In this document: piece after piece, positions 1-64,000 of the stretch | Position numbering within the stretch: the first letter of the stretch is position 1 | How the letters are laid out: the number at the start of each line of letters is the position of its first letter | Source: Aerococcus urinaeequi | GTDB lineage: Bacteria > Bacillota > Bacilli > Lactobacillales > Aerococcaceae | Direction of reading: 5' to 3' | DNA: 64,000 nucleotides | Assembly: GCF_001543205.1 (NCBI RefSeq) | Contig: NZ_CP014162.1 | Location: 1,054,001-1,118,000, forward strand | Notes under the pieces: model-generated | Databases searched by the model: none | What the model was told of the DNA's origin: nothing | Seen by the model: the letters and a program-made list of their open reading frames with translations, nothing else | Translations under genes and position numbers: made by a program

Positions 1-75
1 ATCAAGAAGCGGATTTTATACAATCGCTAACAACCATTATAAACCGCACATTTTCGGCAAATGGATAATTATTTT

Positions 76-104
76 TTGCCAATTTTTATGCTAAAATGTA
101 TACA
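76..104 (+). promoter_or_regulatory. sigma-A promoter for the DUF2185-lrgAB operon
   Basis: TTGCCA at 76-81 and TATACA at 99-104 are separated by 17 bases, placing the start of transcription about 45 bases before the first gene. No operator was recognised. The stretch 1-75 holds no gene that I can see. Confidence 0.55.
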
Positions 105-158
105 GACAAATCTATTCAACAACAACATTTAATCTACAACAATATTCGGAGGATAAAT

Positions 159-983
159 ATGACCAAGCAATTGATTCCAAACGGCGGTAATTGTTTAGCT
201 TCGGTAGCACTACTTGAAGGTAAGCAACCATTATTATGGGCCTTCCGTGAAAAGAGCTTGATGCCAAGTGATAGTGGTTGGCGTTTTTTTGCTGCGACGG
301 ATACGCAAACTGAAGTGATGGATGGTAAGAGCGTACTTCTTGTCGACATTAATAAAATTGCTGAATTGGAACCAACTGTAGCGGGTATTTATTGGTATCC
401 AGAAGGAGCTGATTTTCAGTTAGCCAGTAAAGATGGCAGCAAGTATTTCGTGTACAACGATACTTTTGAGCGAGTTGTACCGGCAACCAACTATAAGGAT
501 TTACCACTTTCGTCAAAAGCCTTCGCGCAACATTTTAATGAGGCTACGGCAACAGCAACCTCTAATGCCATGGCTGAAAGCTTACAATTATCAGCTGAAA
601 AAGTGGATATGCTGAAACTATTAGATTTAATGCATACAAACGATGCAGAAAATCTATCGGATACGGAAATTTTTCTTAATACAGGCCTATTATTTGGCTT
701 CGTAGATATGCGAAATAAAGCCCTACATATGACCTTATCAGATGGGCAATTGGATGATATCGTGGGAACCATGATGGATTACTTTAATCTAGACCGAGAG
801 AGAGCCAATGCCTACGTTCACCATTACGCTAACTTAAAGCATGATGGTACAGCGGTTGCTGAACAACAATTGACGATGTATGGTGGCAAAATGTATGAAT
901 GGTTAAAAGTTGACGACTTTCATGCAATCAAAAATGAGTATGCTAACCTCGTGATGCATCATCGCAAAGCCAAAATGGTTTAG
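159..983 (+). CDS. DUF2185 domain protein
   Basis: 274-residue soluble protein without signal peptide or membrane segment. The N-terminal part carries the segment LMPSDSGWRFFAAT, which is typical of DUF2185, a small domain found in immunity-like and uncharacterised cytoplasmic proteins. The remainder (about residues 110-274) is mostly helical-looking and unrecognised. The ATG at 159 is preceded by GGAGG at 148-152, so the longer reading frame that opens at 96 is not the start. It lies 40 bases upstream of lrgA with no terminator between, so it is probably cotranscribed with lrgAB. The biochemical function is unknown. Confidence 0.75.
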   Translation: MTKQLIPNGGNCLASVALLEGKQPLLWAFREKSLMPSDSGWRFFAATDTQTEVMDGKSVLLVDINKIAELEPTVAGIYWYPEGADFQLASKDGSKYFVYNDTFERVVPATNYKDLPLSSKAFAQHFNEATATATSNAMAESLQLSAEKVDMLKLLDLMHTNDAENLSDTEIFLNTGLLFGFVDMRNKALHMTLSDGQLDDIVGTMMDYFNLDRERANAYVHHYANLKHDGTAVAEQQLTMYGGKMYEWLKVDDFHAIKNEYANLVMHHRKAKMV

Positions 984-1023
984 CGAATTTTACCGAATCT
1001 AAACAGAATGGAGCGTTAAAAAA

Positions 1024-1398
1024 GTGAAGTATTTTAAGCAAGCTTTTATTATTATTGTGATTACTTTAATCGCTGAAGTATTATCACATACATTACCTGT
1101 ACCCTTGCCAGCCTCGATTTACGGTATGGTTATATTATTTGTCTGCTTAATGACTGGTGTGATTAAGCTGGAACAAGTTGAAAATGTAGGTGAATGGTTA
1201 ATTGCCGTGATGCCTGCTATGTTCGTAGTGCCAGGTGCTGGTTTTATTACCTCTTGGGCAAGTTTACAGCCGCATTTGTTATCTTGGTCAGTGATTATTT
1301 CAGTGACAACTATCCTTGTAATGGCCGTTGCTGGTCTTATAGCGCAATCGCTACAAAAACGTCAGAATGCTAAGCATGGAGGAGAAAATAATGAATAG
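1024..1398 (+). CDS. lrgA: CidA/LrgA family holin-like membrane protein
   Basis: 124-residue integral membrane protein with about four hydrophobic segments and a short charged C-terminus (KRQNAKHGGENNE). The motif PLPASIYGMVILF is characteristic of the CidA/LrgA family. These proteins act with LrgB at the membrane to modulate murein hydrolase export, autolysis and, in several Firmicutes, pyruvate uptake. Translation starts at a GTG behind a GGAG at 1010-1013. The last codons overlap the start of lrgB by 8 bases, which implies translational coupling. CidA and LrgA cannot be told apart by sequence alone here; no LytSR genes are nearby. Confidence 0.85.
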   Translation: MKYFKQAFIIIVITLIAEVLSHTLPVPLPASIYGMVILFVCLMTGVIKLEQVENVGEWLIAVMPAMFVVPGAGFITSWASLQPHLLSWSVIISVTTILVMAVAGLIAQSLQKRQNAKHGGENNE

Positions 1399-2083
1399 TT
1401 TATTTGATTTATTCCCCTCGTTTGGCTTATTCCTAACCTTAGGTGTATACATGATTGCCATGTGGGTAAACAAGAGATTAAAAACGCCGATTGCCAACCC
1501 ATTGTTAATTGCAGTTATTTTAATTATTGCCATTTTAGTTATTGGCAAGGTAAATGTTCCTGTTTACCAAGAAAGCGCGAGCTTTGTGTCTTATCTGTTA
1601 ACACCAGCAACTATTTCTTTAGCTATTCCTGTATATAAACAACGCCATATTTTAAAAGAAAACTTCTGGACAATTATTATTACAGTTGTGGCAGCAATGG
1701 TTACATCAGTTGTGAGTGTCTTGATTGTTGCTGTTATCTTTAATATGGATGAAGAAATTTTACGTTCAGTGTTATCTAAATCAGTAACAACAGCCTTCGC
1801 TATTGATATTACCGAAATTATTGGTGGGATTACACCGATTATTGTCGGTTCAGTTGTTTTGACGGGTATCTTTGGTGTTGTGGTGAACGAATGGATCTTC
1901 AAACTTCTAAAAATTGATTCATATTTTGCGCGTGGTTTAGCTATGGGTACTTCAAGTCACGCCATGGGTACAGCAGAATCAATGAAAATTAATGAACTCC
2001 AAGGGGCAATGTCTAGTATCGCCATGGTAATATCTGGTATTGTGATTGCTATTTTAGTACCAATCGTTGCAGGTTTCCTATAA
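1391..2083 (+). CDS. lrgB: CidB/LrgB family membrane protein
   Basis: 230-residue polytopic membrane protein with 6-7 hydrophobic segments. Near the C-terminus the sequence RGLAMGTSSHAMGTAESMK is the family signature. LrgB works with LrgA as a putative antiholin or small-metabolite transporter. The start chosen is the ATG at 1391, which follows GGAGG in the end of lrgA; a reading frame opening at 1367 lies entirely inside lrgA. A strong hairpin terminator follows 35 bases after the stop, closing the DUF2185-lrgA-lrgB transcription unit. Confidence 0.87.
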   Translation: MNSLFDLFPSFGLFLTLGVYMIAMWVNKRLKTPIANPLLIAVILIIAILVIGKVNVPVYQESASFVSYLLTPATISLAIPVYKQRHILKENFWTIIITVVAAMVTSVVSVLIVAVIFNMDEEILRSVLSKSVTTAFAIDITEIIGGITPIIVGSVVLTGIFGVVVNEWIFKLLKIDSYFARGLAMGTSSHAMGTAESMKINELQGAMSSIAMVISGIVIAILVPIVAGFL

Positions 2084-2115
2084 AAATTGGTAAGCGCTAG
2101 TTACTAAATATATTA

Positions 2116-2150
2116 CAAAAAGTGTTGTCTATTTTGGACAACACTTTTTA
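2116..2150 (+). terminator. rho-independent terminator after lrgB
   Basis: The arms AAAAGTGTTGTC and GACAACACTTTT are perfectly complementary around a short loop and are followed by T-rich sequence. Confidence 0.85.
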
Positions 2151-2352
2151 TTTATTTATCTATAAAAAGAAAAAAATAAACAAAATTAGATTTATTCTCA
2201 TTTTTGTTGGAAATACACTACCCTTTTTCTCATAAATAGTGTTAAACTTATAGCATATTGATGAATCGTGTGGAGGAGCTATTTACTTAGACAAATGATA
2301 TCCAGACTAACACGAATTTCATATAAACACATGATTTGAGAGGATGAGCAAC

Positions 2353-3372
2353 ATGACAGTAGATATCAAATGGGAAGAACTAGGTTTTGAATATATGAAC
2401 TTGCCATACCGTTGGCGTGCCTATTGGAAAGATGGCGAATGGTATAAGAGTGGTTTGGAAACTGAAAATACGATTCAGATTGAAGAAGGGGCGCCTATTT
2501 TACATTACGGACAAGGTGCTTTTGAAGGATTGAAGGCTTTCAAAACAAAAGAAGGCGATATCCAAGTCTTTCGTCCTGATCAAAATGCGAAACGTTTAAA
2601 TGCGTCAGCAGCCCGTCTAGTGATGCCTGAAGTGCCAGAAGAAGACTTCATTCATGCAGTTAAAGAAGTGATTAAAGCAAATGCTGAATACGTGCCACCA
2701 TATGGTACGGGTGCTTCATTCTACCTACGTCCAACTTTAATTGGGGTAGGGGATAATATTGGTGTGCGCGCGGCTAGTGAATATATCTTCACTGTATTTG
2801 CCATGCCTGTTGGCCCTTACTTCAAGGGTGGTATGGTACCAACAGCCTTTACAACGTCTGAATTTGACCGTGCTGCACCTCATGGTACAGGGGCAGCGAA
2901 GGTTGGTGGAAACTATGCAGGTAGTTTACAACCAGGTATTGAAGCTAAGAAACAAGGCTACTCTGACGTTGTATATTTAGATCCGGCTACACATACAAAA
3001 ATTGAAGAAGTAGGTTCCGCAAACTTCTTTGGTATTGAAAAAGATACCAATAAATTTGTGACCCCTAAATCACCTTCAATCTTACCGTCAATCACTAAAT
3101 ACTCATTACTTTGGTTAGCTGAACACCGTTTAGGCTTAGAAGTTGAAGAGGGCGATGTGTATATTGATGATTTAGACCGCTTTAGCGAAGCAGGAGCATG
3201 TGGTACAGCGGCTGTCATTTCACCAGTATCATTTATTACCCATAACGACCATAAACATGTATTCTATTCAGAAACTGAAGTAGGCCCAATCACTAAAAAA
3301 TTGTATGATGAATTTGTGGGCATCCAAAATGGTGACGTTGAAGCACCTGAAGGCTGGATTGTTAAAGTTTAA
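2353..3372 (+). CDS. ilvE: branched-chain amino acid aminotransferase
   Basis: PLP-dependent fold-type IV transaminase that interconverts Leu, Ile and Val with their 2-oxo acids using 2-oxoglutarate/glutamate. About 339 residues, the normal length of the large BCAT group. Visible family features are HYGQGAFEGLKA near residue 55, the lysine segment GAAKVGGNYAGSL around residue 185, and the late SEAGACGTAAVISP loop. The ATG at 2353 has GAGAGG nine bases upstream; an ATG at 2344 directly abuts that site and is less likely. No T-box or leader peptide was seen in the 200-base leader. A strong terminator follows, so it is monocistronic. Confidence 0.92.
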   Translation: MTVDIKWEELGFEYMNLPYRWRAYWKDGEWYKSGLETENTIQIEEGAPILHYGQGAFEGLKAFKTKEGDIQVFRPDQNAKRLNASAARLVMPEVPEEDFIHAVKEVIKANAEYVPPYGTGASFYLRPTLIGVGDNIGVRAASEYIFTVFAMPVGPYFKGGMVPTAFTTSEFDRAAPHGTGAAKVGGNYAGSLQPGIEAKKQGYSDVVYLDPATHTKIEEVGSANFFGIEKDTNKFVTPKSPSILPSITKYSLLWLAEHRLGLEVEEGDVYIDDLDRFSEAGACGTAAVISPVSFITHNDHKHVFYSETEVGPITKKLYDEFVGIQNGDVEAPEGWIVKV

Positions 3373-3450
3373 GATAAGGCCAGAACAATTAAAAGCGATT
3401 AGCTTAATAGATAAAAACAAATAGTTTGCTTGATTTTTGATGAAAATTTT

Positions 3451-3494
3451 AAAGGCATGAAAGGGCGGTTAAATTCCTTTCATGCCTTTTTTTT
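3451..3494 (+). terminator. rho-independent terminator after ilvE
   Basis: AAAGGCATGAAAGG pairs with CCTTTCATGCCTTT across a short loop and is followed by eight T residues. Confidence 0.88.
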
Positions 3495-3535
3495 GTATGC
3501 AAAAAGCACCAGGCTAACCTGATGCTTGTTATTTT

Positions 3536-4039
3536 TTAGATAACATCCATGTCTGGAAGTGGGTTTGTTGGGAAGTGATTGAAGTCATAAGTTGCTAATT
3601 CATTGATATCAGTCATGAAGTAAGTACCTCCACGCGCAATCATCAAGTTTAATTCTTTACCTTCTAAACCATTTTCGCTTAATAAGACAACGATAGCTGG
3701 TTTGTGCATAGCACGCATGAAACCTAACTCAAAGGCTGTACCGTCATCAACGTTTTCAACGTCATATAAGAAAACACCAGCGTCTGCAGTATTCATAGCA
3801 GATAGGTCGTTTTGGTAAGTCGCTACTTGCCATTCGAATGAACCAAAAATACCTTCTGGATCACGGTCAAAAGATGTGTCTTTGTATTGATGATCAAATG
3901 GGAAATGAACAACACCAACAGTTGGGTTCGCGTTTAAGGCTTTTGTCGCTTCCTCTACACGGCGAACTTGGTCAGGATTGAAAAAAGGTGTTGCTAGATA
4001 TAGCTTAGTGCTTGCTGAAGTATCTTTACGTTTATCCAA
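3536..4039 (-). CDS. nucleoside 2-deoxyribosyltransferase
   Basis: 167-residue cytoplasmic enzyme of the NDT family, which moves the deoxyribose between purine and pyrimidine bases in deoxynucleoside salvage. The N-terminal KLYLATPFFNPDQ, the central VFLYDVENVDDGTAFELGF (holding the family's acidic residues and nucleophilic Glu) and the length match lactic acid bacterial NDT enzymes. The start is a TTG at 4039 with an AGAGGT site 7 bases upstream; no ATG is available nearby. It is the last gene of a minus-strand run with the HD phosphohydrolase and deoxynucleoside kinase, which fits a deoxynucleoside salvage role. Confidence 0.88.
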   Translation of the reverse strand: MDKRKDTSASTKLYLATPFFNPDQVRRVEEATKALNANPTVGVVHFPFDHQYKDTSFDRDPEGIFGSFEWQVATYQNDLSAMNTADAGVFLYDVENVDDGTAFELGFMRAMHKPAIVVLLSENGLEGKELNLMIARGGTYFMTDINELATYDFNHFPTNPLPDMDVI

Positions 4040-4108
4040 TGATATAACCTCTTTCTTAAATTCAAAATGACTTGCTAATTATATTCTACAATAAATTATA
4101 CGAATTGT

Positions 4109-4774
4109 TTAAATATTTCCTTGCCACTCAGCCATAAATTGGTCAAGAAATTGTCGCATAAAAAGTGTCCGCTCATGCGCAATCTCTTTGCCAGCTTCTG
4201 TATTCATAGAATGTTCTAGTTTAAGTAGTTTTTCATGAAAATGGTTAATTGCAGTTGAAGGATGGTTGCGGTAATCATCCTTATTTTTCACATCAATCAC
4301 AGGGATTGTTGGATTATAAATTTCATTATTAGCGTGACCGCCGTAAGCGAATGTGCGGGCAATCCCCATTGCACCAAGAGCATCAATTCGGTCTGCATCC
4401 TGAACGTACTGGCCTTCTACCGACAACTCATACTGGGTAGTTAAGTTTTTTGAGTAGGACATATGTTGAATAGTATAAAGAATATTTTCTCGACTAGCTG
4501 GCGAAAAATGTAACGCATCTAAAAGTTGTTCAACTTCCATTTGGCTAAAAATAATATCTGAAACTAGCTTGTCATCAATTGTATCGTGTAAATATGCAGC
4601 GGCTTCAATGATAATCAAAGCCTCAGTATTACTTTCACCATAATCTGCTATATACAGGGCTTTAGCGAGTTTAGCAACTCGGTCTGCATGCCAGTAATCA
4701 TGACCAGTGGGGTCAAAAGCCATGCGTTCTCTTGCAAATTCTTGAATTTTTTTAAGTCGTATTACCATTTCCAT
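4109..4774 (-). CDS. HD domain phosphohydrolase
   Basis: 221-residue soluble metal-dependent phosphohydrolase of the HD superfamily (YpgQ/YedJ type). Metal ligands are visible as H in GHDYWHADRV near residue 25 and the HD pair in AAAYLHDTIDD near residue 63; a further Asp lies in QDADRIDALGAMG near residue 128. The exact substrate is not given by sequence, but its place between a deoxynucleoside kinase and a deoxyribosyltransferase suggests a nucleotide pool role. AAGGAG stands just before the ATG. It is separated by 28 bases from the kinase gene and likely cotranscribed. Confidence 0.82.
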   Translation of the reverse strand: MEMVIRLKKIQEFARERMAFDPTGHDYWHADRVAKLAKALYIADYGESNTEALIIIEAAAYLHDTIDDKLVSDIIFSQMEVEQLLDALHFSPASRENILYTIQHMSYSKNLTTQYELSVEGQYVQDADRIDALGAMGIARTFAYGGHANNEIYNPTIPVIDVKNKDDYRNHPSTAINHFHEKLLKLEHSMNTEAGKEIAHERTLFMRQFLDQFMAEWQGNI

Positions 4775-4802
4775 TTGCCCATCTCCTTAAACAAACAGTA
4801 TT

Positions 4803-5477
4803 CTATTTAAATGTGTCGGCAGTCACAATATCATTTGTGATCATAAAGTCTTTAATATCTTGAATTAAGACATTTTGATGGTGGGGATACTTGACCAAGT
4901 CGTATTTTTCCATATCAATGAACATCACTTTAGATTGATTATAGTGATTTTTCACCCAATCATCATAACCAGACCATAAGCGGTGGTAATAGTTGGTGAG
5001 TTCCTCTCCTTGTTCAAAGTCACGCCCACGATTTTCTATGCGGGTCATAACAGTTTCAAAAGAGCCATGTAGATATAGCATTAAATCAGGGTGCTTGCGC
5101 GGGATTTCGGCTAATTCTTCCATCATATTACGAGATAGATTTTCGTAAATTGAAAACTCTTCTTCACTAATACGGCCAATGTCTGTATTCACTCTAGCAA
5201 AGTACCAATCTTCAAAAATAGATCGATCTAAAACTGTTTTATCTTCTCTAGAAGCTTGCTTAATTGTTTTAAATCGTGAATTCAAAAAATCCAATTGTGT
5301 TAAAAATGGATAACGCTTCAACAATTGCTCTTCTGGACTAGCTTTGTAAAAATAAGGCAGCATAATGTTATCTTCAACTGATTCGTAGAAGGGTTTAAAG
5401 TCTAATTCATCTCTGATTAAATTTGTAACGGTGGTTTTACCTAGGCCGATCATCCCACCAACGGTTATCATTGTCAT
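4803..5477 (-). CDS. deoxynucleoside kinase (dAK/dGK family)
   Basis: 224-residue kinase that phosphorylates deoxyadenosine, deoxyguanosine or deoxycytidine using ATP. The P-loop GGMIGLGKTT lies at residues 7-16, followed by the substrate-binding ESVEDNIML region, the DRS motif in VLDRSIFEDWYF near residue 86 and the lid segment RIENRGRDFE near residue 150. The ATG at 5477 is chosen because AGGAGT lies 6 bases upstream of it on the minus strand; a start at 5507 would leave no ribosome site. Lactobacilli carry such kinases as paired heterodimers (dAK with dGK), but only one gene is present here. Confidence 0.88.
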   Translation of the reverse strand: MTMITVGGMIGLGKTTVTNLIRDELDFKPFYESVEDNIMLPYFYKASPEEQLLKRYPFLTQLDFLNSRFKTIKQASREDKTVLDRSIFEDWYFARVNTDIGRISEEEFSIYENLSRNMMEELAEIPRKHPDLMLYLHGSFETVMTRIENRGRDFEQGEELTNYYHRLWSGYDDWVKNHYNQSKVMFIDMEKYDLVKYPHHQNVLIQDIKDFMITNDIVTADTFK

Positions 5478-5598
5478 TGTGTAACTCCTAACTTTTTTTA
5501 AAATCATAAACCTTTAAATGAAATGGTTTAGCTAAAAAATCATTCTATACCTATCTCAGAATAAAAGGTAATTTGATATTTGTAAACCGATAAAATAA

Positions 5599-6288
5599 TT
5601 ACTTATATGGCAAGCCATCAGCATTTGTCCAAAGTACAAGCTCATTCTTTTGAAGACTCGCTGGGACATCAATAATTCGCTGGTTGCTACTTCCCCTAAA
5701 CTGTAAAGTTAGATCCATTTGATCTTGTAGGAAACGACCATCAACCAACACATCGATTAAGTCTAAGAGGGCAAGTTTATCTTCTGAATCGACTAGTAAC
5801 TCTTCAAAGGTATAACCTGACCAGCACCAAATATCTTTACTGTGCCCATAGCGGTCACGTAAAGCTTGGCATAGCGGTAGTAAGACATTAGTGTTTAGCA
5901 TAGGTTCCCCACCTAATAAGGTCAAACCTTGGCAGTAACTAGCCCCAATATCTTCCAAAATTTGATTTTGTAGTGCTTCAGTGTAATCAATTCCGTAGTT
6001 GAAATTCTGGACAACCCGGTTGTAGCAGCCTGGACAAGCAAAGAGACAACCACTGACGTAAATGGAACAACGAACACCTTCGCCATCCACAAAGTTATAA
6101 GCTTTGTAGTCAGCGATTTTTCCTCTAGACCAATCTTTTGCTAACCATTCTTTAGGTTCTGGGTTGTTGGGGGATTTGGGTGCGCGCTGGGCTCTTCTAG
6201 CTAACCTCTTTTGAATTAATTCGGCCCGTTTAATATCTTCTTCACTAAGAAAGTCTTCAGGTCGCGCCTCTTGCTTGTCTTCCACCAT
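5599..6288 (-). CDS. nrdG: anaerobic ribonucleotide reductase activase NrdG
   Basis: Radical SAM activase that generates the glycyl radical on NrdD. The iron-sulfur motif CLFACPGC (CxxxCxxC) lies inside YVSGCLFACPGCYNRVVQNF, and the glycine-rich LLGGEPM follows. The family homology begins about PEPKEWLAKDW; upstream of it sits a charged extension (SEEDIKRAELIQKRLARRAQ) not normal for NrdG, which is usually 150-200 residues. The reading frame stays open back to a TTG at 6423 inside the end of nrdD in another frame. I chose the ATG at 6288 (229 residues), but no good Shine-Dalgarno site is seen, so the start is uncertain. Confidence 0.82.
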   Translation of the reverse strand: MVEDKQEARPEDFLSEEDIKRAELIQKRLARRAQRAPKSPNNPEPKEWLAKDWSRGKIADYKAYNFVDGEGVRCSIYVSGCLFACPGCYNRVVQNFNYGIDYTEALQNQILEDIGASYCQGLTLLGGEPMLNTNVLLPLCQALRDRYGHSKDIWCWSGYTFEELLVDSEDKLALLDLIDVLVDGRFLQDQMDLTLQFRGSSNQRIIDVPASLQKNELVLWTNADGLPYK

Positions 6289-6349
6289 AGACCGTTCGGT
6301 ATATTTTTTAGGAATTAAGGATTTTTCCGTCTGTTTGGCATTTTCATCC

Positions 6350-8620
6350 TTATGGTTGGTTGTCAATCTGATCACCCCATACTGGTTCATTGTAGACAAT
6401 GGCATCTTCTCCGTCCGCTTCAAATGAGGTATTTACGCGACTTTGAGAGAGATGTTTTGTCCGAGATGAAATTTCTTTATGTCGTCCGTGTACCATTGGT
6501 CGTTGCTGTGGATTACCGAGGTAACCACAAGTCCGTTTAACGACATCGCAGGTTTTAGGGTTATTATTACCACATTGTGGGCATTTAAAGCCGCGGTCAG
6601 TTGGTTCAAAATCACCATCAAAACCACATTCATAGCAGTGGTCAATTGGGGTGTTAGTCCCTAGATAGCCTACCCGGTCATAGGCGAAGTCTCATACAGC
6701 TTCAAGCGCTTTAGGATTTTGTCTCATATTTGGGTACTCACAGTAGTGAATGAAACCACCACTTGCATATTTTGGATAGTCTTTTTCAAATTCAAGTTTC
6801 TCAAAAGGTGTAGGTGATTTGCGGACGTCATAGTGAAATGAGTTCGTATAGTATTCTTTATCCGTAATATCTGGTATTGATCCAAATTTTTCAAGGTCTA
6901 ATTCACAAAAACGGTCTGTCAGACTTTCCGCTGGCGTTGAATAGATACTAAAGTGGTAGCCGTAGGTATTTCCTAGATGATCAGCTTTTTGCTTCATCGT
7001 TTTCAAAACAGACAGGGTAAAGTCCTTTGCGTCAGGATTTGACTCCCAATTAGGGCCATAAAAAGCTGTACCGATCTCATATAAACCGATATATCCCATT
7101 GATATAGTAGACCGTTTCTGATTAAATAATAGGTCGACTGGCTCATCCTCATTTAACCTTTTACCAAAGGCACCGTGCATATATAATATCGGTGCATTTT
7201 CTGGCTTAGCTTCCTTTACCCGGTTGATACGGAATAAAAGCGCATCCGCCATAATATCTAGCCGTTCATCTAATATGCTAAAGAATCGTTCTTGGTTGCC
7301 TTTAGCTTCAAGTGCAATCCGTGGTAAGTTTAAACTGACCACGCCAAGATTCATCCGGCCACTATTCACTTCTTGCCCATGCTTATCTTGCCAAGCCTGT
7401 AAGAAAGACCGACAACCCATGGGTGCTTTGAAAGAGCCTGTTAATTCAACAATTTTGTCATACATTAAGACATCCGGGTACATTCTTTGCGTCGCACAAG
7501 TCAGTGCTAATTGCTTGATATCGTAATTAGGATCTTTAGGTTCAAGGTTTACCCCTCGTTTAAGGGTGAAGACCAACTTAGGAAAAATGGCAGTCCTTTT
7601 TTCCTTGCCTAATCCTTCGATACGAATATCAAAAATGGCTTTTTGAATTTCTCGCTCATACCAAGAAGTCCCTAAACCAAAGCCAAAGGTTGTAAAGGGT
7701 GTCTGACCTTGAGAAGTATATAAAGTATTGATTTCGTACTCTAGACTTTGGATTGCATCGTGGATATCTTTTTTCGTACGAGACTTTGCGAAGACCTCTT
7801 GTTTTTTGGCACCATCAATCCATTCTCTAGCAATAGCGAGATTCTTTTTGTAATTCATTTCTGCATAAGGCGCTAAGACTTCGTCTATGCGGTCAACAGT
7901 CGTACCACCGTATTGACTAGATGCAACATTAGCAATAATTTGAGCCGTTTGAGCTGATGCTGTTTGAATGGATTTTGGTGATGCCACTTCGGCGTTACCA
8001 ATCTTAAAGCCATTACTAAACATATTTTCTAGGTCAATCAATGAACAGTTTGTCATTGGTGCGTACGGATTATAGTCTAAGTCATGGATATGGATATCCC
8101 CTTTTAAGTGCGCATTAGCGACATGCTTTGGTAGCATTTTAAGGCCGATAGCTTTCGACACGATACCTGCTGTTAAGTCACGTTGGGTATTAAAGACCTT
8201 ACTATCCTTATTGGCATTTTCGTTCACCACATCTTGTGCCTTATTGATTAGCCCTTGCATACGAGTCTGGATGTTAGTTGCATTGGCAAACCTTTCTTCA
8301 GTCGCTTGTCTGTTTGCTAGATAGGTCTCTGCTATATGGGTAAAATTTTTGTCTTGTAAAACCTGTACTAACTGGTGATGAATAGTGGTCACCTCTATGG
8401 CGTCATTAGGGTTTGCTTTTTGAATATCGGCTAAATTTGCTAATACTTGGTGCAATATTAGGTTGATATCAGCTGTTTCAGCTTGTTTACTTTGACTTGC
8501 TTTTATAATGGATCGTTGTAATTTGTCGACATCAAAAGCGACCGTTCGACCATCACGTTTGTGTACTTTTACTTGGTCAAAGCTATCTTGGTGTAATATT
8601 TCTTGAACTGATTGGGCCAT
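6350..8620 (-). pseudogene. nrdD: anaerobic ribonucleoside-triphosphate reductase NrdD with in-frame UGA
   Basis: Class III reductase that reduces NTPs to dNTPs without oxygen. The ATG at 8620 opens a 642-codon frame with an N-terminal ATP-cone (KVHKRDGRTVAFDVDKLQ) and the catalytic barrel, then a TGA at 6692-6694. The same frame then runs on for 113 codons to a TAA at 6350-6352. That downstream part begins DFAYDRVGYLGTNTPID, holds the zinc cysteines CYEC and CPQC (662, 665, 680, 683 of a 756-residue product) and the radical loop VVKRTCGYLG (Gly 699). Relatives have Trp at the stop position. Without readthrough the product lacks its radical site and is inactive. Marked as pseudogene; a real mutation, a sequencing error and UGA readthrough are all possible. 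Confidence 0.85.
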
Positions 8621-8660
8621 GAATAGTGCCTCCTTACTATAACATGAAAAATAAGTTTAG

Positions 8661-8707
8661 ACACAACATATAGTGTCTTTATCATAATATTTTATCATAT
8701 ATAGTGT
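8661..8707 (-). promoter_or_regulatory. paired NrdR boxes upstream of nrdD
   Basis: The sequence acacaacatatagtgt at 8661-8676 matches the 16-bp NrdR consensus (acaCwAtATaTwGtgt) at 15 positions. A second, weaker copy at 8692-8707 matches at 12 positions. The starts are 31 bases apart, about three helical turns, which is the usual arrangement. NrdR represses ribonucleotide reductase operons when dATP is high. Confidence 0.82.
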
Positions 8708-8804
8708 TCCGTACAAGGGTAATCGAAAATGGTGCATGGGTCAAAAAGTAAAAATGAAGAAAAATAAACAATTAATGTATGATTTTAAAAAGCGAAAAAT
8801 AAAA

Positions 8805-8852
8805 ACGGTCAAAAAACCACCATGACTGATTAAAGAATGGTGGTATTGACCG
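8805..8852 (-). terminator. rho-independent terminator after the DUF438 gene
   Basis: Arms CGGTCAA plus ACCACCAT (8806-8823) pair with ATGGTGGT plus TTGACCG (8837-8852). On the minus strand the stem is followed by a T-run. Confidence 0.85.
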
Positions 8853-8898
8853 AATAGTTTATTTAAATGAGCCTAATTCAAACGAGTCATCTTTTGAA

Positions 8899-10908
8899 TT
8901 AAAAAAAGTGCTTTTCTGTATTTGCTAAATTTCGGTAGTCTTGAATATCTAAGACAGCCTCTACTACCCCGCGGAATTGATCTTGATCATCAAAAGTGGC
9001 TAGGTATTCGATATGTGCAAAAAAATTAGGGCTAGAAAAGCTCATTGGCTGAATAATCAGACGAGCATTTTTTAAATCATCTAAAAGTTGCGCAATCTTT
9101 GGCCATAAGCGTGGTGGATGACAAAACTCAATGTCACGACCGATTTCCAAAGGTGAGCGTTTGAAAATCATCTGATCATAAGGCACCACGTGGTTGAAAT
9201 ATCTAAAGCGAAAATTTTCGTCTATATAGGTAATTTCAAAAGGCAGGGTGTTCATTAAACTGGTGAACTCAGCAAGGGATAGATAGCCATTTTCCAAGTC
9301 TAATGGTTGATCAATGGCCACTTGGTCTGGTCTAGTGAGCAGTTGATTGTGGTGACTATACCAATCAACCTGTACATATCCATCGGAAAATTGTATCGTT
9401 TCACTTTGTTTGCTAGTGAGATTTTCTTCGAGTCGTACTAAAGTTGTCAATTTTTTGTTTTTTAAATCTGCTTCATCCGGTCCTTTAACAGAACGGTCTG
9501 TGCCTGGGGCGATGTCAATAAACCGTTGAATATCCTGGACGCATTCGACGATGCCTAAGAATTGATGATCATCATCGAATAGTGGTTGATATTTCACATA
9601 AATCATTGCAGTACCCCCAGCGCTTGTTTCTTGGAACCAGTAGGATACAGCCTTTTCTTGACCAGATTTTAGTTTTTCAAAAACTGGGTGAATTGTTTTC
9701 CAAACACTGGCTGGAAAAAGCGTCTGTGCAGCCATCCCTATCTGACAATTTTCACGATATTGAAAGGGGAACCCCGTCTTATCTTGACAGGGCAGGGTGT
9801 AATTTGTGTATTGAATATGTCCTGCTGAATTGATAAAGGTAAGGGTGACTGGTATCCGGTCTAAGATAATCCGCATTTGGTTGATAGATAAGAATCCATC
9901 GCCAACAGGGAGTGGCATGTCAGGGTCAATGATCGCTTGCTGGTAGCTTTCTGTAGCTTGAAATTCGGGTTTGCTTTCCCAGCTGATGAGCATAGCGCCA
10001 TCAGGAAAACTGATTCTTTGGCTTTCAATGATGGCTTTACGTGGCTGGTCTACATTTTTGGTAAGTGGTGTAGTGTCTTCATGTTGGTCATCATCTTTTT
10101 CATCTGAACTTGTCCATGTACCTGTAGGTCGGATAATCGCAAAGCCGTAAATATCACTTTGTTCACTAACCTTGGCCCAATCTTGACTAGACAAACTTTC
10201 GGCTAGAATATTTATAAGAATGGCTTCCTCTTTAAAAATCATCTCCTTAAATTCATATTCAAAATCTGCAAAAGCTAACTTTGCTGTCGCTAATCTTTCT
10301 GTAAAATCTTTACTTCTTAATAAATCAACTTGCTTTAAAGCTGCTTGAAATAGGTCACGAATCTCATCATCTTTGGCCCACATAACTTTGGGTGGCGCAT
10401 TATAACCGTATTTTTCAAGCAGTGGAAAGAAAACCCGTTCTTTACGAGTATAGTGGTGTTCAAATTGCCCTAAGAGTTGGTATTGCCGCTTCAGGCCGTC
10501 TGTAAAGTCTAAGCGACTAGGATCCTCTTCGTTTAAGGCTTCTAAGGCTTTAAAAATATTGTTGATTCGGTTAATGCAGGCTCTAAAGGCCATGTTTTCA
10601 GCTTTAAATACCTGAACGGGATGATTTTCTTGTTCGATTTCTACAGCTGAATGACCTGTTACTTGGTCTTCAAACATGCGGGCATGTACGTTACACAATT
10701 TCAAGACATCTTCAAAGGTGATGTCATTATCGTCTTCGTAGATAATTTTTTGCTCCATCATGGCGATTTCAATGGCCGAAACACCGGAAAAGTGCTGGTT
10801 AAATGCTTCTTGTAAACAGTTAGGGTCTACGCCATGATGAAGTTGCGTCAACATGTCAGTAAGCACCTGTAATCGTTGTTCTTCTTGGTTAGTATGCTTC
10901 TTTTTCAT
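8899..10908 (-). CDS. DUF438 / hemerythrin-like / PAS domain protein
   Basis: 669-residue cytoplasmic protein. DUF438 occupies about residues 10-75. A hemerythrin-like HHE helical bundle follows (about 85-230) with candidate iron ligands in FEHHYTRKERVFFPLLEKYG. After an acidic linker come two PAS-like domains (about 325-450 and 520-660), both containing a DIQ(R/D) ending. This layout is known from anaerobe and lactic acid bacterial proteins thought to sense oxygen, nitric oxide or redox state through a di-iron or haem site; no output domain is visible. The start overlaps the end of the DUF1858 gene by 20 bases, implying coupled translation. Function beyond sensing or binding is inference. 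Confidence 0.85.
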   Translation of the reverse strand: MKKKHTNQEEQRLQVLTDMLTQLHHGVDPNCLQEAFNQHFSGVSAIEIAMMEQKIIYEDDNDITFEDVLKLCNVHARMFEDQVTGHSAVEIEQENHPVQVFKAENMAFRACINRINNIFKALEALNEEDPSRLDFTDGLKRQYQLLGQFEHHYTRKERVFFPLLEKYGYNAPPKVMWAKDDEIRDLFQAALKQVDLLRSKDFTERLATAKLAFADFEYEFKEMIFKEEAILINILAESLSSQDWAKVSEQSDIYGFAIIRPTGTWTSSDEKDDDQHEDTTPLTKNVDQPRKAIIESQRISFPDGAMLISWESKPEFQATESYQQAIIDPDMPLPVGDGFLSINQMRIILDRIPVTLTFINSAGHIQYTNYTLPCQDKTGFPFQYRENCQIGMAAQTLFPASVWKTIHPVFEKLKSGQEKAVSYWFQETSAGGTAMIYVKYQPLFDDDHQFLGIVECVQDIQRFIDIAPGTDRSVKGPDEADLKNKKLTTLVRLEENLTSKQSETIQFSDGYVQVDWYSHHNQLLTRPDQVAIDQPLDLENGYLSLAEFTSLMNTLPFEITYIDENFRFRYFNHVVPYDQMIFKRSPLEIGRDIEFCHPPRLWPKIAQLLDDLKNARLIIQPMSFSSPNFFAHIEYLATFDDQDQFRGVVEAVLDIQDYRNLANTEKHFF

Positions 10909-11164
10909 TATTTTTCTTTACTCCAATTGGTTGATAGCCATTGTAAATCAGTTGTTGGCAGATAAATGCTACGGAGACGCCTGCGATTTTAGCACCGCGA
11001 TTAAGGGTCACAAATTGGCCGATAGATTGGCGTAAGATTGGGTCTTCCAAAGGGGTAAAACCAATTTCAACTAATAAAGCTAATAGGTCGGGATGGTCGT
11101 CGATGAGCGTTTTGACAGGTTGGTTAAAGTCAACAGTGAAATCATCGGTAGGGTTCATATGCAA
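10889..11164 (-). CDS. DUF1858 domain protein
   Basis: 91-residue protein consisting almost only of a DUF1858 domain: the pattern PVKTLIDDHPDLLALLVEIGF followed by a helix with LRQSIGQFVTLNRGAKIAG is typical. This domain resembles the N-terminal domain of iron-centre repair proteins (ScdA/RIC) and often accompanies DUF438/hemerythrin proteins, as here. A TTG at 11164 has AAGGA 7 bases upstream; an ATG at 11158 is 13 bases from the same site. I use the TTG, with low certainty about two codons. The domain is thought to bind a small ligand, but its role is not established. Confidence 0.8.
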   Translation of the reverse strand: MHMNPTDDFTVDFNQPVKTLIDDHPDLLALLVEIGFTPLEDPILRQSIGQFVTLNRGAKIAGVSVAFICQQLIYNGYQPIGVKKNNEKEAY

Positions 11165-11278
11165 TCACTTATCCTTTTATACTTTTGAGTAGTTGGTTAA
11201 ATAACACTACTACTTGAGAAGAATAGTAAAGTTTCTGAGCTTTGAAAGCAATAAACCTAAGGATGTAGATTTATCTTA

Positions 11279-11292
11279 ATACAATATTGTAT
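11279..11292. promoter_or_regulatory. palindrome in the divergent DUF1858/DUF59 promoter region
   Basis: ATACAATATTGTAT is a perfect 14-bp palindrome between the divergent genes starting at 11164 and 11380. Each half reads TACAAT, so it could hold back-to-back -10 elements or be an operator. No known regulator consensus fits exactly. Confidence 0.4.
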
Positions 11293-11379
11293 ACGAATTA
11301 AAATGAGATCATCCTTTCTTTGACCCTTGAAGAGCTAGCTAGCTAAAGTGGTAGTTAACGCAAAGGAAGGAGTGAAGAG

Positions 11380-11739
11380 ATGTCCGTATCAGCAAACACA
11401 TATGGGATTGTTTTTAAAGGAGAGGCTGTGAACCACCAAAAGGTCATAATGGCGCAATTATTCGAGGTTATCGACCCAGAGTTAGGGATTGATTTTCCAA
11501 ATTTAGGTTTAATTTATGAAGTAGATCTAAATCTCACAGGTGAGTGTACTGTAGTGATGACCCTTACGACATCAGCTTGTCCATTAGTATTTGTGATTGA
11601 AAAGGACTTTCAGGAAAAACTGAGTCAAATAGCTATCATAAAGGCAGTGACTGTGACGATTACATTCGATCCTGTTTGGTCAATCCAACGACTAAGTCCT
11701 TTTGCCTGTGTCTGCCTAGGTATGCCGATTCAAGGATAA
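11380..11739 (+). CDS. DUF59 (MIP18-type) metal-sulfur cluster assembly protein
   Basis: 119-residue protein of the MIP18/SufT-like family, which assists iron-sulfur cluster assembly or delivery. The central VIDPELGIDFPNLGLIYEV and CTVVMTLTTSACPL segments and the ending LSPFACVCLGM are typical, including the conserved cysteine after TTSA. About 20 extra N-terminal residues precede the domain. AAGGAG precedes the ATG at 11380. It is divergent from the hemerythrin/DUF1858 pair, so the three may form one iron or redox stress group. In most relatives the segment before the final cysteine reads differently (PWSPD), so substrate specificity may differ. Confidence 0.82.
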   Translation: MSVSANTYGIVFKGEAVNHQKVIMAQLFEVIDPELGIDFPNLGLIYEVDLNLTGECTVVMTLTTSACPLVFVIEKDFQEKLSQIAIIKAVTVTITFDPVWSIQRLSPFACVCLGMPIQG

Positions 11740-11938
11740 AAAGCACTAGGACTGCATGAAATGCCTCTTTTTATGAAGGGATAGATAAACTTATCTGAAT
11801 ACGCTCTATTACAGTAATAAAATTCGAAAAACATACTTAAATTGTTTTTAAACAGCTCAACCTGGAAAAAGTATTCTTGATTGACGCATGATTATTTGCA
11901 TTTTCAAAAGAAGAAAACTATACTGGAATTAAATATAG

Positions 11939-11968
11939 TTTACAAATGTAAACATATATAACTATTAT
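11939..11968 (+). promoter_or_regulatory. copB promoter with cop box
   Basis: TTTACA (11939-11944) and TATTAT (11963-11968) are 18 bases apart. TACAAATGTA at 11941-11950 fits the CopY operator TACAnnTGTA and overlaps the -35 element. CopY-type repressors leave this box when copper replaces zinc. No copY or copZ gene lies in the window. Confidence 0.82.
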
Positions 11969-11986
11969 ACAGTATGGAGGTAGAGA

Positions 11987-14086
11987 ATGATGGATAAAGA
12001 AAATAAAACAAAACATCATCATGATATGCACCATGATTACGACCACGAACATATGAATCACGGCGAGCATAACCATGACCACCACAATCATAGTGGCCAC
12101 GGTGATCATGGACATGGCGGACACGGCGCTCATATGATGGCTGATTTTAAGCAACGTTTTTGGGTAGTTTTGGTATTATCTATCCCATTAGCGATTATTG
12201 CACCTATGCTGATGCACTTGTTTGGTTACCATATTGATTTTCCGGGCCAAGGGCTTTTAGAGTTTGGTCTTGCTACTGTTGTATTCTTTTACGGAGGTAA
12301 ACCCTTCTTAAGTCATGCTTGGGATGAATTGAAATCAGGGGTTCCGGGTATGATGATGCTGATTTCTCTAGCGATTGTCGCAGCTTATGTCTATTCGGTT
12401 TTAACCACCTTCTTCATTAGTGGAATGAACTATTATTTTGAACTTGCTAGCTTGATATTGATTATGTTGGCGGGACATTACATTGAGATGAAGGCACAAA
12501 TGTCAGCGGGTAATGCCGTTGAATCGCTAGCCAAACTCTTACCATCAGATGCTGAAGTGATTCATGAAGACGGATCAACAAGTGAAGTAAAAGTCGACCA
12601 ATTGAAGAAGGGCGACCGTATCTTCATCCGGCCAGGTGCGAAGATTCCTATCGACGCTACAGTTTATGAAGGGCATTCTGAAGTAGATGAATCAATGTTG
12701 ACTGGTGAATCTGTCCCCGTATTAAAAGAAGCGGACGCGAAGATTGTTGGGGGTGCTATTAATGGGGATGGTATTCTAAAAGCTACTGTAACGAAAACGG
12801 GTACGGATACTTATTTAGCGCAAATTATTAACTTAGTTACTGACGCGCAAGCACAAAAATCTAAGGCACAATCAATTGCTGATGTTTGGGCTAAATATCT
12901 ATTTTATATCGCTTTAGTTGCAGGGATTATCGCCTTTGTTGCGTGGACGGGTGTCGATGGCTATTTAATGGGCTTACAGTTTATGGTAGCAACCTTTGTT
13001 ATTGCCTGTCCGCATGCACTTGGGCTGGCAGTTCCCTTGGTAAATGCTGAATCTACGTCCTTAGCTGCTGAATCTGGTTTATTTATTCAAAACCGTATCG
13101 CTTTTGAAGATGCTCATAAGATTGATAAGATTGTTTTTGATAAAACAGGTACTCTTACTCAAGGTGAATTTGGGGTAGATGAGATTACTGTGATGGATGA
13201 CAAGTTTAATGAAACGTCTCTTTTACAAATTGTCTACGCGATTGAAAGTCAATCTGAGCATCCAATTGCTCGAGGTATAGTGAAAGAAGCTGAAAGTAGA
13301 AAGCTTGAAAAATTACAGGTTGCTGATTACCACAATTTAACCGGTAAAGGACTTGAAGGGACTGTAGATGGGAAAAACATTCAAATCCTCAGTCCGAAAG
13401 CTACTAGACAAGCAGGTTATACATTTGATGAAGAAGCTTTTAAGGCTTCTGCTTCTAAAGGTAGAACCGTTGTCTTTGTCATCTATGACCAGGTGCTAGT
13501 AGGTGCTATTGCAGTATCCGATATTGTTCGTGAAGAGGCTAAAGCAGTGGTAGCTGACCTACAAAGTAAAGGGATTCAAGTATTGATGTTAACCGGTGAT
13601 AACCAACAAGTTGCAGATTCAGTAGGACAAGCGCTCCATTTAGATGATGTCTTCGCGGAAGTTTTATCTGATGAAAAAGCCGACAAAATCAAATCACTAC
13701 AAGCTGATGGTGGACGTGTTGCTATGGTTGGTGATGGGGTCAACGATGCGCCGGCCCTTGCACAAGCTGATTTAGGGATTGCAATTGGTGCAGGGACAGA
13801 TGTTGCGAGAGAAACAGGCGATATCATCTTGGTTGATTCAAATATCCATGATGTCTTAAATATTCTTAACCTATCAAAAGCAACCAAACAAAAGATCAAT
13901 CAAAACCTCATGTGGGGTGCGGGTTATAATGTGGTGGCTATTCCACTAGCGGCTGGTGTTTTAGCTGGATTAGGTATTGTCCTTGGGCCAGCATTGTCAG
14001 CTATCATTATGTCCTTGTCTACCGTTGTCTGTGCAGTGAATGCACGGATGTTACGCCGTGCTTATAAGAAACTACAAGCCAATTAA
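11987..14086 (+). CDS. copB: CopB-type copper-exporting P1B ATPase
   Basis: 699-residue membrane ATPase that exports copper. Residues 1-50 form a very His-rich metal-binding tail (about 20 His). Eight membrane segments are expected. The transmembrane metal site is CPH (IACPHALGLAVPL), which marks the P1B-3/CopB class rather than CopA. The actuator TGES (MLTGESVPV), phosphorylation site DKTGT, nucleotide-domain HP (SEHPIARG) and hinge GDGVNDAP are all intact. GGAGG lies 6 bases before the ATG. Control by copper is indicated by the cop box. It stands alone, without CopA, CopZ or CopY, so the regulator must be encoded elsewhere. Confidence 0.93.
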   Translation: MMDKENKTKHHHDMHHDYDHEHMNHGEHNHDHHNHSGHGDHGHGGHGAHMMADFKQRFWVVLVLSIPLAIIAPMLMHLFGYHIDFPGQGLLEFGLATVVFFYGGKPFLSHAWDELKSGVPGMMMLISLAIVAAYVYSVLTTFFISGMNYYFELASLILIMLAGHYIEMKAQMSAGNAVESLAKLLPSDAEVIHEDGSTSEVKVDQLKKGDRIFIRPGAKIPIDATVYEGHSEVDESMLTGESVPVLKEADAKIVGGAINGDGILKATVTKTGTDTYLAQIINLVTDAQAQKSKAQSIADVWAKYLFYIALVAGIIAFVAWTGVDGYLMGLQFMVATFVIACPHALGLAVPLVNAESTSLAAESGLFIQNRIAFEDAHKIDKIVFDKTGTLTQGEFGVDEITVMDDKFNETSLLQIVYAIESQSEHPIARGIVKEAESRKLEKLQVADYHNLTGKGLEGTVDGKNIQILSPKATRQAGYTFDEEAFKASASKGRTVVFVIYDQVLVGAIAVSDIVREEAKAVVADLQSKGIQVLMLTGDNQQVADSVGQALHLDDVFAEVLSDEKADKIKSLQADGGRVAMVGDGVNDAPALAQADLGIAIGAGTDVARETGDIILVDSNIHDVLNILNLSKATKQKINQNLMWGAGYNVVAIPLAAGVLAGLGIVLGPALSAIIMSLSTVVCAVNARMLRRAYKKLQAN

Positions 14087-14469
14087 TTCAAAACAAAGAG
14101 AATGTATGTATAGTTTATTGATATCTAACATGAACCGCAACAGTCTGATAATTCAATTAACTGGGAAGAGGATAGCATTCATATGATAGAGAAGACTACT
14201 AGGATGTTTCTTATGAAAGAGGAGTCTGTTGATATGAGAATAGTAAGATTAGGACAAACAATATGCCTAAATAGTGATTTCCTTTCTTCACCGCATGTTG
14301 CCTAAACTGACAGCGTGAGAGTATGTTTATATAGACATAGCAAAACATCAAAAATAATTCTTTTCAACAGCAGATTTGAGTGACCTTTGTTCGGTGAAGA
14401 ACGCCTCTCTGAGAATAAGACAAATGAAATGAAGCCCCCTTTTTGACAAGAAGGAGGCTTCATTATATT
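14087..14469. other. 383-base intergenic region between copB and dhaL
   Basis: I found only the dhaL terminator at its right end. A 39-codon frame at 14183-14302 has a distant GAGG and no recognisable product, so it is not called. No terminator for copB is obvious. Confidence 0.6.
14428..14464 (-). terminator. rho-independent terminator after dhaL
   Basis: AATGAAGCC pairs with GGCTTCATT, extended by CCTT/AAGG, immediately after the dhaL stop; T-rich on the minus strand beyond the stem. Confidence 0.78.
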
Positions 14470-15054
14470 TTATGCTTGTGCCTTGATTAAGGCTTCAAAT
14501 AAGTATTTACTTGATTCAGCTCCTGGATCGGGTTCACCAATAGACCGTTCTCCATAGTAGGAAGCACGACCTTTCGTCGCTTTAAGTTCAGTCGTTTTAG
14601 TGCTAGCTTCATCTAGTATTTCTTGATTTAGATTATTCGCTTTAAGGGCTTCAACAGCTGGATGCCACATATCAACCATCGTTTTTTCACCAGGTTCTGC
14701 TTTACCTCTTTGTTGAATTTTATCTAAACCAGCAGCAAAAATATCCGCGAGGTTTTCTGAGTTTTTAGCCGTTGTTGCCATGGCTAGGAAGGCAGAACCA
14801 TATAAAGGACCGGATGCACCACCAATCTTACTCATGAGGGTTTGCGCAACAGTCATAAACAGGGCTGATACATCTGCTGGTTGTTTGCTTTCCAAGGCTT
14901 CCTTAGTAGCAACTGCACCGCGGGCCATGTTATTACCGTGGTCCCCGTCACCGATTTTTTGGTCTAAATCAGATAGATAAGCTTTTTCTTCTATTAAGCG
15001 GTCAAACCATTGGTCTAACCAAGTCATTGTTTCATTTACATCCATACATGACAT
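14470..15054 (-). CDS. dhaL: dihydroxyacetone kinase subunit DhaL
   Basis: 194-residue ADP-carrying subunit that passes phosphate from DhaM to dihydroxyacetone bound on DhaK. The metal/ADP-site motif DQKIGDGDHGNNMARG lies at about residues 27-42; GGASGPLYGSAF follows near residue 77, and GRASYYGERSIGEPDPGA near the end. Length is normal. It is the third gene of dhaM-dhaK-dhaL on the minus strand, 15 bases after dhaK, and is followed by a terminator. Confidence 0.93.
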   Translation of the reverse strand: MSCMDVNETMTWLDQWFDRLIEEKAYLSDLDQKIGDGDHGNNMARGAVATKEALESKQPADVSALFMTVAQTLMSKIGGASGPLYGSAFLAMATTAKNSENLADIFAAGLDKIQQRGKAEPGEKTMVDMWHPAVEALKANNLNQEILDEASTKTTELKATKGRASYYGERSIGEPDPGAESSKYLFEALIKAQA

Positions 15055-15069
15055 CCTCTCTTAACTAAA

Positions 15070-16062
15070 TTATCCCCAAGCTGCAGTGTTTACCGGCGCT
15101 TGTAGGGCACTTACCCAGTCTGCGTCCTCAAGTTTCAGTAAGGTTAATGACGCCCCCTGCATCTCCAGTGAAGTCATCAGGTCTCCTACCTTAACAAAAT
15201 CAACTTCTACCCCTTCATCTCCCAACTGTCCTTGAATATCATTCCAGAATAGGTAAAGTTCCATTAACGGTGTACCGCCCATCCCATTGACCAATACGGC
15301 AAAACGGTCTCCAGTTGTCCAGTTGAATTCTTCTTTTAGTCTACCAATTAATTCCGCAGCCATTTCTTTTGCAGGTTTGATTTTCTCACGACGGTAACCA
15401 GGTTCCCCGTGGATCCCAATACCATATTCAAATTCATCATCTGCAATGTCAAAACCGGGTTTACCAACTTCTGGAACGGTTGCAGCTGTCAAAGCAAGAC
15501 CGATAGATTTAAGATTGTCATTTACTTTTTCCGCGATAGCTTTTAAGTCACTTAAAGATTTACCTTGGTCTGCGTAGTAGCCGATGATTTTATGCATGAA
15601 GACTGTACCGGCAATCCCGCGCCGACCGGCAGTATAGGTAGAATCTTCCATAGCGATATCGTCATCCACGATGATTGCGGCGGTTTCAATACCTTCAGCT
15701 TCCGCAAATTCTTGAGCGATCTCAAAGTTCATCACATCTCCGGTATAGTTTTTGATGACTAAGAAGACACCAGCCCCATTATCAGCAGCTTTAATCCCTT
15801 CTAAAATTTGGTCAGGTGTTGGAGAGGTAAAGACTTCCCCAGAAACGGCAGCTGATAGCATCCCTTTACCGACGAATCCTGCGTGACTTGGTTCGTGTCC
15901 AGATCCACCACCAGAAACAATTCCCACAATATCAGGCGTTTCTACTGTACGGTATAGGACTTGAGTATCTGGCACTTGAGCAAGAATATCCGCATGGGCA
16001 CTGGCTAAACCCTTGACCATTTGGCTGACAATATCACCGGGTTGGTTGATAATTTTTTTCAT
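15070..16062 (-). CDS. dhaK: dihydroxyacetone kinase subunit DhaK
   Basis: 330-residue substrate-binding subunit. It covalently holds dihydroxyacetone through a histidine; the candidate is in GIGIHGEPGYRRE near residue 217. The GSGHEPSHAGFVGKGML segment near residue 53 and the NGMGGTPLMELYLF segment near residue 250 are family hallmarks. The product, dihydroxyacetone phosphate, enters glycolysis. AAGGAGG lies upstream of the ATG at 16062. It follows dhaM by 75 bases in the same operon. No glycerol dehydrogenase gene is adjacent, so the dihydroxyacetone source is not shown here. Confidence 0.94.
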   Translation of the reverse strand: MKKIINQPGDIVSQMVKGLASAHADILAQVPDTQVLYRTVETPDIVGIVSGGGSGHEPSHAGFVGKGMLSAAVSGEVFTSPTPDQILEGIKAADNGAGVFLVIKNYTGDVMNFEIAQEFAEAEGIETAAIIVDDDIAMEDSTYTAGRRGIAGTVFMHKIIGYYADQGKSLSDLKAIAEKVNDNLKSIGLALTAATVPEVGKPGFDIADDEFEYGIGIHGEPGYRREKIKPAKEMAAELIGRLKEEFNWTTGDRFAVLVNGMGGTPLMELYLFWNDIQGQLGDEGVEVDFVKVGDLMTSLEMQGASLTLLKLEDADWVSALQAPVNTAAWG

Positions 16063-16137
16063 GAAAAAACCTCCTTAGGCATGGATAACATGGTTACAAT
16101 CAACGACTTTAAATAAGATAAGCATGCGTTAAGACAT

Positions 16138-16524
16138 TTAGCTTTGTTCTTTAATGGCTTCTAAAATTTGGTCTGGTGTACGGTTAATGGTTGATTGAAC
16201 AGCACCCACATAAGCCCCTTCAACCAGCGGCCCTTCAACAAGGTGGATATGGGCTTTTATCTCGTCCTCCACGAAGTCTAGCGCCGTTTCCGCCGATAAG
16301 ACGGCTGATCCCATATCCGTGAAGATGAAGATTTCTTTATCTGAATTGGCAAAAATGGCTTCCGTTATTTTGCTAACGGATGTACCGATTTCACCATCAT
16401 CGGTACCACCTGCAGCAATGACTGAAAAGGCATCGTTGTCATCAGGCACCATGGTTTCTAGCAATTCTTTCAGACCTTCTGTGATAGTTTGACTATGAGA
16501 CACTAATATAAGTAGATTTGTCAT
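16138..16524 (-). CDS. dhaM: PTS-dependent dihydroxyacetone kinase phosphotransferase DhaM (EIIA-only)
   Basis: 128-residue protein with an EIIA-mannose-like fold that takes phosphate from HPr for the DhaKL kinase. The phosphorylatable His is in LILVSHSQTITEG at residue 9-10, and IFTDMGSAVLSAE near residue 63 is typical. It has only the EIIA domain, as in Lactococcus, without the extra HPr and EI parts of enteric DhaM. GGAGGC precedes the ATG at 16524. It is the first gene of the operon and lies directly downstream of a cre-controlled promoter. Confidence 0.92.
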   Translation of the reverse strand: MTNLLILVSHSQTITEGLKELLETMVPDDNDAFSVIAAGGTDDGEIGTSVSKITEAIFANSDKEIFIFTDMGSAVLSAETALDFVEDEIKAHIHLVEGPLVEGAYVGAVQSTINRTPDQILEAIKEQS

Positions 16525-16836
16525 ATATGAAAAGCCTCCGTATCTAAGTTTTCTAAAAAATTATGTACACGCTTACATTCTATCAAGAAAATGTTAAGAC
16601 AACAAGCAACAGCCATTGGACTTAAATGAGATGTCATGATTAGTGAGTAAGACTTCGGACTATACTTTCCTAGCATTGCGCTGAAGAGCTGGACTAGCGG
16701 TGGACTAGAATTATTCAAGGTTTTGATAGATTAAAACGATTACCTTTAAGCGATTGTCCCTTGAATCAAAGTCCTATTAGGTATGATAGAATGAGAATAT
16801 CAAGACAAGGGTAGACAAATTATAGGAGGCACAAGT
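16525..16836. other. divergent dha/patB control region
   Basis: Besides the dha promoter and cre site, I see only a plausible patB promoter near 16765-16795 (TTGAAT and TATGAT with poor spacing). A 65-codon minus-strand frame at 16521-16718 runs through the dha promoter and is not a gene. Confidence 0.6.
16564..16605 (-). promoter_or_regulatory. dha promoter with cre site
   Basis: On the minus strand TTGTTG (16600-16605) and TAGAAT (16577-16582) are 17 bases apart. TGTAAGCGTGTACA at 16564-16577 matches the CcpA cre consensus TGWAARCGYTWNCA at 13 of 14 positions and abuts the -10, a position expected to repress in glucose. Confidence 0.8.
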
Positions 16837-18021
16837 ATGGTAGATATTTTAAAAGACTATAGCCCAGATCGTTCAAATACAAAAGCAATGAAGTGGCATG
16901 ATTTAGAGACAGTTTTTGGGGACAAAGATTTATTGCCGATTTGGATTGCGGACATGGATTTTGCGCCAGCCAAAGAAGTGACGGCAGCCATTCAATCTTT
17001 TGTGGATGACCAATACTTTGGCTATTATTCAGTGCCAGATTCTTATTACCAATCAATGATTGATTGGTCAAATGACCATTTCCAATATGAAACAAAAGCT
17101 GAATGGTACCGGTTTGCACCAGGTGTATGTACGGGTATTGCCTTTGCCTTACATGCGTATACCAATGAAGGGGACAACATTTTAATTCAAAACCCCGTTT
17201 ACAATCCCTTCCGTACGGTTATTGAAGAAGCTAACCGGACTTTAGTGATGCAAGATTTATTGGGCAATGAACAAGAAGGGTACACAATTGATTTTGACGC
17301 TTTGGAGAGTGCCTTCAAAGATGACGATATCAAGGTTTTCTTATTCTGTTCACCGCAAAACCCAACTGGTCGTGTTTGGCATCGTGATGAATTGGCTAAA
17401 GTAGTGGCTTTATGTAAGCAATACGATGTCTTATTATTCTCTGATGAAATCCACCGTGATTTGATTATGCCAGGACATGAGCATATTGCTATTGGAAATA
17501 TTGACCCAGATTTTGACAATTATGTCCTTTTTGCCTCGCCATCAAAAACCTTTAACTTAGCTGGTTTTAACCATTCATTTATGGTGGTGCCACGGGCTGA
17601 TTTAAGAGAAAAATTGGATACGTTCTTACATGCGATTCATGTGACTGGCGGACAGCCTGCTGGTTATATCGCGTCAGAAGCGGCTTATACCTACGGGGCG
17701 GAATGGGTTGAGAACGTCAACCAAGTGATTTGGGACAATTACCAATTACTTAAAACAACAGTCCAAGTAGCCTTGCCACAAGTTCAATTCTCAGACTTAC
17801 AAGGGACTTACCTTGCTTGGCTTGATCTAGGGGCTTATGTGAAAAATGCAGACCTGAAAGAAGTGGTTCAAGACCGTGCCCGTTTAGGTGTCAATTATGG
17901 GACTACTTACTGGCCAACTAGACCAGAAGATACCCATATTCGGATTAATCTAGCGACTAAAACAGAGATTATTGAAAAAGCTGCAAATAATTTAGTTAAA
18001 GCAATTCAAGAATGGCAATAG
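16837..18021 (+). CDS. patB: PatB/MalY-type PLP C-S lyase or aminotransferase
   Basis: 394-residue fold-type I PLP enzyme of the MalY/PatB group, usually cystathionine or cysteine-S-conjugate beta-lyases. The N-terminus SNTKAMKWHDLETVFG and LLPIWIADMDFAPAKEV are diagnostic. The PLP contact LFSDEIHRDL lies near residue 206 and the Schiff-base lysine in SPSKTFNLAGF near residue 238; the C-terminal Arg is in THIRINLA. GGAGG lies 9 bases upstream of the ATG. Role: sulfur amino acid turnover, probably cystathionine to homocysteine, or cysteine desulfuration. It is monocistronic. Confidence 0.88.
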   Translation: MVDILKDYSPDRSNTKAMKWHDLETVFGDKDLLPIWIADMDFAPAKEVTAAIQSFVDDQYFGYYSVPDSYYQSMIDWSNDHFQYETKAEWYRFAPGVCTGIAFALHAYTNEGDNILIQNPVYNPFRTVIEEANRTLVMQDLLGNEQEGYTIDFDALESAFKDDDIKVFLFCSPQNPTGRVWHRDELAKVVALCKQYDVLLFSDEIHRDLIMPGHEHIAIGNIDPDFDNYVLFASPSKTFNLAGFNHSFMVVPRADLREKLDTFLHAIHVTGGQPAGYIASEAAYTYGAEWVENVNQVIWDNYQLLKTTVQVALPQVQFSDLQGTYLAWLDLGAYVKNADLKEVVQDRARLGVNYGTTYWPTRPEDTHIRINLATKTEIIEKAANNLVKAIQEWQ

Positions 18022-18050
18022 TCTGTCGTGACACTAGTCGATATACATAA

Positions 18051-18087
18051 AAAGACCTGCTTCTCATATTGAGCGTGGCGGGTCTTT
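18051..18087 (+). terminator. bidirectional terminator between patB and the CDF exporter
   Basis: AAAGACCTGC pairs with GCGGGTCTTT (one wobble pair) between two convergent genes. Confidence 0.7.
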
Positions 18088-18108
18088 GTTGTAAGTATAT
18101 TTAATGGA

Positions 18109-19002
18109 TTAGTTTTCTTGGTAGGGTTCGACATGGACGTCGATGGCGGTGACATCTTCTGTTTTTTGTAGGGCGGATTCTACTTTTTCAGTGATAGCAT
18201 GACCCGCTTGAACAGAAATTTCTGGGTCTACTAAGATGGTAATGTCGATATAGACATTGGCCCCGTAATTACGGCCGCGGATATCAGAAACTGCGCGCAC
18301 GCCAGGTACCATGAGGACTATTTTTCGGTAGTTATCTAAGTCTTCTTGGGGGAAGCCGTCTGATAGGGAAAAGGCGGATTCTTTGAAGATGTCATATCCT
18401 GATTTGATAATGATTAAGCCAACGACAATAGCCATGGCACCATCTAGCCAAAGGATACCGGTACGACTTAGGACGACCGACAAGGCAGTTGCGAAAGAGG
18501 TCAGGGCATCGGATAAATTGTCCTTTGCAGAAGCTTTAAGACTTGGACTATTGAGTTTATTGCCAAGACGGTTGTTGTACCAGTAAACACCGGACATAAT
18601 GACCCCAGAAGACAAGCCGACAACCGCATTAATGGGTGTTGGAGCTGCGTATGCTTGGTTGATTAAGGCCGTAGTTGAATCAATGGTCACCGTAATCCCG
18701 ATATAGAAAATCACGAAGGACATAATCAGTGTAGTAATGGTTTCAATTTTATAATGACCATAACGGTGATTTTGATCAGCTGGGCGTTGGGATAGGATCA
18801 TGCCCACTAGTAGGGCGATTGACGCAAATGAATCGGTAAAGTTATTCAAACCATCCGCAAAGACCGCATCTGAGTCAAAGCTGTATCCGACAAGGAGTTT
18901 GGCGGTCGAGATGATAACGTAAGTGACGATACTGAGATAAATTCCGCGCCGGGCTATTTGTGGGTTGGTGTTGCTTGGTGTCATGTTAGGTTCATTTTCC
19001 AT
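18109..19002 (-). CDS. cation diffusion facilitator (CDF) exporter
   Basis: 297-residue membrane protein with six predicted segments and a C-terminal cytoplasmic domain. The metal-site sequence FADGLNNFTDSFAS lies near residue 48 and HRYGHYKIET near residue 80; a second Asp pair is in SAKDNLSDALTS near residue 157. The DG/D variation and HRYGH are like the Mn/Fe or Zn exporters of lactic acid bacteria (YeaB/MntE branch), but the metal cannot be set from sequence. The C-terminal dimer domain ends IDVHVEPYQEN. AAGGAG precedes the ATG at 19002. It is divergent from glnR. Confidence 0.85.
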   Translation of the reverse strand: MENEPNMTPSNTNPQIARRGIYLSIVTYVIISTAKLLVGYSFDSDAVFADGLNNFTDSFASIALLVGMILSQRPADQNHRYGHYKIETITTLIMSFVIFYIGITVTIDSTTALINQAYAAPTPINAVVGLSSGVIMSGVYWYNNRLGNKLNSPSLKASAKDNLSDALTSFATALSVVLSRTGILWLDGAMAIVVGLIIIKSGYDIFKESAFSLSDGFPQEDLDNYRKIVLMVPGVRAVSDIRGRNYGANVYIDITILVDPEISVQAGHAITEKVESALQKTEDVTAIDVHVEPYQEN

Positions 19003-19180
19003 GTGAAAACCGCTCCTTTAAATTGAATTGATAAAGGGTAAAACTTGCCAATCTAGAAAAAAGCAATTCTTTCCATTATAGCGACTGGCCAAACACTTTT
19101 CAAGGTATTTTACCTAGAAATGACATGTCTTTATTACAAAAAAATTGTCTGAATTTCCACAGGATTTCGATAAAATATGA

Positions 19181-19209
19181 TTGACTTAATATGTCAAGTA
19201 ATATAACAT
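19181..19209 (+). promoter_or_regulatory. glnR promoter with GlnR/TnrA box
   Basis: TTGACT (19181-19186) and TAACAT (19204-19209) are 17 bases apart. TGTCAAGTAATATAACA at 19192-19208 is an exact TGTnA-n7-TnACA GlnR site covering the spacer and -10, consistent with autorepression under nitrogen excess. Confidence 0.85.
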
Positions 19210-19250
19210 GAGATTAAAATACAATTAAAAAAGAATGAAGGTGAGTTGGC

Positions 19251-19625
19251 ATGAAGGAAAAAGAGCTACGACGTACGCTAGCTGTTTTCCCAATTGGGAC
19301 AGTTGTACAGCTAACAGATTTGACACCGAGACAGGTGCGTTATTACGAAGAACAGAAGTTAATTAAACCAAAACGTTCAGAAACAAATCGCCGCATGTAC
19401 TCCTTAAATGATGTCGATCGATTATTAGAAATCAAAGACTATTTAAATGAGGGTATGAGCATCCAAGCGATTTATAATACATATAACCGTCAACATACGC
19501 AACCTAAAGTGGCAGATACCAAGCAGCTGACCGACGAAGATGTTCGCCGCATTCTATATAATGAAATCTTGAACCAAGGTGGTTTCAGAAATGCTGGCGC
19601 TGACCAAGACTATCCATTGCGCTAG
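19251..19625 (+). CDS. glnR: GlnR nitrogen regulator (MerR family)
   Basis: 124-residue MerR-type repressor of nitrogen genes. The winged helix spans about residues 12-80; LTPRQVRYYEEQKLIKPKRS is the recognition region and ETNRRMYSLNDVDRLLEIK the wing. The C-terminal tail is the part that in other GlnR proteins responds to feedback-inhibited glutamine synthetase. In most Firmicutes glnR is followed by glnA, but here the next gene (86 bases on) is an aminotransferase, dapL. Its own promoter carries a perfect GlnR box. Confidence 0.9.
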   Translation: MKEKELRRTLAVFPIGTVVQLTDLTPRQVRYYEEQKLIKPKRSETNRRMYSLNDVDRLLEIKDYLNEGMSIQAIYNTYNRQHTQPKVADTKQLTDEDVRRILYNEILNQGGFRNAGADQDYPLR

Positions 19626-19710
19626 GTGCGACAAAATTCGTTACGGCTCTCATACCTTAAAAAATGAAAGTGACTAAAAAGTAGCATATATGATATAGAG
19701 GAGATTTTTT

Positions 19711-20931
19711 ATGAACCAAATTAATAAAGATTACCAACGATTACCAGGCTCTTATTTATTCGCAGAAGTAAAACGTCGCCAAGAGGCCTATGAAACAGCA
19801 CATCCAGACCAAAACGTGATTCGATTAGGTGTTGGGGACGTTACTTTACCTTTGGCACCAGCAGTCATCGAAGCCTTACATAAGGCCGTAGACGAACAAG
19901 CAGATGCCGCTACTTTTAAAGGTTATGCGCCAGACCACGGTTACGACTTCTTACGTGAAGCCATCCAAAAAAATGACTTTGCAGCGCGTGGTGCAGATGT
20001 GAAAGTGGATGAAATCGTTATTTCTGACGGTGCCAAATCAGATTCTTCAAACATTCAAGAAATTTTTGGCCCAGACATCAAAATCGCTGTTGGTGACCCT
20101 GTTTACCCAGTTTACATCGATTCAAACATCATGGCTGGTCGCGGTGGTGACTACAACGAAGAAACTGGTAAATGGTCGGACTTGGTTTACTTATCAGCTA
20201 CTGCGGAAAATGACTTTAAACCCGCGCTACCTGAGGAGCCAGTTGACTTGGTATACCTTTGCTACCCTAACAACCCTACAGGGACAACTTTAAACACCGC
20301 TGACCTACAAAAATGGGTAGACTGGGCTAACGAAAATGATGCGATCTTAATCTTCGACTCAGCTTACGAGTCATTCATTACTGAAGAAGACGTGCCACAT
20401 TCAATCTTTGAATTACCAGGTTCACGTACTTGCGCTATTGAAATCCGTTCATTCTCAAAACGTGCCGGCTTTACTGGTGTGCGTTTAGGGGCTACGATTA
20501 TCCCTCAAGAGTTAGAAATCGATGGCGTATCCCTATTAGACTTATGGAAACGTCGTATTTCAACGAAATTCAACGGTGCACCTTACATCGTACAACGTGC
20601 TGGAGAAGCAAGTTACTCTGAAGAAGGTAAAGCGCAAATCGAAGAAATGTTAGCTTACTACCGCCGCAATGCCATCCTGATTAAAGAAGGTTTGGAAGAG
20701 GCTGGCTATGAAGTTTTCGGTGGTGTGAACGCGCCTTACGTTTGGTTGAAAACACCAGCAGGAATGGACTCATGGGACTTCTTTGACTTCCTATTAGAAA
20801 ATGCACAAATCGTTGGGACACCAGGTGTTGGTTTCGGTCCTTCAGGTGCCGGCTACTTCCGTTTAACAGCCTTCAATACCTATGAAAAAACAGCAGAAGC
20901 TGTTGAACGTATCAAGGCTTTAAACAAATAG
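19711..20931 (+). CDS. dapL: LL-diaminopimelate aminotransferase
   Basis: 406-residue fold-type I PLP enzyme. DapL converts tetrahydrodipicolinate directly to LL-diaminopimelate using glutamate, bypassing the acyl-blocked route. Evidence is the exact family length, RLPGSYLFAEVKRR at the N-terminus, IRLGVGDVTLPL, FVFGDPVYPVY-like VGDPVYPVYIDSN, LCYPNNPTGT, the lysine in IRSFSKRAGFTGVRLG near residue 250, and GFGPSGAGYFRLTAF near the end. GAGGAG precedes the ATG. It follows glnR in the same direction with no terminator between, so it may be nitrogen-regulated. DapL is unusual among Lactobacillales. Confidence 0.88.
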   Translation: MNQINKDYQRLPGSYLFAEVKRRQEAYETAHPDQNVIRLGVGDVTLPLAPAVIEALHKAVDEQADAATFKGYAPDHGYDFLREAIQKNDFAARGADVKVDEIVISDGAKSDSSNIQEIFGPDIKIAVGDPVYPVYIDSNIMAGRGGDYNEETGKWSDLVYLSATAENDFKPALPEEPVDLVYLCYPNNPTGTTLNTADLQKWVDWANENDAILIFDSAYESFITEEDVPHSIFELPGSRTCAIEIRSFSKRAGFTGVRLGATIIPQELEIDGVSLLDLWKRRISTKFNGAPYIVQRAGEASYSEEGKAQIEEMLAYYRRNAILIKEGLEEAGYEVFGGVNAPYVWLKTPAGMDSWDFFDFLLENAQIVGTPGVGFGPSGAGYFRLTAFNTYEKTAEAVERIKALNK

Positions 20932-20942
20932 TTAAACGATCG

Positions 20943-20973
20943 AAAAGGGTAGGACCTCGGTTCTGCTCTTTTT
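20943..20973 (+). terminator. terminator after dapL
   Basis: Imperfect stem AAAAGGGTAGGACC / GGTTCTGCTCTTTT followed by T residues, 12 bases after the stop. Confidence 0.7.
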
Positions 20974-21138
20974 GTTTGCACAAATTTAATCGAAATCATG
21001 CTGTTTTTTTCTCAAAGCCAGTGTGCAATCTGTTATCGCTTTTTTCGATTATTCTTGAGTGATTACTCCTCCAGTCAATACCTTACATGTCATGTTAAGA
21101 TGGGAATAATAGATAGACTTGATTGGGAGGAATATATA

Positions 21139-21981
21139 ATGAAGAAATCTTTGTGGTTATTAACGGGGGGAGCCATTTTCCTAGGGGCATGTGTCAATAG
21201 TGGATCAGGTGAATTGGCGCAAGTTTCCGTGGCTTCGCGTGGGTCGGATGTTGAAATCTGGGACTTTATCGCAGAGTCAGATGCCGCAGCTGAAGTGGGA
21301 CTTGATATTGAGGTGATTTCAATTGACGGTGACGGGGTCCAAACCAATACGGCAACGGCTGAAGGAGAAGTAGACGCCAACGCCTTTCAAAATATAGGCT
21401 ACATGGACACCTTCAACGAAAATTCTGACAACAAATTAGTGCCAAGCGCGACTACCTACCGAGAACCAATGGGGGTTTATTCTGACCAGTATACCGACAT
21501 TGACCAGGTGGCTGATGGTGACTTAGTAGGGATTTCAACCAATAGCGCGAGTCAGGCCCGCGAATTAGCTGTCCTTGCAGGGGCTGGATTAATTACCCTA
21601 GCTGATGATTTCAACCCCAATTCAGGTACAATTGATGACATCACAGACAATCCCTTGAATTTAGAATTTATTGAAGTAGACGAGTTACAATTAGCCCGTA
21701 GCTTGCCGGACTTAAACCTTGCAGTCATCGGCAACACTATCGCCCTAGAATCAGGTCTAAACGTGACGAAAGATGCTATTTTCGTTGAGGAATTGGATGA
21801 GAATGCCAATGGCACGATCAATGTGATTGCTACTGCAGCAGGCAACGAAGACGATGAAAACATACAGAAATTGTCTGATTTATACCATTCTGAAGAGGTT
21901 CAAGACTTTATCACTGAAGAGTTTGATGGCACCAAATTAGAAGTTCAAGTGCCGATTGAAGACGTTTGGTCAGCAGACTAA
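21139..21981 (+). CDS. NlpA/MetQ family substrate-binding lipoprotein
   Basis: 280-residue lipoprotein. The signal peptide ends in the lipobox LGAC (FLGACVNSG), with Cys 17 as the lipidated residue. The body resembles MetQ: NAFQNIGYMDTFNE matches the family's binding-site segment, and PNNP-like steps are replaced by local variants. MetQ delivers methionine to the MetNI transporter. No metN or metI is adjacent, so the partner is elsewhere or shared. GGGAGG precedes the ATG at 21139; an upstream in-frame start at 20998 would remove the signal peptide from the N-terminus. The body is strongly acidic. Confidence 0.82.
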   Translation: MKKSLWLLTGGAIFLGACVNSGSGELAQVSVASRGSDVEIWDFIAESDAAAEVGLDIEVISIDGDGVQTNTATAEGEVDANAFQNIGYMDTFNENSDNKLVPSATTYREPMGVYSDQYTDIDQVADGDLVGISTNSASQARELAVLAGAGLITLADDFNPNSGTIDDITDNPLNLEFIEVDELQLARSLPDLNLAVIGNTIALESGLNVTKDAIFVEELDENANGTINVIATAAGNEDDENIQKLSDLYHSEEVQDFITEEFDGTKLEVQVPIEDVWSAD

Positions 21982-22427
21982 GTAATAGATATGTCAAGAT
22001 CAGTGTCATATTTCCTGTCATCATTGAAGGATTAAAACAACTTTTCTGGCTAAAGTTGATATTATTTTATACAAGGAATTGATTATGCGCAAAGTACAGA
22101 ATCTATACAAAATCTGATTTTGCGCGTTTTTTGATGTATATGAGAAAACTTTAATCGAAAGACTAAAGATAATTTTGCAATCTTTATAACTTATACAATA
22201 TGTTAAGTGGAAGGTTGATTTAACAGCATTTAAAACTATTTTTTGAGTAAAAGGGTATATTTAATTATTTTAAAGTCTAGTCATGCGCAAACTTTTGCAA
22301 AAAAATGACGGATTTTGACAAAATGACTGATTTTCTCCAGTATTTTATGATTGTATTTGGTAGATTTTACTTATATAATTGAAAACGGATACAAATGTCC
22401 AAATTTTATTTAGGGAGGTTTAATAGG
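21982..22427. other. 446-base region upstream of the mannose PTS operon
   Basis: Contains a short hairpin CAACTTT/AAAGTTG (22038-22058) and a longer one TGCGCAAA/TTTTGCGC (22086-22126) followed by T residues, either of which could end metQ transcription. A 14-base direct repeat (AAATGACGGATTTT at 22303-22316, AAATGACTGATTTT at 22321-22334) lies just upstream of the promoter. No gene seen. Confidence 0.6.
22351..22393 (+). promoter_or_regulatory. mannose PTS promoter with cre-like site
   Basis: TTGTAT (22351-22356) and TATAAT (22374-22379) are 17 bases apart. TGAAAACGGATACA at 22380-22393 matches the cre consensus at 12 of 14 positions and covers the start of transcription. No sigma-54 promoter (GG-N10-GC) is visible, unlike many man operons. 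Confidence 0.72.
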
Positions 22428-23420
22428 ATGATAGGAATTATTTTAGCGAGTCACGGTAAGTTCGCTGAAGGTATTAAACAATCTGCTGAGATGATTTTCG
22501 GAGAACAAGAAAATCTTCAGGCAGTAACCTTTATGCCTGAAGAAGGACCAGATGATTTACGTGCCCATCTTTTAGAAGCAGTCGAATCTTTCGATGACAC
22601 GTTACAAATTCTATTTTTAGTTGATTTGTGGGGAGGTTCACCATTCAACCAGGCCAATGCAATTCACGAAGAAATGCCAGAACGCACAGCAATTGTAAGT
22701 GGGTTAAATCTACCAATGCTCTTAGAAGCTTTGGGTCAACGATTTGGTTCTGATCAAGTGGCAGATGTTGCTAAACACATTTTAACAAGAGACGTGTCAG
22801 GTATTCGTGTAAAACCTGAAGCACTTGGGGAAGGCATTGACGCCCCAGCAGCTGCAGCTAGCGAAGGTAGTCAAGAAGAGGAACAAGTTGGTACCTTAAA
22901 ACCTGGTACTGTATTAGGTGATGGGAAGATTAAGTATGTCCTAGCACGCGTGGATACCCGTTTATTACACGGTCAAGTAGCCACTGGTTGGGTGAAATCA
23001 GTTAACCCTAACCGTATTATCGTTGTATCGGACAAGGTAGCCCAAGATGACATGCGTAAATCATTGATTCAACAAGCGGCGCCAACAGGTGTTCGTGCCA
23101 ACACAATTCCAGTATCTAAATTAGCGGAAGTTGATAAAGACCCACGTTTTGGTAAGACAAAGGCATTATTATTATTTGAAACTCCACAAGACGTATTAGC
23201 AGCAATCGAAGCTGGTGTAGATATCAAGGAAGTAAACTTAGGTTCAATGGCGCATTCTAAAGGGAAAACAATGATTTCAAGATCATTGTCAGTAGACGAG
23301 GAAGATGTAGCTACTTTACAAAAATTAAAAGACCTTGGGGTTAAATTTGACGTACGTAAAGTCCCTGCAGATTCAGACGAAAACTTAGATAAACTGTTGA
23401 AAAATCATAACTTGATTTAA
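22428..23420 (+). CDS. manL: mannose-family PTS EIIAB
   Basis: 330-residue two-domain cytoplasmic PTS protein. The EIIA domain (about 1-135) has its active His at residue 9 in ILASHGKFAEG. A flexible linker rich in Ala, Glu and Ser (AAAASEGSQEEE) leads to EIIB (about 165-330), whose phosphorylated His is in RLLHGQVATGW. It passes phosphate from HPr to mannose, glucose or glucosamine carried by ManY/ManZ, and takes part in carbon signalling. The ATG at 22428 is preceded by GGGAGG; a start at 22395 lacks a ribosome site. First gene of a five-gene operon. Confidence 0.93.
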   Translation: MIGIILASHGKFAEGIKQSAEMIFGEQENLQAVTFMPEEGPDDLRAHLLEAVESFDDTLQILFLVDLWGGSPFNQANAIHEEMPERTAIVSGLNLPMLLEALGQRFGSDQVADVAKHILTRDVSGIRVKPEALGEGIDAPAAAASEGSQEEEQVGTLKPGTVLGDGKIKYVLARVDTRLLHGQVATGWVKSVNPNRIIVVSDKVAQDDMRKSLIQQAAPTGVRANTIPVSKLAEVDKDPRFGKTKALLLFETPQDVLAAIEAGVDIKEVNLGSMAHSKGKTMISRSLSVDEEDVATLQKLKDLGVKFDVRKVPADSDENLDKLLKNHNLI

Positions 23421-23439
23421 AAGGGAGGTCGACAAAAAA

Positions 23440-24249
23440 ATGGATATTTCAATTTTTGCAGCTATAGCTATTTGTATTATTGCATTATTCGCTGGTTTTG
23501 AAAGTGTGTTGGATTCATTCCAATTACACCAACCAATTCTTGTTTGTACATTAATTGGTCTTGCAACAGGAAACTTAACTGAAGGACTACTATTAGGTGG
23601 TCAATTACAATTAATCGCTTTAGGTTGGATGAACATCGGGGCAGCGCAAGCACCAGATGCGGCCTTAGCAGGTGTAATCGCTGGTATCTTAGTATTAACT
23701 AAAGGTGCTTCTGTATCTGAAGGTATTGCCATTGCAGTGCCTTTAGCAATCGCTGGTCAAGTATTAACAATCTTCGTTCGTACAATGACAGTAGGTTTGG
23801 CTCACTATGCTGATGGCCAAGCGGAAAAAGGCTCTATTCGTGGAGTTGAATCTGCCAATATGATGGCTTTAGGTCTTCAAGGTTTACGTGTAATGATTCC
23901 AGCAATCGCTACGTTAGCTTTACCAGCTTCAGCTGTACAAGGTGCTTTAGCAGCCATTCCAGACTGGATCACAGGTGGTTTAGCTGTTGGTGGTGGTATG
24001 ATCGTTGCTGTAGGTTACGCAATGGTTATCAACATGATGGCAACCAAAACAACATGGCCATTCTTCTTTATCGGTTTTGCTTTAGCAGCCGTTACAGAAT
24101 TGAACTTAGTGGCAATGGGTATTATCGGTGTTGCCTTAGCACTTATCTACATTGAGTTGTCTCCACAATTTAATGGCGGTGGCGGTTCAGGATCCGGTGG
24201 TTCAGGTTCAGTTGATGCCCAGTTAGACGCCATTTTAGAAGACTATTAA
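23440..24249 (+). CDS. manM: mannose-family PTS EIIC
   Basis: 269-residue membrane subunit of the mannose transporter. The segment LLLGGQLQLIALGWMNIGAAQAPDAALAG is the EIIC-Man signature (positions about 48-76; key residues GGQLQL and NIGAA). Several membrane helices follow. The C-terminus carries a Gly/Ser-rich flexible stretch (GGGGSGSGGSGS) before an acidic end. GGAGG lies upstream of the ATG; 19 bases separate it from manL. It forms the membrane channel together with EIID. Confidence 0.93.
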   Translation: MDISIFAAIAICIIALFAGFESVLDSFQLHQPILVCTLIGLATGNLTEGLLLGGQLQLIALGWMNIGAAQAPDAALAGVIAGILVLTKGASVSEGIAIAVPLAIAGQVLTIFVRTMTVGLAHYADGQAEKGSIRGVESANMMALGLQGLRVMIPAIATLALPASAVQGALAAIPDWITGGLAVGGGMIVAVGYAMVINMMATKTTWPFFFIGFALAAVTELNLVAMGIIGVALALIYIELSPQFNGGGGSGSGGSGSVDAQLDAILEDY

Positions 24250-24261
24250 GGAGGGGAAGAC

Positions 24262-25209
24262 ATGACTGAAGAAGTAACAAACCGCGTAACATTATCAAAA
24301 CGAGACCGGATGGTTGCAAACTGGCGATTAACTTTCGTTCAAGCTTCATGGAACTACGAACGTATGCATAACGTTGGTTGGGCTTATGTACTAGCCCCAG
24401 CAATCAAAAAATTATATACAAGTAAAGAAGACCGTACGGCAGCTTTACAACGTCACTTGGAATTCATCAACTCTCACCCATACGTTGAGGCACCAATTTT
24501 AGGTGTAACCTTAGCCATGGAAGAAGAGAAAGCAAATGGTACAGTCATTGAAGACCAAGCTATCCAAGGGGTTAAAGTTGGTATGATGGGTCCTCTTGCT
24601 GGTGTGGGTGACCCAATCTTCTGGGGTACATTACGTCCAGTAATCGGTGCCTTCGCTGCATCGCTTGCCCTAAGCCAATCCATCTTAGGACCAATCTTAT
24701 TCTTCGTACTTTGGAACGTCATTCGTGTAGCCTTCACTTGGTATACACAAGAATTAGGTTACCGCGCAGGTTCTGAAATCACAAAAGACTTGTCTGGTGG
24801 TATCATTCAAAAAATCACTGTTGGGGCATCTATCTTAGGGATGTTCGTTATGGGGGTGTTGGTACCTCGTTGGACAACCATGAACTTCCCAGCAGTTATC
24901 TCTGAAGTAACTAACCAAGAAGACGCTATTGTAAACTTTGACGGTTTAGTTGAAGCAGCTAACAATAGTAGCGTAACTGCAGATAGCTTCCGTGATGTGA
25001 TTAATCAAATTTCATCAGGTCAATTAGTAAATACAACAACTGCCACATCATTAGGTGATGTATTCAACCAATTATTACCTGGTATGATGCCATTGCTATT
25101 AACATTAGCATGTATGTACCTATTAAAACGTAAAGTGAGCGCAACTACCTTGATCTTCTCTATCTTTGTGATCGGTATCGTGCTTTATGTACTAAATATC
25201 ATGGGTTAA
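24262..25209 (+). CDS. manN: mannose-family PTS EIID
   Basis: 315-residue membrane subunit that pairs with EIIC. The N-terminal half is cytoplasmic and holds NYERMHNVGWAYVLAPAIKKLY and the GVKVGMMGPLAGVGDPIFWGT signature (about 112-132). Membrane segments lie in the second half, with a larger extracytoplasmic loop (about 215-265) before the last two helices. Class IIa bacteriocins use the EIIC/EIID pair of such transporters as a receptor. AAGGAGG precedes the ATG, 12 bases after manM. Confidence 0.93.
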   Translation: MTEEVTNRVTLSKRDRMVANWRLTFVQASWNYERMHNVGWAYVLAPAIKKLYTSKEDRTAALQRHLEFINSHPYVEAPILGVTLAMEEEKANGTVIEDQAIQGVKVGMMGPLAGVGDPIFWGTLRPVIGAFAASLALSQSILGPILFFVLWNVIRVAFTWYTQELGYRAGSEITKDLSGGIIQKITVGASILGMFVMGVLVPRWTTMNFPAVISEVTNQEDAIVNFDGLVEAANNSSVTADSFRDVINQISSGQLVNTTTATSLGDVFNQLLPGMMPLLLTLACMYLLKRKVSATTLIFSIFVIGIVLYVLNIMG

Positions 25210-25210
25210 G

Positions 25211-25594
25211 ATGGTAGCACAATTAAATACAGAAGTAACGTTCGTCTCCAAAGCGAATGCGATGATCAACCCTATCGACCCTAAGTCAGGATTACTGATG
25301 GTGGGCGATAAGGGTGTCGAATTTCGCGAGGAGAACGGACCAGGCTTCATTCAAATTCCATGGGTTAACATTACACGCATCCGCGTGCAAATGTTCTTCA
25401 AAGGGCGTTACGTCCGCGGCTTCTACTTTGAAACCGATGAAGGCCAACTCCTGGAATTTGTTGTCGATGAAGCTAAAGATAGTCTTCGGGCAATGCGCAA
25501 GTACATGCCTCGAGAAAAATTCGTCGCACAACAAAGTAACCTAGCCAACTTATTCAAAAACCCCTTTAAACGAGGAAAAAAAGACAAGGAGTAG
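25211..25594 (+). CDS. manO: DUF956 mannose-operon protein ManO
   Basis: 127-residue cytoplasmic protein of DUF956, found almost only at the end of mannose PTS operons in Firmicutes. The sequence DPKSGLLMVGDKGVEFREENGPGFIQIPW is typical (key residues around 22-50). It has no catalytic motif and is thought to be regulatory. The start lies 1 base after the manN stop, so translation is coupled. The C-terminus is basic (NPFKRGKKDKE). Confidence 0.85.
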   Translation: MVAQLNTEVTFVSKANAMINPIDPKSGLLMVGDKGVEFREENGPGFIQIPWVNITRIRVQMFFKGRYVRGFYFETDEGQLLEFVVDEAKDSLRAMRKYMPREKFVAQQSNLANLFKNPFKRGKKDKE

Positions 25595-25599
25595 TGACG

Positions 25600-26550
25600 A
25601 TGCAAGAACCCATATTCTTAAAAGCCTACCTGGAAGAAAAAATCTGGGGTGGACAAAAATTACGCAGTCAATTTAATCTAGACATCCCTTCAGACCAGAC
25701 GGGAGAAGCGTGGGTCATTTCAGGACATGAACATGGGCAATCTATCGTGACGTCACCTGAATCCCTTGCCGGATTAAGTCTATCTGACTTGTACCAAAAG
25801 CACCCAGAAATCTTCTTGGGAGAAGTGGCTGAACGTTTTCCATTATTAATCAAAATAATTGATGCCAAGGAAGACTTGTCCGTCCAAGTGCATCCGGATG
25901 ACGCCTATGGACTAGCCCATGAAAATGACCTTGGGAAGACGGAGTGCTGGTATATTATGGACGCTGATCCAGGTGCCTACCTGATTTACGGCCACAATGC
26001 CCAAAATAAAGAACAGTTCCTAGAAATGGTCGAAGAGAACGAGTGGGACCAACTGTTACGTAAAGTGCCCGTTCATGCCGGTGATTTCTTCGCCGTGCCA
26101 GCAGGGACTATCCATGCTATTGGCGGTGGCGTATTAATCCTAGAAACACAACAAAGTTCTAATACAACTTACCGGGTTTATGACTATGGACGTAAAGATG
26201 CCCAAGGTAATGAACGTGACTTACACATCCAACAATCAGCAGATGTGACCATGTTCCCTCACCAAGATACGTTAGCAGATGGCCGTACAACTGAACTACC
26301 AGGTGGTTCAATCCAAGAATTTTGGACCAACGAATACTTCTCTGTGGCAAAATGGACAGTCGAGGATAACTTGCATATCAATTTATCTGACAAGTACCAA
26401 TTATGTACTGTTCTTGATGGTCAAGGGCAAGTAACGGTTGGCGACAAAGCTTGGGATGTAAAAGCAGCGGATGCCTTCATCTTACCAAGCGATTTAAGTG
26501 AGGTAACACTTACAGGTCAATTCAGTTTGATGGTTGCAGAAGAAGCATAA
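25600..26550 (+). CDS. manA: mannose-6-phosphate isomerase, class I
   Basis: 316-residue zinc cupin enzyme that converts mannose-6-phosphate to fructose-6-phosphate, so it handles the product of the neighbouring PTS. Metal ligands can be seen as QVHPDD (near residue 95), the Glu in KTECWY (near 115) and H in GTIHAIGGG (near 172). Length is normal for the Firmicute type. The ATG at 25600 is chosen because AAGGAG lies 8 bases upstream. It ends the man operon before a strong terminator. Confidence 0.93.
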   Translation: MQEPIFLKAYLEEKIWGGQKLRSQFNLDIPSDQTGEAWVISGHEHGQSIVTSPESLAGLSLSDLYQKHPEIFLGEVAERFPLLIKIIDAKEDLSVQVHPDDAYGLAHENDLGKTECWYIMDADPGAYLIYGHNAQNKEQFLEMVEENEWDQLLRKVPVHAGDFFAVPAGTIHAIGGGVLILETQQSSNTTYRVYDYGRKDAQGNERDLHIQQSADVTMFPHQDTLADGRTTELPGGSIQEFWTNEYFSVAKWTVEDNLHINLSDKYQLCTVLDGQGQVTVGDKAWDVKAADAFILPSDLSEVTLTGQFSLMVAEEA

Positions 26551-26565
26551 AACTTAGCATAAAAA

Positions 26566-26616
26566 ATAATAGCCCAAGGGATAAGCGTTGGCTTTCATAT
26601 CCCTTGGGCTATTTTT
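26566..26616 (+). terminator. strong terminator after manA
   Basis: AATAGCCCAAGGGATA pairs perfectly with TATCCCTTGGGCTATT and is followed by T residues; it may serve both convergent genes. Confidence 0.9.
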
Positions 26617-26659
26617 AATATATTCTATTTAAGTAAGTGGCAGGGGTAATTGTCTTCAC

Positions 26660-27451
26660 TTAGTCAAGGTAAGGTGCATCATGACTATTTAAGAAACTAT
26701 AACCAAGTCCCATAATGACACCACCACCTATTAAATTCCCAATAAAGGCGATACCCCAATTCATTAACACCGCTACTAAACTCATCTCATTACCTGAGAA
26801 GAAAGCCAAACTCATTAGGGAGAAATTCGCGATAATATGTTCGAAACCACCATAAACAAAGAGGAAAATAACAGCGATGATAAAGAATAAGCGTGCAGTA
26901 TCATCTTTCATTTTCATTTGTCCCATAATAGTGATATTTACAAAGATATTTGCTAGAATTCCGTCTATGAATAGCGTCCAAATGTCTTTGCCTAATTTAG
27001 CGTTAATGACTGTCATAATCGCTGAATCGGCATTAAAATAATGTGCTGCGCTAGAATTCCCAATAAGGATACCCACAAGAGCTGCACCGAGTAAGTTCAT
27101 CAGCGTGCAAATAACGATGATTGTTAAGGCTTTTGACCAAGTTACTTTCCGGCGATGCGCACTTGTAAAGAGGTACATCATATTTGAAGTAGCCAGTTCA
27201 CCATTTAAATAAATAATCATTGCTAATCCTATTGGGAATATGAGGGCATAAGTGATTTTACCAAAAGAAGGATAATCTAAAGCAATTGCATCCCAAAGTA
27301 TCATACCAATTGCGGTCGGTAAGGTTAAGAAGATACCCGCATATATTGCCCTCAATAAATATTTGGATTTTGATTGGTCAAAAAGGGCTTCCTTCTTGGC
27401 AACGGCACCATCGATTTTGCTCATAAAATTTGAAATATGCTTATCGCTCAT
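26660..27451 (-). CDS. formate/nitrite transporter (FNT) family channel
   Basis: 263-residue pentameric membrane channel with six helices. The central His of the FNT pore lies in YGGFEHIIANF (near residue 205). The N-terminal DQSKSKYLLRAIYAGIFLTL and LNGELATSN segments are typical. It would move formate, nitrite or lactate with proton coupling. No pyruvate formate-lyase gene is adjacent, so the substrate is not set by context. GAGGAG precedes the ATG at 27451. Confidence 0.87.
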   Translation of the reverse strand: MSDKHISNFMSKIDGAVAKKEALFDQSKSKYLLRAIYAGIFLTLPTAIGMILWDAIALDYPSFGKITYALIFPIGLAMIIYLNGELATSNMMYLFTSAHRRKVTWSKALTIIVICTLMNLLGAALVGILIGNSSAAHYFNADSAIMTVINAKLGKDIWTLFIDGILANIFVNITIMGQMKMKDDTARLFFIIAVIFLFVYGGFEHIIANFSLMSLAFFSGNEMSLVAVLMNWGIAFIGNLIGGGVIMGLGYSFLNSHDAPYLD

Positions 27452-27967
27452 GTCTTAACTCCTCGTCATCATTTTTCAATATTAAGCACAAATTTTCTGT
27501 CAAAGTTAGACTACCATATAATGAAAGCAATTGTTTCTAAAATTCATATATTTACTATTTTTTAGTTATGTAAATAGTGATTTCATGATAAACATTTCAC
27601 AATATAAAGAATTTTGTACTCGATTGTACTCTTTGATTTTGAAATGAATTTATTATTTATATTTTACCGCTATACAATAACTTTTTATTATCGTATCCAG
27701 TTTTTATTTCAATGTTAGAAAATCGTAAAAACATAATAAGTATACGGAAATAATATATTCCATCAGGTATAAGATAAAAAAAGTCATTTAATGATAATTT
27801 TTTCACAATAATTTTAAAAGTTTTTTTGTTACTTTCCACTTACTACTTTCTCGTGAAAGTTGTAAAACAATCTTCTATTTTTCTGGTTCTTTAACAAAAG
27901 TCGTGCAAAGTGCTGATAAAATAGATACTATTGAAGGTGAAAAGCAAATATTTGGAGGCGACAATGA
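27452..27967. other. 516-base AT-rich intergenic region
   Basis: Lies between the divergent FNT channel and cupin genes. It is very AT-rich. A 60-codon frame on the minus strand (27657-27839) starts at a GTG without ribosome site and resembles nothing, so it is not called. No clear regulator site was recognised. Confidence 0.55.
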
Positions 27968-28459
27968 ATGAAAGATAAATCAATTTGGATTGATCACTAT
28001 AATATGGCAGGTCATGAAGAAGGAGGCTTTTTCTATCAGGTTCTAAAATCTGATCAGACTATTCAATTAGAAGGACAGCAACTACGTGCGCTATACACTA
28101 GTATTTATTTCCTGTTAACGAGCAATAATCCTTCGCGTTTCCACCGGTTAACTGCCGATGAGGTTTGGTACTACCATTATGGTAGCCCATTGACTGTTCA
28201 TATGATTACACCTGAAGGCGACTATCAACAAGTCACTCTTGGAACAGATGTAGAAAAAGGCCAAGTCTTACAAGCTGTGGTTCCTAAGAATACGATTTTT
28301 GGGTCAAGCGTTGAAGAAGATGACAGCTATGCCTTAGTTTCATGTATGGTTAGTCCAGGCTTTGAATATGATGACTTTGAATTATTTAAACGGTCTGATT
28401 TACTTGAAGCATATCCAGACTACTCAGACATTATTCACCGCCTAACCTTAGAAGACTAA
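27968..28459 (+). CDS. cupin superfamily protein (DUF985)
   Basis: 163-residue soluble beta-barrel protein of the DUF985 cupin family. EEGGFFYQVLKS near residue 17, ALYTSIYFLLTSNNPSRFHRL near residue 42 and DEVWYYHYGSPLTVHMI near residue 65 are typical; the His and Glu residues there would bind a metal. The end YALVSCMVSPGFEYDDFEL is also conserved. The ATG at 27968 has GGAGG nine bases upstream. Family members have no established reaction. It is monocistronic. Confidence 0.85.
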   Translation: MKDKSIWIDHYNMAGHEEGGFFYQVLKSDQTIQLEGQQLRALYTSIYFLLTSNNPSRFHRLTADEVWYYHYGSPLTVHMITPEGDYQQVTLGTDVEKGQVLQAVVPKNTIFGSSVEEDDSYALVSCMVSPGFEYDDFELFKRSDLLEAYPDYSDIIHRLTLED

Positions 28460-28495
28460 CTACTAGGAGTCCTTAAACTATTCCTAAGGATTTAG

Positions 28496-28596
28496 TCACA
28501 TATTTAACATGATTTTGTTTGAAAACTTCACTATATCTTCAAAAGTATCGCTTATTATATAACCATACCCAATAAAAAAACCAAACTTTTCTTCAT
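28496..28596 (-). pseudogene. 33-residue peptide gene, copy 1, with one-base deletion
   Basis: An ATG at 28596 follows a strong GGGAGGAG site. The frame as written gives only 13 residues (MKKSLVFLLGMVI). Adding back one A in the run after the third codon gives MKKKFGFFIGYGYIISDTFE and on to a TGA at 28496-28498, the same length as the intact copy at 33224-33325 (23 of 33 residues identical). The span is 101 bases against 102 in the other copy. It lies at the end of the bacteriocin-like operon. Confidence 0.7.
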
Positions 28597-28665
28597 AAAT
28601 CTTTCTCCTCCCAAAACGAAAGATGACAAAAAACCAGCTGGCTCCCAACAGCTGGTTTTTTAATG
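28496..28665 (-). repeat. direct repeat, copy 1 (hairpin plus peptide gene)
   Basis: About 170 bases repeated in the same orientation at 33224-33394. The left flank on the minus strand (hairpin AAAAAACCAGCTG/CAGCTGGTTTTTT and the ribosome site) is nearly identical between copies, with one loop change; the coding part is more divergent. Confidence 0.85.
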
Positions 28666-28853
28666 CCTAAATATAGTTTAAGCGCTCCATAGTGCCCCTT
28701 CTTTTCGTAGTATATCCCCCAAACCAAGTTCAGTATAAATAAGATTAAAAATATACGGTTGTATTTGTAGGATTCTTGGAAGCTAAAGGTGACAAAAGCA
28801 AATATGACGAGTAATAGAATGGTTATATTTCTAGGTATTAAGAAATTTTTCAT
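28593..28853 (-). CDS. small two-helix membrane protein, possibly immunity
   Basis: 86 residues with two hydrophobic helices (about residues 8-24 and 33-48) and a basic loop (YYEKKGHYGALKLY). AAGGAG stands 8 bases before the ATG at 28853. The last 20 or so residues are read through the hairpin and ribosome site of the direct repeat, and its TGA overlaps the ATG of the peptide pseudogene, so the native C-terminus may have been altered when the repeat arrived. I do not recognise the family. Its place after an ABC exporter suggests a bacteriocin immunity role, which is inference. Confidence 0.6.
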   Translation of the reverse strand: MKNFLIPRNITILLLVIFAFVTFSFQESYKYNRIFLILFILNLVWGIYYEKKGHYGALKLYLGIKKPAVGSQLVFCHLSFWEEKDL

Positions 28854-28889
28854 TTATAGCGCTCCTTAAGGCGTAATGAGTGATCTATA

Positions 28890-29045
28890 TTAAGAAGGAA
28901 ATGCTAGAATGACCGCAAAGATGATGAAAGCCAGTCCAACCAGGTAACCTATTCCTTTTATTATGCGATTTTTTGCTTTAGCGTTTGTCAGTATCAGTGC
29001 CAGGATTCCAAGTAGTGCAGATCCGATCATGATTAAAAAGCCCAT
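28890..29045 (-). CDS. 51-residue membrane protein
   Basis: Begins MGFLIMIGSALLGILALILT, then a basic turn (NAKAKNRIIKG), then a second hydrophobic helix ending FAVILAFPS. AAGGAG lies 8 bases upstream of the ATG at 29045 and it follows the ABC ATPase gene by 13 bases, so it is part of the same operon. Two-helix proteins of this size in bacteriocin loci are often immunity proteins; no family is recognised. Confidence 0.65.
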   Translation of the reverse strand: MGFLIMIGSALLGILALILTNAKAKNRIIKGIGYLVGLAFIIFAVILAFPS

Positions 29046-29058
29046 ATAAGATTCTCCT

Positions 29059-29715
29059 TTAAGATTTTAAAATTAATTGATGTAAAAAGCGATTTGCGAC
29101 ATCTAGGTCATGAGTTACGATAAGAATTGTGACATCATTATTTTGGTTAAAGTTTTTTAACACACTGATCATGTTTTCCTTATTCGATTCATCAAGGGAA
29201 GCAGTTGGTTCGTCAGCAAGAATAAGTTTAGGGTGCATGATGACAGCTCGAGCAAAAGCAGCCCGTGATTTTTGGCCCCCGGAACACTCTAGCGGCTTTT
29301 TATCTAGCACATTGATAATATCAAGACTCCTAGCTAAATCCATCATTCGTTTTCCCAATTCTGAACGAGGGATATCGGTATTGTATAACCTAGGTAAGAG
29401 AATATTTTCCTTAATGGTCAAGTTATTGATTAACGAGGATTCTTGCAAGACGAATCCTATTTGGTTATTGCGCATGCTTGCCTTTTCCTTTTCGCTCATT
29501 TCTTTCATATCATGCCCAAAAAGGTTGTAGTAACCTTCATACTTGCTGTCTAATAAACCAAGGATATTCAAAAGGGTGGATTTGCCAACACCAGAGTCTC
29601 CGGTAATTGCTATGGTTTCTCCTTGATTTACCGTTAATGAAAAGTTCTGTAATGAAGTGACATTGTTGTGTTTGAAATTTTTTGACTTTATTTTTAAATC
29701 GATAATTTTTTTCAT
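29059..29715 (-). CDS. ABC transporter ATP-binding protein (MacB/LolD-like)
   Basis: 218-residue ATPase subunit. Walker A is GDSGVGKST near residue 39, the signature is CSGGQKSRAAFARA near residue 143 (Cys replaces the usual Leu), and Walker B is LILADEPTASLD near residue 163, followed by the His switch in VTHDLDVA. It belongs to the MacB/LolD group that powers export or extraction of peptides and lipoproteins. The start overlaps the permease stop by 4 bases (ATGA), showing coupled translation. Probable role: export of, or immunity to, the secreted peptide encoded upstream. Confidence 0.88.
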   Translation of the reverse strand: MKKIIDLKIKSKNFKHNNVTSLQNFSLTVNQGETIAITGDSGVGKSTLLNILGLLDSKYEGYYNLFGHDMKEMSEKEKASMRNNQIGFVLQESSLINNLTIKENILLPRLYNTDIPRSELGKRMMDLARSLDIINVLDKKPLECSGGQKSRAAFARAVIMHPKLILADEPTASLDESNKENMISVLKNFNQNNDVTILIVTHDLDVANRFLHQLILKS

Positions 29716-30926
29716 GATAGCACACCTATAGAAATCGGAATTTTCTTTATTTTATGGACGATAATGTTTGTTTCTATGAAGACGATGAATAAATTTATCA
29801 AGGCAACTAATGCGATACCTATCCAATCTATGCCAATCAGTCCTAAAGAATTAATGGTGATCGAAGACGGCATCTCCATACTCATGCCATTGAGTCGGTT
29901 CATGGCGATTAGGATATAAAGGCAACACAAGCTAGTGACTGAAATAAGGCTGTTGAATATGAACAAAGCCCTTTTAAAATCTTGATAACTTAGACCTACC
30001 ATCATATGAATAGTGATTTCTTTGATCATTAATCGAAAAGAAATTAAGGCATTCCATATCATAACAATCAGCATCATAATGAGTATAATGCCAGATACTA
30101 GTAGCATTTGGATAATATTTTGAATATAGAAGTCATAAAAATCTCCATTATTACTTTCTTGCGTAAAAAAGTTTAAATTTATCCCTGCAGTATCAGATAA
30201 GAAGGATTGCAGATTCTTGATCACTTGATCGTTATCATCTAGTATGATATTTCCTAGCCCTTCGATAAGAATGCCTGAAGGTATGTCTGTAGGTAACTTG
30301 TCTGATAGGGGGTATATAATCGCATAATTCAAATATTCTTTTGAATCTAATGCATAGTTGTTAGGTATATAGAGATTTTGATCAAGGATGCCAACCGCGG
30401 TTACTGTTTCACTTGCTTGAGTGAGTGGATTAGTAATGGTTATTTCACTACCGATGGGCGTTTTTCTCCCGATGGCATGACCCACTAATACCTCTTTTTG
30501 TTCTCTATTAAAATCGATTTCGTCAAAAGTAGTGCCTTCTATAACAGGCAAATGTTGAAAAGCAAACGATTTTTTATTGTACATGTATAAGGCGGCATCT
30601 ATATTATCTATAGAAAAATCAGTTCCACCACCATTAAAATTAATGCCGTAGTCGAGCTCTTCGTTCAAGTAATTGATAATGGCATTGGATTTTTCGGCAT
30701 CTAAACTGCCCAGCTTTTCGAAATCGTTATCCTCATCCAAGTTTCCTAATATTTGATGACTACTTGAGAGTGAAGAAACATACTTTGAGCCTTCGAATGT
30801 AGATGCTAAGGATCTAAAAACAGTAAATGCGATCAAATTAGACAGTAACAACAGGCAAATGCTTGTGAAGATAATGATATATCGTTTAAAAAAAATATTT
30901 TTAATAACCAGGAATAGTTTTTTCAT
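29712..30926 (-). CDS. ABC transporter permease of FtsX/MacB type
   Basis: 404 residues with one N-terminal membrane helix (about 17-38), a large extracellular domain (about 40-265) and three C-terminal helices, the layout of MacB-like permeases. The sequence VEGTTF/EVLVGHAIGRKTPIGSEI near residue 140 is typical of the periplasmic core. It overlaps both neighbours by 4 bases. Together with the preceding 150-residue membrane protein it could play the part of the large integral membrane protein that accompanies lactococcin 972-type bacteriocins, although it is shorter than that family. Confidence 0.75.
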   Translation of the reverse strand: MKKLFLVIKNIFFKRYIIIFTSICLLLLSNLIAFTVFRSLASTFEGSKYVSSLSSSHQILGNLDEDNDFEKLGSLDAEKSNAIINYLNEELDYGINFNGGGTDFSIDNIDAALYMYNKKSFAFQHLPVIEGTTFDEIDFNREQKEVLVGHAIGRKTPIGSEITITNPLTQASETVTAVGILDQNLYIPNNYALDSKEYLNYAIIYPLSDKLPTDIPSGILIEGLGNIILDDNDQVIKNLQSFLSDTAGINLNFFTQESNNGDFYDFYIQNIIQMLLVSGIILIMMLIVMIWNALISFRLMIKEITIHMMVGLSYQDFKRALFIFNSLISVTSLCCLYILIAMNRLNGMSMEMPSSITINSLGLIGIDWIGIALVALINLFIVFIETNIIVHKIKKIPISIGVLS

Positions 30927-31375
30927 TTTTTCAACACCAATCTGTAACTATAAATTGAAAATATTATGATATTAAATAGAATAATTGCATTAGGAAAAAT
31001 CAGGTTGGGCATGAAATTCAAAGCGTGGTTTATTGTAAAGCTTATGAATAGATTGCTAATAGCTAAGATGCTTAGATAGCGTATTAATCCACTTAAAACA
31101 ATGTGTTTTCGTGTGTCTCCAATCAAATATCGAATGAATAATTCATTTTTCTTATTTTGATACCAACCATTCAAATAATTTGTGATAAAGGTTGAGAGTA
31201 GTATCAATATAATGAATTTATACTTTGAAAACTGAGCAATAAAAAGAAGGAGAGGGCTATTTGTTTCTTGAGGATTATGTGTGTCAAATTGCAACACACT
31301 ATATATCCCTAATAGAAAGGAAAATAAGACAAATAAATTTATCGAATCTCCAATTTTAAAATAACTTTTTTTCAA
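30923..31375 (-). CDS. 150-residue membrane protein of the bacteriocin-like operon
   Basis: Four hydrophobic helices (about residues 14-27, 50-68, 93-112 and 122-145) and a basic ending RLVLKK. The loop NGWYQNKKNELFIRYLIGDTRKHIV resembles the region before the last helices in transporter permeases (key residues 68-92). It has no independent family assignment. It overlaps the following permease by 4 bases and follows the secreted peptide gene by 45 bases, so it is probably a subunit of the same export or immunity complex. Confidence 0.7.
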   Translation of the reverse strand: MKKSYFKIGDSINLFVLFSFLLGIYSVLQFDTHNPQETNSPLLLFIAQFSKYKFIILILLSTFITNYLNGWYQNKKNELFIRYLIGDTRKHIVLSGLIRYLSILAISNLFISFTINHALNFMPNLIFPNAIILFNIIIFSIYSYRLVLKK

Positions 31376-31420
31376 CGCCTCTCCTCCTAACTAGACTACC
31401 AAAAAGTGAACACTAAATAA

Positions 31421-31750
31421 TTAGCCGTTTCCCCAATTAAATTTAGTTTTAGGTCCATTCCAACTTAACGAATCCCAAACGCTCCCTGTACTTTTACCGT
31501 TATAAGCATACTTAGTCAGTAAAGTTTTGCCATTTCGACTATATTTGAAATAAGCGTAGTTTTTACCAGAGTTCTTTTTGTAATTCCAAGCGGCACCACT
31601 ATAACGAATTTGGAATTGTTCAACAGATGAAGCACCATTATTTGAATTTCCAAATGTGGCTGCGGATGCTACGGTTGGTGCAACGAAGCTAGTTGATAGC
31701 AAAAAAGTGATTGCTACAAGTATTAATTTCTTTCTACTTTTATTCTTCAT
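31421..31750 (-). CDS. secreted bacteriocin-like peptide (possibly lactococcin 972 type)
   Basis: 109 residues with a classical Sec signal peptide: basic start MKNKSRKKLI, hydrophobic core and cleavage expected after VASAA (near residue 31). The mature part of about 78 residues has no Cys, is basic, and is rich in Tyr, Trp, Asn, Ser and Gly (YFKYSRNGKTLLTKYAYNG; GSVWDSLSWNGPKTKFNW). This composition, the signal peptide and the following ABC transporter genes resemble lactococcin 972-type bacteriocins, which block septum formation; sequence similarity to them is weak by eye. GGAGAA precedes the ATG. The operon runs from here to about 28.5 kb. Confidence 0.6.
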   Translation of the reverse strand: MKNKSRKKLILVAITFLLSTSFVAPTVASAATFGNSNNGASSVEQFQIRYSGAAWNYKKNSGKNYAYFKYSRNGKTLLTKYAYNGKSTGSVWDSLSWNGPKTKFNWGNG

Positions 31751-31947
31751 AAATATTCTCCTTAGAATGATTACTATATAAAGTTTTTAGAAAAAATAAC
31801 AAACTGAATACAATGTGTAAAACTAGATTTTATGGAAACAGTGTAAGCTGTAAATTACGTTTAGGATGAATAATAAATTTTTACGCTCCCTTCGTGTCTA
31901 TTCGAAAGTACTTTCTTAAATTAGCATAACTAAATACTGATGAAAGT

Positions 31948-31967
31948 GCTGTCACATTCATGTTACA
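31948..31967. promoter_or_regulatory. shared palindromic operator, copy 1
   Basis: The 20 bases gctgtcacattcatgttaca are identical to 33092-33111. The core TGTAACAT-GA-ATGTGACA (minus strand) is a near-perfect palindrome. It covers GTGACA, a likely -35 of the secreted-peptide gene on the minus strand, with TTAGTT 16 bases further on. It lies about 40 bases before the divergent XRE gene, whose product is the obvious candidate to bind it. Confidence 0.65.
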
Positions 31968-32005
31968 ATTGGTGAAAACACGAGAATAAACAGGAGTGTG
32001 ACAAT

Positions 32006-32509
32006 GTGAGCATGCTTATTGGAGAAAAAATAAAAAAAATAAGATTGGAAAGAAAAATTTCTCAAGAAAAATTAGCGAATCATTTGTATGTATCTAGACA
32101 AACAATTTCTAGATGGGAAACTGGAAAAGTGATACCAAATATGGATAATATTTTGCAATTATCAACTTTTTTTGATGAACCAGTCAGTTTCTTTATTGGA
32201 GAAGAAAAAGCAGAACCAGAAGTCGAAGCTATGCAATCTACAACTGATGCATCAGAAGAAAAAGATTATGCCAAGTATGGTTATGCTTTAATATATTTTG
32301 CGATGTCTATAGTGCCGTTTGTTTATATTTGGAGTATTCCTTTCGCAGTGTATGCGTATTATTATGCTGACAAAAAACATATATTTGGAGCAAAAATAAT
32401 CAAATTATTGGCAATCGCAAGTTGTATCTATTTTATAATTCAATTTTTGGTTTTAATAGTTGGCCTATTTAATTTAACTCCTGGCACAACAGAGGTGTTT
32501 GTAGGGTGA
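32006..32509 (+). CDS. XRE-family regulator with C-terminal membrane segments
   Basis: 167 residues. The N-terminal Cro/CI-type helix-turn-helix (about 6-62) reads KIRLERKISQEKLANHLYVSRQTISRWE. An acidic linker (EKAEPEVEAM to SEEKDY) leads to two or three hydrophobic helices (about 92-115 and 128-160), so the DNA-binding domain is tethered to the membrane. Such proteins commonly sense envelope stress or peptides. The start is a GTG at 32006 with GGAG 9 bases upstream. It sits between, and diverges from or converges with, the two secreted-protein genes and probably controls them. Confidence 0.82.
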   Translation: MSMLIGEKIKKIRLERKISQEKLANHLYVSRQTISRWETGKVIPNMDNILQLSTFFDEPVSFFIGEEKAEPEVEAMQSTTDASEEKDYAKYGYALIYFAMSIVPFVYIWSIPFAVYAYYYADKKHIFGAKIIKLLAIASCIYFIIQFLVLIVGLFNLTPGTTEVFVG

Positions 32510-32522
32510 AATATAGTCCTAG

Positions 32523-33008
32523 TTAGTTAACATTTATCAAAATATTGCCACTCTCTATTGAAGAACGTATATTTCGATTTATTTGAGACAGTGCTACTTT
32601 CTGACTAAAAAACAAGTTTGCTTGCGATGATGAAACTCTAGATAATCTTTTCGTGGAGATAGAACCAATTTTCGGGACAACTTGAGCAGAATGGGCACGT
32701 GTTATCTTACTATTAGTGATATCTATTTTATATTTAGCGGTGTAGTAACCAATTTTGTTGTGTTGCACGGTGTAAGTGTTATTTAGCTTCCCACTAAAGG
32801 AATGCAATTGCATGTTTTTAGGATTAATGTCCTTTTGTATACTAATCGTATGATAGGTATCGTCTTCAATAAATTCTTGGGTTATTTGACCTTTCGAATC
32901 CAAATCAGAAAGGCTAAAACTAGTCGTTTCTGCCTGTACATTTTTGGGTGTACAAAAAGTTAGCAAAAGTCCCACAGCAAATAAAGTGAATTTAATTTTG
33001 TTTAACAT
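32523..33008 (-). CDS. secreted protein, possibly DUF5626 family
   Basis: 161 residues with a Sec signal peptide (MLNKIKFTLFAVGLLLTFC, cleavage expected after VQAE near residue 27). The mature part begins TTSFSLSDLDSKGQITQEF and has a beta-rich look, with IGYYTAKYKIDITNSKITRAHSA near the middle (residues about 86-108), which recalls DUF5626 secreted proteins seen beside bacteriocin genes. No Cys in the mature part. GGAGAG precedes the ATG. Its promoter carries the same 20-bp palindromic element as the bacteriocin-like gene, so the two are probably coexpressed. Confidence 0.6.
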   Translation of the reverse strand: MLNKIKFTLFAVGLLLTFCTPKNVQAETTSFSLSDLDSKGQITQEFIEDDTYHTISIQKDINPKNMQLHSFSGKLNNTYTVQHNKIGYYTAKYKIDITNSKITRAHSAQVVPKIGSISTKRLSRVSSSQANLFFSQKVALSQINRNIRSSIESGNILINVN

Positions 33009-33091
33009 ATTTTCTCTCCTCTACATAAAAACATAATATAGTTGTAAAGCAACTTTGCTACAATTCAACGTACTATATTATTGTGAGGGCT

Positions 33092-33111
33092 GCTGTCACA
33101 TTCATGTTACA
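33092..33111. promoter_or_regulatory. shared palindromic operator, copy 2
   Basis: Identical 20 bases to 31948-31967. On the minus strand GTGACA inside it is followed after 16 bases by TATAGT, a good promoter for the gene starting at 33008. Confidence 0.68.
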
Positions 33112-33223
33112 TCGAGTGGGAAACGTTTATAAATAAGGGTTTTATAATGATGTTTCATGGAAATTTTATACTAATAAAATCCTTAGATTAGAAAAACAGT
33201 TTTAGTAATTCGTAACCTATCTA

Positions 33224-33325
33224 TCACAAAATCAACACAATTTTGACCGATATTTTCATAATTTCTTCAAAGCTATCGCCTATTATATAAGCATACCCAA
33301 TAAAGAAACCAAACTTTTTCTTCAT
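33224..33325 (-). CDS. 33-residue peptide, intact copy 2
   Basis: An ATG at 33325 follows GGGAGGAG by 8 bases, and the frame runs to a TGA at 33224. It begins MKKKFGFFIGYAYIIGDSFE and continues EIMKISVKIVLIL: a basic start, an aromatic GxxxG-like helix, an acidic turn and a hydrophobic end. The paralog at 28496-28596 keeps 23 of 33 residues when its single-base deletion is repaired, and most changes are conservative, which supports real coding. No family is recognised. It could be a bacteriocin-like, toxin-like or signalling peptide. Confidence 0.6.
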   Translation of the reverse strand: MKKKFGFFIGYAYIIGDSFEEIMKISVKIVLIL

Positions 33326-33394
33326 AAATCTTTCTCCTCCCAAAACGAAAGATGACAAAAAACCAGCTGCCTCCCAACAGCTGGTTTTTTAATG
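33224..33394 (-). repeat. direct repeat, copy 2 (hairpin plus peptide gene)
   Basis: Second copy of the unit at 28496-28665. The hairpin AAAAAACCAGCTG (33357-33369) / CAGCTGGTTTTTT (33378-33390) can act as a terminator on either strand and lies in the leader of the peptide gene. Confidence 0.85.
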
Positions 33395-33520
33395 TCAATC
33401 TTTGAAAGTAGATTAGCGAATTGTAGATTTGATTCTAATCATAGCAGCGTTCAGATTTTAATTGAAACTACTATCAGAATATTTATCTAAAATGCGTCTA
33501 TAACATTATTTTTACACAAT

Positions 33521-33702
33521 TAAGCCAAAGGCTGACGCTTTCCTAGCATGCCTTAGCAGTAAAAAGAGGGATGGCCCACAACAATCTGTTTGGCGTGTAC
33601 GCCTTACAGATTGTGTCGCCAGACAAGTCTTCAGACCGAGACTGAAGACTTGTCCTACTGCTTTTAAGGCAATGATAGGAAAAAGCAGAAGTCGAAGGCT
33701 TA
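33521..33702. repeat. three-armed foldback element
   Basis: Outer arms TAAGCC/GGCTTA and GCCTTAGCAGT/ACTGCTTTTAAGGC enclose two perfect hairpins: ACAATCTGT/ACAGATTGT (33581-33614, with an inner GGCG/CGCC) and the 13-bp GACAAGTCTTCAG/CTGAAGACTTGTC (33622-33654). No open frame crosses it. It looks like a small dispersed repeat (MITE- or BOX-like) or a structured RNA. The remaining sequence from 33395 to 33763 holds nothing else that I can see. Confidence 0.65.
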
Positions 33703-33763
33703 GAAAATTTACTATACCTCTTTAAAACCTACTAATTTACTACATAATGTATAAATACTACTT

Positions 33764-34528
33764 CTATCCCTTTCTCGTGATAAAGTTGAAATGTCTGCCA
33801 GGTGTTTTGTCTAAGCGATATGAAAAACCATCAACCATTGCTAAAGTATCTTGATCAGACAAACGAATATTGTCTGCCAAAATACCAACACGTTTTAATT
33901 GCTCTGCAACCGTTGCTTGATTGTCGACTAAATATTTTTGGCGTCTATCATCCCAACGAATATAGTCATCCGCATAACTAAGGGCTTTGAATTGATCTGC
34001 CACATCTTGATCTACTTCAAATGATTCTTGGGCGATAGAGGGGCCAAGAATAGCTTTCATATTGCCCATATAGATATCTGGATGCTTTCTTTTAATTTTA
34101 GCGAAAGTCGCAGATACCACGTCTTGAACAGTCCCCTTCCAGCCTGAATGGATAGCCCCAATTAAGCCAGTATCTTCATCATAAAATAATACAGGCACAC
34201 AGTCTGCGGTAAATACACCAATCACAATATTGGGTTCATAAGTAAATAGCGCATCTACGTCATCTATTGCATCATCAGTTGTTTTAGTGCCGCGTCCTTG
34301 GTCGTCAGCTTTAACCTGGTAAGCCTTTTTGGAATGGGTTTGGTTAGCGAAAACAAATTGGTCGGCACCCACCTGTAACGCTTCTGCTAAAGCTTGTCGA
34401 TTAGCGTTAACCAGCGTCGCATCCTCTCCGGTATGTAAGGCTAAATTACCATCTAGCGCTTGGTTGGGGTCTTTTAAGCTTGTACCAGCAGTAATATTTT
34501 CTGGCGTTTCATAAAATTGGACTGTCAT
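33764..34528 (-). CDS. pgeF: PgeF/YfiH family (laccase domain) protein
   Basis: 254-residue zinc enzyme of the multicopper-polyphenol-oxidase-like family. Relatives show purine nucleoside phosphorylase/adenosine deaminase activity, and PgeF edits wrong amino acids in peptidoglycan. The His-Cys-His zinc site is visible as ANQTHSKKAY, FTADCVPVLF and GAIHSGWKGTV. The ATG at 34528 is preceded by AAAGGAT; longer frames have no ribosome site. It is divergent from the M16 protease gene, 124 bases away. Confidence 0.87.
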   Translation of the reverse strand: MTVQFYETPENITAGTSLKDPNQALDGNLALHTGEDATLVNANRQALAEALQVGADQFVFANQTHSKKAYQVKADDQGRGTKTTDDAIDDVDALFTYEPNIVIGVFTADCVPVLFYDEDTGLIGAIHSGWKGTVQDVVSATFAKIKRKHPDIYMGNMKAILGPSIAQESFEVDQDVADQFKALSYADDYIRWDDRRQKYLVDNQATVAEQLKRVGILADNIRLSDQDTLAMVDGFSYRLDKTPGRHFNFITRKG

Positions 34529-34652
34529 GAGAATCATCCTTTCATGGTGCATTTTTTTCTATTATAGCAAACAAGCGGTCTGACTAATAAAGTCCCGCAA
34601 AAACTGTTAAAATAAAAGGAAATAAGAAAATGACCGATAAGGAGATTATTGT

Positions 34653-37577
34653 ATGACAATCAACTTGAAAAAAGGGGACCAAATACACGGTTTTACCCTT
34701 GTAGATAGTCAATTTATTCAAGATGCTAATGCCCAAGTTCACACTTTCGCCCATAAACAATCAGGGGGACAAGTGATTTGGGTGGAAAATGATGACCAAA
34801 ATCGCTCTTTTGGGATAGGGTTTAAAACGCCACCGAAAGATTCAACCGGTGTAGCCCATATCGTGGAGCATTCAGTACTTTCTGGATCGCGTAAATATCC
34901 AGCTAAGGATCCATTTATGACTATGTTGAAAACGTCTATGAATACATTCTTGAATGCTATGACTTTTTCAGATATGACCATTTATCCAGTTTCATCTATG
35001 AATGAGGAAGACTTCCATAATTTAACGGATGTTTATTTAGACGCCGTTTTCTTCCCTAAAATGACCAGCGAAGAAAATATTTTCCGACAAGAAGGATGGC
35101 ATAAAGAGTTATTCGACAAGGACGAGCCAATAATCTATAACGGGGTCGTTTACAATGAAATGCGTGGGGCTTATTCAGACGCAGAACGCATTATTATGCA
35201 AGATGTTACGGCAAATATGCACCCAGGCTCAACCTATGCCCACGAATCAGGCGGTTATCCATACGAAATTCCTGATTTAACATTTGACAATTTCAAACAA
35301 TTCCACGCCGACCACTACCGTCCAGATAACGCCCTTGCCTATGTTTACGGTGACATCGATATCGACCGAACATTAGGTCAAATCAACGGCGATTTCTTCA
35401 GTGAATTCTTGAAAAAAGACCAGCAAGTTCAATTTGACTTGCCAGAAACAAAGGATGGCCACATCGAATACCAGGCCTTTTATGACGCTGATGAACGCAA
35501 GACAGCCGAACATGATTCTTACCTTACCTACATGACTCATGTAGGTGCATCTACAGACTTGACCAATAATTACGTGGCTAATATTTTAAGCGATGCCTTA
35601 ATTGAATCTGAAGCTGCGCCTATACGACAAGCCCTTATCGAAGCTGGGCTAGCGGAAGAAGTTGAAGCCATTGGGTCAGACGGTTACTACCTAGATTTCG
35701 GTCTAGTTCTGAAACAATTCAATCCAGCTAATAAGGACAAGGCCCTTGCTGTAATTAAAGAAACCCTAACTGACCTTGTAGCCAACGGGATTAACCGCGA
35801 CCTACTTGAAGGGGTCATCAACACCCGCGAATTCGCAGCCCGTCAAGCCGGCGGTGCCATGAAGGGGATTACCTATGAAATCCAAATGACCATGGCATGG
35901 CGGTATGGCATGTCTCCGACCGAAGTCCTTCATTTTTCGAAATATTTCGACGATTTAAGAGCGAAATTAGCTACTGACTTCTATGAAGAATGGCTTCAAG
36001 ACAACTTGCTGACGGCAGATGCCAGCTTAGTCGGTATTTATAAACCGAAAGTTGGCTTATTCAAAGAACATGACGACCAACTAGAAGCCAAGTTAGCTGC
36101 TGAAAAAGCCGCAATGACTGACCAAGACATTCAAGCATTAATTCAGGAAAACCAAGCGTTGCGGGTCTACCAAGATACACCAGACACCGATGAAGCCCGT
36201 CAAGCCTTACCAAAGTTAGATATTTCAGATGTACCACGGATAACGCAAGCGATTGCTGAAGAAACATTAGCCGGCCAACAAGGGGTGCCTGTCCTTTTCC
36301 ATGAACAAGACGCATCAGGCATTCGGTATGTACAAATGGCTTACAAATTAGACCATATTGCAGCGGAAGATTTACCTTACGTGAATTATCTAACGATTTT
36401 ATTAGGGTTATTGGACACGGAAAATTATGATTATCGTCAAATGGACATTGAAATGATGAAGGCGACTGCTGGAATTTCTATGCGACCTAAAGTCTTTATT
36501 CGTGAAGGTTCGCAAGATGATTATATGCCAGTCTTGGTGTCATCATTTGCGGCGATTGGTGACCATTCTGCTCGTGGTTTTGAACTATTACAAGATACGA
36601 TGAAATTTACTGACTTTTCTGATAAGGCACGGATTTTAAATGTCTTACAACGGGTGAAATTCAATATGAGTCAGTCGTATGAAGGGGCTGGCCATCGCGT
36701 AGCCATTTCTAGACTACGCTCATTCTACTCACAAGCAGCCAAGTATGAAGACGTCATTTCAGGCCTATCATTCTATGACCACATGACCGACTTAATCGAA
36801 AACTTCTCGACCAAGGCAGATGACTTTATTGCTAAATTGATTGAAGTGAATGGCAAAATGTGGGATCCTCGCATGTTGACAGTTAGTTTAACAGCAGATG
36901 CAGCGGATAAAGCCACATTACTTGAACAAGTTGATCAGTTTATCGATCAAGCTGACCAGACGGATAGCGTTGAACCCGTATCTGTTGAGTTTGATTTAGC
37001 GGGCAACAAGTACCACGAAGCCATTCAAACAAATGGTAACGTCCAATACGTATCCGTAGGTGGTCGCGTGCCAATTGAAGACTACAATGGTCGTTATGTT
37101 GTCTTCGCCAATATCTTATCTAAAGACTACTTACACGAAAATATTCGTGCCAAAGGTGGTGCCTATGGTGCGGGCATCAGTCTAACATCATCCGGTGACG
37201 TTACAACCTATTCATACCGGGACCCGAACGTAGATAAGACAGTAGATGTATATAGTAAGCTACCGGATTTCTTAGCCAATCCAGGACTTAGCCAAGACGA
37301 CCTTGACCAACTTATTATTGGTTCAATGACCGCCTTCCATTATCCATTAACACCAGCCAGTGTGAATAACTTGATGGTGACACGTCACTTTAGAGGCATG
37401 ACCAAAGATATGGTAGATACACGATTAAGCCAGGCATTAGATACCAAAGTTGCGGATCTAGTTGCCTTTAAAGATCAAATCCAAATCGCACTAGACGCAG
37501 ACAACCTAGTCGTCTTTGGTAATAAGCAAAAAATCGACGACTCAACGCAAACATTCAACAACAAACGTACGATTTAA
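34653..37577 (+). CDS. M16C (presequence protease-like) metalloprotease
   Basis: 974-residue cytoplasmic zinc protease with the inverted motif HxxEH in GVAHIVEHSVLSGS near residue 72 and the third ligand Glu in YNGVVYNEMRGAYSD near residue 169. The length and the four-domain clamshell architecture match the PreP/CYM1 group that degrades short peptides; Lactobacillales homologues exist. There is no signal peptide. The C-terminal half includes the conserved RAKGGAYGAGISL and YSYRDPN segments that help bind peptide. It is monocistronic with its own terminator. Confidence 0.9.
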   Translation: MTINLKKGDQIHGFTLVDSQFIQDANAQVHTFAHKQSGGQVIWVENDDQNRSFGIGFKTPPKDSTGVAHIVEHSVLSGSRKYPAKDPFMTMLKTSMNTFLNAMTFSDMTIYPVSSMNEEDFHNLTDVYLDAVFFPKMTSEENIFRQEGWHKELFDKDEPIIYNGVVYNEMRGAYSDAERIIMQDVTANMHPGSTYAHESGGYPYEIPDLTFDNFKQFHADHYRPDNALAYVYGDIDIDRTLGQINGDFFSEFLKKDQQVQFDLPETKDGHIEYQAFYDADERKTAEHDSYLTYMTHVGASTDLTNNYVANILSDALIESEAAPIRQALIEAGLAEEVEAIGSDGYYLDFGLVLKQFNPANKDKALAVIKETLTDLVANGINRDLLEGVINTREFAARQAGGAMKGITYEIQMTMAWRYGMSPTEVLHFSKYFDDLRAKLATDFYEEWLQDNLLTADASLVGIYKPKVGLFKEHDDQLEAKLAAEKAAMTDQDIQALIQENQALRVYQDTPDTDEARQALPKLDISDVPRITQAIAEETLAGQQGVPVLFHEQDASGIRYVQMAYKLDHIAAEDLPYVNYLTILLGLLDTENYDYRQMDIEMMKATAGISMRPKVFIREGSQDDYMPVLVSSFAAIGDHSARGFELLQDTMKFTDFSDKARILNVLQRVKFNMSQSYEGAGHRVAISRLRSFYSQAAKYEDVISGLSFYDHMTDLIENFSTKADDFIAKLIEVNGKMWDPRMLTVSLTADAADKATLLEQVDQFIDQADQTDSVEPVSVEFDLAGNKYHEAIQTNGNVQYVSVGGRVPIEDYNGRYVVFANILSKDYLHENIRAKGGAYGAGISLTSSGDVTTYSYRDPNVDKTVDVYSKLPDFLANPGLSQDDLDQLIIGSMTAFHYPLTPASVNNLMVTRHFRGMTKDMVDTRLSQALDTKVADLVAFKDQIQIALDADNLVVFGNKQKIDDSTQTFNNKRTI

Positions 37578-37590
37578 GCAAAAAAATTAA

Positions 37591-37640
37591 AAGAGAGAAA
37601 AAAGATTTCACTTCGAAATCTTTTTTCTCTCTTTATTTAG
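37591..37640 (+). terminator. terminator after the M16C gene
   Basis: AGAGAGAAAAAAGATTTC pairs with GAAATCTTTTTTCTCTCT around a 5-base loop, followed by T-rich sequence. Confidence 0.85.
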
Positions 37641-37755
37641 TTAATTGAGATTTGTATTGTCCCAGTCTCATCTCAATATTCAAAAGATAATATTCCACGG
37701 CATACAATAAGAATAACAAATAAATAGTTTATTTAGAAAATGTTATTCATTTTGC

Positions 37756-37947
37756 TTATTGAAGTCCTAGTGCTTCACCAAATGTGAGTGCAACAAAGGC
37801 CAAGAGTAATAAGAAGCCACCGACCACTTTTAAACGGGCTTGCTGGGCAGCAGTCATACCTTCAGGGGTTTGCCCCTTCCAGACAATATATACGTTGACT
37901 AAAATACATAAAATGGCAAAGATCGTTCCGACTAAATAACGGCTCAT
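37756..37947 (-). CDS. 63-residue membrane protein
   Basis: Two hydrophobic helices (about residues 5-23 and 41-58) joined by a polar loop (KGQTPEGMTAAQQARLK). GGAG precedes the ATG at 37947, and it follows the secreted protein gene by 14 bases, so the two are cotranscribed. The general look matches small conserved membrane proteins of lactic acid bacteria; I cannot assign a function. Confidence 0.72.
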   Translation of the reverse strand: MSRYLVGTIFAILCILVNVYIVWKGQTPEGMTAAQQARLKVVGGFLLLLAFVALTFGEALGLQ

Positions 37948-37961
37948 ATAAGCTCCTTTAA

Positions 37962-38633
37962 CTATAATTGTGACAATTTCACTTCGATGGAAGTTGTTAC
38001 GGCTTGATTATTGATACGACTAGTCCCAGAAACGGTCCACTCGATGGATTTAATTTCATTCGTATAACGGTCAGTCACCAATTGAATTTGGTGGGCAGCG
38101 TCGTTGTTGTAAGACTCACTCACAATACCATTCAATAAATTGTTTAATTGCTGATTTTCCCCAGAGAAAGAAACGGTTTGATCACTTAAAGAACCGGTCC
38201 ATTCACCGATCGTATCAAGCGTCGTTAATATACTGTGGATTTGACTAAGAGATAAGACATTTAAACGGTCCAAGTGAGAGTCATTGGTTAAACTTTGTTG
38301 CCATTCGCTACCATTTTCCTTGTAGGTAGATTGGGCGTCGTGCGTTTCAACTTGTAAGATGGCATCATCACTGCCAGAAGCAAGATTTTTTTGAATAAGT
38401 GTTCCAGAAAAGTTATCAGCATTATCATAAGAAAGGGTCGACATAACTGTTTCAGTATTTGCGGGTTCAGTAGTTACCTGTTCGATGGTCGTAGATTGCT
38501 TGTAGGATTGGGTTTCAGTTAAAGTTTCATTGACCGCATTACCTAATTCTGTTGACGATTCACGCGCTTCAACGTGGTTACCAACTAGTAACATGATGCT
38601 CGCCAATAAAACCCATTTAAATAGTTTTCGCAT
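37962..38633 (-). CDS. secreted protein of unknown function (DUF6612-like)
   Basis: 223 residues with a Sec signal peptide (MRKLFKWVLLASIMLLVG, cleavage expected near HVEA). The mature part is rich in Thr, Ser and Asn and looks beta-stranded, with an alternating pattern ending GTSRINNQAVTTSIEVKLSQL. This pattern, in which repeated strands describe test-like attributes of an LolA/LppX-type half-barrel, resembles DUF6612 but I am not certain. No lipobox. The ATG at 38633 is used because it starts the signal peptide cleanly. It is followed by a 63-residue membrane protein gene. Confidence 0.65.
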   Translation of the reverse strand: MRKLFKWVLLASIMLLVGNHVEARESSTELGNAVNETLTETQSYKQSTTIEQVTTEPANTETVMSTLSYDNADNFSGTLIQKNLASGSDDAILQVETHDAQSTYKENGSEWQQSLTNDSHLDRLNVLSLSQIHSILTTLDTIGEWTGSLSDQTVSFSGENQQLNNLLNGIVSESYNNDAAHQIQLVTDRYTNEIKSIEWTVSGTSRINNQAVTTSIEVKLSQL

Positions 38634-39056
38634 TTCAGGCACCCTTTATATTTATATTTTAAGTAGTTCGAAGATTGGGAATGTTTATGACGCTATACGT
38701 CAAAGGTGATTTCACCTAATATCTCTATTCTATAGAACTTTTGTGAAGATTTAAAGAGCAATCGTTTAAAATATCACATTAATTTCCCTTGATTTCAACC
38801 ACTTGAAAGGGGTCACAGATTTTGAAAAATTATTTGCAGTATTTTGCTGATTTATGACTTATAAACTAGTAAGGGCTTTAAAAAAATACTAATACGATAG
38901 CTTGGCCAACCTAAAATTATCTCATTGAAGAAACTTTCGGTATAATAACTGTAATGTGATATTGAATCTAATCAATCCACAAAGCAAGAAACTGAAATAA
39001 AGTCGTGAAAAAATAGGGATAGACATTAAGATTAGGCGAAAGCGAGGGCTAATGAT
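38634..39056. other. 423-base intergenic region before the amylase gene
   Basis: Holds two small inverted repeats (GACG/CGTC at 38689-38701 and AGGTGA/TCACCT at 38704-38717) near the start of the secreted-protein gene, and a TATAAT at 38941-38946 without a good -35 that may serve the amylase gene. No cre site with a good match was seen. Confidence 0.5.
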
Positions 39057-40655
39057 ATGGTGATGAACGGTGTATTAATGCAATATTTTGAGTGGGACTT
39101 GCCTGATGATGGTAGCTTATGGAAAAAGTTAGCGGAAGATGCAGAACACTTGGCATCAATTGGGATTTCTCATGTGTGGATGCCACCAGCAACTAAAGGT
39201 CAATCGAGTAACGACGTTGGTTACGGGACTTACGACTTATTTGATATTGGGGAATTTGATCAAAAAGGGACGGTTCGTACCAAATACGGGACCCGCGCAG
39301 AATATCAAGCGGCAATTGATGCCTTACATGAACAGGATATTTGGGTGCTAGCGGATGCCGTTTTAAACCATAAGGGTGGGGCTGATGAAACGGAAGTATT
39401 CCAAGCCTATCCAATGAACCCAACAAATCGACAAGAAAAGCTTGGTGAAGCTCGAGATATTGAAGGGTGGACCAAATTTACTTTTCCAGGTCGAAATGGT
39501 GAATACTCAGACTTTATTTGGGATTTTAACTGCTTCTCTGGGACTGATTTTGACCAAAGAACAGGTGAAAGTGGCATCTTTATGATTAAAGGTGAGAATA
39601 AAGGTTGGGCAGATGATGAAGCAGTGGACGGAGAGAATGGTAACTTCGACTACTTGATGTTTGCAGATATTGATTATGGTAATCCTTATGTTCGAGAAGA
39701 AGTCTTAAAATGGGCGCGTTGGTATTTAGATTCTTTTAATTTAAATGGCTTTAGAATGGATGCCTTAAAACATATCGATTTTGCTTTTATCGACCAGCTA
39801 ATATCTGCTTTACGAGAAAATAATCCAGATATTTATGTTGTAGGGGAATACTGGCAAAGTAATACCGGTGTACTTTTCGATTATTTAACGGAAACGGATT
39901 ATCAAATTGACCTATTTGATGTGGCCTTACATCAACGTTTTAAACAAGCGGCGACTTCTTGGGATCAATTTGATATGGGATCACTGCTTGAGGGATCATT
40001 ATTAAAAGATAGACCTGATCTAGCTGTGCCTTTTGTCGACAACCACGACTCACAACCAGGGCAATCCCTTGAATCTTGGGTGGACGAATGGTTTAAACCC
40101 ATTGCTTATGGGGTGATTTTGCTGCACCAATCCGGCCTACCAGCTATTTTCTACGGAGATTATTACGGTATTGAAAGTATCGACTACAAAGGTTTCCAAG
40201 AGACCTTAGATAAGCTTTTAGCCTTAAGACAGGAAAATGCCTATGGTGATCAACATGATTATTTTGACCATAAAAATTGTATCGGTTATACCCGAACTGG
40301 CGATGATGAACATCCAGATGGACTCGCTTTTATCGCAACCAATGGTGAACAGGCGAAGAAGCGTATGTATGTAGGAGAACTTCATGTAGGAGAAGAGTGG
40401 GTAGACGCGATGGGTGAAATTGAAGGATCGGTAACCATTGAAGAGGATGGTACTGGTGTATTTAAAGTACATGCTGGGTCAATGTCCGTTTGGGTCAACA
40501 AGTCTGATGCAGAGCATATTGACGGTGAAGCAGATGAAGATTTTGAAGATACTAGCTATCTTGGAGAAACCCCTACTGAAGAACTGGCTGATCCGGATGT
40601 AGAAGCAGCACAAGTGGAAGATGGGGAAGTGGTTGCTGCTGACCAGAGCGAGTAA
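39057..40655 (+). CDS. cytoplasmic alpha-amylase (GH13)
   Basis: 532-residue glycoside hydrolase of the liquefying-amylase type (GH13_5). It hydrolyses internal alpha-1,4 bonds of maltodextrins. No signal peptide is present, so it is intracellular. Visible regions: VLADAVLNHKGGAD (region I), GFRMDALKHI with the nucleophile Asp near residue 231, VVGEYW with the acid/base Glu near residue 261, and FVDNHDSQPG with the third Asp near residue 328. After the usual C-domain there is an acidic tail of about 45 residues (DEDFEDTSYLGETPTEEL and on) that the family lacks. GCGAGG lies before the ATG. Confidence 0.9.
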   Translation: MVMNGVLMQYFEWDLPDDGSLWKKLAEDAEHLASIGISHVWMPPATKGQSSNDVGYGTYDLFDIGEFDQKGTVRTKYGTRAEYQAAIDALHEQDIWVLADAVLNHKGGADETEVFQAYPMNPTNRQEKLGEARDIEGWTKFTFPGRNGEYSDFIWDFNCFSGTDFDQRTGESGIFMIKGENKGWADDEAVDGENGNFDYLMFADIDYGNPYVREEVLKWARWYLDSFNLNGFRMDALKHIDFAFIDQLISALRENNPDIYVVGEYWQSNTGVLFDYLTETDYQIDLFDVALHQRFKQAATSWDQFDMGSLLEGSLLKDRPDLAVPFVDNHDSQPGQSLESWVDEWFKPIAYGVILLHQSGLPAIFYGDYYGIESIDYKGFQETLDKLLALRQENAYGDQHDYFDHKNCIGYTRTGDDEHPDGLAFIATNGEQAKKRMYVGELHVGEEWVDAMGEIEGSVTIEEDGTGVFKVHAGSMSVWVNKSDAEHIDGEADEDFEDTSYLGETPTEELADPDVEAAQVEDGEVVAADQSE

Positions 40656-40682
40656 GTAACACTGAATCCACATGGTCTAACG

Positions 40683-40711
40683 TTTAGAAATCTGCTAATC
40701 AATGGTACAAT
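40683..40711 (+). promoter_or_regulatory. possible dut promoter
   Basis: TACAAT at 40706-40711 with a weak TTTAGA 17 bases upstream (40683-40688), just before the dUTPase gene. Confidence 0.4.
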
Positions 40712-40757
40712 AGGTCAGTAAAATTCAAGTATGCGTAGTAAAGGATGGAATTTGTTT

Positions 40758-41297
40758 ATGACAGTAGAGAATACACGAGGATTTGAGAAAATCTCGGCCT
40801 ATGCGAATGATGAGGCAATTACATTACCAAGACGTTCAACAACCCTATCGGCTGGCTACGATATCGCAGCGGCTGAAGATATTGTTGTGCCGGCAATGTG
40901 GAAGACTGGTGTGAAGCATGTGCTAAAAGACCTCGCTCATTTAAATGTAGCAGGTGAAGTAGACGAAAGTGCTATGAAACCAGTGCTAGTGCCAACAGGT
41001 TTAAAAGCTTATATGGGCGAGAATGAATACTTACAATTAGCTTGTCGGTCTTCAAACCCGCTTAAACGTGGGCTTTCATTACCTAATGGAGTAGGTATAG
41101 TTGATGCAGATTACTACAATAATGAAAATAATGAAGGTCATTTATTTGTTCAATTAGTAAACTTTGGTTTACGTGACGTTCAAATTAAAAAAGGTGAGCG
41201 TATTGCTCAAGGGATTTTCCTTTCTTTCTTAACGACTGCTGATGACCAGCCAAGTGATCAAGTGCGTGCAGGTGGTTTTGGCTCTTCCGGTCAATAA
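40758..41297 (+). CDS. dut: dUTP diphosphatase
   Basis: 179-residue trimeric dUTPase that removes dUTP and makes dUMP for thymidylate synthesis. The conserved motifs run in order: SAGYDIAAAED (motif 1), CRSSNPLKRGLSLPNGVGIVDADYY (motifs 2-3; key residues RSS and GVGIVDADY) and KGERIAQGIF (motif 4), with AGGFGSSGQ as the C-terminal glycine-rich motif 5. It is longer than the enteric enzyme because of an insertion between motifs 1 and 2, as in other Lactobacillales. The ATG at 40758 is used; an in-frame ATG at 40731 precedes the AAGGA site and is unlikely. Confidence 0.88.
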   Translation: MTVENTRGFEKISAYANDEAITLPRRSTTLSAGYDIAAAEDIVVPAMWKTGVKHVLKDLAHLNVAGEVDESAMKPVLVPTGLKAYMGENEYLQLACRSSNPLKRGLSLPNGVGIVDADYYNNENNEGHLFVQLVNFGLRDVQIKKGERIAQGIFLSFLTTADDQPSDQVRAGGFGSSGQ

Positions 41298-41344
41298 TAG
41301 TCAGTTGCCATTTTTCAAATAAATAGAAAGGAGTGAAGTCCAAT

Positions 41345-42727
41345 ATGGCGAAGAAAACGACAACGAGATATGTGTGTCAGGCTTGTGGTTATGAGAGTGT
41401 TCAGTTCTATGGCAAGTGTCCAAATTGTGGGGCTTGGAACCAAATGGAAGAGGAACGCTTATATGGGAAGACTATTGCTCATCCTGAAACCCGCGTTGGA
41501 CAAGCCAATTCAAGCCGGATGAAGCCACAAAAATTAGCGGCGGTTAAAGGGGAAGAAACCCCGCGTATCCAAACCCAATTAGGCGAATTAAATCGCGTCT
41601 TAGGTGGCGGAGTGGTGCAAGGTTCGCTGGTTTTAATTGGTGGTGACCCAGGGATTGGGAAGTCAACCTTAATGCTACAGGTATCAGCTGAATTGCATCA
41701 GAGTGCTGGGCCAGTTTTATATGTGTCCGGAGAGGAATCGATGCATCAAATCAAGCTACGAGCAGACCGACTAGGATTTGAAGGTGCAGATTTCTATGTT
41801 TATGCAGAAACTGATATGGCGGCTATTCAAGATGCCATTTATGACTTACAACCGCGCTTTGTAGTGATTGACTCTATTCAAACTATGACCCACGAGGATG
41901 CGACATCAACGGCTGGATCAGTTGGCCAAGTCCGCCAAACGACAGCAGAGTTAATGAAATTAGCGAAGTCACAAAATATCGGTATTTTTATCGTTGGCCA
42001 TGTGACGAAAGAAGGAAACATTGCTGGACCGCGTATTCTAGAACACATGGTGGATACTGTACTGTATTTTGAAGGTGAGAAGCATGATACTTTCAGGATT
42101 TTACGGGCAGTGAAGAACCGGTTTGGGTCAACCAATGAAATAGGTGTCTTTGACATGCAACAAGACGGCCTGCATGAAGTCGCTAACCCTTCCGAACTCT
42201 TCTTAGAAGAAAGACTAGCTGGCACTAATGGATCAGCAGTTGTTGCTTCGATGGAAGGAACACGACCGATTTTAACGGAAATTCAAGCGCTACTTACACC
42301 TACCTCATTTGGGAATGCCCGTAGAACAGCTTCTGGCTTAGATTATTCACGGGTATCACTAATTATGGCTGTACTTGAGAAGAGAGCCGGTTTAATGCTT
42401 CAAAATCAAGATGCCTACCTCAAATCAACTGGTGGCGTCCGTTTAGATGAACCAGCGATTGACCTGGCTATCGCTGTAGCTGTGGCTTCTTCATACCGAG
42501 AAAAAGAAACCAAACCAACTGATTGTTTCATTGGAGAAATTGGTTTGACTGGTGAAATTAGACGGGTAACAAGAATTGCGGAACGTGTTCAAGAAGCTGA
42601 AAAACTAGGTTTTGAGCGTATTTTTATCCCAAAAAATGCGATATCAGGTTTAACTGGCAAACAAAAAATACAAGTAGTTGGTGTAACTACTGTAAGAGAA
42701 GTGTTAAATACGATTTTTCCAAAATAG
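41345..42727 (+). CDS. radA: DNA repair protein RadA
   Basis: 460-residue RecA-like helicase that processes recombination intermediates. The N-terminal zinc finger [19 protein letters not shown] is at residues 10-28, Walker [11 protein letters not shown] near residue 96, the RadA-specific [11 protein letters not shown] near residue 252, and a C-terminal Lon-protease-like domain ([18 protein letters not shown]). AAAGGAG precedes the ATG at 41345. It follows dut by 47 bases and a strong terminator lies after it. Confidence 0.95.
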
Positions 42728-42737
42728 ATAAATACTG

Positions 42738-42777
42738 GAGAGTTTGGACTGAATGGTAGCCAAACTCTCTTTTTTTC
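42738..42777 (+). terminator. terminator after radA
   Basis: GAGAGTTTGG (42738-42747) pairs with CCAAACTCTC (42760-42769), followed by seven T residues. Confidence 0.92.
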
Positions 42778-42846
42778 TCGAATATGAGCCATATGTTAAT
42801 TTCAGGTTAAGATTATAAATACTAGACTGTATTTTAAGTAAGCTTA

Positions 42847-42875
42847 TTGTGTAAATGTAAACAAAAAGTTATACT
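42847..42875 (+). promoter_or_regulatory. yacL promoter
   Basis: TTGTGT (42847-42852) and TATACT (42870-42875) with a 17-base spacer. Confidence 0.65.
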
Positions 42876-42943
42876 ATAAAAAGCGGTAGTATGGTAAAGA
42901 AACCGCTTCAAAATGTATTTTTTTAGAAAAGGAGGTGAATAAA

Positions 42944-44137
42944 ATGAACGAAAGATTTTGGAAAATATTGTCTCGCGTGCTCATTGTGATATTAGGATCT
43001 TCAATAGGTTATTATGTATTACCGTTACTTTGGGACATGGTCAATATCAATATTAGCTTTTTCTATCATCCATTGTTTAACATCGTACTTGGTGCAATTA
43101 TTCTTTTTCTTATTTACGGATTAACACAGCCTTTATTGATGCGTTTTATTCGCAATATCGAACGTGACATGCGTCAGTTATCGATCGAAAAGGTTTTAGT
43201 TTCTGCAGTAGGTGTTATTATTGGACTAGTTTTAGCTTGGTTAATCAACATTCCCTTAGTGGCGATTGGTTGGCCATTCATTTCAAATATCTTGCCAATT
43301 GTCTTAACTATTGTCTTAGGTGTATTAGGTTTTTATATCTTCTCTAATAAGAGTGCTGAAATTATGGAAATGCTTACCCGTTTTCCGCAGGTGAGACGTA
43401 GTGAATCAACGGATACGGCTATTACTGAAGATGTACAATCAGATAAGGAAACACATGAAAGTGACTTATCAACTCACTCAGAAGGCCTTGATATGTATAC
43501 AGATGCCTTACTATCACTTAGACAAGCTGCGGATGAGGCTTACCAACCCTATAAGATTTTAGATACATCAGTGATTATCGATGGACGGATTTTAGATGTC
43601 TTAAAAGCCGGATTTATCGAAGGCGTAATAGTGGTACCCAACTTTGTCTTGAAAGAATTACAATACATTGCAGATTCAGCAGACTCATTGAAGCGAGTTC
43701 GTGGCCGTCGCGGTTTGGATATTTTAAATCAAATCCAAGCGCTAGATGACGTGGTTGTTGATTTCTACGCCGGCGATTTTGATGATGAATCGGAAGTAGA
43801 CTTAAAATTATTGCGTCTAGCCAAATTAGTTGATGGTGTTGTGGTAACCAATGATTATAACTTGAATAAAGTGAGTCAATTCCACAAGATTAAAGTATTA
43901 AACATTAATGAGTTAGCTAATTCATTGAAATCTGTTGTGATTCCTGGCGAAACGATTTCTGTACATATTGTAAAAGCTGGTACAGAGCGCCAACAAGGGG
44001 TTGCCTACATGGACGACGGTACGATGATTGTTGTTGAAGAAGGGAAACATCATATTGATGAGACCCTTTCAGTAGAGATTACCTCAGCTATTCAAACTAA
44101 TGCAGGACGCATGGTCTTTGCCAAAATAGCTGACTAG
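42944..44137 (+). CDS. yacL: PIN-TRAM membrane protein YacL
   Basis: 397 residues. Four N-terminal membrane helices (about 10-140) are followed by an acidic linker, a PIN nuclease-like domain starting ILDTSVIIDGRILDVLKAG near residue 205, and a C-terminal TRAM RNA-binding domain (about 330-395). It lies between radA and gltX, an order conserved in Firmicutes. The ATG at 42944 is preceded by an AAAAGGAGG site; a GTG at 42935 overlaps that site. The exact substrate is unknown, but PIN domains are usually RNases. Confidence 0.9.
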   Translation: MNERFWKILSRVLIVILGSSIGYYVLPLLWDMVNINISFFYHPLFNIVLGAIILFLIYGLTQPLLMRFIRNIERDMRQLSIEKVLVSAVGVIIGLVLAWLINIPLVAIGWPFISNILPIVLTIVLGVLGFYIFSNKSAEIMEMLTRFPQVRRSESTDTAITEDVQSDKETHESDLSTHSEGLDMYTDALLSLRQAADEAYQPYKILDTSVIIDGRILDVLKAGFIEGVIVVPNFVLKELQYIADSADSLKRVRGRRGLDILNQIQALDDVVVDFYAGDFDDESEVDLKLLRLAKLVDGVVVTNDYNLNKVSQFHKIKVLNINELANSLKSVVIPGETISVHIVKAGTERQQGVAYMDDGTMIVVEEGKHHIDETLSVEITSAIQTNAGRMVFAKIAD

Positions 44138-44163
44138 ATATATAATTATAATGATGGAAAATT

Positions 44164-44192
44164 AGGTTGGTATTTTTACCAGCCTATTTTGA
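44164..44192 (+). terminator. hairpin between yacL and gltX
   Basis: TAGGTTGGTA pairs with TACCAGCCTA across a T-rich loop and is followed by TTTTG. It could end yacL transcription or attenuate gltX. Confidence 0.6.
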
Positions 44193-44223
44193 TTGAAAGC
44201 ACAAGATAAAAGGAGAAATCAAC

Positions 44224-45699
44224 ATGTCAGATAAAGTACGCGTACGCTATGCGCCAAGTCCAACTGGCCATTTACATATCGGGAATGCTCGTACCGCCTT
44301 GTTCAACTATTTATTCGCTCGTCACAACGGCGGGGAATTTATTATTCGTATTGAAGATACCGATACAAAACGAAACCTTGAGGACGGAGAAAGATCTCAA
44401 CTAGAAAACCTACAGTGGTTGGGTATTGAGTGGGATGAAGGTCCAGATAAGCCAGGTGAATTTGGACCTTACCGTCAATCTGAACGTAAGGAAATCTACG
44501 ACCGTTACCTAACAGAATTACTAGACAAAGGCTTAGCTTACTATGCATTTGATACATCTGAGGAAATCGAAGCAGAACATGAAGCCCAAGTCGCAAACGG
44601 TGAAACACCACGTTATATTGGTAAATGGCGCGATAAATCACAAGAAGAAATTGACGCAGCACGTGCAGAAGGTCGTCCAGAAACAATCCGTTTCCGCGTA
44701 CCTGAAAACACCACTTATACGTTTGATGACATGGTAAAAGGGGACATCTCTTTTGAGTCAGCAGCCATTTCAGGTGACTTCGTTATCCGTAAACAAGACG
44801 GCATGCCAACTTACAACTTCGCCGTTGTTGTTGACGACCACCTGATGGAAATCACTCACGTATTACGTGGTGACGACCATATTGCGAACACACCTAAACA
44901 ATTAATGATTTATGACGCTTTAGGATTTGAACGTCCAACATTTGGTCATATGACATTAATCGTTAACGCTGAAACAGGTAAAAAATTATCTAAACGTGAC
45001 GGGTCAATCTTACAATTTATCGAACAATACCGTGACTTAGGTTACCTACCGGATGCAATGTTCAACTTCATTACATTATTAGGTTGGTCTCCAAAAGGCG
45101 AAGAAGAAATCTTCTCACACGATGAATTGATTGAGATCTTTGATACAGACCGTCTAAGTAAATCACCAGCAGCCTTTGATAACAAAAAACTAGAATGGAT
45201 CAATAACCGTTACATGAAAGCTGCAGAAGCTGAAGATGTAGCGAAATTAGCGATTGAACATCTACAAAGAGCTGGCCGTGTATCTGAAACTTCTACAGCA
45301 GAAGAACGCGCTTGGACTGAAAAATTAGTTTCATTATACAAAGATGAAATGTCATATGCAGCTGAAATCGTTGATTTATCAGATATGTTCTTCCAAGATG
45401 AACTACACATCGCAGATGATGCTAAAGAAGTATTAGCTGGCGAAGGTGTAGCGGATGTTTTAAAAGCCTTCCAAGCGAAATTAGCGGAAATTCCAGTTGA
45501 TGACTTCAAAGAGGAAAACATTATGGCAGCCATCAAAGCCGTTCAAAAAGAAACTGGCGTAAAAGGTAAAAACTTATATATGCCAATCCGTGTAGCCACT
45601 TCAGGTGAACAACACGGTCCTTCAATTGGTTTAACAATTGAAGTATTGGGTAAAGAAAAAGTAGCCCACCACTTAGACCAAGCATTAGCAAGTCTATAA
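44224..45699 (+). CDS. gltX: glutamyl-tRNA synthetase
   Basis: 491-residue class I aminoacyl-tRNA synthetase that charges tRNA-Glu (and, in many Firmicutes, tRNA-Gln first). The HIGH motif is HLHIGNAR at residues 16-23, and KMSKS is represented by KKLSKRDGS near residue 257. Length and ending ([18 protein letters not shown]) are normal for the bacterial non-discriminating type. AAAGGAG precedes the ATG. No T-box element is seen in the leader, which is short. Confidence 0.96.
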
Positions 45700-45713
45700 T
45701 CAAACATTTAATA

Positions 45714-45753
45714 CCCCCTATCTAAGCTTAAAAACTTGGATAGGGTTTTTTTA
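45714..45753 (+). terminator. terminator after gltX
   Basis: CCCTATCTAAG pairs with CTTGGATAGGG and is followed by seven T residues. Confidence 0.9.
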
Positions 45754-46079
45754 TATTTAAACGGTACAAAAAGACGTGTATAACTTAATAGTTTAAAAAA
45801 AGCTATAAGTAAATACAAAAATCGCTTACGCGCTGTCTAAATTTGTTCTCGTATTTTTGTATAAAAAATATAAAACCTTTAAAAACCCCTAATTTATCAT
45901 ATTCTATAAAAATTAGAAGATACAATTTGTTATTTCTTTTAGGAAACTTGTGAATAAGGATTGATAATAGTTCATCTCCACCCCTATACTATGACTAGAT
46001 TAAACACTATATATAGGGTTAAAAAATAAACAAACCACAATTTATTGTGTTTTTTAATAAAAAGCGAGGAGTAATGACC
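45754..46079. other. 326-base control region before nrdH
   Basis: AT-rich. Arms ATACAAAAAT (45813-45822) and ATTTTTGTAT (45853-45862) form a 10-bp inverted repeat around 30 bases. The promoter and NrdR box follow. A short palindrome CACAATTTATTGTG with trailing T residues (46037-46056) lies between the promoter and nrdH. Confidence 0.5.
45961..46019 (+). promoter_or_regulatory. nrdHIEF promoter with NrdR box
   Basis: TTGATA (45961-45966) and TATACT (45985-45990) are 18 bases apart. The sequence acactatatatagggt at 46004-46019 matches the NrdR 16-mer at 15 positions and would sit just downstream of the transcription start. I could not find a convincing second box at the usual 31-base spacing. 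Confidence 0.7.
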
Positions 46080-46319
46080 ATGACAATCACAGTTTATGCA
46101 AAGAGTGGCTGCCCACAATGCGTATTTGCTAAGAAATACCTTGAAGCTAAAGAGATTCCTTTTGAAGAGAAACGGGTAGATCTAGAGACCATGTATCTAG
46201 ATGAAGTAAAAGAATTAGGTTACTTGTCTTTACCAGTAATTGCAGACTCAACAGGAAACCATTTCAATGGTTATGTACCTGAAAAGATGGAAGCTTTGGT
46301 GGAAGCATGGCAAGCATAG
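46080..46319 (+). CDS. nrdH: NrdH glutaredoxin-like redoxin
   Basis: 79-residue redoxin, thioredoxin-like in function, that supplies electrons to NrdE. The active site is CPQC at residues 11-14. The C-terminal GYVPEKMEALV is typical of NrdH. The ATG at 46080 is chosen because GAGGAG lies 8 bases upstream; an ATG at 46074 is too close. It overlaps nrdI by 13 bases. First gene of the nrdHIEF operon. Confidence 0.9.
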   Translation: MTITVYAKSGCPQCVFAKKYLEAKEIPFEEKRVDLETMYLDEVKELGYLSLPVIADSTGNHFNGYVPEKMEALVEAWQA

Positions 46320-46711
46320 TTTATTATTCATTAACGGGTCAAACTAGACGTTTTATCAATAAAGTTCAAGGCTTCGATACTTATGAAATTTCATCAGCAG
46401 TAGCACCAGTGACAATGACTGAGCCTTTTATTATGGTGATTCCATCATATGAAAGTCATGTGTATGGTGACGTGATTGAAACGGCTGAAGAATTTTTAGA
46501 ATGGGCGGATAATGCTAAGTTATGCAAGGGCTTTTTTGGTGGGGGCAACCGTAACTTTGCCCAACTATTCTGTGTAACAGTAAAGGAACTATCTGCTGAG
46601 TTTGATATTCCTGTCTTACATGGATTTGAGTTCCAAGGATCTGCCTATGACGTGGCTAAGTTAACAGAGGAGTTAGAGAAAATTGACAGATACCAAGAAA
46701 TTAAAAATTGA
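46307..46711 (+). CDS. nrdI: NrdI flavodoxin-like maturation protein
   Basis: 134-residue FMN protein that generates superoxide used to assemble the Mn(III)2-tyrosyl radical in NrdF. The start IVYYSLTGQTRRFI is the phosphate-binding loop of FMN, and the GFFGGGNRNFAQLFC segment near residue 75 is the flavin-contacting loop. It is read in overlap with nrdH (13 bases) and nrdE (29 bases), so translation is tightly coupled. Confidence 0.93.
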   Translation: MASIVYYSLTGQTRRFINKVQGFDTYEISSAVAPVTMTEPFIMVIPSYESHVYGDVIETAEEFLEWADNAKLCKGFFGGGNRNFAQLFCVTVKELSAEFDIPVLHGFEFQGSAYDVAKLTEELEKIDRYQEIKN

Positions 46712-48881
46712 AAATACGAAAGACATCACTTACTTTAAGCTGAACAATATGGTAAATATCCCAACTGCTGACAAGCAAATCCAATTAAATAAAGACCGTG
46801 AAGCGGTTAGGGCTTATTTCTTAGAATATGTGAACCCGAATACGGTTTTCTTCCATACATTAGAAGAAAAATTACAGTATTTAGTAGACAACGATTATAT
46901 TGAAGAAGGCTTCTTAAATAAGTATTCTTTCGATTTCATCCAATCCTTATTTGATCATTTGTATAGCCATAAATTCCGTTTCAAGAGCTTTATGGGTGCT
47001 TATAAGTTTTACACGCAATATGCGCTAAAAACCAATGACAACAAACGATTTTTAGAAAGATATGAAGATCGAATTGCTTTTACTGCTTTGTATTTAGCAG
47101 ATGGCGATGAAGATTTAGCTTGGCATATTGCTGAAGAGCATATTGAACACCGTCTACAAATGGCTACACCTACCTTCTTAAACGCAGGTAAGAAGCGTCG
47201 CGGTGAGATGGTTTCTTGTTTCTTAATTGATGTCCAAGATAATATGGAGTCAATTGGACGAGCAGTGAATTCCTCTCTACAACTCTCTAAACGTGGTGGT
47301 GGTGTAGGTGTAAACTTGTCTAACCTTCGTGAAGCCGGTGCCGCAATTAAGGGTATTGAGAATGCTGGTTCAGGTGTTGTGCCAGTAATGAAACTGTTAG
47401 AAGATGCCTTTTCTTATGCTAACCAATTGGGTCAACGAAATGGTGCTGGGGTTGTTTATTTAAACGCCTTCCACCCGGATGTGTATGAGTTCTTATCTAC
47501 TAAGAAAGAAAATGCCGATGAAAAAATTCGGGTAAAGACCTTATCGCTAGGTTTGGTAGTGCCAGATAAGTACTATGAACTATTGAAAACAAATGAACCA
47601 ATGTACTTGTTTAGTCCATATGACGTGGAACGCATTTACGGTCAACCATTTGGCTATGTCAATATCACGGAACATTACGAAGATATGGTTGCTAATAAGG
47701 ACATTAAGAAATATAAAATCAATGCACGTGAGTTAGAGCAAGAGATTTCGCGTCTACAACAAGAATCTGGCTATCCATATATCATGAATGTGGATACAGC
47801 GAACAAGGAAAACCCAGTTAATGGGACAATTACCATGTCTAACTTATGTTCTGAAATCATGCAAGTACAAAAGCCATCTACTCTAAATGAAGATTTAACT
47901 TATGAAGAAGTTGGTTTAGATATTTCTTGTAACTTAGCTTCAACAAATATCACTGAAATGCTAAAAACGCATCACTTTGAGCAAGCTGTGGATACAGCTG
48001 TACGCGCTTTAACTGCCGTTTCTGATATGACATCAATTCAAGCGGTGCCAAGTGTTGAACGTGGTAACTCAGCCTATAACTCTATCGGATTGGGCGCGAT
48101 GGGACTACATACAGCCCTTGCTACCAACCAAATTCATTATGGATCAGCTGAAGCGCTAGAGTTAACGGATGCTTACTTTATGGCATTACGTTACTATGCT
48201 TTGAAAACTTCAAACCAGATTGCTAAGGAACGTGGAGAAAGCTTCTTTGAATTTGACCAATCAGCATATGCCGATGGTTCTTACATTCGTGAGCGTTACA
48301 TTGATAACCAAGAACCGTTCGTTTTCCAATCTGAGAAGGTCGCTAAGCTATTCGACCATATTCACATCCCAACACCGGATGATTGGGCGACATTAAACCA
48401 AGCAATTATGGCGGATGGGTTATATAATGCTTACCTATTAACAGTTGCACCAACTGGATCGATTTCATATATCAACGAAGCATCATCATCGATTCATCCA
48501 ATTGTGCATTTAATTGAAAACCGTCAAGAAACGAATATTGGTTCAATGTTTTATCCAGCACCATACTTGGATAATGATACTATCCAGTATTACAAATCTG
48601 CTTACGAAACTGACATGCGTCAAGTAATCGATACTTATGCAACAGCACAAAAACATATTGACCAAGGGATGTCCTTGACCCTGTTTATGCAATCAACTAT
48701 TCCACAAGGTTTATATGAATGGAAAAATGGTAATACGGACAAAATGACTACCCGTGACCTTAACCGCTTGCGTAATTATGCTTGGGCACAAGGGATTAAA
48801 TCGATTTATTATGTACGGACTTATACAGATGACTTCGACAAAGAAATTGGCGTTGACCAATGTGAATCATGTGTGATTTAA
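46683..48881 (+). CDS. nrdE: class Ib ribonucleotide reductase alpha subunit NrdE
   Basis: 732-residue catalytic subunit that reduces NDPs. Visible features: RRGEMVSCFLIDVQDNMES with the first redox Cys, GGGVGVNLSNLREAGA, the radical-site segment TMSNLCSEIMQVQ (thiyl Cys), a tyrosine pair in the C-terminal radical path (SIYYVRTY), and the shuttle CESC at the very end (DQCESCVI). A TTG at 46683 within nrdI serves as start; the next ATG (46749) would cut conserved residues DITYFKLNN. The NrdE class lacks an N-terminal ATP-cone, as seen here. Confidence 0.93.
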   Translation: MTDTKKLKIENTKDITYFKLNNMVNIPTADKQIQLNKDREAVRAYFLEYVNPNTVFFHTLEEKLQYLVDNDYIEEGFLNKYSFDFIQSLFDHLYSHKFRFKSFMGAYKFYTQYALKTNDNKRFLERYEDRIAFTALYLADGDEDLAWHIAEEHIEHRLQMATPTFLNAGKKRRGEMVSCFLIDVQDNMESIGRAVNSSLQLSKRGGGVGVNLSNLREAGAAIKGIENAGSGVVPVMKLLEDAFSYANQLGQRNGAGVVYLNAFHPDVYEFLSTKKENADEKIRVKTLSLGLVVPDKYYELLKTNEPMYLFSPYDVERIYGQPFGYVNITEHYEDMVANKDIKKYKINARELEQEISRLQQESGYPYIMNVDTANKENPVNGTITMSNLCSEIMQVQKPSTLNEDLTYEEVGLDISCNLASTNITEMLKTHHFEQAVDTAVRALTAVSDMTSIQAVPSVERGNSAYNSIGLGAMGLHTALATNQIHYGSAEALELTDAYFMALRYYALKTSNQIAKERGESFFEFDQSAYADGSYIRERYIDNQEPFVFQSEKVAKLFDHIHIPTPDDWATLNQAIMADGLYNAYLLTVAPTGSISYINEASSSIHPIVHLIENRQETNIGSMFYPAPYLDNDTIQYYKSAYETDMRQVIDTYATAQKHIDQGMSLTLFMQSTIPQGLYEWKNGNTDKMTTRDLNRLRNYAWAQGIKSIYYVRTYTDDFDKEIGVDQCESCVI

Positions 48882-48907
48882 ATCGTAAACGAGAGGAAAA
48901 ACTAGTA

Positions 48908-49924
48908 ATGACACGAGAAAATAAAAAATACTTTAACCAGATTTTGGGTGGAGAACCAACCAACCATAACGTTTTATACTACAAATCAATTGATTGGGAC
49001 CGGGTAGAAGATGCGATTGATAAATCAACTTGGGAAAAATTGACCTCACAATTTTGGTTGGATACACGTATTCCAGTTTCAAACGACCGTGATGATTGGC
49101 GAATCCTAACTGACGAAGAACGCGATGTAGTTAACAAAGCCTTTGCTGGCTTAACAGCTTTAGATACTCTACAGTCTGAAGAAGGGGCAAACGTTATGCG
49201 TGATGCTGTTCGGACACAACACGAAGAAGCTGTATTGAATAATATCCTATTTATGGAGTCGGTACATGCGAAATCTTATTCAACAATTTTTATTTCACTG
49301 AATACGACTCGTGAAATTGATGAGATCTTCGACTGGGCTAACAACAACGAATATCTTCAATATAAAGCACGTCGTATCAACGAAATTTATCAAAATGGAA
49401 CCGGATTACAGCAAAAGGTTGCTAGCGTATTTCTAGAAACCTATCTATTCTATTCAGGTTTCTATGCACCATTATGGTATTTAGGTAACAATAAATTAGA
49501 GAATGTCGCTGAAATTATCAAGTTGATTATTCGCGATGAGTCTGTACATGGTACTTACCTGGGCTACAAATTCCAATTAGGTTACAACCAACTTTCAACT
49601 GATGAACAAAATGAATTGAAAGACTGGATGTATGCGCTGCTATTTGACTTAATGGAAAATGAAGAGAAATATACCGAAGAGATCTATACACAAGTAGGCT
49701 GGACGAAAGAAGTTAATACCTTTGTACATTATAATGCCAACAAAGCCTTACAAAACTTAGGATTTGAACCCTTCTATCCAGATGGGACAGCAGAAAATGT
49801 CAACCCAATTGTGATGAATGGTATCTCAACAGATTCAAGTAACCATGACTTCTTCTCACAAGTAGGAAATTCATACTTAATGGGTGAATCAGAAGCGATG
49901 GAAGAGGATGACTACGATTTTTAA
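48908..49924 (+). CDS. nrdF: class Ib ribonucleotide reductase beta subunit NrdF
   Basis: 338-residue radical-carrying subunit with a di-metal (Mn or Fe) site. Ligands appear in FAGLTALDTLQSEEGA (Asp), EEAVLNNILFMESVHAKSYS (Glu, Glu, His) and KLIIRDESVHGTYLG (Glu, His). The start ATG at 48908 follows GAGAGG; the frame that opens at 48869 lies within nrdE. The operon ends with a strong terminator. In the absence of a working NrdD this would be the only ribonucleotide reductase visible in the window. Confidence 0.95.
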   Translation: MTRENKKYFNQILGGEPTNHNVLYYKSIDWDRVEDAIDKSTWEKLTSQFWLDTRIPVSNDRDDWRILTDEERDVVNKAFAGLTALDTLQSEEGANVMRDAVRTQHEEAVLNNILFMESVHAKSYSTIFISLNTTREIDEIFDWANNNEYLQYKARRINEIYQNGTGLQQKVASVFLETYLFYSGFYAPLWYLGNNKLENVAEIIKLIIRDESVHGTYLGYKFQLGYNQLSTDEQNELKDWMYALLFDLMENEEKYTEEIYTQVGWTKEVNTFVHYNANKALQNLGFEPFYPDGTAENVNPIVMNGISTDSSNHDFFSQVGNSYLMGESEAMEEDDYDF

Positions 49925-49943
49925 ATTTTCAATCAATATAAGC

Positions 49944-49972
49944 AAAAAACTGGCTATCAAGCCAGTTTTTTT
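49944..49972 (+). terminator. terminator after nrdF
   Basis: AAAAAACTGGCT pairs with AGCCAGTTTTTT around ATCA, followed by more T. Confidence 0.93.
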
Positions 49973-50033
49973 GTGGTTAAATAAGGTTTTTCTTAGATTA
50001 TCCAGCATCAATTAGAGATTGTTCATCGTTTCG

Positions 50034-50074
50034 CCGAACAATCCCTTGCAATAGAAATATATTGTTCGTACAAT
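50034..50074 (+). promoter_or_regulatory. xpt-pbuX promoter with candidate PurR boxes
   Basis: TTGCAA (50046-50051) and TACAAT (50069-50074) have a 17-base spacer. CCGAACAAT at 50034-50042 and its inverted counterpart ATTGTTCGT at 50061-50069 resemble PurR boxes (core CGAAC) in opposed orientation. A further ATTGTTC lies at 50018-50024. The leader is only about 25 bases, so there is no purine riboswitch. Confidence 0.6.
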
Positions 50075-50106
50075 GGAGGTAACAAAAAATAAAGGGGCTA
50101 ATTATC

Positions 50107-50703
50107 ATGAACTACTTACAAAAACGTATTTTAAAAGACGGTCAAGTAATCGATGAAAAGATTTTAAAAATTGACTCATTCCTAAACCACCAAATTGATC
50201 CAAAAGCCATGCACGAAATTCAAAGCAACTTCTTTGATTACTTTAAATCACGTGAGATCACAAAAGTATTAACAATCGAAGCAAGTGGTATTGCACCTGC
50301 TATCATGGTGGCTGCCCACTTCCAAGTACCGATGTTATTTGCCAAAAAATCTGAACCATCAACACTTGCTGGACAAGATAAATTCTCAACACTAGTACAT
50401 TCATTTACTAAGAATAAAACAAGCGAAATTATCATCTCTAAAGAATACTTAAATGAAAATGATAAAGTACTGATCATTGACGATTTCTTAGCGAATGGTG
50501 AAGCGAGTCTAGGTTTAATTGACTTAGTGAAACAAGCTGGTGCAGAAGTTGTTGGTGTGGGTATTTGTGTAGAAAAATCATTCCAACCAGGACGTCAACG
50601 CCTTATTGATGCGGGTGTAGATGTTTACTCAGTTTGCCGTATTGCTTCATTAGCAGGTAATAAAGTGACTTTTGTAGATGAAGAAGATGAAAAGTTAGCA
50701 TAG
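50107..50703 (+). CDS. xpt: xanthine phosphoribosyltransferase
   Basis: 198-residue enzyme that converts xanthine and PRPP to XMP. The PRPP-binding motif VLIIDDFLANGEA lies near residue 121. IEASGIAPAIMVAAHFQVPMLFAKK (key residues around 58-82) is typical of Xpt. It starts at an ATG preceded by AAAGGGG. The stop is 3 bases before the pbuX start, so the pair is coupled. Purine control is suggested by the upstream boxes. Confidence 0.93.
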   Translation: MNYLQKRILKDGQVIDEKILKIDSFLNHQIDPKAMHEIQSNFFDYFKSREITKVLTIEASGIAPAIMVAAHFQVPMLFAKKSEPSTLAGQDKFSTLVHSFTKNKTSEIIISKEYLNENDKVLIIDDFLANGEASLGLIDLVKQAGAEVVGVGICVEKSFQPGRQRLIDAGVDVYSVCRIASLAGNKVTFVDEEDEKLA

Positions 50704-50706
50704 CGG

Positions 50707-51999
50707 GTGGCCAATTTGAAGAATATAAATTTTAAAGATGTTTTCTCAGCTAAAACTACATTTCTTTCACTACAACATTTACTAGCCATGTATGCCGGTG
50801 CTATTGTGGTACCGTTAATTATCTCAAGTTCTCTAAACTTCACAACCCAACAGACGCTATACCTTGTCTCAGCAGATATTGTTATCTCAGGGATTGCAAC
50901 GTTCCTACAACTCTACCGGGGTAAATTTATCGGTATGGGCTTGCCCGTTGTAATGGCTTGTTCCTTTACAGCTATTGGGCCAATGGTTCAAGTGGGTGGT
51001 CAATATGGCTTAGGCACCATGTTCGGTTCAGTCCTAGTAGCTGGTGTCATCATCCTACTATTGGCGCCGATCTTTGCTAAACTATCCCACCTATTTCCAC
51101 CACTAGTGACAGGGACTATCGTGACCCTAATTGGTGCAACTTTAATTCCTGTGGCAATTAATAATCTAGCAGGTGGCGAGGGTAGTGCAGACTACGGTAG
51201 TATTGATAATTTAATCTTGGGATTAATTACCTTCTTGATTATCCTCTTACTATATCGCTTTACTAAAGGCTTTCTTCAATCTATCTCTATTTTGATTGGA
51301 CTAGTTGCGGGTATGATTATTGCCATCTTTATGGGGAAAATGGACATGCAACCTATTCTAGAGGCGTCTTGGGTACAACTACCGATGCCTTTTGCAATTG
51401 AGTCGCCATCATTTCATCCAGCAGCGATTTTATCGCTAACAGTGGTTGGTATTATTTCTATGATTGAAGTAACAGGTATCAACTATGCCTTGGCTGGTAT
51501 GTATGATAAAGACATCGATGAAGCAGATCTTCGCCGTTCATATTTCTCAGTAGGGATTGGGTATTTACTTGCTGGTATCTTCAATACATCACCACAAACT
51601 GCTTTCTCCCAAAATGTAGGCGTAGTACAAATGTCAGGTGAAAAGCGGAAAACCATTTTCATCAACTTGATTATCTTAATGCTACTATGTGGTTTGATTC
51701 CAAAAATTGGTGCTATTGCCACTTCTGTACCGTCAGCCGTATTAGGTGGTGCAATGATTTTCTTATTTGGTAATGTCTTATCATACGGAATCAGCGTATT
51801 GGGTGCGCAAGATTTAGCAGATAATCGTAATCAATTGATTATTGGTGCTGCAATTACAATCGGTTTAGGTGTGGCTATTGCACCTGCAGCCTTTGCGCAA
51901 TTGCCAGAATGGATTTCTTGGTTAACATCTTCAGGAATCGTAGCTGGTGGTGTAACAGTTGTCTTATTAAATGCCTTCTTCCATGGCGTAAAGAAATAA
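50707..51999 (+). CDS. pbuX: xanthine permease (NCS2 family)
   Basis: 430-residue transporter with about 14 membrane segments. LQHLLAMYAGAIVVP near residue 18, the NCS2 signature with PQTAFSQNVGVVQMSG near residue 297 and the substrate-binding Glu in ISMIEVTGINYAL near residue 249 are visible. It imports xanthine for the upstream xpt product. The start is uncertain: GTG at 50707 directly follows xpt, and TTG at 50716 is possible. Confidence 0.9.
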   Translation: MANLKNINFKDVFSAKTTFLSLQHLLAMYAGAIVVPLIISSSLNFTTQQTLYLVSADIVISGIATFLQLYRGKFIGMGLPVVMACSFTAIGPMVQVGGQYGLGTMFGSVLVAGVIILLLAPIFAKLSHLFPPLVTGTIVTLIGATLIPVAINNLAGGEGSADYGSIDNLILGLITFLIILLLYRFTKGFLQSISILIGLVAGMIIAIFMGKMDMQPILEASWVQLPMPFAIESPSFHPAAILSLTVVGIISMIEVTGINYALAGMYDKDIDEADLRRSYFSVGIGYLLAGIFNTSPQTAFSQNVGVVQMSGEKRKTIFINLIILMLLCGLIPKIGAIATSVPSAVLGGAMIFLFGNVLSYGISVLGAQDLADNRNQLIIGAAITIGLGVAIAPAAFAQLPEWISWLTSSGIVAGGVTVVLLNAFFHGVKK

Positions 52000-52037
52000 A
52001 TTATTTATAAAAATATCTCGTTTAAATAGACGAAGAA

Positions 52038-52083
52038 ACTCCTTGAATTTAGTTATCCTAGCTAAATTCAAGGGGTATTTTTA
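52038..52083 (+). terminator. terminator after pbuX
   Basis: ACTCCTTGAATTTAG pairs with CTAAATTCAAGGGGT (one wobble) and is followed by TATTTTT. Confidence 0.88.
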
Positions 52084-52149
52084 TGGCTATGATCTTTGCA
52101 ATTTTAGTCATAAATGTTAAATTACTGTGTAAAAAACGGACAATTGCTA

Positions 52150-52178
52150 TTGACTAAGGATTGAAAGCAATATATGAT
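52150..52178 (+). promoter_or_regulatory. kdgT promoter
   Basis: TTGACT (52150-52155), 17-base spacer, TATGAT (52173-52178). No cre match of quality was found around it. Confidence 0.75.
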
Positions 52179-52227
52179 AGCGTAATTGTAGAGGTTCATT
52201 TAAAAATGATAAAAGAGAGGTTTATAT

Positions 52228-53184
52228 ATGTTTAAGAAAATAAATAAAGTACCAGCGGGTATGTTCTTGATTCCAATGGTAGTGTCATTAGTATTAGTGT
52301 CTATCTTCCCTAATATGTATGATGCAATCGGCGGTACATCACAACAAACGTTTCAAATGGGTACGAACGTTGTTATTGGGTTATTGGTATTTTCAGCGGG
52401 GACAAGTTTAGATTTAAAACAAATTGTGCCCTTACTAAAACGTCATTTACCAATGATTCTATTTAAGTTAGTGATTTCAACAATCTATATTTTAGTTTTC
52501 TACTGGTTGTTTGGTTTAGATGGCATTTTTGGCATTAACCTATTGGCTTTTGCTTGTGTGATCTATTCTTTAAACCCAGCCGTAGCACTAGCTATTCATT
52601 CAAGTTATGGGGATAAACAGTTTGGCGCCGTATACGGTATTATGGGCCTGATTGCTATGCCTTTTGCACCTTTAATTTTATTAAGTATTTTAACGGCCGA
52701 TGGTGGGGCAGCAGGAATTGATTGGCAACCCATTATCTCAATCTTTGTACCTTTATTAGCCGGTATTATTTTAGGTAACCTAGATAAAGACTTCACCGAC
52801 TTCTTCGTACCAATGATTGGTCGTTTACTACCTTTCTTAGGTTGGAACTTAGGTGCAGCGATGAATATTCAATCAGCTATCGCTTCAGGTTTGCCAGGTA
52901 TTTTGATGGCCGGAATCTTCATGGTCTTATTACTGCCATTAATTCCATTTGACCGCTACATCATGAAACAAAATGCCGGGGTAGATGGGGCAGCTATCTG
53001 GAACGTAGCAGGTATGTCAGTAGCCAATCCTGCTAGTATCGCGTCTGCTTTGCCGTTGGTATTTGCTGATCAATCAGCAAGTGCTACTGCTATTGTAATG
53101 ATGGTATGTATCATCACTTCAATCATTTCACCAATTGTGGCACAGAAACTATATGTGAAAGAGTATGGTATTCAATCATTATAA
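52228..53184 (+). CDS. kdgT: 2-keto-3-deoxygluconate permease
   Basis: 318-residue membrane protein of the KdgT family with about ten helices. The opening KINKVPAGMFLIPMV, the Asn-Pro sequence SLNPAVALAIHSSYGD near residue 117 and DGAAIWNVAGMSVANPASIAS near residue 250 mark the family. It imports 2-keto-3-deoxygluconate from pectin or glycosaminoglycan breakdown. No other genes of that pathway are adjacent, so the physiological substrate is unproven. GAGAGG precedes the ATG; own promoter and terminator. Confidence 0.88.
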   Translation: MFKKINKVPAGMFLIPMVVSLVLVSIFPNMYDAIGGTSQQTFQMGTNVVIGLLVFSAGTSLDLKQIVPLLKRHLPMILFKLVISTIYILVFYWLFGLDGIFGINLLAFACVIYSLNPAVALAIHSSYGDKQFGAVYGIMGLIAMPFAPLILLSILTADGGAAGIDWQPIISIFVPLLAGIILGNLDKDFTDFFVPMIGRLLPFLGWNLGAAMNIQSAIASGLPGILMAGIFMVLLLPLIPFDRYIMKQNAGVDGAAIWNVAGMSVANPASIASALPLVFADQSASATAIVMMVCIITSIISPIVAQKLYVKEYGIQSL

Positions 53185-53203
53185 TTATCTCAACGCTTAC
53201 AGA

Positions 53204-53232
53204 AGAGTCATGCTTACATGGCTCTTTTTTTA
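53204..53232 (+). terminator. terminator after kdgT
   Basis: AGAGTCATG pairs with CATGGCTCT (one wobble) followed by eight T residues. Confidence 0.8.
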
Positions 53233-53442
53233 TACGGTGAATTCATCAATTTAATAGGCTGACTTTGGGGCAAAAAAGTCAGTCAAAACGCAGGCTTATT
53301 GCAATGTAAATATGGAATTTTATGCGATAATATAACATACGAGTGATAATTTTGCTGAAATCATTTACCTGGTGATGACGCAATTTTATCTTGCGCAATT
53401 TTAAATGATCTACATACACCTTGTAACTTGGAAGGAGTTATC

Positions 53443-54981
53443 ATGAACGATTTTTTCTTGACGTTAATGGAACGTAAAGACCAATTATTCACTGCTACTT
53501 ACGAACATATGGCTATATCCTTACTTGCCTTGTTCATCGCCTGTGTTATTGCAATTCCACTAGCCATTTGGTTGAGTGACCACCGCAAATATGCGGAACC
53601 CGTATTACAATTTGCTAGTATCTTACAAACGATCCCCTCATTGGCCTTGTTAGGATTGTTAATTCCCTTAGTAGGGATTGGATCAGTACCTGCATTGATT
53701 GCTTTAGTCGTCTATGCGATTTTGCCTATCTTACAAAATACCTATACAGGTTTTGTAGAAATTGATCCAACAATTGAAGAAGCTGCGATTGCCTTTGGGA
53801 TGCCAAGACGGCGTCGATTATTCAAGGTGGAGTTACCGATTGCCATGCCGGTGGTGATTTCAGGTATTCGGACCTCATTAGTATTAACTATCGGAACAGC
53901 GACCTTAGCGACTTTAATCGGTGCTGGTGGGCTTGGGTCTTTGATTATGTTAGGGATCGACCGAAATGATAGCAATTTAACTCTAATTGGTGCTATTGCA
54001 TCGTCTTTATTAGCGATTATTTTTGGTGCGCTCATTAAATGGTTAGAAAATAAGAAAATGAAAACCGTCCTTATTAGCTTGCTTGTTTTATTTGTAGGAA
54101 TTGGTGGGCCAATATTAGCGCAACGATTGACTGGTCAAGTAACGAATGTCACTATCGCCGGTAAATTAGGGTCAGAACCAGAGATTCTAATTAATATGTA
54201 TAAAGAAATCATTGAAGCAGATAATGACGATGTCAATGTGGATGTAAAAGCTAATTTTGGAAAAACGACTTTCTTATTTTCTGCCTTAGACAATAATGAA
54301 ATCGATATTTATCCAGAGTTTTCAGGTACAGTCCTTGAAAGTTTAGTTGACGTAGATGAAGCTACAGATACAAGTGACTTCGACCAAGCAGATACCTATC
54401 AATTAGCGCGTGACTTATTAAAAGACCAGTATGATATGAATTTTCTAGAACCATTTTCATTTGAAAACACCTATGCTTTAGCCGTGAAACGCTCTTTTGC
54501 AGAGGAAAATGAACTAGAAACGATTTCAGATTTAGCGAAAGTTGAAAACGAGATTACAGCTGGCTTTACGTTAGAATTTATTGACCGCCAAGACGGCTAT
54601 GCTGGTATTCAAGAATTATACGGTTTGACCTTCCCCTCAGTGAAAAGTCTTGAACCTGCGCTTAGATACAATGCTATCAATAACAATGAAGTCAATGTGG
54701 TTGATGCATATTCGACTGATAGCCAAATTTTAGAGTATGATTTGGTTACGCTTGAAGATGATTTAGGGCTATTCCCTGACTATCAAGGAGGTCCATTGAT
54801 GAATGTAGACTTCGCTGAAGACCATCCAGAGATTGTGGCATCTCTAAACAAGTTAAGTGGATTAGTAACCGAAGATGAGATGATTCAAATGAACTATGCT
54901 GTAAACGTTGAAGGACAAGAGCCTAGCCAAGTAGCCCATGATTTCCTAGTCGATAAGGGCTTAATAGGGGAGGATGCATAA
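53443..54981 (+). CDS. fused ABC permease and substrate-binding protein (OpuC/EgtU type)
   Basis: 512 residues. The N-terminal part (about 1-205) is a ProW-like permease with five or six helices and the EAA loop EEAAIAFGMPRRRRLFKVELPIAMP near residue 114. After a final helix (about 205-225) a substrate-binding domain follows (about 235-510), beginning VTIAGKLGSEPEILINMYKE and including DAYSTDSQILEYDL. Fused permease-binding proteins of this size carry glycine betaine, choline or carnitine; the pneumococcal EgtU, which has the same layout, binds ergothioneine. The substrate cannot be set by eye. The ATG at 53443 has AAGGAG upstream. The ATPase gene overlaps its stop by 1 base. Confidence 0.88.
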   Translation: MNDFFLTLMERKDQLFTATYEHMAISLLALFIACVIAIPLAIWLSDHRKYAEPVLQFASILQTIPSLALLGLLIPLVGIGSVPALIALVVYAILPILQNTYTGFVEIDPTIEEAAIAFGMPRRRRLFKVELPIAMPVVISGIRTSLVLTIGTATLATLIGAGGLGSLIMLGIDRNDSNLTLIGAIASSLLAIIFGALIKWLENKKMKTVLISLLVLFVGIGGPILAQRLTGQVTNVTIAGKLGSEPEILINMYKEIIEADNDDVNVDVKANFGKTTFLFSALDNNEIDIYPEFSGTVLESLVDVDEATDTSDFDQADTYQLARDLLKDQYDMNFLEPFSFENTYALAVKRSFAEENELETISDLAKVENEITAGFTLEFIDRQDGYAGIQELYGLTFPSVKSLEPALRYNAINNNEVNVVDAYSTDSQILEYDLVTLEDDLGLFPDYQGGPLMNVDFAEDHPEIVASLNKLSGLVTEDEMIQMNYAVNVEGQEPSQVAHDFLVDKGLIGEDA

Positions 54982-55919
54982 TGGCCAATATAATCGAATT
55001 TAAAGATGTAGAGAAAGTATATGAAGACAAACGTGTAATTGATGACTTGAATCTAACCATTCATGAAGGAGAATTTTTTGTCTTAGTAGGTCCATCAGGT
55101 AGTGGGAAAACGACATCCCTTAAAATGGTGAATGGCTTGACTGAGCCAACAGGTGGAGATGTTTACTTTAAAGGGCAAAAGATTAAAGATCATGATATTG
55201 AGAAAATGCGCTGGAATATGGGGTATGTCTTACAAAAGATTGCCCTTTTCCCAACAATGAATGTTAGTGAAAATATTGATGTTATTCCAGAAATGATGGG
55301 TTGGCCAAAAGAGAAACGTGCAGCTAGAATTGATGAACTACTCAATTTAGTAGGTTTAGATCCTGAATCTTACCGAAACCGACCAGTGGATGAATTATCT
55401 GGTGGGGAACAACAGCGAATTGGGATTTTACGTGCGATTGCAGCTGAACCGGATATTATTTTAATGGACGAACCTTTTTCAGCCCTAGACCCAATTTCGC
55501 GTAACCAGTTACAAGACCTCGTAGTCGATATTCATCAGCGGTTGAAGACAACCATCTTATTTGTCACACATGATATGGATGAAGCCATTAAATTAGCTGA
55601 CCGAATTGGGATTATGAACCAAGGCCGCTTAATTCAAGTGGATACGGCTCAGGAAATTCTGACAAATCCAGAAAACCAGGTAGTGGCTTCCTTATTTAAC
55701 CAAGAAAAAGAAGATGTCTTTGGCTTAAATATCTTCCGATCAGATATTCAGCCAATTTCCGGGGACCATCCAGATTATCCGCAAATTGATATCGCTAGCC
55801 ATCAAAAAGATTTATACGCCTTACTAGCGACTGATGAGGTGGTTGAGATCACGGAAAATGATACGAGTTTAGGAACGCTAGATAGACAGGCTGTATTTGC
55901 TCGGCTAAAAAGTATATAA
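54981..55919 (+). CDS. ABC transporter ATP-binding protein, compatible solute type
   Basis: 312-residue ATPase partner of the fused permease. Walker A is GPSGSGKTT near residue 38, the signature LSGGEQQRIGILRAI near residue 137 and Walker B IILMDEPFSALDP near residue 160; the His switch is in VTHDMDEAIKLADRIG. A C-terminal region (about 235-312) follows but is too divergent to call CBS domains confidently. The ATG is directly coupled (TAATG) to the upstream stop. The OpuA/OpuC/Egt family is commonly induced by salt stress or used for thiol solute uptake. Confidence 0.9.
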   Translation: MANIIEFKDVEKVYEDKRVIDDLNLTIHEGEFFVLVGPSGSGKTTSLKMVNGLTEPTGGDVYFKGQKIKDHDIEKMRWNMGYVLQKIALFPTMNVSENIDVIPEMMGWPKEKRAARIDELLNLVGLDPESYRNRPVDELSGGEQQRIGILRAIAAEPDIILMDEPFSALDPISRNQLQDLVVDIHQRLKTTILFVTHDMDEAIKLADRIGIMNQGRLIQVDTAQEILTNPENQVVASLFNQEKEDVFGLNIFRSDIQPISGDHPDYPQIDIASHQKDLYALLATDEVVEITENDTSLGTLDRQAVFARLKSI

Positions 55920-55958
55920 GGTGTTATGATATAAAGAAAATCAGAAAGGTGTGGTGGC

Positions 55959-56507
55959 ATGTTTCAAACCCCAATTGATGACAAATTATCAATCAAAATA
56001 TTAGAAGAGCGTGATGTAGAAGCTTTGTACAAGTTGATTGATCATTCACGTGATTACCTGGGTGAATACTTACCTTGGGTGAAATTCATGAAAGCTCCCG
56101 AAGACGAATTACCTTTTATTAAAGAGGGGCTACAACAATTTGCCAATAACGATGGTTTTCAATGTGGGATTTGGTTTGAAGGTCAATTAGCTGGTGTGCT
56201 TGGTTTGCATTATATTAAACACTTAAATAAGTCGACCTCAATAGGTTACTATCTAGGAGAGGAATTCCAAGGTTCAGGGATTATGACCAAGTCCGTAGCT
56301 TTCCTACTTGATTATCTTTTTAATGACTTAGCCTTAAATCGTGTAGAAATTCAAGCAGCGGTTACCAATCATAAAAGCCAAGCGATTCCAAAACGTTTGG
56401 GCTTTACTGAAGAGGGGATTCTTAGACAAGATGAACAACTAGATAGTGGGCCATCAGATTCAGTGGTATTTTCTTTACTAAGAGAAGAATACTTAGCCCA
56501 AAAATAA
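55959..56507 (+). CDS. RimJ/RimL-type GNAT N-acetyltransferase
   Basis: 182-residue GNAT enzyme similar to ribosomal-protein serine acetyltransferases. LPWVKFMKAPEDE near residue 39, the acetyl-CoA-binding segment YYLGEEFQGSGIMTKSV near residue 92, and ALNRVEIQAAVTNHKSQAIPKRLGFTEEGILR near residue 125 follow the family order. The true substrate (protein N-terminus or small molecule) is open. It lies 39 bases after the transporter genes in the same direction with GAAAGG upstream. Confidence 0.87.
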   Translation: MFQTPIDDKLSIKILEERDVEALYKLIDHSRDYLGEYLPWVKFMKAPEDELPFIKEGLQQFANNDGFQCGIWFEGQLAGVLGLHYIKHLNKSTSIGYYLGEEFQGSGIMTKSVAFLLDYLFNDLALNRVEIQAAVTNHKSQAIPKRLGFTEEGILRQDEQLDSGPSDSVVFSLLREEYLAQK

Positions 56508-56534
56508 TCATAAATTCAATAGAAATATAGATAT

Positions 56535-56574
56535 AGGGCTGATGACTAATGTAGAAAGTCATTGGTCCTTTTTA
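56535..56574 (+). terminator. terminator after the GNAT gene
   Basis: GGGCTGATGACT pairs with AGTCATTGGTCC (imperfect) followed by TTTTTA. Confidence 0.6.
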
Positions 56575-56748
56575 TCTGCCTTTAACTTTTACTATACATT
56601 TCTTAAGAAAGTTAATAAATAGGTGTATTTCTCGAATAATTCATCTTGAATAGACAGTAGTTTAACCTATCTTTCTTCACACTTTCTCCATCTATATAGC
56701 CCAATATATAGCTAACAACAAATAAGTGAAAGAGAAAGGTGAATGAAT

Positions 56749-58230
56749 ATGAAGGCCTATGAATTACTTGAACAAAGTGGTGTAACAGCTAGAAATCCTT
56801 TACCAGCAGATGTAGAGCAACTTGAAATTACCGGCATTAGTGAATCCTCCTTACAAGTAACCAATGGCCATCTATTTGTCGCCATTTCCGGTTATGCCAC
56901 TGACGGTGAAGCCTATATCGGTAATGCCATTGAACGCGGCGCTAGCTTGATTGTGACAGAATCTGACTTAACCACTAGGGTGAATGTGCCGTTTATTCAG
57001 GTTGACAATGCTAGAGAGAGTTTAGCCCTGCTTGCATCAGCTTTTTACCACAATCCTAGCCAAGACAAGTTGGTAATAGGGATTACAGGAACTAACGGCA
57101 AAACGACAACCGCCTTATTCTTACAGCATTTACTAAAGAAAGCGGGCTTTGAAGTCGCTTATTTTGGTACCGTCTATAATGAAGTGAACGGCCAACGGTA
57201 TGAAAGCAAATTAACCACGCCAAGTGCGACAGAAATTCAAGCATCCCTAGCCCGGTCAAATGACGATGTAGTGGTTATTGAAACTTCTAGTCAAGGTCTC
57301 CACCAATATAGAATGGGAGGGATGCAATTTGATTATGCCTTATTTACCAACCTACAACACGACCATTTAGACTACCACAAGACCATGGAAGCTTATTACC
57401 AAGCCAAGAAATCCCTATTCAGCTTAATGAAACCGGACGGGAAGGCCGTCATCAATAGCTATACCATGTGGGGCAACCGCCTAGCCAAAGAACTGGAAGC
57501 AAATGGTAAACAAGTCTTAACCGTAGATACTAAGAAAGGTGCGACAAGTTATGTCTTAGATAAAACAACCGACACAGCAGTTGTTGCCTTCAATGGACAA
57601 GGCGGACAAATTGAAGAAATCGAAGCGCCCTTATCAGGTGTTTATAATCAAGAAAACCTGATTTTAGCCACAACCGTCATGGTTGACCTAGGATTAGACG
57701 CTGGCAATACCAACGAGGCAATCGCAGACTTTGCGGGAATTGCGGGCCGTTTAGAATACTATCCACTAGCAGATGGTAATGAAATGGTCGTCGATTATGC
57801 CCACACGCCGGATGCTATTGAAGCCCTGTTAAAAACCCTGAACGACCAATATCCAGAACATGATATAATTCATATCTTTGGTTTTAGAGGGCAGCGGGAC
57901 ACTAAAAAATTCCCGCAAATGGTGTCCGCCTCGCAAACTGGGGCCGACCTAACCATACTAACCACTGACGACTTAAATGGTGTTCCAAGACAAGAGATGG
58001 CTGAAAAGTATCTTGAATACGTAACCCAATATGGGTTAGACTCTATGGCTATGGCACTAGACCGGGTTGAAGCAGTTGAGTTAGCTTTAGAAATGTCCCC
58101 AAATCCTGTATTATTAGTACTTACTGGTAAAGGCCACGAACCCTATCTTGAGGAAAATAAGTATGGTGTTCAATCTGACCAGCAAGTAGCCCACATGTTT
58201 CGCTACCGTCAAGTCAGCTATTCAATGTGA
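56749..58230 (+). CDS. murE: UDP-N-acetylmuramoyl-tripeptide synthetase MurE
   Basis: 493-residue Mur ligase adding the third stem amino acid. The P-loop GITGTNGKTTTA lies near residue 110, the carbamoyl-lysine region KKSLFSLMKPDGKA near residue 222, and the Mur C-domain FRGQRDTKKFPQM near residue 378. At the place where DAP-adding enzymes have DNPR the sequence reads TTDDLNGVPRQ, which is unlike DAP enzymes and closer to the DDP/DDx form of L-lysine-adding lactic acid bacterial enzymes. The ATG at 56749 has GAAAGG 9 bases upstream; an ATG at 56743 is too close. Confidence 0.88.
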   Translation: MKAYELLEQSGVTARNPLPADVEQLEITGISESSLQVTNGHLFVAISGYATDGEAYIGNAIERGASLIVTESDLTTRVNVPFIQVDNARESLALLASAFYHNPSQDKLVIGITGTNGKTTTALFLQHLLKKAGFEVAYFGTVYNEVNGQRYESKLTTPSATEIQASLARSNDDVVVIETSSQGLHQYRMGGMQFDYALFTNLQHDHLDYHKTMEAYYQAKKSLFSLMKPDGKAVINSYTMWGNRLAKELEANGKQVLTVDTKKGATSYVLDKTTDTAVVAFNGQGGQIEEIEAPLSGVYNQENLILATTVMVDLGLDAGNTNEAIADFAGIAGRLEYYPLADGNEMVVDYAHTPDAIEALLKTLNDQYPEHDIIHIFGFRGQRDTKKFPQMVSASQTGADLTILTTDDLNGVPRQEMAEKYLEYVTQYGLDSMAMALDRVEAVELALEMSPNPVLLVLTGKGHEPYLEENKYGVQSDQQVAHMFRYRQVSYSM

Positions 58231-58258
58231 AATGTAGGATATCAATAAGACCAATAGA

Positions 58259-58300
58259 AAAAAGCAACATGTATTTATATAAATACATGTTGCTTTTTTA
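58259..58300 (+). terminator. terminator after murE
   Basis: AAAAGCAACATGTATTTA pairs with TAAATACATGTTGCTTTT around a short loop. Confidence 0.92.
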
Positions 58301-58609
58301 TTTGATCTAAATAGGACTTTAATATGCTAAGTCGCATGACTTATAGAACTCCATATAGCTAATTTTCTATAAGAATATCGCCTTATATCATAACAAATAC
58401 CCCGTTTAACAGCGATAAATAGAGTTATATGATTAATACACATGTGATGATATGTAAATAAGCGTACACTGTTATATCGGAAAACACCTGTACATTGATA
58501 GTAATAGGCTATCAAGGATAATGGTAATCTAGTATCTCGATTGAATTGCAATCATGATTGGTTTTTCCTACAATTAGTGAATGATAAAAAATCATTTGGA
58601 GGCAATATT
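58301..58609. other. 309-base intergenic region before the second MetQ-like gene
   Basis: No gene seen. A 74-codon minus-strand frame (58327-58551) lacks a ribosome site and resembles nothing. No SAM riboswitch or T-box motif was recognised. Confidence 0.5.
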
Positions 58610-59443
58610 ATGAAGAAAATTTTCCGTGCATTGGGCTTGGCACTAGTGGTATTAGTTTTAGCTGCTTGTGGCCAAAGTGAAGAAACGACTAAAGTAAAAC
58701 TAGGTGTCGTTGGCGATAAAAACGACCAATGGGAATACCTACAAGATGAATTACTAGAAAAAGAAAATATTGAAATTGAATTGGTAAAATTCACTGACTA
58801 CCGTCAACCAATCGTATCATTAGATGATGGGTCGATTGATATGCACTCCGCTTTAACAGAAATCTATATGGATTCAATCAATGAAGAAGGTGGCTATTCT
58901 AATACCACATTAGGTTATACCACTTTAAATCCGATGGGTGTCTTCTCTGAAAAAATTGATTCATTAGATGAACTAGCAGACGGCGCTTTAGTCGCAATTC
59001 CAGACGACGTATCAAACGGGTCACGTGCTTTACTGTTACTGCAAACAGCAGGCCTAATCGAATTAGACGAATCTAAAGGGTTATTACCAACAACAAGTGA
59101 CATTACTTCAAATCCAAAAAACTTACAATTTGAAGAAATGGCAGCCAACCAAACAGCTCGTGCCTTAGCTGACGTTGATATCTCATTAATCAACAACGAC
59201 ATGGCAACAGACGCAGGTTACGTGCCAACACAAGACTCAATTTACCTTGAGCCAGTCGCAGAATCATCAAAACCATACTACAACGTCATTGCAGTCCAAG
59301 AAGACCAAACAGACAATGAAGTATACAAGACAATCCTTGAATACTATCAAACAGATGAAGTCGCAGCAATCATCGATGAAATGTCAGCAGGATCAAGCAT
59401 TCCGGTATGGGAAGGCGCACCAGAACCAGGTAGTTCAAATTAA
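58610..59443 (+). CDS. NlpA/MetQ family substrate-binding lipoprotein
   Basis: 277-residue lipoprotein. Signal peptide MKKIFRALGLALVVLVLAAC ends in the lipobox LAAC, so Cys 20 is lipidated. The body begins VKLGVVGDKNDQWEYLQDEL, typical of MetQ, then LVKFTDYRQPIVSLDDGSID. It would deliver methionine or a similar amino acid to an ABC transporter. As with the paralog at 21.1 kb, no metN or metI is adjacent. GGAGG precedes the ATG at 58610. A hairpin terminator follows. Confidence 0.84.
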   Translation: MKKIFRALGLALVVLVLAACGQSEETTKVKLGVVGDKNDQWEYLQDELLEKENIEIELVKFTDYRQPIVSLDDGSIDMHSALTEIYMDSINEEGGYSNTTLGYTTLNPMGVFSEKIDSLDELADGALVAIPDDVSNGSRALLLLQTAGLIELDESKGLLPTTSDITSNPKNLQFEEMAANQTARALADVDISLINNDMATDAGYVPTQDSIYLEPVAESSKPYYNVIAVQEDQTDNEVYKTILEYYQTDEVAAIIDEMSAGSSIPVWEGAPEPGSSN

Positions 59444-59466
59444 TATTAGAATAATATAAAAATATA

Positions 59467-59519
59467 TTCCTACTAGGGTAGACAACAGATATTTATGTCT
59501 ATCTTAGGAGGATTTTTTT
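59467..59519 (+). terminator. terminator after the second MetQ-like gene
   Basis: TCCTACTAGGGTAGAC pairs with GTCTATCTTAGGAGGA (imperfect) and is followed by TTTTTT. Confidence 0.75.
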
Positions 59520-59621
59520 GAGCATTTGTATGGAAGCATTAATTCAATAAGTTAAAGATAGAGTTACAATAAGCACAATAAGGAGCAATAATAGTTATCA
59601 GTAAATTGGGTCCAAATACAA

Positions 59622-59649
59622 TTTAAAATGACAGCGTTTTCAATATAAT
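59622..59649 (+). promoter_or_regulatory. PTS operon promoter with cre site
   Basis: TATAAT at 59644-59649 with a weak TTTAAA 16 bases upstream (59622-59627). TGACAGCGTTTTCA at 59629-59642 matches the cre consensus at 13 of 14 positions and fills the spacer, so CcpA should block this promoter on preferred sugars. Confidence 0.72.
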
Positions 59650-59668
59650 GGAATTAAGGAGTAGTTAT

Positions 59669-61708
59669 ATGATTACAGATTTATTAGTGGAAAAGATATT
59701 AGTACTAAAAAAGTATGATGGATACTCCATTATGTTTCTAGAAAAAGTTTTTGAAGTAGATAGGAGGATTTTATTTAGAGATGTAGAGAGAATTAATGAT
59801 TTTTTGAATAAAGTTAAACTAGAGGAGTTCTTTTTTACAGATAATAAAATTGTAAGTCCAGGTTGGGATAAGAAAGAGCTTATAAAAGCAATATCTAAAT
59901 TTGAAGAAAATTTTTTATTTCAAGATGAACGACCACTAGCAATAATCATATACATATTTATTGCTAATAGCTATATTTCAAATTATCACTTTCAAGATTT
60001 GTTTAAAATGAGCAAAAATACAATACTTAATGACATAAGAATATCAAAAGAAATTGCTGCTGAGTACAATATAAGGTTGAAATATTCTAGGTCGAAAGGC
60101 TATCACCTTATAGGTAATCCTATAAATCAGAGACGATTGTTGGAATATGCAGTGACGAATATTCTAGATTTAGAGACAGGTAGCTGGATGATATTTTTTT
60201 TGACTCATAAACAAGTTGATAGTGAGGTTATTACTAAAATTAGTAAGGTGTTAAGAGAGTCAACCGATGGAATATATGTTGAGAAATCTTTAATGAGATT
60301 AAGTTATATTTTAGCTATTTTGAGTATTTCAAAATTTGAACCGACTGATGTTTTCTCTAGTAATCAATATCACTTACTCAGAGGATTAGATATAAATAAT
60401 CTAACAGAAGGAATAGTTAGATTTTTACCTCAATTAAATGATGAAAGATTCTATATAGCTTCCAGAATTATGGCTAGTCTCCAAGGTGATTTAAAGAGAG
60501 AGAGCACTTATTTTCTACAGAAGAAAATGGATTTAATTATAGAAAAAGTTCTAGGGTATTTGGGGATTGTTAATAATAACCCACAACATTTTCGAGTAGT
60601 ATTTTTTAATCATTTTGTACCTGCATACTTCCGTATGGTCTTTGGGATATATGAGCATAATCCGTTGAAAGAGAATGTAAAATCTAAATATACAGATTTA
60701 TACTCAATAATTAAGAGAGTTGTGATAGCTCTAGAGGAAAAAAGTGACTATACCCTTTCGGAAGATGAGATTATTTATTTTGTAATTTTATTTGAAGGTT
60801 ATATAGGAACAACTAAGCCAATAAACTCGCAGTATAAAGGAATTGTTGTCTGTCCTAATGGGGTAAGCTCCTCATATATTCTGACAAAAATTTTAAGAGA
60901 AACATTACCTGAAATCTTAATAATTGATTTTTATTCTATGCAAGAAATCTACACTTTAAATAAGGATACGTATGACATAATTTTCACGACAAGACTAATA
61001 GAAGATATAAATAAGCCACAATTTGAAGTTTCTCCGGTTATGAAACCCGTAGAAGAAAGTATTTTGAAAAGAAAAGTATATGACTATTTGGGTATACATG
61101 ATTCGAATTTGGAAAGAGTGGACGAGGTCTTAGCTATATTAGAGAATCATGTAACTATCCCAGATTATAATGTATTACAAACAGAATTAGATACATACTT
61201 TAGTGAAGATATAAATAACTTAAATAATTTGCAAGGAGGAAAAAATTTGAATGAATTATTAAATTCGTCGCGAATAAAATTTGTAGAAAAAGTAGCGGAC
61301 TGGAGAGAAGCAATTACTGTCGCCAGTGCACCCTTACTAGCACAAGGGTTTATAGAGAAGCAATATATAACAAGTATGATTGAAAGTGTAGAAGAATTTG
61401 GACCATATATTGTACTATCTCCACATGTAGCGGTACCACATGCTACACCAGATAAAGGTGTAAAGAGACTTGGTATGAGCTTATTGAGATTAGAAGATTC
61501 TGTAGATTTTAATCTGAAGGAAGATAAAGATGATGACAAATTTGTAAATTTAATTTTTGTGCTAGCTCCAGTAGATTCAAAAGCTCACCTAAAATCTTTA
61601 GCTCAATTAGCAAATATTTTAGATGAGGAAAATATTATCCGAAAGATAAATGAAGCTAAAAATCCAGATGAAATAATGGAAATAATTGATGAAGAAATGG
61701 AGATGTAA
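59669..61708 (+). CDS. BglG/MtlR-type PTS regulator with EIIB- and EIIA-like domains
   Basis: 679 residues. N-terminal helix-turn-helix domains (about 1-160) are followed by two PTS regulation domains (about 185-390), an EIIB-like domain (about 395-490, starting KGIVVCPNGVSSSYILTKIL with a Cys) and an EIIA domain (about 530-679) with a His in HVAVPHATPDKGVKRLGMSLL. It activates the downstream PTS genes in answer to phosphorylation. No separate EIIA gene is seen, so this EIIA domain may also phosphorylate the IIB. The ATG at 59669 is preceded by AAGGAG. The gene is AT-rich with many ATA and AGA codons, unlike most of the window. Confidence 0.88.
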   Translation: MITDLLVEKILVLKKYDGYSIMFLEKVFEVDRRILFRDVERINDFLNKVKLEEFFFTDNKIVSPGWDKKELIKAISKFEENFLFQDERPLAIIIYIFIANSYISNYHFQDLFKMSKNTILNDIRISKEIAAEYNIRLKYSRSKGYHLIGNPINQRRLLEYAVTNILDLETGSWMIFFLTHKQVDSEVITKISKVLRESTDGIYVEKSLMRLSYILAILSISKFEPTDVFSSNQYHLLRGLDINNLTEGIVRFLPQLNDERFYIASRIMASLQGDLKRESTYFLQKKMDLIIEKVLGYLGIVNNNPQHFRVVFFNHFVPAYFRMVFGIYEHNPLKENVKSKYTDLYSIIKRVVIALEEKSDYTLSEDEIIYFVILFEGYIGTTKPINSQYKGIVVCPNGVSSSYILTKILRETLPEILIIDFYSMQEIYTLNKDTYDIIFTTRLIEDINKPQFEVSPVMKPVEESILKRKVYDYLGIHDSNLERVDEVLAILENHVTIPDYNVLQTELDTYFSEDINNLNNLQGGKNLNELLNSSRIKFVEKVADWREAITVASAPLLAQGFIEKQYITSMIESVEEFGPYIVLSPHVAVPHATPDKGVKRLGMSLLRLEDSVDFNLKEDKDDDKFVNLIFVLAPVDSKAHLKSLAQLANILDEENIIRKINEAKNPDEIMEIIDEEMEM

Positions 61709-61711
61709 ATT

Positions 61712-61984
61712 ATGAAAATAGTAACGGTTTGTGGCAATGGTATTGGTAGTAGTTTGTTACTTAAAATGAAGGTAGAAACAATTGCAAAAGAAGTAGGCGT
61801 ATCGGCGCAAGTAGAATCTAGTGACTCTAATGCTGCAGCTGGACAAAAAGCAGACTTATTTGTAACTGTAAAAGAATTTGCTAATATTTTTCCTGAAAAT
61901 TCGAATGTATGTATTGTGAAAAGTTATACAAATAAGAAAAAAATTCAAGAAGATTTAATACCCTATTTAGAGAAATTCAAATAA
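61712..61984 (+). CDS. ulaB: PTS EIIB, ascorbate/galactitol type
   Basis: 90-residue phosphocarrier. The active Cys is in VTVCGNGIGSSLLLKMK near residue 7. The P-loop-like GIGSS and the short length match UlaB/SgaB proteins. It lies 3 bases after the regulator stop and takes phosphate from an EIIA, probably the domain at the regulator's C-terminus. The symbol is by family only; the sugar may differ from ascorbate. Confidence 0.85.
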   Translation: MKIVTVCGNGIGSSLLLKMKVETIAKEVGVSAQVESSDSNAAAGQKADLFVTVKEFANIFPENSNVCIVKSYTNKKKIQEDLIPYLEKFK

Positions 61985-62003
61985 TGAATTGGAGGAGAAA
62001 GTT

Positions 62004-63371
62004 ATGGCAATATTATCATTCTTACAAGATATTCTTAGTGAGCCGGCTTTTTTAATGGGATTAATAGCCTTTATAGGTTTGGTAGCTATGCGTTCAAGAT
62101 GGGATAAGGTGCTGACAGGTACTTTAGGTCCAATTTTAGGATACTTAATGCTTTCGGCAGGATCAAGTGTTATTACCGCTAATCTTGACCCATTAGCACA
62201 GATGATAGAGACAGGTTTTAACGTTACAGGTGTTGTACCGAATAATGAGGCTGTTACTTCAGTAGCTCAGGAACTTTTAGGTGTGGAAACAATGTCAATT
62301 CTAATTATGGGATATGTATTCAATTTATTGATTGCAAGATTTACGAGATTTAAGTACATATTTTTAACTGGTCACCACAGTTTCTTCATGGCTTGTTTAT
62401 TATCTGCAGTTTTAGGTTCTTTAAACTTTGAAGGTATACAAATGATCCTTATTGGAGGTTTTATTTTAGGATCATGGTCAGCAATCTCCCCAGCAATAGG
62501 ACAAAAATATACTTTACAAGTAACCGATGGTGAAGAAATTGCAATGGGGCATTTTGGTAGTTTAGGTTATTATTTATCAGCTCTTATTGGAAAGTATGTA
62601 GGAAAGAATAGTAAATCAACAGAAGATTTTGAAGTTCCAGAACAATTTGGATTCTTAAGAAATACTACGATTTCGACTGCGATAACCATGGTTGTATTTT
62701 ATTTAGGTGCGGCCGTTGCAGCTGGTCCTAAATTTGTAAGTAGTCTATCGGGAGAAACTAATCCGTATGTTTATGCTTTATTATGTGGTTTAACTTTTGC
62801 AGTAGGGGTAACTATTGTTTATAACGGTGTTCGATTGATTCTAGCCGATTTAATCCCAGCGTTTGAAGGAATAGCAACAAAAATTATTCCTAACTCAGTT
62901 CCCGCGGTCGATTGTGCTGTTTTCTTCCCGTTTGCTCCAACTGCAGTAATTTTAGGTTTTGTTTCTAGTTTTATTGGAGGTGTGATTGGTATGTTAGCTC
63001 TAGGAGCTATTGGAGGAGTAGTAATAATTCCAGGTCTTGTACCACACTTCTTTTGTGGGGCAACAGCTGGAGTTTATGGAAACTCAACTGGTGGTGTTCG
63101 GGGAGCAACTTTAGGAGCTTTTGTAAATGGGTTGTTGCTTGCTTTTATCCCAGCCTTCTTATTGCCTGTACTAGGAGAACTAGGATTCTCAAATACAACA
63201 TTTGGGGATGTAGACTTTGGTGTGATAGGAATAGTTTTAGGAAACTTAGGTACATGGTTAGGACAAGTGGGTATATATATTATCTTGGCTTTAATCGCGG
63301 TATCACTACTGCTTCCTAGTTTAGGAAAAAATAAAAATGATGCGATAAATAACGTCGAAATGGAGGACTAA
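62004..63371 (+). CDS. ulaA: PTS EIIC, UlaA family
   Basis: 455-residue membrane transporter of the ascorbate (UlaA/SgaT) PTS family with about 11 helices. LMLSAGSSVITANLDPLAQMIETGFNVTG near residue 44 (key residues GSS and L-P) and VPAVDCAVFFPFAPTAVILGF near residue 298 are characteristic. ATG at 62004 has GGAGGAG upstream. Its partners are the IIB gene and the transaldolase. Similar operons handle ascorbate, pentitols or pentoses; the transaldolase suggests a sugar entering the pentose phosphate route. Confidence 0.88.
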   Translation: MAILSFLQDILSEPAFLMGLIAFIGLVAMRSRWDKVLTGTLGPILGYLMLSAGSSVITANLDPLAQMIETGFNVTGVVPNNEAVTSVAQELLGVETMSILIMGYVFNLLIARFTRFKYIFLTGHHSFFMACLLSAVLGSLNFEGIQMILIGGFILGSWSAISPAIGQKYTLQVTDGEEIAMGHFGSLGYYLSALIGKYVGKNSKSTEDFEVPEQFGFLRNTTISTAITMVVFYLGAAVAAGPKFVSSLSGETNPYVYALLCGLTFAVGVTIVYNGVRLILADLIPAFEGIATKIIPNSVPAVDCAVFFPFAPTAVILGFVSSFIGGVIGMLALGAIGGVVIIPGLVPHFFCGATAGVYGNSTGGVRGATLGAFVNGLLLAFIPAFLLPVLGELGFSNTTFGDVDFGVIGIVLGNLGTWLGQVGIYIILALIAVSLLLPSLGKNKNDAINNVEMED

Positions 63372-63373
63372 AA

Positions 63374-64000
63374 ATGGTGAAGATTTTTACTGATGGAGCA
63401 AATATTGATGAAATGTTAAATGATTTGAAATCGCCTACAGTAACGGGGGTCACAACAAACCCCTCGTTGATGAAGGTAGCAGGCATTACTGACTATATAG
63501 AGTTTGCTAATAAAGTAGTAACTAATATAAAAGATTATCCTATTTCATTTGAGGTATTTAGTGACGATATTCAGGTTATGAAGCAAGAAGCTGAAAAAAT
63601 TGCATCTATAGCAGATAATGTTTATGTGAAGATTCCCGTTATGAACACTAAAGGAGAGAGTACATCTGAGTTAATCAAAGAATTATCAGGAAAAGGAATC
63701 AAGCTAAATGTAACAGCGATTTTTACTTTAGATCAAGTTGAAGAAGTAGTAAATAGTTTGCAAAATGGAATTCCGAGTATTGTATCAGTATTTGCAGGTA
63801 GAATAGCAGATACTGGAGTAGATCCTATTCCTTTGATGAAAAAGGCATTATCTATTACTTCACAAAAAGAAGGCTGTGAATTATTGTGGGCAAGTACTAG
63901 AGAAATTTTAAATATTTATCAAGCAAATGATATTGGAGTTGATATAGTTACGGTACCACCAGCTTTATTGAAGAAATATGATAAATTAAAAGATAAAGAT
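63374..64000 (+). CDS. tal: transaldolase family protein (3' end outside window)
   Basis: 209 codons are visible to the window edge. It begins MVKIFTDGANIDEMLNDLKS and includes TVTGVTTNPSLMKVAG, the Schiff-base lysine in VYVKIPVMN (Lys 86), LNVTAIFTLDQV and SIVSVFAGRIADTGVD, all typical of the small transaldolase/fructose-6-phosphate aldolase family (TalC), whose members are about 215-220 residues, so the gene is nearly complete. GGAGG precedes the ATG, 2 bases after the IIC stop. It interconverts ketose and aldose phosphates of the imported sugar. It is AT-rich like the rest of the operon. Confidence 0.88.
   Translation, partial: MVKIFTDGANIDEMLNDLKSPTVTGVTTNPSLMKVAGITDYIEFANKVVTNIKDYPISFEVFSDDIQVMKQEAEKIASIADNVYVKIPVMNTKGESTSELIKELSGKGIKLNVTAIFTLDQVEEVVNSLQNGIPSIVSVFAGRIADTGVDPIPLMKKALSITSQKEGCELLWASTREILNIYQANDIGVDIVTVPPALLKKYDKLKDKD

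What the first reader, a model, noticed from the sequence alone, without database searches (positions are those of the whole stretch)
6350..8620. nrdD broken by an in-frame UGA at a Trp position, with an intact downstream end
The frame stops at TGA (6692-6694) after KALEAV, yet the same frame continues for 113 codons to a TAA with no other stop. The continuation is well conserved NrdD sequence: DFAYDRVGYLGTNTPID, zinc cysteines CYEC and CPQC, and the glycyl-radical loop RTCGYLG. Relatives have Trp at the stop, one G-to-A change away. Either this strain has just lost anaerobic ribonucleotide reduction (class Ib nrdHIEF at 46 kb remains), the base is a sequencing error, or UGA is read through.
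Basis: partly seen in the sequence, partly recalled or inferred. Interest (0 to 1): 0.75.

Follow-up and report, generated by a model that had tools for sequence, protein, structure and literature searches.

The report
Freshly broken anaerobic DNA-precursor enzyme gene
In what is very probably the type strain of the bacterium Aerococcus urinaeequi, the gene for the oxygen-free enzyme that makes DNA building blocks carries a stop signal near its end; it looks like a real, recent loss of an ordinary kind, and a close relative has deleted the same gene.

Summary
nrdD has one in-frame TGA at codon 643 (window 6692-6694), then 113 open codons carrying the zinc cysteines and glycyl-radical loop. All 72 matches from 71 fetched loci have Trp there. 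The genome's length equals that published for A. urinaeequi CCUG 28094T, sequenced at 348x PacBio plus 220x HiSeq, so an error is unlikely. Recoding finds no support: RF2 is present, no SelB passes the cut-off, none of the 55 tRNA genes found has anticodon UCA, tRNA-Trp has a 5-bp anticodon stem, and 1 of 383 compared Trp positions is a stop. No in-frame ATG, GTG or TTG lies between the stop and the radical glycine. Best reading: a recent nonsense mutation that abolishes class III ribonucleotide reductase, leaving class Ib NrdHIEF. Against it: a paper calls the species facultatively anaerobic. New context: relative G003 carries a deletion scar of the same operon, G009 lacks the operon at that site, A. 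viridans keeps it intact; the 8 of 15 genus genomes without NrdD show no glycyl-radical match. Nonsense differences are about as common in the A. viridans stretch compared. An ordinary pseudogene within an informative decay series.

The parts
6692..8620 (-). Truncated nrdD ORF (642 aa): ATP-cone and most of the NRDD barrel; Cys403 aligns with T4 Cys290 (role recalled)
6692..6694 (-). In-frame TGA, codon 643; Trp in 72 of 72 matches in relatives
6350..6691 (-). Orphan 3' part of nrdD: 113 codons and TAA, with four zinc-site Cys (662, 665, 680, 683) and radical Gly699 (codon at 6524-6526)
5599..6423 (-). nrdG, activating enzyme, open reading frame intact (start codon not settled); overlaps the end of the nrdD frame
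8661..8676 (-). NrdR-box-like palindrome upstream of nrdD, identical in G011 and G007 (consensus recalled)
8692..8707 (-). Second NrdR-box-like site, 31 bp from the first, read by eye in the printed sequence
   Evidence: sequence printed
4803..5507 (-). Deoxynucleoside kinase (PF01712), possible salvage route
3536..4039 (-). Nucleoside 2-deoxyribosyltransferase (PF05014), possible salvage route
8899..10908 (-). DUF438 / hemerythrin / PAS protein next to nrdD; absent or a relic where the operon is lost (G009, G003)
46074..46319 (+). nrdH-like glutaredoxin (Pfam scan used 46077-46316)
46307..46711 (+). nrdI
46683..48881 (+). nrdE, class Ib large subunit (start codon not settled)
48869..49924 (+). 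nrdF, class Ib small subunit (start codon not settled)

Best explanation
This is a real and recent nonsense mutation in nrdD of A. urinaeequi (the genome length matches type strain CCUG 28094T). Translation ends at codon 643, so the product keeps the ATP-cone and most of the barrel but lacks the zinc site and the glycine that NrdG turns into a radical; without that glycine a class III reductase should not work (recalled). Shown: the stop, its absence from the other genomes compared, the open nrdG, the unchanged upstream sites and the open class Ib genes. Inferred: the strain cannot reduce ribonucleotides without oxygen and relies on class Ib NrdEF, which needs oxygen for its radical (recalled), and perhaps on deoxynucleoside salvage. 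It looks like an early stage of a loss that has gone further in a close relative.
For: Trp at the column in 72 of 72 matches; no internal stop in the 51 other NrdD-bearing genomes; hybrid deep sequencing of a genome of this length; normal UGA use, RF2 present, no SelB over the cut-off, no UCA tRNA in 55 of 55 tRNA places, 5-bp anticodon stem in tRNA-Trp; no in-frame ATG/GTG/TTG before Gly699; deletion scar of the same operon in G003.
Against: A. urinaeequi is called a facultative anaerobe in PMC12299170 (passage), although PMC5084872 calls the genus microaerophilic; neither tests this strain. The orphan part shows no clear decay: G000-specific residue changes are no denser behind the stop (3 of 113 against 11 of 642, p 0.45). 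PFL-like and NrdG genes are still open. A survey proposes that many in-frame stops in bacteria are read through (PMC7918605; abstract and the first part of its Results). No reads and no other strain of the species were available here.
Confidence: 0.85

Rival explanations
1. Sequencing or assembly error at this codon.
For: A single-base difference in one genome is the usual look of an error; no reads were available, and the genome paper does not state base-level accuracy (first part of the text).
Against: 348x PacBio and 220x HiSeq for the genome of this length; no excess of stops against A. viridans: 7 of 148 matched ORFs one way, 6 of 148 the other.
Confidence: 0.04
2. The UGA is read as Trp often enough to keep NrdD working (leaky misreading by the normal tRNA-Trp).
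For: The column is Trp in relatives; residue changes behind the stop are few and two of the three lie at variable columns; the species is called facultatively anaerobic; nrdG and the upstream sites are intact.
Against: tRNA-Trp has a full 5-bp anticodon stem, unlike the 4-bp form reported to promote UGA readthrough (PMC13092985, passages); RF2 is present; 379 of 383 compared Trp positions are Trp and the only stop among them is this one; replacement:silent ratio is higher behind the stop (3:1 against 13:38, p 0.07; 4:2 against 11:40, p 0.036).
Confidence: 0.07
3. The gene is split and the 3' part is made as a separate glycyl-radical piece that completes the truncated protein.
For: The downstream piece spans the rest of the NRDD profile; a spare-part protein (GrcA/YfiD) exists for another glycyl-radical enzyme (recalled).
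Against: No in-frame ATG, GTG or TTG between codon 643 and Gly699, only an ATT at 659; the first ATG is codon 709. PF01228 matches in the genome are the PFL-like protein and nrdD only.
Confidence: 0.01
4. The truncated 642-aa protein has been kept for another role, for example nucleotide binding by its ATP-cone.
For: The upstream 642 codons are open and show few replacement changes (13 against 38 silent).
Against: The same pattern is expected if the stop is simply recent; G003 deleted the gene.
Confidence: 0.02

Closest known systems
Class III (anaerobic) ribonucleotide reductase NrdD with NrdG (TIGR02487, PF13597; solved relatives 9d3x and T4 1h78)
   Same: Same domain order, zinc-site cysteines, glycyl-radical loop and neighbouring nrdG
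   Different: Interrupted by a stop 56 codons before the radical glycine
Weakened class III reductase of a laboratory reference strain, Pseudomonas aeruginosa PAO1 (PMC5645315, abstract and outline seen)
   Same: One point change cripples nrdD of a widely used reference strain
   Different: There the promoter is hit; here the coding frame, and no phenotype is known
In-frame stops in conserved bacterial genes (PMC7918605; abstract and first part of Results seen)
   Same: Isolated stop in an otherwise conserved gene, apparently young
   Different: That survey suggests readthrough for many; here no positive sign of it was found, though trace readthrough is not excluded

Membership tests
Class III ribonucleotide reductase NrdD (by descent) | Match to the NrdD family over the curated cut-off | tested here: met
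   TIGR02487, 594.3 bits against 326.35, read through one TGA; both pieces over the PF13597 cut-off when searched apart
Class III ribonucleotide reductase NrdD (by descent) | Zinc-site cysteines and radical glycine encoded in frame | tested here: met
   Cys 662/665/680/683 and Gly699, all behind the stop
Working class III reductase | Radical glycine in the translated protein | tested here: not met
   Standard translation ends at codon 643, before Gly699; actual protein not testable here
Working class III reductase | Activating enzyme NrdG next to it | tested here: met
   TIGR02491 over the cut-off, no internal stop
Nonsense pseudogene | Premature stop absent from relatives | tested here: met
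   72 of 72 matches have Trp
Nonsense pseudogene | Relaxed constraint behind the stop | tested here: inconclusive
   Fisher p 0.07 and 0.036 for replacement:silent in two non-independent pairs; p 0.45 for residue changes
Nonsense pseudogene | No function left (no anaerobic reduction) | not testable with these tools
   Needs growth tests or proteomics
Selenoprotein (UGA = selenocysteine) | SelB and tRNA-Sec in the genome | tested here: not met
   Best SelB score 188.7 against 242.25; no UCA anticodon among the 55 tRNA places found by RF00005; a tRNA-Sec model was not run
UGA = Trp genetic code | Trp positions elsewhere written UGA; UGA not used as a stop | tested here: not met
   1 stop among 383 compared Trp positions; 8 of 136 conserved gene ends use TGA; RF2 present
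Functional readthrough gene | Full-length protein made at a useful level | not testable with these tools
   Needs proteomics; no read-through-prone tRNA-Trp seen

The most novel reading that the evidence does not exclude
The UGA is a tolerated attenuator: the ordinary tRNA-Trp misreads it at a low rate, giving a trace of normal NrdD that, with deoxynucleoside salvage by the neighbouring kinase and deoxyribosyltransferase, is enough for slow growth without oxygen. The operon would be caught between use and loss, a state that relatives may have passed through on the way to deletion.
Probability: 0.07. Interest if true: 0.55.

Novelty: new member of a known kind. Interest (0 to 1): 0.3.

Why it matters
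It is a snapshot of an anaerobic function being lost: intact in A. viridans (G011) and G007, broken by one stop in the genome matching A. urinaeequi CCUG 28094T, reduced to a scar in G003, absent from the site in G009. If the stop is confirmed, this type strain would be a poor reference for the oxygen physiology of its species, as has been argued for P. aeruginosa PAO1. It also offers a simple test of whether class Ib reductase plus deoxynucleoside salvage can stand in for class III.

Tried and rejected
Recoding: SelB, RF2, tRNA anticodons, the tRNA-Trp stem, stop usage and Trp positions were checked and give no support. Split gene or spare part: rejected for lack of start codons and of another PF01228 protein besides the PFL-like one. 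A second NrdD: none over the threshold. Error-prone assembly: no excess of stops.

'Recurrent loss in the genus' as the only history: not accepted. The quick NrdD tree puts the A. viridans group beside Hutsoniella (support 91, below the 95 star), apart from other Aerococcus NrdDs, so gain followed by loss is possible; one origin is not ruled out either (1 change forced by starred branches) (L071, the same contig as L031, and the second copy in L040 were left out). The GltX tree needs at least 4 changes of the NrdD label, 2 forced by starred branches, and 173 of 500 shuffles do as well (G013 had no GltX match and is not in that tree). Whether the stop predates the split from G003 cannot be told: G003 lacks that codon; the GltX tree pairs it with G000 (87/99, not starred), but the neighbourhood DNA is nearer A. 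viridans (94.8%) than G000 (92.7%).

Literature: in the listings (29, 30, 52 and 53 showed 25, 25, 15 and 15 of 38, 56, 21 and 21 papers) I saw no title or abstract start that names this broken gene or tests anaerobic growth of CCUG 28094T; most listed papers were not opened. No structure prediction was run.

Full report
WHAT IS THERE. On the minus strand, nrdD starts at ATG 8620 and stops at TGA 6692-6694 after 642 codons; the same frame stays open for 113 more codons to TAA 6350-6352. Searched apart, the two pieces fall on neighbouring parts of one Pfam profile, NRDD 1-490 and 494-562. The upstream piece has the ATP-cone and most of the barrel, with Cys403 aligned to T4 Cys290; the downstream piece has Cys 662/665/680/683 and Gly699, aligned to T4 543/546/561/564 and 580 (roles of the T4 residues recalled). 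nrdG follows at 5599-6423 without a stop. Two NrdR-box-like sites, 31 bp apart, precede nrdD and read the same in A. viridans and G007 (consensus recalled, the second site read by eye).

IS IT REAL. The column is Trp in 72 of 72 matches from 71 loci, some loci being the same genome fetched twice. Of 60 genomes searched (G000 included), 52 have NrdD, and only G000 has a stop inside it. G000 is one contig of 2,013,339 bp, the length published for A. urinaeequi CCUG 28094T, CP014162, assembled from 348x PacBio and 220x HiSeq; G011, 2,199,877 bp, equals A. viridans CCUG 4311T in the same table (PMC4841142, first part of the text). The naming rests on these length matches. G007 is the Aerococcus sp. 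UBA6277 MAG, by its 82,626-base contig.

IS THE GENOME FULL OF BROKEN GENES. I compared 264 kb of G000 with 280 kb of G011 (mean identity of aligned pieces of 500 bp or more: 95.2%). Of 232 G011 ORFs of 100 aa or more, 148 had a match of at least 75% identity in the G000 stretch; 7 of these show a stop, two of them in mid-gene (nrdD codon 643 of 756; a gdpP-like gene, codon 323 of 690), the other five within 12 residues of an end. The other way, 148 of 216 G000 ORFs matched; 6 show a stop, the clearest mid-gene ones at 343 of 564 and 133 of 289, one at 275 of 822 in a partial match, the rest near an end. Each direction also has one split match. So the rate is alike in both. Of 383 compared Trp positions, 379 are Trp in G000, one is the nrdD stop and three are other residues.

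IS IT READ THROUGH. RF2 is present. No SelB match passes the cut-off. The tRNA search gave 55 places; ARAGORN on loci covering these places gave no UCA anticodon and a single tRNA-Trp gene, anticodon CCA. Its predicted fold has a full 5-bp anticodon stem, unlike the 4-bp form reported to promote UGA readthrough (PMC13092985, passages). Of 136 gene ends that coincide with A. viridans, 97 use TAA, 31 TAG and 8 TGA. Between the stop and Gly699 there is no in-frame ATG, GTG or TTG, only an ATT. Trace misreading by tRNA-Trp is not excluded.

AGE. nrdD of G000 and G011 is 97.5% identical. Replacement:silent differences are 13:38 before and 3:1 after the stop against G011 (Fisher p 0.07), and 11:40 and 4:2 against G007 (p 0.036); the two pairs share the G000 branch, so they are not independent. 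G000-specific residue changes are not denser behind the stop (3 of 113 against 11 of 642, p 0.45); two of the three lie at columns that vary among relatives, the third in a tail that only three rows share. This fits a recent stop and does not prove relaxed selection.

THE SAME OPERON IN RELATIVES. Of 15 genus genomes, 7 have NrdD; the same 7 have NrdG over the cut-off and are the only ones with a PF01228 match. Two of the 8 without are only 85% complete. G003, whose GltX is 99.8% identical to that of G000, keeps a scar: DNA matching window 8570-8728 (promoter region and first 17 codons of nrdD, 78% identical) lies directly against DNA matching window 5755-5492 (the end of nrdG and beyond, 81%), with a 26-bp relic of the DUF438 gene. 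Neighbouring genes there are 95-99% identical in protein, so the relics have decayed. In G009 (a draft, 91% complete) the deoxynucleoside kinase and P-type ATPase genes flank a gap of at most about 0.5 kb with no match to nrdDG or the DUF438 protein: either never there or cleanly lost. The NrdD tree leaves open that the A. viridans group gained its nrdDG separately.

WHAT THE CELL MAY DO INSTEAD. nrdHIEF is open at 46074-49924. A nucleoside deoxyribosyltransferase and a deoxynucleoside kinase lie just beyond nrdG. Kinase matches occur in 7 of 8 genomes without NrdD and 3 of 7 with it; the numbers are small and the genomes related, so this is a lead only. A PFL-like protein and a second NrdG-like protein remain in G000, so fermentation genes seem kept while the anaerobic dNTP route is cut. 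Against a full loss stands the description of the species as facultatively anaerobic (PMC12299170, passage); PMC5084872 (whole text) calls the genus microaerophilic. Neither tests this strain.

VERDICT. A real nonsense pseudogene, most likely without function, of an ordinary kind, made more interesting by the decay series around it.

Noticed in passing
G000:C1:1033800-1036100 (L166), about 20 kb before the window: A second mid-gene stop in the same genome: a gdpP-like gene is split into a PAS/GGDEF part (322 aa) and a DHH/DHHA1 part (342 aa), while G011 and G007 have one 690-aa frame.
   Followed up: partly
window 8899-10908 and G000:C1:351153-353129: Two DUF438/hemerythrin/PAS paralogues (42% identical), one beside nrdDG and one about 3 kb from the PFL-like gene, in G000 and also in G011; perhaps linked to oxygen-sensitive glycyl-radical enzymes.
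   Followed up: partly
G003:C1:771365-771605: Deletion scar joining the start of nrdD to the end of nrdG; G003 also shows no glycyl-radical match at all.
   Followed up: yes
window 3536-5507; genus genomes: Deoxynucleoside kinase matches in 7 of 8 genus genomes without NrdD but 3 of 7 with it: a possible salvage link, confounded by kinship.
   Followed up: partly
L040 and L069: L040, titled Candidatus Saccharibacteria MAG, holds two nrdD copies like those of Lactobacillales (mis-binning possible); L069, Timonella (Actinomycetota), has an nrdD inside the Lactobacillales part of the tree.
   Followed up: no
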